Of a DNA stretch of 34,469 nt, positions 1 to 34,469 are shown one piece after another (position 1 is the stretch's first letter; each line of letters begins with the position of its first letter). Under the pieces are notes generated by a model. It saw nothing but the letters and a program-made list of their open reading frames with translations. It was not told where the DNA came from and searched no databases. The position numbers and the translations under genes were made by a program. The DNA comes from a virus. The DNA lies in the IMG/VR virus record IMGVR_UViG_3300020201_000006, positions 1 through 34,469 of that record, one strand, 5' to 3'.

Positions 1-127
1 GAGATTATACTAAATCAGATCCTAATAACCATGATTGGTATATCGTTAGAAAAACAGCTAACAAGTTTGATTTGATTGCTCAGTATCCTGAATTAAAAGA
101 AAATATTTTAAACGACAATATGGATGC
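1..127. repeat. Terminal direct repeat, left copy (circular join)
   Basis: Bases 1-127 are identical to 34343-34469. The portal reading frame continues across the join without interruption, so the contig closes into a circle of 34,342 bp. A repeat of exactly 127 bases equals a common maximum k-mer of short-read assemblers, so it most likely reflects assembly of a circular or circularly permuted molecule rather than a packaged terminal repeat. Confidence 0.95.
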
Positions 128-1424
128 TTGGTGGTTGCAAACTACTTCTCTGAATGCAATTAACCTTGATGACAATGAAAGTATTTGTGTATTTACGTTA
201 TTACATCGACCAACGATGGCAATGCCTAACGGCCGTTATACACAAGTGCTATCTAATGACACAGTTTTATTTGATGGGCCTCTACCATATTCAAAAACTC
301 ATATATATAGAATTGCACCAGACGAAGAAGTAGGAACTTGTTTTGGCTACACAGTGGGCTTTGACTTACTACCAGTACAAGAAGCAATAGACATACTTTA
401 CTCAACAGTGATTACAAATCAATCAACCTATGGGGTGCAAAATGTTTTAGTTCCACAGGGTGCAAACTTAAACACTTCAACGCTTGCAGGCGGTATGAAT
501 GTAACTGAATACGATCCTAAGATTGGTAAGCCTGAATCGATGCAATTAACGGCAACGCCACCAGAAATATTTAATTTTATTTCTCAGCTAGAAAAGACAC
601 AAGAAACTTTATCAAACATGAACTCAGTAGTAAGAGGAAATCCAGAAGCTTCTTTGAAATCTGGTGCAGCTTTAGCACTAGTTCAATCAACGGCTATTCA
701 ATCAACCATGAGCTTGCAAACTTCTTATATTAATTTATGCGAAGATGTGGGAACGGCAACAATAGAAATATTAAAGCAATTTGCAGCTGTGCCGAGAGTC
801 GCAGCGATTGCAGGTAAAACAAATCAGCATTTAATGAAATCATTCTCAGGCGAAGATTTTAGCTCAATCGATAGAGTAACTGTTGATGTTGGTAATCCAC
901 TTGGTAGAACAACAGCTGGTAAAGTTAACATGGCAGATGCTCTAATGGAGAGAAATCTAATTGCTAACGTTGATCAATATATCCAGGTAATTTCAACAGG
1001 TAGACTAGAGCCTGTAATTGAATCAAAGCAAGCGGAGTTAATTTTAATCAAAGATGAAAATGAACAGATGGGTGAAGGGAAAAAAGTAAGAGCGATTATC
1101 ACAGATAGACATGCTCAGCATATTATGGAGCATAGAACAGTATTAGCGAACACGAGCGTTAGAAATGATCCTAACTCTCCAACAGTCGTAGAAACTTTAA
1201 ATCATATTCAAGAACATATTGATTTTTTAAAGACAGCTGATCCAGCTACTCTATCTTTATTCACTGAGCAATCGATCATGCCGCCTCAGGGTGCGCCTAA
1301 TAACCCTGGTGACATGTTGAACGCACAAGTGCCAGCGATGCAAGCAGCTGAAGGCGTTAATATGCCTAACATGCCAACTAATCCAGCAACAGGCGAGCAA
1401 GTACAAGATCCAGGTATGATGTAA
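1..1424 (+). CDS. Portal protein, C-terminal part (split by window edge)
   Basis: This is the distal 3' part of the portal gene whose start lies at 33793. Joined through the 127-bp overlap it makes a 657-residue protein; the frame at position 3 of the window agrees with the frame from 33793. The dodecameric portal sits at the head vertex, docks terminase and passes DNA. Evidence is its position directly after the large terminase and before scaffold and coat genes, its length near that of P22-type portals (about 700 residues), and the tyrosine-rich helical N-terminus typical of podophage portals. The C-terminus is rich in Met, Asn and Pro, as in flexible portal tails. The stop at 1422-1424 is followed immediately by the ATG of the next gene. 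Family assignment is by context and resemblance, not by an alignment. Confidence 0.85.
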   Translation, partial: DYTKSDPNNHDWYIVRKTANKFDLIAQYPELKENILNDNMDAWWLQTTSLNAINLDDNESICVFTLLHRPTMAMPNGRYTQVLSNDTVLFDGPLPYSKTHIYRIAPDEEVGTCFGYTVGFDLLPVQEAIDILYSTVITNQSTYGVQNVLVPQGANLNTSTLAGGMNVTEYDPKIGKPESMQLTATPPEIFNFISQLEKTQETLSNMNSVVRGNPEASLKSGAALALVQSTAIQSTMSLQTSYINLCEDVGTATIEILKQFAAVPRVAAIAGKTNQHLMKSFSGEDFSSIDRVTVDVGNPLGRTTAGKVNMADALMERNLIANVDQYIQVISTGRLEPVIESKQAELILIKDENEQMGEGKKVRAIITDRHAQHIMEHRTVLANTSVRNDPNSPTVVETLNHIQEHIDFLKTADPATLSLFTEQSIMPPQGAPNNPGDMLNAQVPAMQAAEGVNMPNMPTNPATGEQVQDPGMM

Positions 1425-1790
1425 ATGGTTAGAGCATATAGAGACACCGATTTCAACGATGTGATGAAGTGGTTAGAAAAAAGAAACATGCCAAAAATTG
1501 ATAAGACTGTACTTAGTGACACAGGCTTCATTATTCCAGATGTTGCTTGTGTTTTTTTATACCTTACCAACTCCAGCGTTTGCAATTTAGAAAACATGTA
1601 CTCGAATCCCGATGCTGAAAATAGAAGATTAGCGATTGAACTACTTTTGGATACAGCTTTGAAAGCAGCGAAAACATGGGAGTACAAATATGTGCAATCA
1701 ATTAGCACACATAAAGAAATGATTAAACGAGCAGTAATCAGAGGGGCAAAGTTTGAAACAAATCAAACTATTATGACTTTAAAAATATAA
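1425..1790 (+). CDS. GNAT-like acetyltransferase-fold phage protein
   Basis: A 121-residue protein starting directly after the portal stop codon, so probably translated by re-initiation. The layout resembles small GNAT-fold proteins found beside phage portal genes: an N-terminal RAYRDTDF segment, a central strand GFIIPDVACVFLYLTNSS, then a helix with LAIELLLDTALKAAKTW and a final strand ending in a GAKF-type turn near residue 108. No convincing acetyl-CoA loop (Q/RxxGxG/A) is visible, so it may be a non-catalytic relative. Its role in the virion or in assembly is unknown. Confidence 0.5.
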   Translation: MVRAYRDTDFNDVMKWLEKRNMPKIDKTVLSDTGFIIPDVACVFLYLTNSSVCNLENMYSNPDAENRRLAIELLLDTALKAAKTWEYKYVQSISTHKEMIKRAVIRGAKFETNQTIMTLKI

Positions 1791-1817
1791 ACCATTCAAA
1801 CAAGGAGTTTTGAACGT

Positions 1818-2711
1818 ATGGAAACCACGGAAGCAAAAACAGTAGATGTAGCAGAACCAACAACAGACGCAGAAAGTGTAGCGGCACCGAAAGCAGACGC
1901 TACAGCATTACCAGACATGACTAGAGAGGAAGCTAGAAAAGCAATCGAACTGTTCAAAGTTAAATCAATGGGCAAAGAATATGAAGTTGATAAAGCTGAA
2001 TTGATTAAAGGGTGGTCTCACCAGAAAGCAGCGAACGAAAAAATGCAAAATGGGCTTAAAATACAAAGACAAGCTGAAGAATTTATCAGCATGCTAAGAG
2101 ATAAAAGCAAACTTTTTGGTGTTTTAAAAGACCTAGGCCATGACACTAGAGCGCTGGCAGAAGAATATTTAGGTGAGCAACTCCAGGAAGATATGCTAGA
2201 TCCTAGAGATAAAGAATTAAAACAGTATAAGAAAAGAATAGCTGAGGTTGAAGCTCAAGAGAAAGAAAGAAGTGAGCAGCAAAGATCAGAGAAAAATAAT
2301 GAGCTTAAAAAGAAATATGCTGAAGATTATCACAAAACTTTTGTTGAAGCGATTGAGTCAGAGAAATTACCAGTGGCCAAGGCAACGATCCAAGACATGG
2401 CCAGGGTAATCCATAGAGCGAGTGAACTTGGTTATAAAATGGAAGCAAAAGACGCAGCAAAAATTGTGAAAGAAGACATGATGAATAGACACAGATCAAT
2501 TATTGGAGAGTCAGACGGAGAAGCTCTAATGAAGATATTAGGCGAAGATGTTGCAAATAAAATAAGAAAATGGGACACATCAAGAATTAAAGATCCTAAT
2601 CAAAATGCGACTACTCCAGTCAACCAAAGTCTAAAAGATCCAAAGAAAAGAGAAGATAGACATAAGCAAATGACTCATACTGAATGGCGAGATTTTAACC
2701 GTAAACGCTAA
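1818..2711 (+). CDS. Scaffolding protein (putative)
   Basis: A 297-residue, highly charged, mostly helical protein between portal and coat genes, the usual place of a procapsid scaffold. Residues 1-35 are Ala/Thr/Glu-rich and likely disordered; the middle (about 100-175) is Lys/Glu/Gln-rich and predicted coiled coil; the C-terminus is basic and Asn/Lys/Arg-rich, as expected for a coat-binding tail. P22 scaffold is of similar size (303 residues). It is preceded by AAGGAG eleven bases before the ATG. Sequence similarity to a named family was not established; the call rests on composition, size and synteny. Confidence 0.7.
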   Translation: METTEAKTVDVAEPTTDAESVAAPKADATALPDMTREEARKAIELFKVKSMGKEYEVDKAELIKGWSHQKAANEKMQNGLKIQRQAEEFISMLRDKSKLFGVLKDLGHDTRALAEEYLGEQLQEDMLDPRDKELKQYKKRIAEVEAQEKERSEQQRSEKNNELKKKYAEDYHKTFVEAIESEKLPVAKATIQDMARVIHRASELGYKMEAKDAAKIVKEDMMNRHRSIIGESDGEALMKILGEDVANKIRKWDTSRIKDPNQNATTPVNQSLKDPKKREDRHKQMTHTEWRDFNRKR

Positions 2712-2728
2712 AGATTTGCACGGACTTG

Positions 2729-2748
2729 ACCGTTACGAAAGTGACGGT
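2729..2748 (+). terminator. Hairpin between scaffold and coat genes
   Basis: ACCGTTAC and GTGACGGT form an 8-bp stem (one G-T pair) closed by a GAAA tetraloop, followed by TATAGTTTTATT. The trailing T-rich stretch is broken, so it may be a weak terminator, or an RNA processing or stability element that adjusts coat versus scaffold expression. Confidence 0.45.
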
Positions 2749-2896
2749 TATAGTTTTATTAGAACAGTTTGGACGTTTAATCTATCCTACTTTTTTATGA
2801 ACTAGAAAAGACACAAGATATGGGCGCATAAAACGCTACCTAGAAAATAAGTCGAGAATTTTAACAATTTTAACTTTATTATTTTAGGAGATTTTT

Positions 2897-4195
2897 ATGG
2901 CTATTGATACAGGTACACTAGATTCACTTTACAAGATCGCATATGCAAAAAATGAAATCGATCTTATTCCAGTAACAAAAAAAGTAGAAGAGTATGTTCC
3001 ATTCGTTCCAAGTGAACTAATGAACGGAAAGCACTACGAACAACCACTAGTTTTAACTAACGAAGCTGGTTTCACTTATTCTTTAGACACTCAATCAGCT
3101 TATGACTTGAATGACTCGATTGGTATGTCAATGGACAGCGCTGAAGTTCCGGGTGCTGATTTAATTCTTGATTCAACAATCGGCTACAACCAAGCGGCTA
3201 GAGCTTCTCACAGTGCTACATCTTTCAAGACTACAATGTCGGCTAAACTTGAAAACATGAAAAAGTCAGCTCAAAAAAGATTAGAAATTGCTTATTTTTA
3301 TGGTTCTGACAATATTGGTAATGCTGCTCAGCAAGATATTACTATCGCTACTACTCTACCACTTGTTATCAGCACCGCATCATGGGCAACAGGAATGTGG
3401 TCGGGTTCGGAAAATTCTAACGTAGTTTTTGTAAAAGCTTCTGACAATACATCGGTTGATTCATTACGATCTTTCAAAATTGCTAAAGTAAATGTTGATA
3501 CTAAAACTATCTATTTAGCAGCTGGAACAGCTGGTACAGCTGGAACGCTTACAACTTTAGAAACTGCTATCGAAGCTTATGCATGTAATATTCATTTTTA
3601 CGGTTCTGTTTCTGGATCAGCTGGATCATTCGCTTATGCAGAAATGGCAGGCATGAAGAAGATTATTACCAACACTGGAACTTTATTCGGTGTTGATGCA
3701 GGTACTTACGATTTATACAAAGGAAACTCAGTAACAGTTACTGGTCAGTTAACTATGCAAAAGGTTCTCTCAGCAGTAGCTAAACAATGTCAGCGTGGCC
3801 TTGATGGAGATGCATTATTATTTTGTAATCCTCAGACATGGGCAGACTTAGCTTCTAACTTAGCAGCTTTAAGAAGATTCGATGGATCTTATTCTAAAAA
3901 GAAAGCTAGCAATGGTTCTGAAGTTTTAGAGTATGTCGGAATGAACGGGGTTATCTCAATCATCCCTTATAATATTGTTAAAGAAGGCGATTGCTTTATT
4001 ATTCCAAAAGATAAAGTAATAAGAATTGGAGCAAGTGAATTGACTTTCAATGACCCTACTAAGCCATCTGGACAAATATTTTTTACTATTCCAGGCAAAG
4101 CAGGTGTCGGCTTGAGAATGTATTCAAATCAAGCAATCTTTATCGAAGCACCAGCACAAGCAGCTTATATTTCAGGTATTGTTAATTCACTTTAA
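2897..4195 (+). CDS. Major capsid (coat) protein
   Basis: A 432-residue protein that follows scaffold and has the best ribosome site in the region (TTAGGAG, six bases before ATG). Its size matches the P22-type HK97-fold coat protein (430 residues). The N-terminus carries a helix, and the ordered middle and Gly/Ala/Thr-rich insertion (about residues 175-240) would fit the extra domain seen in P22-like coats. Hairpins on both sides (2729-2748 and 4223-4250) suggest its mRNA is bounded for high expression. Assignment is from position, length and general resemblance. Confidence 0.82.
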   Translation: MAIDTGTLDSLYKIAYAKNEIDLIPVTKKVEEYVPFVPSELMNGKHYEQPLVLTNEAGFTYSLDTQSAYDLNDSIGMSMDSAEVPGADLILDSTIGYNQAARASHSATSFKTTMSAKLENMKKSAQKRLEIAYFYGSDNIGNAAQQDITIATTLPLVISTASWATGMWSGSENSNVVFVKASDNTSVDSLRSFKIAKVNVDTKTIYLAAGTAGTAGTLTTLETAIEAYACNIHFYGSVSGSAGSFAYAEMAGMKKIITNTGTLFGVDAGTYDLYKGNSVTVTGQLTMQKVLSAVAKQCQRGLDGDALLFCNPQTWADLASNLAALRRFDGSYSKKKASNGSEVLEYVGMNGVISIIPYNIVKEGDCFIIPKDKVIRIGASELTFNDPTKPSGQIFFTIPGKAGVGLRMYSNQAIFIEAPAQAAYISGIVNSL

Positions 4196-4222
4196 GGTGT
4201 TAAAGCTGAGTTAATTAATTAT

Positions 4223-4250
4223 AGAGGGGTGAAAACCCCTCTTCTTTCAT
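4223..4250 (+). terminator. Terminator after the coat gene
   Basis: AGAGGGGT and ACCCCTCT form a perfect 8-bp stem with a GAAA loop (4223-4242), followed by TCTTTCAT. It lies 28 bases after the coat stop codon. The U-tract is interrupted, so partial read-through into the tail genes is expected, which would make coat mRNA more abundant than downstream messages. Confidence 0.75.
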
Positions 4251-4261
4251 AAGGGGTAAAT

Positions 4262-4795
4262 ATGTCTTTACAAGTTTTAACGATAGATACACTTCAAACA
4301 GCGAATAGCTTTAAATCAGAATGTGACTTAGCTCCACTTGGGCTACCTGCTTTAAATAATTTAATAAATTATTTATGCGGAGTTTCAGGCGGAAATAAAC
4401 CGGCTAAATTAACAATTAATGTTGGTGCGGTAAAAGCTTCAGGGTTAATTACGAGTACAGGCATTGCGGTTAACAACCAAACAATGACTTGCGCAGGTCA
4501 AACAATCACTGCAAAAACGTCAGGCGCAGTAGCAGCGGATGGAGAGTTTGATATCTCCGCAACGGTAGCTACTCAAGCGGCAAATATCGCAGCGGCAATC
4601 AATGCGGTAGCGGTTTTGCAAGGTGTTGTATCAGCCGTAGCGGTCCTAGGTGTTGTGACTGTATCTGCGGTTGTACCCGGATTAATTGGCAACGGTCTAG
4701 TTATGGTGGATGTAGATTTGGCTAACGTAACTGTATCAGATATTACTGGTGGATTAAACGGAACTGAATATACAATAGTTAATCAAATTTCTTAA
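4262..4795 (+). CDS. Small virion protein, possible head decoration or tail component
   Basis: A 177-residue Ala/Val/Gly-rich beta protein with no membrane segment. Residues 50-150 contain a pattern seen in beta-sandwich repeats of phage structural proteins: a strand with LTINVG, a helix with AANIAAAINA, then VTVSAVVPGLIGN. It sits just behind the coat terminator and has AAGGGG before the ATG. It could decorate the capsid or belong to the tail. No specific function was recognised. Confidence 0.6.
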   Translation: MSLQVLTIDTLQTANSFKSECDLAPLGLPALNNLINYLCGVSGGNKPAKLTINVGAVKASGLITSTGIAVNNQTMTCAGQTITAKTSGAVAADGEFDISATVATQAANIAAAINAVAVLQGVVSAVAVLGVVTVSAVVPGLIGNGLVMVDVDLANVTVSDITGGLNGTEYTIVNQIS

Positions 4796-4803
4796 GGGGC
4801 TTT

Positions 4804-7200
4804 ATGGCTACTTCACTAACTATTAATGGGGTTGCTTATAGCTACCCAACGACAGGAGATGTTAGATGGGGTGCAAACGCCACAGCGTGGGCGAGTGCTG
4901 TCACGACAGGAATGTTGCAGAAAGCAGGCGGCACATTCCAGCTTTTAGCAGATGTAAACTTTGGGACCACTTACGGCGTCCTATCTCAATATTATAAAAC
5001 CAGAACAGCAAACATTGCGGCAACAGGCCAATTTAGATTAGCTAGAGCGGATCAAATTGTTTGGAGAAATCAGGCGAATACTTCTGATTTGGTTTTAGAA
5101 GTAAACGCTTCAAATCAATTACTATTCAATGGTGAATCTCCAGGCTTTATTGACGCTGTTGGCGATACTGCAACGATTGATTTAACGATGACTACCAGCA
5201 CTTTAACAGCTGATATTGTGGCTTTATCAATTACCAACGCTATGATTAATGCCAGTGCGGCAATTGCTTATTCTAAGTTAAATTTAACAGGTGCATTAGT
5301 TAACGCAGATATTAACGCTAGTGCAGCAATTGTTTATTCTAAATTATCTTTAGTAAATTCAATTCTTAATGCAGATATTAATTCAAGTGCTGCGATTGCT
5401 TATTCAAAATTAAATTTAACAGGTGAACTACTTAACGCTGATATTTCAGTGAGTGCAGCTATTGCATTTTCTAAATTAGCAGCTTTATCGAGTGGAAATA
5501 TCTTAGTGGGCAGTGCAGGAAATGTAGCCACTTCAGTAGTAATGAGTGGCGACGCTACAATAATCGCAAGTGGCGCTCTAACAATTGCAAACAATGCGGT
5601 TAGTAATGCAAAATCTGCGCAAATGGCAACGCTTACAATCAAAGGAAACAACACAGGCGGCACAGCTAATGCGCTTGATCTAACGGTTACTCAAACTACA
5701 GCGATATTAATTGCAATGGTAGGAGATTCTGGAGCAGGCGGAACAAAAGGCTTAGTTCCTGCGCCGGCATCGGGTGATGCGGCAGCTAATAAGTTTTTAA
5801 AAGCAGACGGATCATGGTCAGCACCAACAGGTGCGGGTGATGTTGTGGGCCCTGCAAGTTCAACAGATAACGGATTTGCGAAGTTTGACGGAATAACAGG
5901 AAAATTAATAAAAAATAGTGCGGCAACAATTTCAAATAGTGATGTTAATGCCAGCGCAGCGATAGCAGTAAATAAGTTAGCAGCTTCTACGGCAAGTAGA
6001 GCTCTAGTGAGTGATGGATCAGGTTTTATAAGCGCAGCTACAACTACGGCAACGGAAATAGGATTTGTAAATGGCGTTACAAGTTCAATACAAACGCAAA
6101 TAAGTGCTAATCAACTTAGATCAGTGTTAACGGCTAAAGGTGATTTATACGCTGCTACGGCAAGCAATACAGTAGATAGATTAGCGGTTGGTACAAATGG
6201 TTTTTTACTTCAAGCAAATAGTGTTGCATCGACAGGCTTGCAATACGTAACTCCAAATAATTCGACCAGAGCATTGGTAAATATTGGCGTGACGGCAACG
6301 GTTGCAGCAAGTGCATTAACAATATCTTTAAAAACTTTAGCAGGCGCGAACGCAAGTGCAACAGATCCAATATTTATAGGTTTTAGAAACGCTACAAGTG
6401 CAACAGGTCAAGGCGTTATAAGATCCGTTACAGGCGCATTATCTTTAGTGATATCGAGTGGATCAACTTTAGGTCAAAGAAATGGGGCTGCTTCTTACGT
6501 TTATGTTTATGCAATTGATAATGCTGGCACCAGTGAATTAGCAGCTTCAAGAAATTTATACGATGAAGGTTCAATAGTTACGACAATAGCCGAAGGGGGC
6601 GCAGGTGCCGCAGATTCTGCGAGTACAATTTACAGCACAACGGCCAGATCAGGGGTTGCATTAAGATTAGTGGGCAGGATTCTTTCAGACCAAGCAACGG
6701 CAGGTACTTGGGCATCTGCACCGAGTGAAATATCTTTGGTTCCTTTTCAATTCGCTTCAATATCTGCTTTGATGTGTAAAACATCTTCGCAAAATCCAGG
6801 AACAACGGCAGCGACAAAAGTTACGTTTCAATCAGTAGCGTCGAGTGAGCAATGTTACGATCCTTTAAGTATTTGTGATACTGCTAATTCGAGATTGATT
6901 TGCTCGAAAATTGGAAAACACGATTTAATTATGAACATATCACTGTCCAACTTTGAAGCATCAACTTCCCTGCAAGTTTATATCTATAAAAATGGAGCTT
7001 CTTTTTTTAGATTTGATGTTGATAACGCTGGAGTCGGCACTACTAGATCGGTGGCTTCTACTTTTCCAGTGGACGCAACGGCCATAGGGGATTATTTTGA
7101 AATTTTCACAGCGAGTGGTGCAGATGCATCTTACTCGATCAACGGAAACACGGGCGTAGATTCAAAAAGTTTTTTTGGCTTAAATTATAAGGGGCTATAA
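4804..7200 (+). CDS. Tail fibre / receptor-binding protein
   Basis: A 798-residue protein of low complexity, rich in Ala, Ser, Asn and Thr, as in trimeric phage fibres. Residues 1-140 look like a particle-attachment domain (TSLTINGVAYSYPTTGD start). Residues 145-232 are four tandem 22-residue units built around the motif SAAIAYSKL, with a fifth diverged copy near residue 382. The middle continues as a beta-rich shaft, and residues about 655-798 form a compact C-terminal domain with C1q/TNF-like spacing (a final segment ending in FFGLNYKGL) that could be the receptor-binding tip. The gene begins at AAGGGGCTTT before ATG and its stop overlaps the next start by one base. Confidence 0.78.
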   Translation: MATSLTINGVAYSYPTTGDVRWGANATAWASAVTTGMLQKAGGTFQLLADVNFGTTYGVLSQYYKTRTANIAATGQFRLARADQIVWRNQANTSDLVLEVNASNQLLFNGESPGFIDAVGDTATIDLTMTTSTLTADIVALSITNAMINASAAIAYSKLNLTGALVNADINASAAIVYSKLSLVNSILNADINSSAAIAYSKLNLTGELLNADISVSAAIAFSKLAALSSGNILVGSAGNVATSVVMSGDATIIASGALTIANNAVSNAKSAQMATLTIKGNNTGGTANALDLTVTQTTAILIAMVGDSGAGGTKGLVPAPASGDAAANKFLKADGSWSAPTGAGDVVGPASSTDNGFAKFDGITGKLIKNSAATISNSDVNASAAIAVNKLAASTASRALVSDGSGFISAATTTATEIGFVNGVTSSIQTQISANQLRSVLTAKGDLYAATASNTVDRLAVGTNGFLLQANSVASTGLQYVTPNNSTRALVNIGVTATVAASALTISLKTLAGANASATDPIFIGFRNATSATGQGVIRSVTGALSLVISSGSTLGQRNGAASYVYVYAIDNAGTSELAASRNLYDEGSIVTTIAEGGAGAADSASTIYSTTARSGVALRLVGRILSDQATAGTWASAPSEISLVPFQFASISALMCKTSSQNPGTTAATKVTFQSVASSEQCYDPLSICDTANSRLICSKIGKHDLIMNISLSNFEASTSLQVYIYKNGASFFRFDVDNAGVGTTRSVASTFPVDATAIGDYFEIFTASGADASYSINGNTGVDSKSFFGLNYKGL
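5236..5499 (+). repeat. Four tandem 66-bp repeats in the tail fibre gene
   Basis: Units at 5236-5301, 5302-5367, 5368-5433 and 5434-5499 each encode 22 residues of the form NADINxSAAIxYSKLxLxx. They differ mainly at synonymous or conservative positions, which shows they are maintained as protein repeats. Such units can expand or contract by recombination and change fibre length. Confidence 0.9.
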
Positions 7201-7505
7201 TGTTTAAAGTTAATATTACAAAGCAAAATGCACCAGCGAAGTTTGAATTATTCTTAGATGGCGTACACGCTCAAGAATGGATAAATAACCAAAATAACGG
7301 TAGTGCTTACGAGTTAATCGATTTAAAACAAGATCCATCTTGGGTTGAAAATGATATAAAAGAAAAAAGAAAAAAAGAATATCCAGAAATCAATGATGTG
7401 ATTGAAGCACTTTTAGAAGTGCATGAGGGCAGACCTGAAAAGCTAGCTGAAATAATGTTAAAAAGAGAAGCTATTAAAATAAAATATCCAAAAGGGGTAA
7501 AATAA
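7200..7505 (+). CDS. Hypothetical protein next to fibre, possible fibre chaperone
   Basis: A 101-residue soluble charged protein. Its first half (FELFLDGVHAQEWINNQ) and helical, Glu/Lys-rich second half resemble no family I can name. It overlaps the fibre stop codon by one base and has AAGGGG before ATG, so it is co-expressed with the fibre. Small proteins in this location are often fibre assembly factors, but that is inference only. Confidence 0.6.
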   Translation: MFKVNITKQNAPAKFELFLDGVHAQEWINNQNNGSAYELIDLKQDPSWVENDIKEKRKKEYPEINDVIEALLEVHEGRPEKLAEIMLKREAIKIKYPKGVK

Positions 7506-8116
7506 TGAAGTACAGATTAATTGAAAAATCAACAACAGTAAGCGCAGCTTATTCGCAAGTGGTAGATGTTTACGATGTTGGCGGTGTCGGTGGTGACTCA
7601 ATACTTAGCATAAGCGCAGCGGACGTTAATACTCCAAGTGCGGTTATTGTAGCGAGTGCAGCAATTGTTTTTGCAACAGCTACCTGGACTAGCGTAGCGC
7701 ATTTATTAACAAGTGGCTTAAAAGTACAGCTAACTACAAGCTCTGCTTTGCCTTCTGGTTTATCTTTAGCAACAGACTACTTTGTCATAGTTGTAAGTGC
7801 GAATACTTTTAGACTAGCTTCTTCTTTAGTTCTAGCATTAGCAGGAACGCCAGTAGCTTTAGCCGATGCAGGTGTAGGAAATCAGACCGTGACCCCAACA
7901 GCTTTAGCAGGCGGAAATATTAAATTTGAACAATCAAATAGTAGCTCAGGCCCATGGGTAGCTTTGGGATCAGCAACAAATATCACAGTAGATGCGGATG
8001 TAGCTTTAGAAAAAGACAGACCAACTTCAAGATACGTTAGAGTTTATTTAACTTTAACAGCTGGTAATATTTCAGTAGTAACTACAACTTTAGTTAAGGG
8101 AGATAGAGATGCATAA
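7505..8116 (+). CDS. Beta-rich virion protein (phage tail/decoration type)
   Basis: A 203-residue protein with AAGGGG before ATG and a one-base overlap with the preceding gene. Residues 60-125 hold a motif common in phage structural proteins: HLLTSGLKVQLTT, then a Leu-Pro-Ser-Gly turn, then TDYFVIVVSANTFRLASSL, a small beta barrel also found inside larger tail proteins. The C-terminal part ends in RYVRVYLTLTAGN, typical of discoidin- or carbohydrate-binding-like sandwiches. It probably lies on the virion surface. The exact role is unknown. Confidence 0.62.
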   Translation: MKYRLIEKSTTVSAAYSQVVDVYDVGGVGGDSILSISAADVNTPSAVIVASAAIVFATATWTSVAHLLTSGLKVQLTTSSALPSGLSLATDYFVIVVSANTFRLASSLVLALAGTPVALADAGVGNQTVTPTALAGGNIKFEQSNSSSGPWVALGSATNITVDADVALEKDRPTSRYVRVYLTLTAGNISVVTTTLVKGDRDA

Positions 8117-8387
8117 CGATAAATTGCAAGTAATTAAAGAATTAATGGAAGAATTAATCGGGGAAATGGATTATGGAAAAGATGATTTTGATGAAAGACT
8201 TGGTAAAAATGTATCTAAAGAAATGCCGATGGAAATTGAAGGCAAAATGGCGAATCCTGAAGGCGATTTCCATGAGATGAGTGACGGCGAGATTATGCCA
8301 GGCAAAGAACACATAGAAGAAGAAGAAGAAGAAGACGATGAAGACGAGATGGACGCTAGAATCCAGAGATTAATGTCTTCTAAGTAA
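8109..8387 (+). CDS. Small acidic protein, unknown function
   Basis: A 92-residue protein that overlaps the end of the previous gene by eight bases. It is Met/Glu/Asp-rich and has a near-uninterrupted acidic run (EEEEEEDDEDE) around residues 70-80, encoded by GAA/GAC repeats at 8316-8346. It could mimic DNA or bind basic head-tail proteins, but nothing specific is recognised. AAGGGAG lies shortly before the ATG. Confidence 0.6.
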   Translation: MHNDKLQVIKELMEELIGEMDYGKDDFDERLGKNVSKEMPMEIEGKMANPEGDFHEMSDGEIMPGKEHIEEEEEEDDEDEMDARIQRLMSSK

Positions 8388-8399
8388 AGGATTAATTAA

Positions 8400-9353
8400 A
8401 TGGCATTGCCTCAATATAATTCTTCAGAGCTAATTAAAAACATTAAAAGGAGATGCACTATACCTACATCGCAATTAACTTATGAAGATGTAGATTTTTG
8501 CGCTCTAGCAACAGATGAGATGCAGGACATAGTCGTACCTTTATTAATGTCTGTTAAATCTGAATACTTTTTAACTTTTGAAGATTACCAACTTGCTTCT
8601 ACAGGTGAAATTGAAATACCTGAAGATGCGGTAGGTGAGAAACTTAGATCAGTTTGTTATCTTCAAAACGCTAGTCCATTGGTTACCGTTAATTTACCAA
8701 GAATTGATCTTGATGTGGTTAATGGTATCGGCGCTTACGGTTATAATTATCCGTGGGGCTTTTATATCCAGGGTAATAAACTAATTATGTACCCAAACGG
8801 ATCAGTCCCGACAGGTACAAACATTAGACTTTATTATTTTAAAAGAGTTTTAAACTTAGCCACTCCAGAAGAATACTGCCAAGTTAGCTCTATAGATGCT
8901 TTAACTAATTCCATAGTTGTAGATTTGGTTCCTACATCGTGGGTAGCTGGGGATAAATTAAATTCAATATCAAGTAGACCAAGTTTTCAAACAACTAATA
9001 TAGAAACTACTATCGTAAGCTTATCAAGCCCTACAATATTTCTAGATACAGTACTCGGTATAGCAGTAGGAGACTACGTGTCAATGCAAGGATATTCAGC
9101 ACTCCCGCAAATACCACTTGAAGCACACGCATATCTTGCGCAGTTAACAGCTGTGAAATGCCTGGAAGGTTTGGCAGATAGACCAGGCATGGAAGTGGCA
9201 CAAGCTAAAGCAAATGAGATGAAAGACAACATGCTTAAAATGCTTACTCAAAGAGTGGATGGATCGATAAAGAAAGTCATTAATCCTAATGGTGGCTTAA
9301 GATCAGGTGCAGGCCTAGGCTTTGGGCGAGTTACTGGCCGTGGCGGTTGGTAG
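8400..9353 (+). CDS. Head-tail adaptor (P22 gp4-like position)
   Basis: A 317-residue protein directly before the large nozzle-like gene. The N-terminal 100 residues are helical with the pattern common to podophage connector proteins (early TYEDVDFCALATDEMQ, then a GEIEIPEDAVGEKLR segment). Residues 165-230 are a beta insertion, and residues 235-290 return to helices ending in a Gly-rich tail (GLGFGRVTGRGGW). Adaptors form a ring beneath the portal that stabilises packaged DNA. Assignment is by fold pattern and gene order. Confidence 0.7.
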   Translation: MALPQYNSSELIKNIKRRCTIPTSQLTYEDVDFCALATDEMQDIVVPLLMSVKSEYFLTFEDYQLASTGEIEIPEDAVGEKLRSVCYLQNASPLVTVNLPRIDLDVVNGIGAYGYNYPWGFYIQGNKLIMYPNGSVPTGTNIRLYYFKRVLNLATPEEYCQVSSIDALTNSIVVDLVPTSWVAGDKLNSISSRPSFQTTNIETTIVSLSSPTIFLDTVLGIAVGDYVSMQGYSALPQIPLEAHAYLAQLTAVKCLEGLADRPGMEVAQAKANEMKDNMLKMLTQRVDGSIKKVINPNGGLRSGAGLGFGRVTGRGGW

Positions 9354-9355
9354 GT

Positions 9356-12247
9356 ATGGCAAGCCCACAACAACAAAAAATAGATTTACAAGCTAAAGGA
9401 TTATACACAGCACCAAATAATCTATCAGGTGTTCCGCAAGGGGCTTTTGAAATAGCTGACAATGTTGTTATTAATTACACAAATTTAGTAATAAGCAGGC
9501 AAGGGCAAACACAATACGGCACTGCTTTAACTATTGGATCTGGAGAAGTTGATAAATTATTTAATTATGTATCGAGCTTAATCGCATCTTATGACTCAAA
9601 GCTTGCTTATGATTCTGGTAGTGGAGTCTGGGTAGCTTATAGCGGAACTTATGCGCCACCTTCTAGTGATTTTAAAATAAGATCCTTAGAAGCACAAAGA
9701 AACTTTTATTTCACAACTTCAACAGGTATTTTTAAATTAGATGCAATAAATTCTACACCTAGAAAATCAGGTGTAGTTAGAGCTCTGAATGGGACTTACA
9801 CGCTATCGGGTGCAAGTGGTTTCATGGCAAACAATACAGCGGTAGCGTATAGATTAGTATGGGGCTATGTTGATGAGAATAAAAACTTAATAAGAAGCGC
9901 ACCTTCTCAAAGACTAGTCGCTCAAAATGCTTCTGGTGGTACAAGAGATGTTGCTTTGACTTTTATTATCCCTTCAACAATTACTACGGAATATTTTTAC
10001 CAAATATATAGGTCACAAGCTACGGCAACATCAACGGATGAACCAACGGACGAATTACAATTAGTCATCCAGGGAAATCCTACTACAGCGGAGCTTGCTG
10101 CTAAGTCTTTTTCTGTAACTGATATCACTCCATTTTCTTTAATGAGAGAATTTTTATATACTTCTCCATCGGTCGAAGGTATCTCGCAAGCAAATGATGA
10201 ACCACCTTTTTGCATCGATATGGACGTTTATAAATCTTACGCTTTTTATGGAAATATAAAACAAAAGCAACAACTAACTTTAGCAATTATATCAGTGGAT
10301 ACGCCAAGTTTTGGGTACTATGTTGACGCTACAACAGGTACAACTAATCTAAGCCCAAATCTAACTACTATCGCTTCAACTACTAATTTAAGAATAGGCA
10401 TGAGAGTAGTTGGCGCTGGTATTCCATCTAATACTTATATTAAATCAATTTTAAGTGCGACAAGTATAGAGATGACTAACAACGCAACAGCAACAGCTTC
10501 CGTGTCCGTAGAGTTTCAAGATAGATTTACATTAGTAGATGTTGACTATTGGGGCGGTTCTACTTTTTCAACGGCAACAAATACGTTTATCGTTGCTACA
10601 TCTGGAACGCCTGCACAAAATATTAATGATACTGCTTTAAGTTTAATTCAGTTAATTAATACAACTTCTAGCAATACTTTAATTTATGCATATTACGTTA
10701 GTGCTTTAAATGATCTACCCGGACAAATACTCTTTGAAGAAAGATCAATAGGCGGTGCTGAATTTATTGCAACGTCTACAGCTGGAAATAGTTTTTCACC
10801 AACTTTGCCAGATGAGACAGCTATTGCATCGAACACTTTAGCAAATCCAACAGTGATTACTAGTGTAGCGCATGGCCTTACTTCTGGTGACTCGGTAGTT
10901 ATATATGACTCTAACTCTACTCCAACTATTAACGGAGAAAGAGTAGTAACGGTTTTAACGGCAAATACTTTTTCAGTCCCTGTAAATGTAACGGTTGCTG
11001 GTACGTCTGGTTATTTTGTACCAAAGGGCGAGTTAATCGACAGTGATAACTCAGCACAACAAAATAGAGTGGCCATAAGTAAGCAGGGGCAAGTTGAAGC
11101 GGTTCCAACTTTAAACTTTGTTGATATTGGATCTGCAAACTTTCCAATACAAAGAGTAATAGCTCTAAGAGATGGAATATTCTTCTTTAAAATTGATGGA
11201 ATTTACAGGCTATCTGGAGAAACTATTTCAAGCTTTACCGTTACATTAATTGATAATACTACAGCGTTAAGATGTGCGGAAAGTGCAGTAGCTTTTAATA
11301 ACCAAATATTTTGCTTTACAGACCAAGGGATAGCAGCGGTCAGCGATGGCGGCGTAGAAATAAAATCAGTTCCAATTGAAAGTACACTTTTACAATTATC
11401 AAGCTCACAATTTACTAATTTTTCTACAGCTTCTTTTGGTGTTGCCTATGAATCAGCAAGGCAATATATGTTTTTTACAGTAACTGAAGAAACTGACACA
11501 TACGCTACTCAGGCTTTTGTCTTTTCTAGTTTAACTAATACCTGGACTAGATGGGTGATGGATAGAACTTGCGGCATAGTAGGAACTTCAGTTAATAAGC
11601 TTTTTATGAGTGAGCCAGCTACAGGACAAATTTTAATTGAAAGAAAAGATTACAACAATGATGATTTTGCAGATAAACAATATACTATCAATATTACATC
11701 TGTTGATAGTGCTACCCAAATGACTCTTACTAGTACTACTAACCTTTTAGCAGGTATGACAATAGTTCAAGGCGATAGACAAACTTTAATTACGCAAATA
11801 GTTTCTTTGGTTGTTACGGTTACAAGTGTTCCAGGTTTTACCACAGGGGCAGCGATAGCGTATCAACCGATTTTAAATAAAATTAAATACGCACCTATCG
11901 ATTGCGAAAATCCAGGCGTGTTAAAACAATTTTGTGAAGTTTCCATGCTTTTTAAAAACGCAGCTTTTGAATCAATCGACGTTAATTTTGCTACCAATGT
12001 TGCTGCAACAACTAAGACGGTAACAGTAATTAATAATTCAAATTACGGTTGGGGCCAGGAAAATTGGGGCGAATTTGGTTGGGGCGGAAATCTAGGCGGT
12101 CAAGCGGTACTAAGGACTTATGTGCCAACGGAACAAATGAGAGCTTCGTGGTTAAGTTTAACTATAGAAACTGAGCAAGCTTTCACAGGCTTTGCATTGC
12201 AAGGAATAAGCTTAATGTTTAACAATATGGGAAGCAGGATTAAATGA
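9356..12247 (+). CDS. Tail nozzle / tail-tube-stabilising protein
   Basis: A large beta-rich protein of 963 residues. The likely start is the ATG at 9356, just past the previous stop (9351-9353); an in-frame TTG at 9347 is an alternative. The first 130 residues read like the first blades of a P22 gp10-type propeller (NNLSGVPQGAFEIADNVVI). Around residues 495-560 there is a barrel with ITSVAHGLTSGDSVVIYD and TANTFSVP, the FCCH-like module frequent in phage tail proteins. The C-terminus has Trp/Gly-rich strands (YGWGQENWGEFGWGG). It should build the nozzle under the adaptor. The next gene overlaps by ATGA. Confidence 0.72.
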   Translation: MASPQQQKIDLQAKGLYTAPNNLSGVPQGAFEIADNVVINYTNLVISRQGQTQYGTALTIGSGEVDKLFNYVSSLIASYDSKLAYDSGSGVWVAYSGTYAPPSSDFKIRSLEAQRNFYFTTSTGIFKLDAINSTPRKSGVVRALNGTYTLSGASGFMANNTAVAYRLVWGYVDENKNLIRSAPSQRLVAQNASGGTRDVALTFIIPSTITTEYFYQIYRSQATATSTDEPTDELQLVIQGNPTTAELAAKSFSVTDITPFSLMREFLYTSPSVEGISQANDEPPFCIDMDVYKSYAFYGNIKQKQQLTLAIISVDTPSFGYYVDATTGTTNLSPNLTTIASTTNLRIGMRVVGAGIPSNTYIKSILSATSIEMTNNATATASVSVEFQDRFTLVDVDYWGGSTFSTATNTFIVATSGTPAQNINDTALSLIQLINTTSSNTLIYAYYVSALNDLPGQILFEERSIGGAEFIATSTAGNSFSPTLPDETAIASNTLANPTVITSVAHGLTSGDSVVIYDSNSTPTINGERVVTVLTANTFSVPVNVTVAGTSGYFVPKGELIDSDNSAQQNRVAISKQGQVEAVPTLNFVDIGSANFPIQRVIALRDGIFFFKIDGIYRLSGETISSFTVTLIDNTTALRCAESAVAFNNQIFCFTDQGIAAVSDGGVEIKSVPIESTLLQLSSSQFTNFSTASFGVAYESARQYMFFTVTEETDTYATQAFVFSSLTNTWTRWVMDRTCGIVGTSVNKLFMSEPATGQILIERKDYNNDDFADKQYTINITSVDSATQMTLTSTTNLLAGMTIVQGDRQTLITQIVSLVVTVTSVPGFTTGAAIAYQPILNKIKYAPIDCENPGVLKQFCEVSMLFKNAAFESIDVNFATNVAATTKTVTVINNSNYGWGQENWGEFGWGGNLGGQAVLRTYVPTEQMRASWLSLTIETEQAFTGFALQGISLMFNNMGSRIK

Positions 12248-12645
12248 AAATTCCTACTCTTAAAAAAATACTTAGAGAAGATATACCAGATGCGCCTAAT
12301 TGGGTAACTGGTTTAATAGGGCCTGTGAATACTTTTATGGAATATGTTTACCAGGCATTGAATAAAAACATCTCAAACTACGATAATCTTTTATGCCAGA
12401 TAAAAGAATTTAATTACCCAACCCCATCAACCTATCCAATTATGGGAAATGTGGAATTTTTAAGTGCATTGAAAGTAAAAGCTACGGGGCTTATACTATT
12501 ACAAATATATGAGAAGGGAACTTATACGCCGCCAACTAGTGCGGTTTACATCCCATGGGTGGAAAATAATGGGGCAATTGTTATTTATCCGATAACTGGA
12601 TTAGTGGCTTCTAAAGTTTATATAGTACGCTTACAATTAACTTAG
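12244..12645 (+). CDS. Small tail-associated protein
   Basis: A 133-residue protein starting in an ATGA overlap with the nozzle-like gene, implying coupled translation in matched amounts. The N-terminal half is helical (NWVTGLIGPVNTFMEYVYQ), the C-terminal half beta-rich with GNVEFLSALKVKATGLILLQ. Similar two-part small proteins occur in podophage tail modules after the nozzle gene. No enzymatic motif is visible. Confidence 0.6.
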   Translation: MKIPTLKKILREDIPDAPNWVTGLIGPVNTFMEYVYQALNKNISNYDNLLCQIKEFNYPTPSTYPIMGNVEFLSALKVKATGLILLQIYEKGTYTPPTSAVYIPWVENNGAIVIYPITGLVASKVYIVRLQLT

Positions 12646-12654
12646 GAAAATAGC

Positions 12655-14154
12655 ATGGCATTTTATTTGGACGAAGAAGAAAAAGAACAGGAAGGCGGTC
12701 AGGGATTTACTCCAGGTGGTCAATCTTCTGATCTTGGATCAGATGGCGGAACAGGTGTTGGCGGTGCTTCGGGGCAACCTTCAAATAAGCCTGATAATCC
12801 TGGTAATTTTGTGGGCCTAAAAACTTATCTTGATGCCAACAAATCACAATCGCAAAAGCTTGGCGACAATGTATCAGGCCAAGTAAGCGGTTCAATCGAT
12901 AACGCTCAAACTAATATTAATAATTTAAATAGTCAGTTCGATCAATCAGCAAAATCAGGTTTAATAAATGACTTTGATAATGCAGGAACACAAGCGCAAA
13001 ATATTTCTAATAATGCTTCATTAGGAACTAAGCAAAATCTTCCAAACCAAGCAGACGTTACACGCTTTGGAGAAATTGCCAATGCTCAGTATAAAGGGCC
13101 TAAAGGTGTAGAGGAACTAGAAGGGTATAATCCAGTTCTGCAATCAATTTCAGAAGCACAAAAGCTATCAGGCTTAGCAGGTACAGAAGAGGGTAAGATT
13201 GGACTTGTCAAAAACGCTGCTAGTCCTCAAGGTAAATACAGCGAAGGCCAGGCAAAATTAGATTCATACCTTTTAGGTGGAGACGAGAACAAGCAGAAAT
13301 TAGAAACAGCAAGAGCAGGATTTCAAAATATTAATCCTCTTTTTGATACAACTAAAACAAATGCAAAAACTCAAGCTTCTTTATACGACAAACAAACTAA
13401 TGACTTAAAAAATAATACTAGAAACTTATTGAAAAATACTGCACTGGCTAGACAAGCAGCTATTCAGCAAGATTTACAAGCTCAACGGCTACAAACTGAA
13501 AATAGGCAAAAAGAAACTGAAAGTTATAGACAACTTTTTGGCGACACTAGTGACGCTGGTGATTTAAGTTTATCAAGCGCACAAGCACAAGCTTTAGGAT
13601 TAACAGGCAACCAACAACTCTATGGTGCATTAAATCAAGATCCTAGCTTTTACTTTCAAAATCAAGGCGCTTTTGACGAGAACAAAGCGATTAGCGTAGA
13701 CGATCAAGCTAGAATGGCCGCACTAGCCGGGTTATCTGGAACTTTTGGCGGAGAGTTTACGAATAAATTTGGGCAAGCTGGCCTAGCAGGGACTTACAAT
13801 AATGTTGACCAGGTACCACTAGCGAAACAAAAAATTCAAGATGAGATCGCTAGAAGGAAAGGAATTTACGATACAGCAGACAATAACCTGGAGTGGTTGA
13901 CAGATAATGAAGCGGATAAGACTAAGTATCGGTCGAGAACAAGCGTGCCAAAGACAGCGCAAGAAATTATTGAAAGGTTGGAGAGAACTTTCGCAGGTGC
14001 TCCAGATATAGGTTATAATAAGGCCGCCGCAAATGCTGAAGAACTGTACAACAATAACTATAGAAATTGGTGGATCAACCCATACGATATCCACAAAGGC
14101 GTGAAAAATTGGCAAAATAAATACGGTAAAAATGATAAAGTAACAATTAAATAA
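12655..14154 (+). CDS. Large internal/virion protein, Gln/Asn-rich
   Basis: A 499-residue protein with a disordered Gly/Ser-rich N-terminus (about residues 1-50) followed by long Gln/Asn/Ala-rich helices through residue 310. The C-terminal 150 residues are more compact, with aromatic residues (NNYRNWWINPYDIHKGVKNW). Composition and position between tail and lysis genes match DNA-ejection proteins of podophages (P22 gp7/gp20/gp16-type), but no catalytic lysozyme motif is seen. Function is inferred. Confidence 0.6.
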   Translation: MAFYLDEEEKEQEGGQGFTPGGQSSDLGSDGGTGVGGASGQPSNKPDNPGNFVGLKTYLDANKSQSQKLGDNVSGQVSGSIDNAQTNINNLNSQFDQSAKSGLINDFDNAGTQAQNISNNASLGTKQNLPNQADVTRFGEIANAQYKGPKGVEELEGYNPVLQSISEAQKLSGLAGTEEGKIGLVKNAASPQGKYSEGQAKLDSYLLGGDENKQKLETARAGFQNINPLFDTTKTNAKTQASLYDKQTNDLKNNTRNLLKNTALARQAAIQQDLQAQRLQTENRQKETESYRQLFGDTSDAGDLSLSSAQAQALGLTGNQQLYGALNQDPSFYFQNQGAFDENKAISVDDQARMAALAGLSGTFGGEFTNKFGQAGLAGTYNNVDQVPLAKQKIQDEIARRKGIYDTADNNLEWLTDNEADKTKYRSRTSVPKTAQEIIERLERTFAGAPDIGYNKAAANAEELYNNNYRNWWINPYDIHKGVKNWQNKYGKNDKVTIK

Positions 14155-14163
14155 AGGGCCACA

Positions 14164-15318
14164 ATGAGAGCAGGCAAGACACCAGAAGTTGAAGATAGAT
14201 TCTCGGGGTTATTAACTCCAAATATTGAAGACATGAAGCTTCAACTGGAAGAACTAGTTTCGCAAGGGACTTTATCACCTGAAGAAGCACAAATAATTTT
14301 ACAAGATCCTTCAGCAATGGAAAGTATCCAAACCGATCCAATGATGAAGCAAGCGCAAATGGAAGCCTTGAACGAACTTCGGGGCATCGGGCAAAGTGGT
14401 GGTTTAAACGCTCAATCTAAGTCTAGGCTTGCAAGAATAGCAATAGATGAGGATTCACAAGCGAAAGGAAGAAATGACGCTATAATGTCAAATATGCAAT
14501 CAAGGGGTATATCTGGAAGTGGCCTTGAGATGGCAAATAGATTACAGAATCAACAAAATGCAGCTTCTAATAAATCGATGCGAGATATGGACGTTGCCGC
14601 TTTAGCTGAGCAACAAGCACTTCAGGCAATTATGCAAAGTGGTCAGCTTGGCGGTCAGATGCAACAACAAGATTTTAACCAGCAAGCACAAGTTGCAAAT
14701 GCACAAGATGCTATCTCTCGTTTTAACTCTCAAAATAGACAACAACAAAATAATTTAAATGTTGCTAATAGAAATAATGCTCAAGCGGTCAACCTTGGTA
14801 ATGCCACAGATATTGCTAATGCCAATACTGCAACAAGAAATCAGCAACAGGCTAATAACAAAAATTTATTACAACAAAACTTTAGTAATGAGATAGCGAA
14901 GCGAGGCGGTCAGCAAAAAGTGGCCAATACTAACGCTGATATATCCGGTCAAAATTCAGCGGCCAGAGCTAACGCCTTTAATCAGTCGATTGGGACAGGG
15001 GCAACAATAGCGGGCGGCATAATGGGTGGGCCAGCTGGAGCGGCAGCGGCTAAAGGCGTTACTAGTGCAGCGGCACCAACAGATCAGAAATGGGATGACT
15101 CGCAGTGGAGAAATTCAGGCGGTTTGATTCATGGTGACAATACTAATCAAGACACAGAACACGCTATGTTAACTCCTGGTGAGATGGTTATCAGAAAAGA
15201 CGATGTTCCGAACATGATGGAATCGATGCATAAAGATGAAAATGGCAATTTTGATGTGAGTGGTTTTTTAGATCAGATTACTGGTTATAAATACGGCTAC
15301 AAAAAGGGCAAAAAATGA
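14164..15318 (+). CDS. Internal virion / ejection-type protein with LTPGE motif
   Basis: A 384-residue protein with extremely Gln/Asn-rich helical repeats between residues 130 and 265. Residues 280-310 are a small Gly/Ala hydrophobic stretch (ATIAGGIMGGPAGAAAA) that could insert into a membrane. Residues 318-350 carry GGLIHGDNTNQDTEHAMLTPGEMVI in two parts, the AxLTPGExVI motif found in many phage tape-measure and internal virion proteins. The next gene starts in its stop codon (ATGA). A likely role is forming part of the channel for DNA ejection. Confidence 0.62.
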   Translation: MRAGKTPEVEDRFSGLLTPNIEDMKLQLEELVSQGTLSPEEAQIILQDPSAMESIQTDPMMKQAQMEALNELRGIGQSGGLNAQSKSRLARIAIDEDSQAKGRNDAIMSNMQSRGISGSGLEMANRLQNQQNAASNKSMRDMDVAALAEQQALQAIMQSGQLGGQMQQQDFNQQAQVANAQDAISRFNSQNRQQQNNLNVANRNNAQAVNLGNATDIANANTATRNQQQANNKNLLQQNFSNEIAKRGGQQKVANTNADISGQNSAARANAFNQSIGTGATIAGGIMGGPAGAAAAKGVTSAAAPTDQKWDDSQWRNSGGLIHGDNTNQDTEHAMLTPGEMVIRKDDVPNMMESMHKDENGNFDVSGFLDQITGYKYGYKKGKK

Positions 15319-16364
15319 ATCCTTTAATAAAAGATTATTTACTAAAAAAACAGCAAGAAAGGGATCAACTAGAGCAATCTAGTGGGCCTACAACTATGCA
15401 AAGCATTGGTTCCGCTTTAGCTGGTGCCGGTGCTGGAATTATGGGCCGTGATCCACTAGCAGCAATGCAATCAGTGCAAGGGCAACAATCACAAGCAAAG
15501 AAGCAAAAACTAGATGCTTTTGATCGATCAAATGATATGGAACTCAAAGGTATGGAAATGGACCGGGCAATCGGCATTGAAGACAAAAGAGTAGCTAGAG
15601 AAGATGAAAAATACGGTCTTGAACAAGATTTAATGGGTAGGGAGCAAGACATTGATTCGATGGAGTCACAACTATCTAGACAGCTTGGTAATAAAATGAT
15701 GCCCAACTATGACTTTAGCAAAATGAACGCTTTCCAGATAAATCAAAAATTACCAAGTTTAGAAAAAATTTATTCAATTGAACAAAAGAAATTAGATAGA
15801 TCAGATGCTAGAGCGGATAAAGCTTTCCAAAATCAGGTTAAATTAGATGAAAAGCAAAAAGTTTCAGATGAAAAAAACGCAGCGAGTGTTTTAGAAATTA
15901 AAGGTAGAGCTTTAAACATAGACCAGCAGTTAGAGCTTGTGGAAAATCAAATTCTGGCAAAAGGAACATCTGAGCTTTTTGGAGAAGAAGACGAAGTAAT
16001 GAGCAGAAGGATCAACGAAGTGGCTATAGACATTGCCAAACTAATGGATCCTGGTTCTGTTGCTAGACCTTCAGAAGTTGAGTCTATACTAAAAGGACTA
16101 ATAAGCCCATCGGCAACAAAGATGACAAACAAATCGGCTATAAAACTTATTAGGACTGCTAGATCCGATGTTAAAAATCGGTTACAGATTGCTTACGATA
16201 TTAGAGGATTAAAAAATCCTAATGCTATCGTCCCTGGAGAAATTGCTGATAATATGTCAATTAAAAGAAATCCTGATGCTATCGTCCCTGGAGAAATTGC
16301 TGATAATATGTCAATTAAAAGGAATGCAAGAATACAAGAAGTCAAAAAATTGCTCAAAAAATAA
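15315..16364 (+). CDS. Internal virion protein with a C-terminal tandem duplication
   Basis: A 349-residue, mostly helical, charged protein (coiled coil about residues 60-205) in an ATGA overlap with the previous gene. A Gly/Ala segment (SALAGAGAGIMG) near residues 33-45 is weakly hydrophobic. Residues 301-336 are an 18-residue unit repeated twice (IVPGEIADNMSIKRN core), the result of a 54-bp tandem duplication. It lacks recognised catalytic motifs. Placement with the two preceding genes points to the ejection-protein set. Confidence 0.6.
   Translation: MNPLIKDYLLKKQQERDQLEQSSGPTTMQSIGSALAGAGAGIMGRDPLAAMQSVQGQQSQAKKQKLDAFDRSNDMELKGMEMDRAIGIEDKRVAREDEKYGLEQDLMGREQDIDSMESQLSRQLGNKMMPNYDFSKMNAFQINQKLPSLEKIYSIEQKKLDRSDARADKAFQNQVKLDEKQKVSDEKNAASVLEIKGRALNIDQQLELVENQILAKGTSELFGEEDEVMSRRINEVAIDIAKLMDPGSVARPSEVESILKGLISPSATKMTNKSAIKLIRTARSDVKNRLQIAYDIRGLKNPNAIVPGEIADNMSIKRNPDAIVPGEIADNMSIKRNARIQEVKKLLKK
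16215..16322 (+). repeat. 54-bp tandem duplication
   Basis: Two adjacent 54-bp units, 16215-16268 and 16269-16322, differ at two bases only (AAT to GAT and AGA to AGG). Each encodes 18 residues and the frame is kept. The near-identity indicates a recent duplication. Confidence 0.95.
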
Positions 16365-16383
16365 TAAAAACTAGGGTAGTAAT

Positions 16384-18138
16384 ATGGAATTATCAGAAAC
16401 AAAAAAATTAGAACTAGAGCTAGAACTTTTAGAACTAGAAGAAGCAGAATACCAATATCAAAAATCTAGGTCTCAAAAAGCAGAAGAAAAGCCAGTGATA
16501 TCAACGCTTGAATCTGGTTTACGTGGTGCCGCTCAGGGCGCAACACTAGGGTTTTCAGATGAGATTACAGGCGGTGCAGAAGCAGCTTACTCGAAGCTAA
16601 CAGGAGACGAGAGAAGCTTGTCAGACATTTATTCAAAATCCAGAGATGAATCAAGACTAGCTAATAAGCTATCTGAAGAAGAGAACCCCGGAACGTACAC
16701 AGCTTCAAATCTTGGTGCTGGCCTAGCTACAATGCTAATACCAGGGTTAAATATTGCTAAAGGCGCAAGCCTTGCTAAGGCAGGAATACAAGGGGCTAAA
16801 ATCGGTGCTGCCTCTGGCTTAGGCGCAAGTGATGAAGAGCTAGCTTCTATGGGTGCTTTAAAAGATATGTCCATGGGTGCTGGTTTTGGTGGTGCATTTG
16901 GGGCAGGCGGTCAGAAGCTAGGTAACATGATTTCTAAAGTTAATCCTAATGAAATAGCCGAAGCAACTTCAGGCAAGATGAAAAATTCAGCTGAGAATTT
17001 TATGAAAGATTACTTAATGGAGAGGGGTTCCACTAGTAAGTTATTAAAAACGAAAAGCAAAGAATACCCTAACCAACTTGCAAGACAAGCATTGGATGAG
17101 AACAACACAACTTTATTCAGTAACTCAGCTGATGAGATAGAGAGAAATGCCGAATCAATGGCACGCCAAGGCGATGTCAGAAGAAATATTTATGATTTGA
17201 TTGATGAAACCGAAACAAGCCAATTTGATCCAGTAAAACTATCAAAATCTTTGAAAAGAAAGTTTGGCAAAGAACTTGATCCAGGCCTTAATGCTGATAG
17301 TGCCGAGCTTGGTAAACTTGATGACATGACAGAAATCCTAAGAAGATCAAAAGAGAGAAGGCTAGATGAAATTCAAGGGCTTTTAAATAATAAAAATATT
17401 AATCCAATTAGAGCTAGAAGCTTAATGGAAGAAGCCATAGGCATACAAACAGACAACCCAAATCTTAAGTTACAAGACGCTCAGAAATTACTAGAGAAAA
17501 TGCAAAACGCTACAAAATTCGATACCAATAAGCCAATGCCAAAAGATACTTTAGCTAACGATGTTTACAAAGCGACAAGGGAAAAACTTAATAGTTCGCT
17601 ACCTGACTCAGCTGATTTAATAGAGCAAAGAGTATCCGAGATACAAAATATACTAAATGATAAAAATATTAATCCTAAAGACATAAAACCATTGATGGAA
17701 GAACTTATAGGCATAGAAACTAAAGTTAATAAAATACCAGGGGCGGACGTTTCTAATATTAAAAGAGTAGTACAAGACGCTAACCAAAAAATGTCCAGGT
17801 CTTTCGATCTAGAAAACCTTTATAATAATAAATTTGCTAGAGACCAAAACAAAAAGATAGGGTTCACAGATTGGATGACTCTAAGTGGTGAGCATCCTGC
17901 CATCACTATTCCTAAAAAGATTTTGGAAACCTACGGCAATAAAGGGGCAGCAATAGGCCTTGATAAATTAGGTGATCTTGTAAAAAATAACGCTCAAGCT
18001 TTTGGGAAATTTCAAAATGTCCTACAAGGTGCAAGCCAAAAAGGCGGCAACGCTTTAGGCGCAACCCATTACATGCTTTACCAACAAAATCCTGAATATA
18101 GAGAGATGTTAAAAAAACAACAGGATGGAGAAGAATAA
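16384..18138 (+). CDS. Large internal virion protein with Gly/Ala hydrophobic segments
   Basis: A 584-residue protein. Residues 5-35 are a Glu/Leu heptad helix. Residues 40-190 contain several Gly/Ala-rich amphipathic or hydrophobic stretches (GLRGAAQGATLGF, GAGLATMLIPGLNIAKG, GAGFGGAFGAGG) typical of membrane-inserting phage ejection proteins. The rest is helical and includes two copies of a 28-residue unit containing NKNINP/NDKNINP and LMEE-IGI, at about residues 329-356 and 419-446. It probably enters the host with the DNA. No lysozyme or protease motif was found. Confidence 0.6.
   Translation: MELSETKKLELELELLELEEAEYQYQKSRSQKAEEKPVISTLESGLRGAAQGATLGFSDEITGGAEAAYSKLTGDERSLSDIYSKSRDESRLANKLSEEENPGTYTASNLGAGLATMLIPGLNIAKGASLAKAGIQGAKIGAASGLGASDEELASMGALKDMSMGAGFGGAFGAGGQKLGNMISKVNPNEIAEATSGKMKNSAENFMKDYLMERGSTSKLLKTKSKEYPNQLARQALDENNTTLFSNSADEIERNAESMARQGDVRRNIYDLIDETETSQFDPVKLSKSLKRKFGKELDPGLNADSAELGKLDDMTEILRRSKERRLDEIQGLLNNKNINPIRARSLMEEAIGIQTDNPNLKLQDAQKLLEKMQNATKFDTNKPMPKDTLANDVYKATREKLNSSLPDSADLIEQRVSEIQNILNDKNINPKDIKPLMEELIGIETKVNKIPGADVSNIKRVVQDANQKMSRSFDLENLYNNKFARDQNKKIGFTDWMTLSGEHPAITIPKKILETYGNKGAAIGLDKLGDLVKNNAQAFGKFQNVLQGASQKGGNALGATHYMLYQQNPEYREMLKKQQDGEE
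17368..17721 (+). repeat. Diverged internal repeat pair in the 584-residue protein
   Basis: Segments 17368-17451 and 17638-17721 encode similar 28-residue helices (EIQ-LLN-KNINP then LMEE-IGI-T). They share ATAAAAATATTAATCC and lie 270 bases (90 codons) apart. Divergence at the DNA level shows this duplication is older than the one at 16215. Confidence 0.8.
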
Positions 18139-18141
18139 AAA

Positions 18142-18432
18142 ATGAGCGGCCAAATAGCTGATATAATTATTTGGGTATCTCCAGTTTTAGCGGCTAGTTT
18201 TTTATGGTTCGTTTCCAATCATATTTCCGATGTTAAGGACAATATAACTCAAGTTAAAGGGCAGATTGGTGGAGTAAAAGACGAGCTTATCGGGATCGGG
18301 AAAGACATAGTGAAAATACAAGTCTCTATTGAGTATCTTAAGGATAGAGATATAATTGAAAGAGATAAAGCAGATAAATTTGAAAACCATGTGGTTACAA
18401 TTTTAAAAGATGCAAGAACTAAATTCAAATAA
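18142..18432 (+). CDS. Single-span membrane protein with coiled coil, putative holin-type
   Basis: A 96-residue protein with one membrane segment at residues 7-25 (IIIWVSPVLAASFLWFV) and a long charged coiled coil behind it. Such proteins beside an endolysin are often holins, antiholins or inner-membrane spanins. Its cytoplasmic or periplasmic orientation cannot be told. It opens the lysis cassette 3 bases after the large virion gene. Which lysis role it plays is uncertain. Confidence 0.55.
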   Translation: MSGQIADIIIWVSPVLAASFLWFVSNHISDVKDNITQVKGQIGGVKDELIGIGKDIVKIQVSIEYLKDRDIIERDKADKFENHVVTILKDARTKFK

Positions 18433-18446
18433 ACCAAGGAAGGTGC

Positions 18447-18764
18447 ATGGAAAATTTAAAGCAAGTAGCAAAATTCGGAATTGAAATTTCTCACGTTATT
18501 GATAAAGCTTTAGTTGATAAAAAAATAGAGCTTTATGAGTTTCTCCCATTAATTCCATTACTTTTAAAGTCTCAATTTGTTTTTGAAAACATTAAACAAG
18601 TATCAAAAGAATGGAATGAATCAAGTTTTGAGCAAAAGCAATTACTAGTAAAAGAAGTAGAGCAATCGCTTGATCTTAATAATGATAAATTGGAACACAT
18701 CATCGAAGGTTCTTTATCTTTATTGTTAAATATTTCAATTCTTTATAAAACAGTGAAGGGGTAG
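18447..18764 (+). CDS. Hypothetical helical protein of the lysis cassette
   Basis: A 105-residue protein with a good ribosome site (AAGGAAGGTGC before ATG). It is helical with a Leu/Ile-rich middle (YEFLPLIPLLLKSQF) too short and charged at its edges to be a confident membrane span. It lies between the membrane protein and the 28-residue peptide. Similar proteins accompany phage lysis genes in other genomes, but I do not recognise a family. Confidence 0.6.
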   Translation: MENLKQVAKFGIEISHVIDKALVDKKIELYEFLPLIPLLLKSQFVFENIKQVSKEWNESSFEQKQLLVKEVEQSLDLNNDKLEHIIEGSLSLLLNISILYKTVKG

Positions 18765-18767
18765 AAT

Positions 18768-18854
18768 ATGTTTTTTATTATCCAATTAATCAAGGCCTTA
18801 CCTGTTGTTCTATCAGTACTTAGAGAATTGAAAGAATTCAAAAAAAATAAATGA
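18768..18854 (+). CDS. 28-residue membrane peptide, possible holin component
   Basis: A tiny ORF with a strong AAGGGG site five bases before the ATG. The peptide has a hydrophobic helix (FFIIQLIKALPVVLSVL) followed by a basic tail (KEFKKNK), a positive-inside pattern. Its stop overlaps the amidase ATG as ATGA, so amidase translation is probably coupled to it. The ribosome site, the overlap and the position directly before the endolysin support a real gene; its role as holin or leader peptide is inference. Confidence 0.6.
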   Translation: MFFIIQLIKALPVVLSVLRELKEFKKNK

Positions 18855-19462
18855 CTCCTGAATTCTACCCTTTGGCTAAAACGCACGGCCCTAGCATGAA
18901 AGCACAGGGCAATTACCCTTTGCTATGGCCTGAAGGGGCGATCATTCACTACACAGGATCAAGCTCTCTAGCAGGGACATTCAAAGCAGCTTTTGATAAT
19001 GAATATTGCTTTTATCTCATAGATAGAAATGGAGATATTTATCAAAGATTTAAATCTCATGAATGGGGTTTTCATGCTGGTCAATCTATTTGCCCAAAAA
19101 CTAAAAGAAACTTTGTGCATAGATTTTACGCAGGCATTGAAATAGAAAGCTTTGGTAAACTAACAGAAGAAAAAGAAACCTATAAAACATATTTTGGGCG
19201 TAAAATAGAAAAAAACTTAGTAAGAAAAGTTTTAAAAGATGATGATGAATCAAGAATAGGATCATGGGAAAAATTTACTAAAGCACAAGAAACTTCACTT
19301 ATAAATCTTCTGACATGGCTACATTCTTCAAACCCAAATGTGTTCCATATGGAACAAGTTTTTGCACATCATGAGGTTAGTCCAAAAAGAAAAATTGATA
19401 TAGGCGGTTGTTTAAGCTATTCGATGAAATCTTTTAGGGACTTACTCATAGGCAGTGTTTGA
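18851..19462 (+). CDS. Endolysin: N-acetylmuramoyl-L-alanine amidase (Amidase_2)
   Basis: A 203-residue zinc amidase that would cleave the MurNAc-L-Ala bond of peptidoglycan to release progeny. The fold is visible in order: IIHYTGSS with zinc ligand His33, a FYLIDRNGDIYQRF strand pair, a GIEIES strand, and FAHHEVSPKRKIDIGG, where His173 and Asp183 match the AmpD-type ligands in the HxxIxPxRKxDPG motif. There is no signal peptide, so access to the wall needs a holin. Translation is coupled by ATGA to the 28-residue membrane peptide. A cysteine-rich lipoprotein gene overlaps its 3' end on the other strand. Confidence 0.9.
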   Translation: MTPEFYPLAKTHGPSMKAQGNYPLLWPEGAIIHYTGSSSLAGTFKAAFDNEYCFYLIDRNGDIYQRFKSHEWGFHAGQSICPKTKRNFVHRFYAGIEIESFGKLTEEKETYKTYFGRKIEKNLVRKVLKDDDESRIGSWEKFTKAQETSLINLLTWLHSSNPNVFHMEQVFAHHEVSPKRKIDIGGCLSYSMKSFRDLLIGSV

Positions 19463-19582
19463 ACAATCACAACGATCATCCCAAAGGCCTAATTTTAGTC
19501 TCTCGCTATGTTTACAATAACTTTTACAACCTTGGTAAGTTTGGCAAGATACTAGCAGTAAGAGAAATATTAATCTAATCAA
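19442..19582 (-). CDS. 46-residue Cys-rich lipoprotein (TTG start)
   Basis: The frame opens at TTG 19582, overlapping the stop of the upstream gene, and ends at TAA 19444-19442 inside the amidase 3' end on the other strand. The peptide begins with Ile-Arg, a hydrophobic run IFLLLLV and a lipobox LVSC, so it fits a signal peptidase II substrate with lipidated Cys13. The mature part of 34 residues contains six cysteines in total. Candidates are an outer-membrane spanin subunit (Rz1-like) or a superinfection-exclusion lipoprotein. The start is not ATG and no strong Shine-Dalgarno is present, so confidence is limited. Confidence 0.45.
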   Translation of the reverse strand: MIRLIFLLLLVSCQTYQGCKSYCKHSERLKLGLWDDRCDCSNTAYE

Positions 19583-19946
19583 TTTCAATTTCTTTAGTTT
19601 CAGTTTTTATAATAGTCATGCTAGGGTCAAGGTAGTCTTCGTTATCCCATATAGTTTGATATACGTAAGTACCCTGCTCATAAGTATATCTATAAAGCGT
19701 AACTTTTATTTTTTCATTTGTTTCTACTCCAACTTTTAACACTTTAAGTAGAGGGTATTCACTTTTTTTGTGGAACTTCCCATTAGCCATAAAAGATAGT
19801 GCTACAAGGTAATCAGGGTCTGGAAATTTAACAAAAATAGGGTGCTTGCTACTACGATCAATAAATGTAACAACACCTATCATGCTATCCCACTCTACTT
19901 TATCCCCAACTTCTAGCCCTAAATCTGGTAATTTTTCTTCATTCAT
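19575..19946 (-). CDS. Hypothetical protein, small SH3/KOW-like
   Basis: A 123-residue soluble protein preceded by GGAGATTAAAAA before ATG. Residues 10-45 have the pattern of a small beta barrel (LEVGDKVEWDSMIGVVTFID then PIFVKFPD), often seen in phage DNA- or RNA-related accessory proteins. It is the second to last gene of the leftward operon, behind the adenine methyltransferase. No function can be assigned. Confidence 0.65.
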   Translation of the reverse strand: MNEEKLPDLGLEVGDKVEWDSMIGVVTFIDRSSKHPIFVKFPDPDYLVALSFMANGKFHKKSEYPLLKVLKVGVETNEKIKVTLYRYTYEQGTYVYQTIWDNEDYLDPSMTIIKTETKEIEID

Positions 19947-19978
19947 TTTTTAATCTCCATTGATTTGTTCTGGGGTGG

Positions 19979-20476
19979 TCATAGCTTCCTCTCTACTGTC
20001 ACAAGCGTATCTGAATGAGCCGATCCGTGTGAGACGATTAATATCTCAATTATTTCGTAGCCTCGCTTCTTCCCCATACACGTCGTTGAATAGCCTAAGC
20101 TTAAAACTATGTCGCCCGTTGTTTGCTTGCTTGCTATGATGTCCCGTTCAATTGTCCATCTAATACAGTTTTGCGAATCCTTCTGTGTGAACCCCACGTC
20201 CACGCTGTTGTATAGTTCCTTGATCTGTCTGAGCGTATAGGGAGGATCAAAGATGACAAAGTTAATAGTCTCAACCTGTCTTAAGAAGTCGTCAGCTTTA
20301 AGGTGAAACATGGCTTCAGTGGCAGGGTTGAAATCGTTTGTGATCTGGCAAAGTTTACAATTCTTAGCGAATGGATCAACCGTTACACCGAATGTGTAGC
20401 GTTCGTATATTTCTCTAATAGGCTTAATTGTCAATGTGTCGCCGTTTGGCATGTTCCACTTTCTTGTAATGATCAT
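19979..20476 (-). CDS. N6-adenine DNA methyltransferase (orphan)
   Basis: Start chosen at ATG 20476, which forms an ATGA overlap with the upstream stop (20475-20473); this gives 165 residues. An upstream in-frame ATG at 20521 would overlap by 49 bases. Motif IV is IFDPPYT, the DPPY hallmark of adenine methyltransferases. A TNDFNP segment and the VDPFAKN segment before it fit the AdoMet-binding half in small phage and plasmid adenine methyltransferases. It would methylate adenine in phage DNA, giving protection from restriction or regulating packaging or transcription. No restriction enzyme is encoded nearby. Confidence 0.8.
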   Translation of the reverse strand: MIITRKWNMPNGDTLTIKPIREIYERYTFGVTVDPFAKNCKLCQITNDFNPATEAMFHLKADDFLRQVETINFVIFDPPYTLRQIKELYNSVDVGFTQKDSQNCIRWTIERDIIASKQTTGDIVLSLGYSTTCMGKKRGYEIIEILIVSHGSAHSDTLVTVERKL

Positions 20477-20880
20477 TTTTCTTCTTTTTCTAACCATTCT
20501 GGTCGATTTTTCTTGATCCATTCGTTTACATTAATTTTTTCAGTACGGACCACTTCGCAAGAAAAAAGTTCGTAGTTATCTATACAAGCTTGCACAAAGA
20601 TTTCACAAGCTTCTTTAATTTTATTGTACTTATGCTCTATCAAATCATCACTAGGATGCCCATGATACTCGTTTAGGTAATCCATAGCTGAATCCAAGAT
20701 AACTGAATTTAAATATTTAACATTAATTGGAATATGGTCAAAGCCATAAACTTCAAGTTCACCTTCATTCGTACCATTAAAATCTAAATACTGTTCTATA
20801 GCGCAATCTATTTCACAGCTACTTAAATATTCATCGTCTTCGCTGCATGACCAAGCTATTGCTTTTCTTTCTTCACTCAT
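20473..20880 (-). CDS. Hypothetical acidic protein between two methyltransferases
   Basis: Start chosen at ATG 20880 because AGGAGAG lies five bases upstream; this gives 135 residues. Upstream in-frame ATGs (to 20913) lack such a site. The protein is acidic (Glu/Asp-rich), has a Cys cluster near its start and end, and looks soluble. It overlaps the cytosine methyltransferase stop by eight bases and the adenine methyltransferase start by ATGA, so the three are translated as a set. No family was recognised; a partner or regulator of the methyltransferases is possible. Confidence 0.65.
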   Translation of the reverse strand: MSEERKAIAWSCSEDDEYLSSCEIDCAIEQYLDFNGTNEGELEVYGFDHIPINVKYLNSVILDSAMDYLNEYHGHPSDDLIEHKYNKIKEACEIFVQACIDNYELFSCEVVRTEKINVNEWIKKNRPEWLEKEEK

Positions 20881-21619
20881 TTTTACTCTCCTCATGATAT
20901 AAAATCCTCTCACCTATAATGCTCGCAATTTGCGGCACAATAGAATTGCCTAAAGCCTTTACTCTACTCGCTCTATCTTTGTCCAGTTCTGAGGGTAGCC
21001 CATCATCCACTCGACAAATTGAGGGTTCAACTTCCCACCTATCACTGAAACCAGAGGTGGCTTTTGTCCACCACTCGGATTTTTCTTCCTTGGTGGTAAA
21101 GGATGGCCAGAATCGAAAGTTGTTGGGGTTGGGTAGGTAGGCAACGATCCAGACCCTCTCTCTGAGGTGCGGGGCACCAACGGATCTCGCTGGAATAACT
21201 TGCCATTCTGCATCGAACCCGATTTCATGCAAATCTTTGAGGACGGTTGCAAATCCGTTATTGAGCAAATTTCGTACGTTTTCGATAATGATCCATCTTG
21301 GCTTAACTTCTTTAATAATTCTTTTGTACTCAAACCAAAGACCTGATCTTGTTTCATTTGTTATGCCTTTTTTTAATCCTGCGACTGAAATATCTTGGCA
21401 GGGAAATCCGCCACAAATTACATCATACTCAGTTTCTTTGCACGTTAATTTTTTTATATCTTCAAATATCGGCACATTCGGATAATGTTTTTTTAAAACT
21501 TTTTGGCAGAACTTATCTATCTCGCAAAACGCCACAGTCTCAAAGCCTTGTAGGTGGTCAAGGCCATAGCTGAATCCACCAATACCAGAAAATAAATCGA
21601 GTACCTTTAATTTATTCAT
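20873..21619 (-). CDS. C5-cytosine DNA methyltransferase (orphan)
   Basis: A 248-residue Dcm-type enzyme with motifs in canonical order: I, DLFSGIGG (residues 8-15, AdoMet); IV, GGFPCQDIS with catalytic Cys74; VI, IIENV with Glu113; VIII, ARSVGAPHLRERVW (144-157); and X, ALGNSIVP near residue 228. It is shorter than cellular enzymes (usually over 300), mainly because the target-recognition region (about 165-215) is small. It would methylate cytosine in a specific DNA motif to protect the genome from host restriction. No cognate endonuclease is present. A membrane peptide gene overlaps its start by eight bases. Confidence 0.92.
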   Translation of the reverse strand: MNKLKVLDLFSGIGGFSYGLDHLQGFETVAFCEIDKFCQKVLKKHYPNVPIFEDIKKLTCKETEYDVICGGFPCQDISVAGLKKGITNETRSGLWFEYKRIIKEVKPRWIIIENVRNLLNNGFATVLKDLHEIGFDAEWQVIPARSVGAPHLRERVWIVAYLPNPNNFRFWPSFTTKEEKSEWWTKATSGFSDRWEVEPSICRVDDGLPSELDKDRASRVKALGNSIVPQIASIIGERILYHEESKNE

Positions 21620-21713
21620 TTAGTCTCTCTTTATACAAAACCCAAAGCAAATAAACTAAAAAAATAGCTGACTGCACAAAAACAATTATTGCTAAATATT
21701 TAAACCAGATCAT
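21612..21713 (-). CDS. 33-residue membrane peptide
   Basis: The ORF has ATG at 21713 with GAAGGTG four bases upstream and stops at TAA 21614-21612, inside the start of the cytosine methyltransferase. The peptide is a single hydrophobic helix (YLAIIVFVQSAIFLVYLLWVL) with a charged end, starting MIWFK. It overlaps the preceding gene by 14 bases. The ribosome site and the tight overlaps on both sides support translation. Function is unknown. Confidence 0.55.
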   Translation of the reverse strand: MIWFKYLAIIVFVQSAIFLVYLLWVLYKERLNE

Positions 21714-21897
21714 TTTCACCTTCACTAGGAAACTCTTTTACAAATTCATTCCACTGGATAAGCGCACGATCATCCATTTCAAGGTGCGATACAGAAGGAT
21801 GCGTCAATAACATTAGCTTTTTTAGTAGCGTCAGTTTTCTTCTTAGTAAGTTATAACTTGAGTCTTTTTTTACTACTTTTTTCTTTTTCATTTTCAT
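21700..21897 (-). CDS. Hypothetical small basic protein
   Basis: Start chosen at ATG 21897, in an ATGA overlap with the stop of the TTG-started gene upstream (21896-21894); an ATG at 21891 with better spacing from GGGAAG is an alternative, and a GTG at 21906 is less likely. The 65-residue protein starts with a run of lysines (MKMKKKKVVKK) and continues with a helix LLRRKLTLLKKLMLL. It resembles small nucleic-acid-binding proteins in composition only. Confidence 0.55.
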   Translation of the reverse strand: MKMKKKKVVKKDSSYNLLRRKLTLLKKLMLLTHPSVSHLEMDDRALIQWNEFVKEFPSEGENDLV

Positions 21898-22061
21898 TCT
21901 TCCCACTTAAACTTGATTTGTTCTTCATCTGTTTCTTGTCTTCTCTTTTCTTCCTGCCACTTATCGCCATAGGCATCTTGCATTGATTCATCTAAAAGCC
22001 TATGTGATTCTTTTGTGTCTCTAATCATCTCTTTAACGAGCTCTAAAATACTTTTTTTCAA
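21894..22061 (-). CDS. 55-residue hypothetical protein with TTG start
   Basis: This gene has no ATG start at its head. AGGAG lies seven bases before TTG at 22061, and the TTG overlaps the upstream stop codon (TTGA). The reading frame then runs 55 codons to TGA 21896-21894, which itself overlaps the next ATG. The protein is highly charged and helical (begins KKSILELVKEMIRD, ends EEQIKFKWEE). The overlaps on both ends and the ribosome site make it convincing. Function is unknown. Confidence 0.6.
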   Translation of the reverse strand: MKKSILELVKEMIRDTKESHRLLDESMQDAYGDKWQEEKRRQETDEEQIKFKWEE

Positions 22062-22252
22062 TGCATTTCTCCTAATTGAAAGTTTAAAAGGAACTCTTGA
22101 TTTGCTACTATTAACATTTCAGTTTCTTTTATCGCTTCCCTAATTCTTCTTTTACCATTGTCATGCACAGCTGTTATTGCTAGTTCTTCTAGCACAAGCT
22201 TTTTCTGTTTTAAATCAATTAATCTATCATTTACAACTATTTCCCATTCCAT
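22058..22252 (-). CDS. Hypothetical 64-residue helical protein
   Basis: Start chosen at ATG 22252 (MEWEIV), inside the end of the helicase gene; the in-frame TTG at 22270 is less likely. GGGAG lies eleven bases upstream, within the helicase coding region. The protein is helical with an acidic/basic alternation (DLKQKKLVLEELAI). It sits in the chain of overlapping small genes of the leftward operon. No family was recognised. Confidence 0.55.
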   Translation of the reverse strand: MEWEIVVNDRLIDLKQKKLVLEELAITAVHDNGKRRIREAIKETEMLIVANQEFLLNFQLGEMH

Positions 22253-23670
22253 ATAGCTACGATCTCCCAAAAGTTACCACTATCTCTTTTAAACTTAATT
22301 CTACTACCTATTTTAATGGCTTTAGAATGAGCATGAAATCTAATTCTACCAAAATTATGCTTAATCGGATAAAAGAGCTCATAATAATGATTAGTCGTGT
22401 AAACTTCAATCTTAGCTGATTTATCGCTATAAGTAGGCTTGATGATAATATTAGTGACCTCTATCTCATCCATACTATTTTTTAGAAAAGCTTCAGCTTG
22501 CAATTTGTCAGTAATGACCACTTTAAAAATGTAACCACATTCACAGATTTTAATTTGTGGTTTAACTAATGCCAGACACGCAGGGCATTTCTTGGGATAA
22601 AATTCAGGAGCAATACCTTTGGAATCTTTTCTAATTGATTCTGTAATATCCTCGTAAAATCCTAGAGTTTCTACAGTTTGACCATAATCTAGAAATAGAC
22701 AATCAAGCTTACCTTCAAAATAGCGAACGCCACGACCTGCCAACTGACAATAAAAGCTTTTTGACCTGGTTGGTCTCATATTGGTAATACAATCGACAGA
22801 AGGGATATCCAGGCCTTTATAAATTGCCATCACACCTATAAGATATTTTACTTTTCCATCTTTAAATTTATTTATTCTTTCTTCTCTATCATCAAGCTTT
22901 AACCCTGAGTGATAAGCCAAGGAACTATCTAGTATACTCTCAACGTAATTAGCATGATCGATACCGGTACACATTATAATAATCTTTTTCCTATTACTAG
23001 TTCTTGCGATCATATCTATCACTTGGGATTTAACTTTATCTTTTTCTATTTCATAAACTTTTTGTAACTCGCTTTCTTTATAGTCTCCATTTACGATTGA
23101 AACATTTTTAAGACTTATTTTAGTTTCTTCTTTCTCACAACCATAGACCATAGGAGTTATTATTTTACGCTCTAGTAACTCATTTGCCGTCATTGCATAA
23201 GTTAATTTATTAAAAAACTTATCCTCTCCATATATTGCCATGCCTTTAGCGTTGTACGGGGTAGCAGTAAAACCAATTATAATGCCTTGAAAATCTTTTA
23301 AAAATTTAGATGTTCTTGAATATCCTGAATGGACTTCATCGACTATTAAGATTGAAAAATCTATCTTCTTTAAAGATTGAATCGTTCCTACGGTGATGGT
23401 TTTTAATTCCTTGCGGTTTAAACTACCACAGTAAACGCCAACGTCACTTGTAAAGTGCGCTAACTTCTCTACCGTTTGCTTTACTAAAAATACTGAATCC
23501 ATAACGATCAGAACACTATTTCCTTTCTCTTCTGCCATTTTAGCAATGGCACAAAAGACAATAGTTTTACCGAAGCTACATGGTGCTTTAACTAGTAGCC
23601 TTTTTTCACCACTAGTTAAAGCTAGTCTCATTTTGCTTATGCAATCTTCTTGGTAATCTCTTAATTTCAT
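22237..23670 (-). CDS. SF2 DNA helicase (DEAD/DEAH-type, phage replication)
   Basis: A 477-residue superfamily 2 helicase. Motif I is APCSFGKT (29-36), motif II DEVH (111-114), motif III TAT (135-137) and motif VI QLAGRGVR (309-316). A zinc ribbon follows with Cys362, Cys365, Cys376 and Cys378 (CPAC and CECG), as in UvsW- or type III-restriction-like phage helicases. It would remodel DNA branches or unwind duplex during replication and recombination. It lies one base downstream of the single-strand binding protein gene, within an operon with the Sak4-like ATPase, which fits a recombination-dependent replication role. It is distinct from the primase-helicase at 25358. Confidence 0.88.
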   Translation of the reverse strand: MKLRDYQEDCISKMRLALTSGEKRLLVKAPCSFGKTIVFCAIAKMAEEKGNSVLIVMDSVFLVKQTVEKLAHFTSDVGVYCGSLNRKELKTITVGTIQSLKKIDFSILIVDEVHSGYSRTSKFLKDFQGIIIGFTATPYNAKGMAIYGEDKFFNKLTYAMTANELLERKIITPMVYGCEKEETKISLKNVSIVNGDYKESELQKVYEIEKDKVKSQVIDMIARTSNRKKIIIMCTGIDHANYVESILDSSLAYHSGLKLDDREERINKFKDGKVKYLIGVMAIYKGLDIPSVDCITNMRPTRSKSFYCQLAGRGVRYFEGKLDCLFLDYGQTVETLGFYEDITESIRKDSKGIAPEFYPKKCPACLALVKPQIKICECGYIFKVVITDKLQAEAFLKNSMDEIEVTNIIIKPTYSDKSAKIEVYTTNHYYELFYPIKHNFGRIRFHAHSKAIKIGSRIKFKRDSGNFWEIVAIWNGK

Positions 23671-23671
23671 T

Positions 23672-24100
23672 TTAGAAAGGTATGTCCTGAGTTTTGATTG
23701 ATTGAGCAGGTGTTAATTTGCTGATAGCGATATAAGAAGATACTTCAGCTTTATCGCCCCATGTTGGATCAACTTTTATTTTAGTTTTAAAAGCCACTTC
23801 TTTATTTGCTAGCTGAGTAAATTCAAAAGTTTTTAATGATTCAGGAGAAAAGCCAATAGCTAGTGCCATTTCTTTTAATTGTCCCATACCGATTTCAACA
23901 GCTTTAGGATTTGGGTTTTTAGTACTAAAATTACTCCAAATCTTTCTACCAGTAAAACCATGTGAAGCAATAGTAAATTCAACTTTTAAATATTCACCAT
24001 TGCCGGCGGTTGTGGTCTTGGTCTCTACTCCTGTAATTACTCCTGTATATGTTCCAGGTGGCAAAACGGCGTTCGGTGTTTCATAAGTGCTTAAATCCAT
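23672..24100 (-). CDS. DUF669-type single-stranded DNA-binding protein
   Basis: A 142-residue protein whose layout matches DUF669: N-terminal YETPNAVLPPGTYTGVITGVE, then YLKVEFTI and GRKIWSNF strands of an OB-like fold, and a helix LKEMALAIGF. It ends in the residues TQDIPF. The last four match the DIPF tip of bacterial SSB, which recruits partner proteins, so this protein probably binds ssDNA and docks replication or recombination enzymes. It lies two bases after the Sak4-like gene, a pairing known for Sak4 and its cognate SSB in other phages. The DIPF match is seen directly; its partner-binding role is inferred. Confidence 0.8.
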   Translation of the reverse strand: MDLSTYETPNAVLPPGTYTGVITGVETKTTTAGNGEYLKVEFTIASHGFTGRKIWSNFSTKNPNPKAVEIGMGQLKEMALAIGFSPESLKTFEFTQLANKEVAFKTKIKVDPTWGDKAEVSSYIAISKLTPAQSIKTQDIPF

Positions 24101-24102
24101 AA

Positions 24103-24828
24103 TTATTTCCCTTTTGTTGGCGCAAGTATCTTATTGATAATTGCTGTTAAATTTGGTTTTTCAAAAGATTCTAATTTTCCTGATCTATCTTTAGCGAGAT
24201 AATTTTCTCCAGTGCTAGTTAAAAGCAATCTTTCTTTTTTCCCTTCAATTTCAAATAAATCATAATAAAAAACTTCATCAAAGAAAGCAGGCAAACGATT
24301 TGCAATCTTTCCAGCGATATCTACACCGTAAAATCTTCTTTGAAAATCATCTACTTCGATTTTATCTAGTGCCATGACAATAATTGCGTAAGATTTTAAA
24401 TCACGGATTGATTTTATAATGTTTAACATTGCATCGTTATATTCGCCCCACAATTTCATGGCATCTTTTTTATCAGGATGTGCTAGTTTTAATTTTTCAA
24501 CTAAGTTTTGCGATATTTCTGTTAACGAATCAACGATAACATAATCGTATTTTGCCTTTACTTCATCTGTTTGAAAAACTTTTAAAGCATGTAGAAATTT
24601 ATCATGTCTGACATGTCTTTCTAGTTCTTTACCGTGGGCATCAACAGCACAATCATATACTGCTAAATTTTTATCAGCTATGGACCTTAAGCCATTTTCC
24701 AGTGAGATAATGCAGGTCTTTAAAGGGTTGGGAGTAGTAGCAGCTAAGGTAGTTTTTCCAATACCTGATTTACCGTAGATTAAGAATGATAATGAGTCTT
24801 TAATAGATGCACTTGTCGTGGTGAACAT
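24103..24828 (-). CDS. Sak4-like RecA-family ATPase (AAA_24)
   Basis: Start chosen at ATG 24828, preceded by AAAGGA six bases upstream; the open frame runs further upstream to 24897 but there crosses the leader hairpin. The 241-residue protein has a Walker A motif GKSGIGKT (residues 19-26), a Walker B-like YDYVIVDS segment and a C-terminal half lacking the extra domains of full RecA. This is the pattern of AAA_24 / Sak4 short recombinases, which promote single-strand annealing with a cognate SSB. The adjacent DUF669 gene fits that role. It is the first gene of the leftward operon. Confidence 0.82.
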   Translation of the reverse strand: MFTTTSASIKDSLSFLIYGKSGIGKTTLAATTPNPLKTCIISLENGLRSIADKNLAVYDCAVDAHGKELERHVRHDKFLHALKVFQTDEVKAKYDYVIVDSLTEISQNLVEKLKLAHPDKKDAMKLWGEYNDAMLNIIKSIRDLKSYAIIVMALDKIEVDDFQRRFYGVDIAGKIANRLPAFFDEVFYYDLFEIEGKKERLLLTSTGENYLAKDRSGKLESFEKPNLTAIINKILAPTKGK

Positions 24829-24878
24829 TTTTTTCCTTTTAGCAAAATTTAGATAACAAAGTTTTGCTAGCTTAAAAT

Positions 24879-24902
24879 AAAAAAGGGAGTTTTGCAACTC
24901 CC
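24879..24902 (-). terminator. Leader terminator / attenuator before the leftward operon
   Basis: GGGAGTT and AACTCCC form a perfect 7-bp stem with a TTGC loop (24885-24902). Reading on the minus strand it is followed by TTTTTTATTTT, a clean U-tract; on the plus strand no such tract follows. It therefore stops leftward transcription between the promoters near 25000 and the Sak4-like ATG at 24828. This placement suggests attenuation or antitermination control. Confidence 0.8.
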
Positions 24903-24971
24903 TAATTACTTTGTTTTTCTATTTTACAAAAGAAAAAAAATCCTACAATCTAATAATCTAATAAATAATAA

Positions 24972-25000
24972 AAGATAAACAAGATTGCAAGGCATGACAA
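24972..25000 (-). promoter_or_regulatory. Candidate leftward sigma70 promoter, proximal
   Basis: On the minus strand TTGTCA (25000-24995) and TATCTT (24977-24972) are separated by 17 bases. It would transcribe toward the leader terminator and the Sak4-like gene. The -10 box is not ideal, so the call is tentative. Confidence 0.45.
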
Positions 25001-25004
25001 CCTT

Positions 25005-25034
25005 ATCTTACCAAATCTTTTACAATTACGTCAA
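25005..25034 (-). promoter_or_regulatory. Candidate leftward sigma70 promoter, distal
   Basis: On the minus strand TTGACG (25034-25029) and TAAGAT (25010-25005) are separated by 18 bases. It lies in the 224-bp divergent gap between the leftward recombination operon and the rightward zinc-ribbon gene. No equally good rightward promoter was found there. Confidence 0.5.
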
Positions 25035-25052
25035 CAAACAAGGAGAGTTAAA

Positions 25053-25355
25053 ATGCTGCGCCCTATTACTGCAAATGTCCCATGTCCATTTTGTGAATCA
25101 AGTCACACTCATTTAGTGAGTACTAAAATTTATCAAATTATTGATGAATCTATCGGAAGCCTTTATTACAAATTTACACCTATTGGAGAGTTAACAATCC
25201 ATCCTACTACCGAATATGACCACTCTTTATTTATTGGGCGGCCAAGAAATGCAATGCTTAGAACTTTTACATGTGAAAATCTTGGACATGAATACACAGT
25301 TAGAGACATGGAACATAAAGGGCAATTAGAGCGAACAATAGAAGGGGATATTTAA
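25053..25355 (+). CDS. Small zinc-ribbon-like protein
   Basis: A 100-residue protein with AAGGAGAG before ATG. Cys11 and Cys14 (CPFC) form a knuckle near the N-terminus and another Cys/His pair (CENLGH) follows near residue 75, giving a possible zinc site. It directly precedes the primase-helicase gene by two bases, so a role in replication or transcription control is likely. Family not recognised. Confidence 0.65.
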   Translation: MLRPITANVPCPFCESSHTHLVSTKIYQIIDESIGSLYYKFTPIGELTIHPTTEYDHSLFIGRPRNAMLRTFTCENLGHEYTVRDMEHKGQLERTIEGDI

Positions 25356-25357
25356 AT

Positions 25358-27511
25358 ATGGAATTTAGAAAATATGCAGAAAAAAACTTTGTAGTGTTTC
25401 CTGTTAAAATAGACAAGGCGCCTGCAATACCGAAAGAAGTTGTATCCTGGAAAGATATTGAGAACTCAATGGACTACAAAGAATATTTTAAAAATGACAA
25501 TATCGCTATTATAACAGGAAAGAAAAACAAGATTACAGTTTTAGATATTGACATAGAAGTAGATGAGATAAAAAACGAATTTTTAAAAGTATTAGAAGAT
25601 TACCCAACGCCCATCATGAGAAGGGGTAATAGAAATAGAATCCCCTCTCGGTTTTATGCATATAACGGTGAAGGCAATGAATGTCTAATGATGAACTTTA
25701 TGATTGAAGGTAAGAATGAAACTAAATCCAGCAAGGTAATCGAGATTTTAGGAGACGGTCGATATTGTATATTGCCGCCTACTCTACGAGATGATGGAAC
25801 TAGTTTTGAGTGGGTAGGGAAGGATTTACTTGACATGGATCTAGACCACTTACCTTGTATTAATAAGGATATGATCGCTAGACTTAAAGTTATTATTAAT
25901 AAATATAATGTTAATCCCATAAAGGTTGCTAGTGGAGAAATAGGAGAGGGAAGAAATAGTAAATTATTTGAGTTAATGAGCGCCAAGGTAGGAAATGGGA
26001 TTTCTAAAGATGAATCTATTGCTGAGGTAATGGACTATGATTTAAAACATCATGAAAATCCATGGATACTAGATAAAAATGAGCCTCATGGTGGCAATCA
26101 AAAAAAGGTATTGAAATATTTAAGTGAGATGTTCGATAGGATATTAAAGAAAGATTTAATAAATCACTTCGGGGAAATTAAAGTAAAAGATATAGAATTT
26201 AATTTAGCACAAAATGGTGAAGTATTCGAAGAAGAAGAAAGCATAAGGGAGCAGCTTCCTCATTTAAGAGGCATAGCGCAAGATATGTTTCAGCATCTTT
26301 ATAGCTCATGTCCTACGCAAAAAAGTCATTTCGCTTTCGCTACTACCACTTCATTAATTTCAGTGCTCATAGGTAATAAAGTTAAATTAGAAAATACTTT
26401 GCCTAATATTTTCTCATTAGTATTTTCAAGCTCAGGAGAGGGAAAAACCGAGTACATGAACTTTATTAGTGAAATCTTAATGAAAGCGGATCTTACAGAT
26501 TTGTTAGGAGAGTCATCCCCAAGTGGTGAGACGGCCATCATAATGAATTTACCAGACCAAAGAGAGCGAATAGAGTTAATTGGCGAAGGTAGTAAGTTTT
26601 TTAAGAAACTTCACAGTCCACACGATTACAAAAGCAACATGGCAGAAGTTTATTCAGACCTGTATTCCTCTAGCGGTAAGTTATACCTTCCAAAATCCAG
26701 TAGTTCTCTAATAAGTGATAAAAACAAAAGCGGCAAAACAGGTGGTTGTTTTTCGCCCTACGTTTCAATGCTAGTGATGATTAACTCTAAGGTGGCAAAA
26801 TTCCTCATTAATGAAGATTTGTTCTCTCAAGGCTTTCTAGCAAGGTTTTCGCCATACTTAGACAGTGGGCGAAAGATGAGAAGCGTATACAACCCTAAAG
26901 AGATGCCTCAAGAGTTTGTCCGGTTTGCTAAGATGTGGGGTGATACCAAGCATGCTCAGACTGATAAAACTTTAAACTTAGTAGACACACACAAAAACGC
27001 TATGAAGCCTTTTACAATACCAGAAGCTAAGTTAGACGCAGATGCTGCTAAAATGATGAAAGAAATAAATGTCCAATTTAACGAGAGGATCTTTAGATCA
27101 GAAGAAAATTCTCCGATGCATGCTATTCTTAATAGAGCTTACGAGAACATGAAAAAGAAAGCGTTAATAGACGCTGCTTCAAGAATGTATGACACAACTA
27201 AGCTAGAAATAACGAAAAATAACCTGGAGTGGGCGTTAAAATCTACTAATGTTGACATCAAAAATTGGGACTTTTTCTTCAAAAATATCTACTTAGAAGG
27301 AAGGCGCACAAATGACTTAAAAATGTTTTTAGACTACATAAAAGATAAGAAAGAAGTGAGCTCTACGATGCTATGCAATAAGTTTAAAGATAAACTAAAA
27401 TCATCGGAACGCAAAGAATTGATCGAGGATTTGGTCCAGGCAGGTTATATTTCCAAAGCAATTGCAAACGGAATTAGTTTATTCAAGTTTGTAAAATATC
27501 TTAACCAATAG
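25358..27511 (+). CDS. Primase-polymerase / DUF3987-like helicase
   Basis: A 717-residue two-domain replication protein with AAGGGG before ATG. The N-terminal part (residues 1-175) has the prim-pol pattern: YAEKNFVVFPVK, TGKKNKITVLDIDI with the DxD metal site at residues 63-65, and EILGDGRYCILPPT with the conserved PP turn. The C-terminal part (from about 330) is a P-loop ATPase with Walker A SSSGEGKT (Gly360-Thr364), followed by an FxPYVSMLVMIN segment typical of DUF3987 helicase-like modules. It should synthesise primers and unwind the origin. It lies just left of the non-coding region with inverted repeats, a plausible origin. Confidence 0.82.
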   Translation: MEFRKYAEKNFVVFPVKIDKAPAIPKEVVSWKDIENSMDYKEYFKNDNIAIITGKKNKITVLDIDIEVDEIKNEFLKVLEDYPTPIMRRGNRNRIPSRFYAYNGEGNECLMMNFMIEGKNETKSSKVIEILGDGRYCILPPTLRDDGTSFEWVGKDLLDMDLDHLPCINKDMIARLKVIINKYNVNPIKVASGEIGEGRNSKLFELMSAKVGNGISKDESIAEVMDYDLKHHENPWILDKNEPHGGNQKKVLKYLSEMFDRILKKDLINHFGEIKVKDIEFNLAQNGEVFEEEESIREQLPHLRGIAQDMFQHLYSSCPTQKSHFAFATTTSLISVLIGNKVKLENTLPNIFSLVFSSSGEGKTEYMNFISEILMKADLTDLLGESSPSGETAIIMNLPDQRERIELIGEGSKFFKKLHSPHDYKSNMAEVYSDLYSSSGKLYLPKSSSSLISDKNKSGKTGGCFSPYVSMLVMINSKVAKFLINEDLFSQGFLARFSPYLDSGRKMRSVYNPKEMPQEFVRFAKMWGDTKHAQTDKTLNLVDTHKNAMKPFTIPEAKLDADAAKMMKEINVQFNERIFRSEENSPMHAILNRAYENMKKKALIDAASRMYDTTKLEITKNNLEWALKSTNVDIKNWDFFFKNIYLEGRRTNDLKMFLDYIKDKKEVSSTMLCNKFKDKLKSSERKELIEDLVQAGYISKAIANGISLFKFVKYLNQ

Positions 27512-27540
27512 CGTATAAAAAAATTGAAAATGGTCTATTA

Positions 27541-27579
27541 GGGAAAATAAGCAGAAATAATAAAAATGTTTATTTTCCC
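27541..27579. repeat. Inverted repeat in the candidate origin
   Basis: A 10-bp perfect dyad (GGGAAAATAA / TTATTTTCCC) extended by three inner pairs including one G-T. No U-tract follows, so it is not a classic terminator. Confidence 0.7.
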
Positions 27580-27820
27580 CATTCCATCGGTTTACAACCA
27601 ACAAGTTCCCTACTGATAAAAATAATATGCGCACAAGCTCAATATGTAAGTAGTTGAAATTATTAATTATTATTATTATATTATGTCTATAGAGTGTTTT
27701 ATATATATATTTTATACAGACTAGGGATAATGGGGACATTGTTTTAACTTATACCTTTTTTATATGGTTTTTCCAGACATACACTAAGGGTAATACCCCA
27801 TTCTCCCTAAAGTGAACTTT

Positions 27821-27848
27821 TTACATACTTTTGCCTGTGGCTTATAAT
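27821..27848 (+). promoter_or_regulatory. Rightward promoter, upstream of the tandem pair
   Basis: TTTACA (27821-27826), a 16-base spacer and a consensus TATAAT (27843-27848). Its start point would fall within the -35 box of the second promoter, so the two may compete or be used at different times. Confidence 0.6.
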
Positions 27849-27852
27849 AGCC

Positions 27853-27881
27853 TTGACAATAACAGTAATAGGGTGTACTAT
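27853..27881 (+). promoter_or_regulatory. Strong sigma70-type promoter
   Basis: A perfect -35 TTGACA (27853-27858), a 17-base spacer and TACTAT (27876-27881), about 35 bases before the ATG at 27916. This is the best promoter in the window and should drive the small genes to the right early in infection. Confidence 0.8.
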
Positions 27882-27915
27882 AGTCAAGTACTAACAACAA
27901 CAAAAGAGGTTTAAA

Positions 27916-28431
27916 ATGGAAACTAAAACAAAGCGTGAAATTTTACTTGAAACTTTTTTCAATCAGGATATTAGCTTATCAGAAGCGAAGACAGCAAGCG
28001 TGATTAATGAATACATTAGAGAAACTAAAAAACTGGATTACGTAGTTGATTGTCCTGTTCAATTAGTTATTGAAAACGGTAGATGCGTGTATATAGAAGT
28101 TGGGACTGGTTATAATCATCAGTACCGTGTTGTAGTCTGGTATAACCGATACATGACGCAAAGGAATATTAAAGACTGCGTAAATGCAATATTTAAGAGA
28201 GATACAACGGAACATAAAAACATAACAAAAAAGGGGTTTAAAATGAGAGAGTGCATAAATGTGTATCAAGAAAATATTAAGAAGATGATAAAACACTATT
28301 TTGGAGATGAACTAGACGCTAAGACAATTATACACGCTTTGCTAGACGGCGAAGTTGCTAAAGAACTAGGGTATTGCCAAGAAGAATCAGAAACAATGTA
28401 TAACTATTTAAACGAAAATAAAGGGGTTTAA
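27916..28431 (+). CDS. Hypothetical protein, possible fusion of two ORFs
   Basis: A 171-residue protein directly downstream of the strong promoter, with AGAGG before ATG. Residues 1-105 contain mixed strands (CPVQLVIENGRCVYIEVGTG, YRVVVWYNRY) and residues 110-171 are helical. At the boundary, AAGGGGTTTAAAATG (28231-28245) is an in-frame ribosome site plus ATG identical to the real start of the next gene at 28421-28435. A shift of one base before it, in the A6 run at 28227-28232, would end the first half at TAA with KGV, exactly as this gene ends. It may therefore be a fused pair, or the second half may also be made separately from ATG 28243. Function unknown. Confidence 0.6.
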   Translation: METKTKREILLETFFNQDISLSEAKTASVINEYIRETKKLDYVVDCPVQLVIENGRCVYIEVGTGYNHQYRVVVWYNRYMTQRNIKDCVNAIFKRDTTEHKNITKKGFKMRECINVYQENIKKMIKHYFGDELDAKTIIHALLDGEVAKELGYCQEESETMYNYLNENKGV

Positions 28432-28432
28432 A

Positions 28433-28552
28433 ATGAAAGCTTTAGGACTTATTTTAATTATTGGATCTTTCGTAGCTTTATGCATGGAGTACCCATATAT
28501 CGGGGTAACAACAGTGGTTACTGTGATTGGTTCCATGATGGCACAACCTTAA
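28433..28552 (+). CDS. 39-residue membrane peptide
   Basis: ATG at 28433 preceded by AAGGGGTTTAA, one base after the upstream stop. The peptide has two short hydrophobic stretches (ALGLILIIGSFVALCM and IGVTTVVTVIGSMM) with a short charged hinge, so it is probably a small inner-membrane protein expressed early. No family is known to me; roles such as superinfection exclusion are possible but untested. Confidence 0.6.
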   Translation: MKALGLILIIGSFVALCMEYPYIGVTTVVTVIGSMMAQP

Positions 28553-28565
28553 AAGGATAAAGAAA

Positions 28566-28976
28566 ATGGAAAATAAAAAATTACTTATAGATACAATTAG
28601 CGGGATGACGGATGCTGAGTTAGAAGAAGGGGGCCTAGGGATGGCTCATGGTATGCTTTCATTAGAAGCTATCAGACCAGGGCTAAACAATAGAGAGGTT
28701 AAACGGTATCATGATCAAATCGCCAGAATCTGGCGTCTTATAAACTTAGAAGAAGATGAGATAGAAGTAGTTAATACTAACGAGTTGCTAGTCTATTCCA
28801 AAACTGTTTACGGTAACCGGTTCATTTACCCACTATGTAAGAAGAGCAGGATTTTTGCTGAGCTAACTCATAAGAAAACTTTAAGCAAGACGGATATGGT
28901 CAAGATAGAACGCCTTGGCTACACTTTTGAGTTTACGCTTGACCCTGCTCTAGGGGACATGGTCAAGAAAGGGTGA
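28566..28976 (+). CDS. Hypothetical early protein
   Basis: A 136-residue soluble protein with AAAGGATAAAGAAA before ATG. The N-terminal half is helical with a Gly/Met-rich turn (EEGGLGMAHGML), the C-terminal half has strands (ELLVYSKTVYGNRFIYP). It is the last gene of the promoter-27853 transcription unit, ending 29 bases before the IS200/IS605-type element. No family was recognised. Confidence 0.6.
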   Translation: MENKKLLIDTISGMTDAELEEGGLGMAHGMLSLEAIRPGLNNREVKRYHDQIARIWRLINLEEDEIEVVNTNELLVYSKTVYGNRFIYPLCKKSRIFAELTHKKTLSKTDMVKIERLGYTFEFTLDPALGDMVKKG

Positions 28977-29005
28977 GTAAATGGTTTATCAAGATGTTTT
29001 CACGG

Positions 29006-29150
29006 TTGACATCCTCCCCATGCCTAAAGGCAGGGGATTCCCTCTGTTAGGATACTAATGTCCTAGTACGATTTTGAAAATTTAATATTCCATTTTTTAA
29101 AATATTCGTGGCTGCGTTTATGTCTCTGTTGAGTTCTGCTCCGCAACTAC
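29006..29150 (-). ncRNA. Candidate omega RNA of the tnpB element
   Basis: In this family the RNA guide of TnpB is made from the 3' end of tnpB through the right end, with the guide taken from the flanking DNA just beyond TCAA. Here the right-end hairpin at 29016-29036 and the TCAA at 29006 fit that layout, and the guide would be read from 29005 toward 28986, beginning CCGTGAAAAC. The upstream limit at 29150 is approximate. Evidence is structural only. Confidence 0.4.
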
Positions 29151-30084
29151 ATTTCCAATTTCTTACACCCAACTCTTTAATACCTTTAGGCCCTTCAATT
29201 GAACCACAAATATTACAAGTTTGAGTTGTTAAATGTTCAGATACTTCAAAATAGTTAACACTGTATTCAAGTGCTTTAAATTCTAGTTTACGTTTTAATG
29301 TACTCCAAGAATTGTTATACCTTGATTTAGCCAGTTTGCCTTTGAGAGGTATAGAAACATTTCCAATTGCTATTAAACTGTTTGTTTTAACTAGGTTTAA
29401 AGCAAATTTATTAAATCTATCGTTTTTTATATTAGTCTTTTTTAGATGAATAACTTTAGCTAATTTAAATCTTCTAGCCCTTTGCAGTTTAGCTATCCTA
29501 ATATCGTATTTTTTAAGATCGTTGACAGAAAGCTCAATTCCGTTTGAGCAAGTAGCTGTTGTTTTTAATCCAAGATCAATTCCTATATGTTCTTTGCCAG
29601 TAGAAACTTTCACTTCGTTTGTTTCATAAGAAAAAGATATAAACCATTTCCCAACTGAGTTGCATGTAAAAGAACCTGATTTTATTTTTCCATTAATTTT
29701 GAGTGACTGCCATATTCTAAAATTCTGTTTGTTGTATTTGACAACACCTTCATTTAGCTTAATTGTTTCACCCTTAAAAGGTATCCATTTAGATGATTTT
29801 TCACCACGGTATCTAAGTTGTTTCTTTTGTTGGCGTATGTCTTTATGGAACTGTTCTGTTATTGCTTGGATAGATTGGGCGTTAATTGCAAGATACTTAC
29901 TAGCACCCTTAGTTATAGCAGTAAAATACGGATCATATTTGTGAAAATATTTACGTGATTCCTTCCATTTTTTTCTACTCGCTGAATTGAGAACGTTCCA
30001 TACAAAATTAACATCTCTGGCCATTAGGTCTAAGTGCTTAGATGTATTTTTATCTTTAATGCGGAATTTGATTGTTTTAATCAT
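29047..30084 (-). CDS. tnpB: TnpB RNA-guided nuclease (RuvC, rearranged site)
   Basis: A 345-residue TnpB with AAGGTG before ATG. RuvC-I is GIDLG with Asp170, the zinc ribbon is CNIC (290-293) and CSC (312-314), and RuvC-III is NRDINAATNIL with Asp321. At RuvC-II the usual catalytic Glu of the IEDL-type motif is replaced: the segment reads LIAIGNVS (Gly241). A glutamate at 283 in VSEHLTTQTC, where canonical relatives have no acidic residue, may substitute. Rearranged active sites are known in several TnpB branches, so it may remain a functional RNA-guided nuclease. It is the only gene of the element and probably helps the element persist by cutting the restored empty site. Confidence 0.93.
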   Translation of the reverse strand: MIKTIKFRIKDKNTSKHLDLMARDVNFVWNVLNSASRKKWKESRKYFHKYDPYFTAITKGASKYLAINAQSIQAITEQFHKDIRQQKKQLRYRGEKSSKWIPFKGETIKLNEGVVKYNKQNFRIWQSLKINGKIKSGSFTCNSVGKWFISFSYETNEVKVSTGKEHIGIDLGLKTTATCSNGIELSVNDLKKYDIRIAKLQRARRFKLAKVIHLKKTNIKNDRFNKFALNLVKTNSLIAIGNVSIPLKGKLAKSRYNNSWSTLKRKLEFKALEYSVNYFEVSEHLTTQTCNICGSIEGPKGIKELGVRNWKCSCGAELNRDINAATNILKNGILNFQNRTRTLVS

Positions 30085-30133
30085 TTAATCACCTTACCAC
30101 ATAGTGTTGTAATTAAGTCAAGTACTTTATACT

Positions 30134-30173
30134 CCCATAGCTGAAGCGAGGGGCTTTACGCATCACTTGGTAA
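30134..30173 (-). other. Left end of the tnpB element with TTAC target
   Basis: On the minus strand TTAC (30173-30170) is followed twelve bases later by AAAG (30157-30154) and an imperfect hairpin with loop TTCA whose arms lie at 30153-30151 and 30136-30134. This matches the cleavage-site, guide and hairpin order of IS608-type left ends. TTAC would also serve as the TAM for the TnpB nuclease. Confidence 0.7.
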
Positions 30174-30573
30174 GTAAATTAGCTATCTTGGTCGTTTTGA
30201 TAATTACGATTGTCTTGTCATCTTCTCCGGGGATCTTAAAAGAAGTGGACTTGCATATTAAGCTATCGTCCAGCTTTAAAGCTTTGAACATTGCATCGGT
30301 TAAAGCTTTTCTAAAGTTATCATCGTCTCCAACAGTTTTTGATATTGATCCTTTTGAAGTGACCAAGCCTTTAAGATAAAAATAATATTCTATTTCAATG
30401 TATTCTTTCATCGGATTAATTTCTAAATTTACTCCTGACTCTCTAACTATTCTCATCACAGTATTTTTATACGCTTGAGCTTTCGGATTAATGCGACGGC
30501 CACCGTACATTGAATTGCCGTATAGTGAGTTGGTTGAAGTTGGTTTTCCGGGTATTGTAAAAGTTAAAAGCAT
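30163..30573 (-). CDS. rusA: RusA-family Holliday junction resolvase, 3' end changed by insertion
   Basis: A 136-residue endonuclease that resolves four-way junctions in phage DNA before packaging. The start MLLTFTIPGKPTS is typical, and the active site is visible as DDDN (83-86) with Lys89 and the Asp pair at 102-103, matching the DxDN..K...DD pattern of RusA (Asp70, Asp72, Lys76, Asp91 in E. coli). The last codons lie in the left end of the tnpB element: the frame ends at TGA a few bases inside the insertion. Removing the element extends the frame by about 12 residues to a TGA complementary to the end of the gene at 28976. The catalytic core is intact, so activity is probably kept. Confidence 0.88.
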   Translation of the reverse strand: MLLTFTIPGKPTSTNSLYGNSMYGGRRINPKAQAYKNTVMRIVRESGVNLEINPMKEYIEIEYYFYLKGLVTSKGSISKTVGDDDNFRKALTDAMFKALKLDDSLICKSTSFKIPGEDDKTIVIIKTTKIANLLTK

Positions 30574-30633
30574 AAGATAGTCTTTTTAGATAAATCATTG
30601 TTAGTGGTTTTAATTTAAACAAAGGAACGCCAA

Positions 30634-30693
30634 GTGGCAAAAGCAAAAAAGAAAGTTAAAGTAAAGGCGAAAATTAAATCTAAGAAATGCTAG
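30634..30693 (+). CDS. 19-residue Lys-rich peptide (GTG start)
   Basis: AAAGGA lies seven bases before GTG 30634, and the frame ends at TAG 30691-30693. The peptide is MAKAKKKVKVKAKIKSKKC, with lysine at nearly every second position. It could bind phage DNA or RNA, like tiny basic packaging peptides of other phages. It is followed by the hairpin at 30714. The regular composition and ribosome site support it, but the length makes it uncertain. Confidence 0.45.
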   Translation: MAKAKKKVKVKAKIKSKKC

Positions 30694-30713
30694 ATTTTAT
30701 TTTTTGACCGAAA

Positions 30714-30738
30714 TAAGAGAGGGTAAAACCCTCTCTTA
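30714..30738 (+). terminator. Perfect hairpin after the Lys-rich peptide
   Basis: TAAGAGAGGGT and ACCCTCTCTTA form an 11-bp perfect stem with an AAA loop. Neither strand shows a long U-tract after it, so termination may depend on another factor, or the hairpin may protect the RNA. It separates the 30634 peptide from the late promoter at 30791. Confidence 0.6.
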
Positions 30739-30790
30739 ACACTTTGCAAAGCTAATCAGTCCATCGATCATACTAAAATCATATAATTAT

Positions 30791-30818
30791 TTGACAATAT
30801 AAACAAACTGGCTAAACT
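30791..30818 (+). promoter_or_regulatory. Promoter of the late (packaging and virion) block
   Basis: TTGACA (30791-30796), a 16-base spacer and TAAACT (30813-30818), 35 bases before the ATG at 30853. It is the only clear promoter seen ahead of the 23-kb rightward gene block, so it may start the late operon; a phage activator could assist the non-ideal -10 box. Confidence 0.6.
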
Positions 30819-30852
30819 TATAGTTACTATCCAATACACCTAAGGACGATAT

Positions 30853-31209
30853 ATGATGAACAAAAAACCAGATGGGTTATCTGACTCAACTTTTCATAAA
30901 TTTAATTCTTTGAAAATGATTTTATCAACGCACCATTTATTATCAACAGGTAGTTTCCAGAAAGCTCAATTTGCTATGGTGGAACAATCACTTTTGTATC
31001 TATGGACTTTACATGAACAACTTTTAAATGATGTAGCAAGCCAAGATGACTCTAATTTAATACCAGACATAAAGGAATATAATGCAAACAGAACAATTGC
31101 GACCAACAAAGACAGTGTTAAAAAAGAAAGCAGCGAAGAAGAAAGGGCAGCGTACCACGACACAAGCGAGAACAACCCTGCCAATTACTTCGACGGCAGA
31201 ACTATCTAG
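30853..31209 (+). CDS. Hypothetical protein overlapping the next gene
   Basis: A 118-residue protein with AAGGACG before ATG. Residues 1-75 are helical (TFHKFNSLKMILSTHHLL, VEQSLLYLWTLHEQLL). From about residue 77 the frame overlaps the next gene by 128 bases in another frame, and here the sequence is low-complexity and polar (NANRTIATNKDSVKKESSEEERAA). Position ahead of terminase suggests a packaging or regulatory function. Family unknown. Confidence 0.6.
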   Translation: MMNKKPDGLSDSTFHKFNSLKMILSTHHLLSTGSFQKAQFAMVEQSLLYLWTLHEQLLNDVASQDDSNLIPDIKEYNANRTIATNKDSVKKESSEEERAAYHDTSENNPANYFDGRTI

Positions 31210-31483
31210 CAATACTTCTAGCGTTTTCACGGTTGAAGGTAACCTGGACTTTGGCGACAAGATGCCTCATCCTTTGAACAAAGCTCTAGAGAATGGTTTA
31301 AAGTTTAAAGCTATAGCATGTATGAAATCAGAAGAAGGGACCAATAAATGGGTTGCTTGTTTGATTGAATTTGAAGGCAAGAAAATAACTAAGTTTATTG
31401 CAGGCATTGAAAACATGAGAGGCATAGCAATGGATTCAGCTAAGATAGATTTTATGGATCATATAATCGATGCGGAGGTTTAA
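31082..31483 (+). CDS. Hypothetical protein with basic N-terminus
   Basis: A 133-residue protein with AAAGGA five bases before ATG. Residues 10-45 are basic and polar (KKKAAKKKGQRTT) and lie within the 128-bp frame overlap with the preceding gene. Residues 50-133 form a small alpha/beta domain with NKWVACLIEFEGKKITKFIAGIE. The strong ribosome site and the ordered C-terminal domain make it real. A DNA-binding role is possible from the basic tail only. Confidence 0.62.
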   Translation: MQTEQLRPTKTVLKKKAAKKKGQRTTTQARTTLPITSTAELSSNTSSVFTVEGNLDFGDKMPHPLNKALENGLKFKAIACMKSEEGTNKWVACLIEFEGKKITKFIAGIENMRGIAMDSAKIDFMDHIIDAEV

Positions 31484-31486
31484 GGT

Positions 31487-31801
31487 ATGTCAGTAGTAGA
31501 AGTGGTAGGAAGTGTTTTTGCAATTTGGGCGATGGCATTATATACCGTTATGCTATTTAAACATCGTGCGAGTGATGATAGACAAAAAATGGATAATTAC
31601 GCTAAGTCAAAAATAGATGAGATTAATTGTCAGCTACAAAACACATCGATCATTTTAGAAAAGTTATCTTTAGAGCTTAGCTTAAACAAACAAGAAATAA
31701 TCAAGATGACTGGTACAGTAGATGAAGCTAAGAAATTTGTTAATGCAAATAAATTAAATAATAACTTTGTAACTAGAGTTAGGAAAGACATTGGAACTTA
31801 A
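31487..31801 (+). CDS. Membrane-anchored coiled-coil protein
   Basis: A 104-residue protein with GGAGG eight bases before ATG. Residues 4-24 are one membrane segment (VVGSVFAIWAMALYTVMLF), then a charged coiled coil (CQLQNTSIILEKLSLELSLNK). The architecture resembles the membrane protein at 18142 in the lysis cassette. Here it sits before terminase, where some phages place spanin- or holin-like proteins. Function unknown. Confidence 0.6.
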   Translation: MSVVEVVGSVFAIWAMALYTVMLFKHRASDDRQKMDNYAKSKIDEINCQLQNTSIILEKLSLELSLNKQEIIKMTGTVDEAKKFVNANKLNNNFVTRVRKDIGT

Positions 31802-31994
31802 GGAATTAGTAACTAGAGCAAGGAAGCTTGACCATGTTTTCAATGAGAAGTTTTCTTACTACTTTGAAAAGAAAAAGAAACTTCCAAAAGACGACAATTG
31901 GTTATTCACGCAGCTAGAAAGGATTCTAGGAGATGAGCTCAGAGACGCCATTAAAGAAAAAGCCAAAATTAATACCGAGCAACCCGGAAGGTAG
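31791..31994 (+). CDS. Hypothetical small protein (TTG start)
   Basis: A 67-residue charged protein that starts at TTG 31791, inside the end of the preceding gene, with AGGA six bases upstream. Residues 10-60 are helical (ARKLDHVFNEKFSYYFEKKKKL). It overlaps the small terminase gene by 62 bases in another frame. Small proteins in this place may assist terminase, but nothing is recognised. Confidence 0.5.
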   Translation: MELKELVTRARKLDHVFNEKFSYYFEKKKKLPKDDNWLFTQLERILGDELRDAIKEKAKINTEQPGR

Positions 31995-32388
31995 GCCCTC
32001 AGGATACAAGCCAGAATATTGTGAGTTAATCGTCAAGCATATGGGCGAAGGTAACTCAGTAATCAGTTTCTCATTCTTAGTTGATGCTCATGTGGACACT
32101 ATTTATAATTGGTGTAAAGCACATGACGAGTTTTTCAGCGCCTTTAAAAGGGCCAAGGCAGCTGAGCAACTTTGGTATGAGAAAACTGGTAAAAATGCAA
32201 TGAACGGAGAAATTGCTAATTTTAATTCAGCTGTTTATATTTTTCATATGAAGAATAAATTCCAATGGACAGACAGACCGCAAGAAATAAAAGTAACCCA
32301 CGCTATCGAGCAATCAAAGAAACTATCTGAGATAGATACAAAAGTTATAGAAGGCTACTTAGTTGGAAGTGATGACGATGACGAGTGA
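31933..32388 (+). CDS. terS: Terminase small subunit
   Basis: A 151-residue protein directly before the large terminase. The N-terminal half holds GRPSGYKPEYCELI and a helix-turn-helix (SFLVDAHVDTIYNWCKAH), a common pattern in phage small terminases that recognise the packaging site. The C-terminus is acidic (GSDDDDE), which would contact the large subunit. AAGGA lies nine bases before ATG 31933; no later start keeps the GRPS segment. It overlaps the large subunit by eleven bases. Confidence 0.82.
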   Translation: MSSETPLKKKPKLIPSNPEGRPSGYKPEYCELIVKHMGEGNSVISFSFLVDAHVDTIYNWCKAHDEFFSAFKRAKAAEQLWYEKTGKNAMNGEIANFNSAVYIFHMKNKFQWTDRPQEIKVTHAIEQSKKLSEIDTKVIEGYLVGSDDDDE

Positions 32389-33796
32389 TCCAACAGAACG
32401 AGATACAATGATCGCAGCTGCATGGTATCACGGCAAACTAAACTACAAACTACATAAAGCTCAAAGAAAAATAAATAAAGCTTTCTTGCTATCAAGCGGA
32501 AAATTATTTGTAGGTAACTGCTCCAGGCAACTTGGTAAAACTTATTGGTGTGTTAAAATAGCCGAGGAATTTGCAAGAACAATACCTAGAGCACAGATAA
32601 GATATGGTGCAGCTTTCCAGTCAGATTTATTAGATTATATTATTCCAGCATTTCAAAAAGCTGAGGAAGATTGTCCAGACTGGATGCGGTCGCAGTATCT
32701 TAAATCAGGAAATAAATTATTATTTCAAAATGGATCGATCATCAAGCTTGTAGGCCTAGACAAAAATCCAAATGGTTTAAGAGGAAATACACTTGATTTA
32801 ATTATATTAGATGAAGTTGGTTTTGTTTCTAACCTTGATTACATTTATAAATCAATTATTGTTCCAGCAACTTTGCACAGGCCTAATGCAAAGGTAATCA
32901 TGGTATCAACCCCACCAGCTACGCCAGCGCATGAGTTTCTAGATTATGTACAGAAAGCAAAGCTAGAAGGATCTTATGCGGAATTTACGATTGATGATAA
33001 TCCAATGGTTGATGAGCAGCAAAAACAAAATATGATTAAAGAAGTTGGTGGCATGGCATCAACAACTTGTCAGAGAGAATTGTATTGCAAATTTGTAGTT
33101 GATTCTAATTTACAGCTTTGTCCGGAATGGAAAGAAGCTTACGAGATTGATGTAGAAAGGGATGAATACCATACCTACTATCACAAGTACGTTGCTATGG
33201 ATCTTGGCCGTAAAGATCACACCGCATTAATATTTGGATACTACGATTTTAAAAATGCCAGGTTAGTAGTTGAAGATGAATTAACTATGCTTGGTAATGA
33301 ATGGAACACAATCAATTTAAAAGATGAAGTATTTGAAAAAGAGCAAGAACTTTGGGGTGAGCAAACGCCTTACAGAAGAATATCAGATAATAATAATGAG
33401 CATTTAATTATCGATTTAGCTTCAATTCATAAGCTTAGCTTTTCTATGACGGATAAAGAAAGCTTAGAAGCTATGGTTAATGAAGTAAGAATAATGTGCG
33501 CACAAGGCAGGATATTAGTGCATACTAAGTGCAAACAGCTGATAGGTTGTCTCAAATATGGGATTTGGGACGAAAAAAGAAAAGAGTTTAATCGCTCTAA
33601 AAGCTATGGACATTATGATATGTTCGCTGCTTTGGTTTACTTAGTTAGAAATTTAAATAAAGGGTATAACCCCATACCAAAAACGCATGGAATAGATCCA
33701 ACAAAAGGTTGGCACGGTAATTTAGATAGAAGAAATGTTTCACAAGATGCTAAAGTAATAAGCAATATGTTTAATCAAGGGAGATTCAGCAAATGA
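32378..33796 (+). CDS. terL: Terminase large subunit
   Basis: Start chosen at ATG 32378, eight bases after GGAAG; upstream ATG 32372 and TTG 32363 are less well spaced. The 472-residue motor has a Walker A motif CSRQLGKT (48-55), Walker B LIILDE (141-146) and a C-terminal RNase H-like nuclease with AMDLG (Asp275), ISDNN (Asp337) and GHYDMFAAL (Asp414). It pumps DNA into the procapsid through the portal and cuts it. It ends in an ATGA overlap with the portal gene. The full motif set makes the assignment secure; a headful mechanism is inferred from the circular assembly. Confidence 0.93.
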   Translation: MTSDPTERDTMIAAAWYHGKLNYKLHKAQRKINKAFLLSSGKLFVGNCSRQLGKTYWCVKIAEEFARTIPRAQIRYGAAFQSDLLDYIIPAFQKAEEDCPDWMRSQYLKSGNKLLFQNGSIIKLVGLDKNPNGLRGNTLDLIILDEVGFVSNLDYIYKSIIVPATLHRPNAKVIMVSTPPATPAHEFLDYVQKAKLEGSYAEFTIDDNPMVDEQQKQNMIKEVGGMASTTCQRELYCKFVVDSNLQLCPEWKEAYEIDVERDEYHTYYHKYVAMDLGRKDHTALIFGYYDFKNARLVVEDELTMLGNEWNTINLKDEVFEKEQELWGEQTPYRRISDNNNEHLIIDLASIHKLSFSMTDKESLEAMVNEVRIMCAQGRILVHTKCKQLIGCLKYGIWDEKRKEFNRSKSYGHYDMFAALVYLVRNLNKGYNPIPKTHGIDPTKGWHGNLDRRNVSQDAKVISNMFNQGRFSK

Positions 33797-34469
33797 GATC
33801 ATCGAAGATCGATAAAGATACTTATTGGGCAAGTGTTTCAACGGATGAAATAGCCGATAATATGTTAGAGAAAATAGATCAGTTTTATGATTATATTCAG
33901 CTATCAGGCAGGTTAGGCTTATACCTAAGATCATACAATTATTATTATAGACCAAGAACAACAGGTGCAAGATTAAATTCGGTTGGTGAGCAGGGCGAAT
34001 TAACAGCACTGTCAATCAATCATTATAGAAATTTACTAAGTCACATTGAAACAATGACTACACAACAAAGACCCTTCTTTGAACCTAGAGCAACAAACAA
34101 CGATTCTAAGTCACAGGCGCAAGTTATTTTAGCAGCTGGATTATTAGATTATTATTTGGGTGAGAAAAAACTAGAAAGAAATATTAAACTAGCTGTTAAA
34201 CAATCATTAATCTTAACGGAAGCTTTTATCCAAGTTGAGTGGGACACACAAGCAGGTGATAAATACGGGATGACTGAGACAGGCGCAGAAATCAGGCAAG
34301 GCGATATTAAATACACAAATTACACTACGCTAGATGTAACTAGAGATTATACTAAATCAGATCCTAATAACCATGATTGGTATATCGTTAGAAAAACAGC
34401 TAACAAGTTTGATTTGATTGCTCAGTATCCTGAATTAAAAGAAAATATTTTAAACGACAATATGGATGC
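33793..34469 (+). CDS. Portal protein, N-terminal part (continues at window start)
   Basis: ATG 33793 overlaps the terminase stop as ATGA. The frame stays open to the end of the window and continues at base 1 through the 127-bp overlap. The N-terminus starts MRSSKIDKDTYWASVSTDE and continues with a Tyr-rich helix (FYDYIQLSGRLGLYLRS), typical of podophage portals. Bases 34343-34469 duplicate 1-127, so the last 42 codons are shown twice in the window. See the entry for 1-1424. Confidence 0.85.
   Translation, partial: MRSSKIDKDTYWASVSTDEIADNMLEKIDQFYDYIQLSGRLGLYLRSYNYYYRPRTTGARLNSVGEQGELTALSINHYRNLLSHIETMTTQQRPFFEPRATNNDSKSQAQVILAAGLLDYYLGEKKLERNIKLAVKQSLILTEAFIQVEWDTQAGDKYGMTETGAEIRQGDIKYTNYTTLDVTRDYTKSDPNNHDWYIVRKTANKFDLIAQYPELKENILNDNMD
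34343..34469. repeat. Terminal direct repeat, right copy
   Basis: Identical to bases 1-127 with no mismatch. It should be collapsed to one copy when the circular genome is drawn. Confidence 0.95.

What the first reader, a model, noticed from the sequence alone, without database searches (positions are those of the whole stretch)
29006..30169. A tnpB-only element in a phage with IS608-type ends and a definable guide
The ends can be placed to the base. The left end has TTAC then AAAG at the hairpin foot; the right end has GAAT at the hairpin foot and terminal TCAA. These are the cleavage and guide tetranucleotides of IS608-type elements, seen here around a lone tnpB. The natural guide read from 29005 leftward starts CCGTGAAAAC, and TTAC would be the TAM. 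TTAC joined to this guide sequence is exactly the predicted empty site, so TnpB could cut phages lacking the element and drive its own spread between phage genomes.
Basis: partly seen in the sequence, partly recalled or inferred. Interest (0 to 1): 0.8.

Follow-up and report, generated by a model that had tools for sequence, protein, structure and literature searches.

The report
Lone tnpB transposon in a phage
A phage genome carries a small, intact IS200/IS605-type transposon that holds only an RNA-guided nuclease gene (tnpB), with a guide that matches the DNA next to it; its ends and guide RNA are well supported, but it is a further example of a known kind, and its spread between phages by cutting is not shown.

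Summary
Window 29006-30169 (minus strand) is a tnpB-only IS200/IS605-type element with the IS608 tetranucleotides TTAC/AAAG and GAAT/TCAA at the stated places. Comparison supports both ends: homologous elements begin TTTAT|CAAATGG or TTTAC|CAAACCC and end GATGTCAA|, and one Acinetobacter relative has an uninterrupted empty site in seven other species. The TnpB lacks the usual RuvC-II glutamate (Gly241) but has the known 'alternative' one (Glu283), which places it in a described clade and argues against a dead, TldR-like protein. The apparently complete phage has no TnpA, so movement must be in trans. Spread by cutting element-free phages is plausible (such a drive is reported for plasmids) but untested. 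No related phage with TTAC plus this guide was found; the one relative with the same neighbourhood lacks element, target and TTAC and has an extra small gene there, so the exact ancestral empty site is unproven. The element also supplies the stop codon of the neighbouring rusA. New member of a known kind.

The parts
29006..30169 (-). whole tnpB-only IS200/IS605-type element (1164 bp)
   Evidence: left and right ends fixed by comparison with homologous elements
29047..30084 (-). tnpB, 345 aa, intact; RuvC D170, alternative E283, D321; G241 at the canonical E position; zinc-binding C290, C293, C312, C314
   Evidence: Pfam/NCBIfam; alignments; fold matches TnpB, Cas12f and Fanzor2
30170..30173 (-). 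TTAC flank: cleavage/target site and predicted TAM
   Evidence: direct reading; homologues have TTTAT or TTTAC at this place
30154..30157 (-). AAAG, left guide tetranucleotide (GL)
   Evidence: direct reading; IS608 GL = AAAG
30132..30153 (-). left-end imperfect hairpin CCCCTCGCTTCAGCTATGGGAG
   Evidence: direct reading; 88-91% identical over about 32-34 nt to Campylobacter/Helicobacter sequences
29037..29040 (-). GAAT, right guide tetranucleotide (GR)
   Evidence: direct reading; IS608 GR = GAAT
29016..29036 (-). right-end hairpin with bulged T, also stem of the guide RNA
   Evidence: covarying stem; same motif in bacteria and an archaeon
29006..29015 (-). AGGATGTCAA right terminus; cleavage site TCAA; ATGTC is the 3' side of the pseudoknot
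29041..29051 (-). guide-RNA helix P2 (CCT...AGG)
   Evidence: covariation in alignment A4; the window's own P2 is offset by one column in that alignment
29053..29068 (-). guide-RNA stem-loop P1 (UACUA-GGACAU-UAGUA); loop pairs with AUGUC at 29008-29012
   Evidence: all five P1 pairs change on both sides among 24 sequences
28986..29005 (-). natural guide CCGTGAAAACATCTTGATAA (first 20 nt)
   Evidence: position directly after the right terminus; no other match with 3 or fewer mismatches over 16 nt in the window
30163..30573 (-). rusA-like gene; the last codon and the stop lie in the element's left end
   Evidence: Pfam RusA; with the flanks joined it would be 12 residues longer
28981..29005 (+). 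tentative: first codons of a small gene (MVYQDVFT) cut by the element; L014 has an 89-aa gene starting MKLLQDIF at this place
   Evidence: weak, short match

Best explanation
A non-autonomous IS200/IS605-type transposon carrying only tnpB inserted 3' to a TTAC beside rusA in a tailed phage, probably mobilised by a host TnpA acting in trans. tnpB and its right end produce an RNA-guided nuclease whose guide is the phage DNA next to the right end. It should bind and cut DNA in which TTAC directly precedes this guide sequence, that is, the same site without the element: excised copies, or co-infecting phages that still have the empty site. Repair from an element-bearing genome would then keep or spread the element. 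Shown by sequence: intact ends, ORF, guide-RNA structure, catalytic triad in its alternative layout, and absence of TnpA. Inferred: expression, cleavage, repair and spread.
For: TnpB family and fold. Catalytic layout D170/E283/D321; the alternative glutamate is kept in 77 of 78 scorable genome relatives, with Gly at the canonical place in nearly all, and matches the Ealt definition in PMC10711439. Ends match the IS608 code and homologous elements, with an empty site seen for a relative. Guide RNA covaries, including the pseudoknot with the terminal TGTC; a comparable pseudoknot is required in ISXfa1 and seen in the ISDra2 structure. No Y1 transposase in the phage, whose contig ends overlap by 127 bp, so it is probably complete. 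Drive by TnpB reported for plasmids (PMC11870625).
Against: No RNA or activity data. No related phage with the empty site was found. The syntenic relative L014 differs in gene content at the spot, so a deletion next to the element cannot be excluded. The left hairpin has mismatches and could be weakened. Most relatives read here sit next to TTTAT/TTAT rather than TTAC (L049 and C. fetus have TTAC), so recognition of TTAC by this TnpB is by position only. No consensus promoter was found on the minus strand near tnpB.
Confidence: 0.8

Rival explanations
1. A nuclease-dead, TldR-like RNA-guided repressor taken over by the phage, since the canonical RuvC-II glutamate is replaced by glycine.
For: Gly241 aligns with the catalytic E of ISDra2 TnpB; phage-encoded TldRs exist (PMC13418256).
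Against: The alternative glutamate (E six residues before CxxC) is present, and all three catalytic residues are invariant among 25 aligned relatives; the transposon ends are intact; the guide reads the flanking phage DNA rather than a distant promoter, and no second good match lies in the phage.
Confidence: 0.05
2. A passive, stranded passenger: ends and guide RNA are relics of a recent insertion, the protein is not used, and the element will decay.
For: No TnpA in the phage; imperfect left hairpin; element absent from the related phage records searched; insertion shortens rusA.
Against: Intact 345-codon ORF, and every tested guide-RNA helix is still formed although both the sequence and the protein C-terminus have diverged from relatives.
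Confidence: 0.35
3. The element sits in a site that was rearranged after insertion, so TTAC plus guide was never an intact ancestral site.
For: L014 has an 89-aa gene between the same two neighbours; the window keeps at most its first eight codons.
Against: Both element ends are exact and TTAC flanks the left end; a deletion stopping exactly at the right end would be a coincidence; the joined site is TTAC|C, the sequence IS608 prefers; the match to the L014 gene is only a few residues.
Confidence: 0.2

Closest known systems
IS608 (ISHp608) and IS608-like elements of Helicobacter/Campylobacter (IS200/IS605 family)
   Same: TTAC, AAAG, GAAT and TCAA at the same places; subterminal hairpins with a bulged T; left end 88-91% identical over about 32-34 nt
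   Different: no tnpA; TnpB only about 26% identical to the C. fetus TnpB aligned, which keeps glutamate at the canonical position
IS200/IS605 elements with D-hydrophobic-G/Ealt TnpB (Acinetobacter, Competibacteraceae, Burkholderia, Pseudomonas; Acinetobacter phage HFM1; Salmonella phage LPSTLL)
   Same: about 35-42% protein identity, same RuvC layout, same RNA helices and right terminus
   Different: most have TTTAT/TTAT flanks; several carry tnpA; the window's tnpB C-terminus is in another frame relative to the RNA stem-loop
ISDra2 TnpB
   Same: fold and right-end guide RNA with pseudoknot
   Different: canonical glutamate and a different TAM (TTGAT)
TldR repressors in prophages
   Same: TnpB-derived, encoded by phages
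   Different: TldRs have lost the nuclease residues and target host genes; this one keeps a triad and its transposon ends

Membership tests
IS200/IS605 family, tnpB-only element | subterminal imperfect hairpins with cleavage and guide tetranucleotides | tested here: met
IS200/IS605 family, tnpB-only element | insertion 3' to a short target without duplication | tested here: inconclusive
   TTAC flank present; empty site shown for a homologue but not for this copy
IS200/IS605 family, autonomous member | Y1 HUH transposase TnpA | tested here: not met
   no PF01797 match in the whole record; so filed only as a non-autonomous tnpB-only element
TnpB RNA-guided nucleases (Ealt, D-hydrophobic-G clade) | RuvC D, E, D with E six residues before CxxC | tested here: met
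TnpB RNA-guided nucleases (Ealt, D-hydrophobic-G clade) | right-end guide RNA with pseudoknot adjoining the guide | tested here: met
   (structure conserved; expression not tested)
TnpB RNA-guided nucleases (Ealt, D-hydrophobic-G clade) | RNA-guided DNA cleavage | not testable with these tools
   needs biochemistry
TldR repressors | loss of RuvC catalytic residues | tested here: not met
   D170, E283, D321 invariant
Homing/gene-drive element between phages | related genomes with the uncut empty target | tested here: inconclusive
   none found among seven pattern hits and the related phages; few relatives are held

The most novel reading that the evidence does not exclude
A phage-borne TnpB of the alternative-glutamate type acts as a self-reprogramming, RNA-guided homing endonuclease: after each insertion its guide is set to the new empty site, so it eliminates or converts co-infecting phages that lack it, without carrying its own transposase.
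Probability: 0.3. Interest if true: 0.6.

Novelty: new member of a known kind. Interest (0 to 1): 0.38.

Why it matters
tnpB genes are common in phages (359 of 50,697 phage records match this protein by tblastn), but what they do there is little studied. This copy has defined ends, a defined guide and a predicted target, so it is a clean case for testing whether TnpB drives an element through phage populations as it is reported to do in plasmids. It also shows that the alternative-glutamate TnpBs share a covarying guide RNA whose stem-loop is kept even where the overlapping protein tail has diverged.

Tried and rejected
Single-protein scans of viral contigs with TnpB, RusA and the 28566 gene, and of genome contigs with TnpB, found nothing. 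A Sak4-like protein (24103-24897) brought back only the L014 contig. Two portal relatives (L012, L013) lack rusA and the site. A wobble-tolerant empty-site pattern gave seven viral hits, none clearly related. A strict rule that the last base of the left guide covaries with the last base of the TAM was considered and dropped: relatives with TTTAT have A, C or G there. Rfam: no match at gathering thresholds. No consensus promoter on the minus strand. An open frame antisense to rusA (30167-30379) is taken as chance. The Pseudomonas L105 empty-site search gave no full-length clean junction. The left-end DNA folded alone does not give the expected hairpin as its best structure.

Full report
What was checked. 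The window is a whole IMG/VR virus record of 34,469 bases. Its two ends share an exact 127-bp overlap, so the genome is probably complete. Among isolated phages its terminase is closest, at about 25% identity, to a Silvanigrella-associated phage; 20 related terminase loci were fetched from viral contigs.

The element. On the minus strand, tnpB (30084-29047, 345 aa) lies between TTAC|CAAGTGATGCGTAAAG-hairpin and GGGAAT-hairpin-AGGATGTCAA|CCGTGAAAAC. IS608 uses exactly CL TTAC, GL AAAG, GR GAAT and CR TCAA, and prefers TTAC followed by C (PMC5934647); the joined flanks here read TTAC|C. Because TTAC occurs twice in tandem, the left boundary needs outside evidence. Related Acinetobacter elements with unrelated flanks read TTTAT|CAAATGGAGCGTAAA, and a Campylobacter fetus IS608-like element reads TTTAC|CAAACCCAGCCGTAAAGCCCC. 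Both put the boundary at 30169. The right terminus GA[TC]GTCAA lies at a nearly fixed distance behind the tnpB stop in about 70 of 80 genome loci. For one relative (L064) the two flanks, joined, are found contiguous in seven other Acinetobacter species at 87-97% identity. The sequence runs straight through the junction (TTAT|TGCTTATG in L064, AT|TGCTTATG in five of the seven); six of the seven differ by one T in the T run just before AT. A 35-nt exact copy of the right end occurs in three other viral contigs, and near copies occur in plasmids of many bacteria and one archaeon.

The protein. Pfam and NCBIfam call it TnpB. The best relatives are about 40% identical. The canonical RuvC-II glutamate is Gly241. 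A glutamate six residues before the first CxxC (E283, E-HLTTQT-CNIC) fits the 'Ealt' definition of PMC10711439, which also describes a clade with a D-hydrophobic-G RuvC-I motif like the DLG here. D170, G241, E283 and D321 are invariant in alignments of 11 and 26 sequences; 77 of 78 scorable genome relatives have the alternative E. The predicted model (mean pLDDT 85) matches ISDra2 and ISFba1 TnpB, Cas12f and Fanzor2. A dead, TldR-like protein is therefore unlikely.

The guide RNA. The 80 nt before the right terminus align in 24 sequences. P1 (UACUA-GGACAU-UAGUA here, CGCUU-GGGCAU-AAGCG in others), P2, the right-end hairpin, and a pseudoknot between the P1 loop and the terminal AUGUC give 97.5% paired cells, a covariation score of 0.634 (shuffles 0.194 +/- 0.018) and only 36-54% paired cells when slid by 1 to 3 columns. 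In the window four of the five P1 pairs are A-U, yet the stem still forms, and it lies in another reading frame of tnpB than in relatives, so it is kept as RNA. The folded right-end RNA is more stable than shuffles (z = -3.4). A pseudoknot adjoining the guide is part of the ISDra2 structure, and one is required for ISXfa1 activity.

Setting and history. The element overlaps the end of a rusA-like gene: its first bases CAAGTGA complete a Thr codon and add a Lys codon and the stop. With the flanks joined, RusA would instead end RENILINHLLTLS and overlap the convergent gene 28566-28976. The closest phage with this neighbourhood, L014 (65% in terminase, 35% in RusA), has no tnpB and carries an 89-aa gene between the two neighbours. 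The window may keep the first codons of that gene (MVYQDVF against MKLLQDIF), so gene content at this spot has changed, and it is not certain that TTAC plus guide is exactly the ancestral site. L014 has no TTAC plus guide match. No tnpB was found in eight related phage records, and no related phage with the empty site was found. The phage has no Y1 transposase.

How it most likely works. Insertion by a TnpA supplied in trans, then RNA-guided recognition of TTAC plus guide. With E283 in place, cleavage of element-free copies is expected, followed by repair from an element-bearing genome. This rests on known or reported biology: TnpB as an RNA-guided DNA endonuclease (PMC8612924, abstract only) and drive in plasmids (PMC11870625). 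Its operation between phages is inference. A stranded passenger remains a real alternative.

Verdict. New member of a known kind; moderate interest.

Noticed in passing
window 1-127 and 34343-34469: Exact 127-bp direct overlap of the contig ends; the portal gene runs across them, so the genome is probably complete (about 34,342 unique bases).
   Followed up: partly
window 30163-30573: rusA-like gene ends with a stop codon supplied by the inserted element.
   Followed up: yes
L014 3697-3966: An 89-aa gene between the 28566-homologue and rusA that is missing, apart perhaps from its first codons, in the window.
   Followed up: partly
L016 1-1193 and 3041-4429: Two copies of the large terminase gene on one viral contig; duplication or assembly error.
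   Followed up: no
L002 (Acinetobacter phage HFM1) and L003 (Salmonella phage LPSTLL): Two isolated phages also carry alternative-glutamate tnpB genes with the same right terminus and no tnpA nearby; in LPSTLL the gene is annotated in one record as a head morphogenesis protein.
   Followed up: partly
L045-L124: Alternative-glutamate TnpBs of IS200/IS605 elements share a covarying right-end RNA; the window's copy has no match in Rfam 15 at gathering thresholds.
   Followed up: partly
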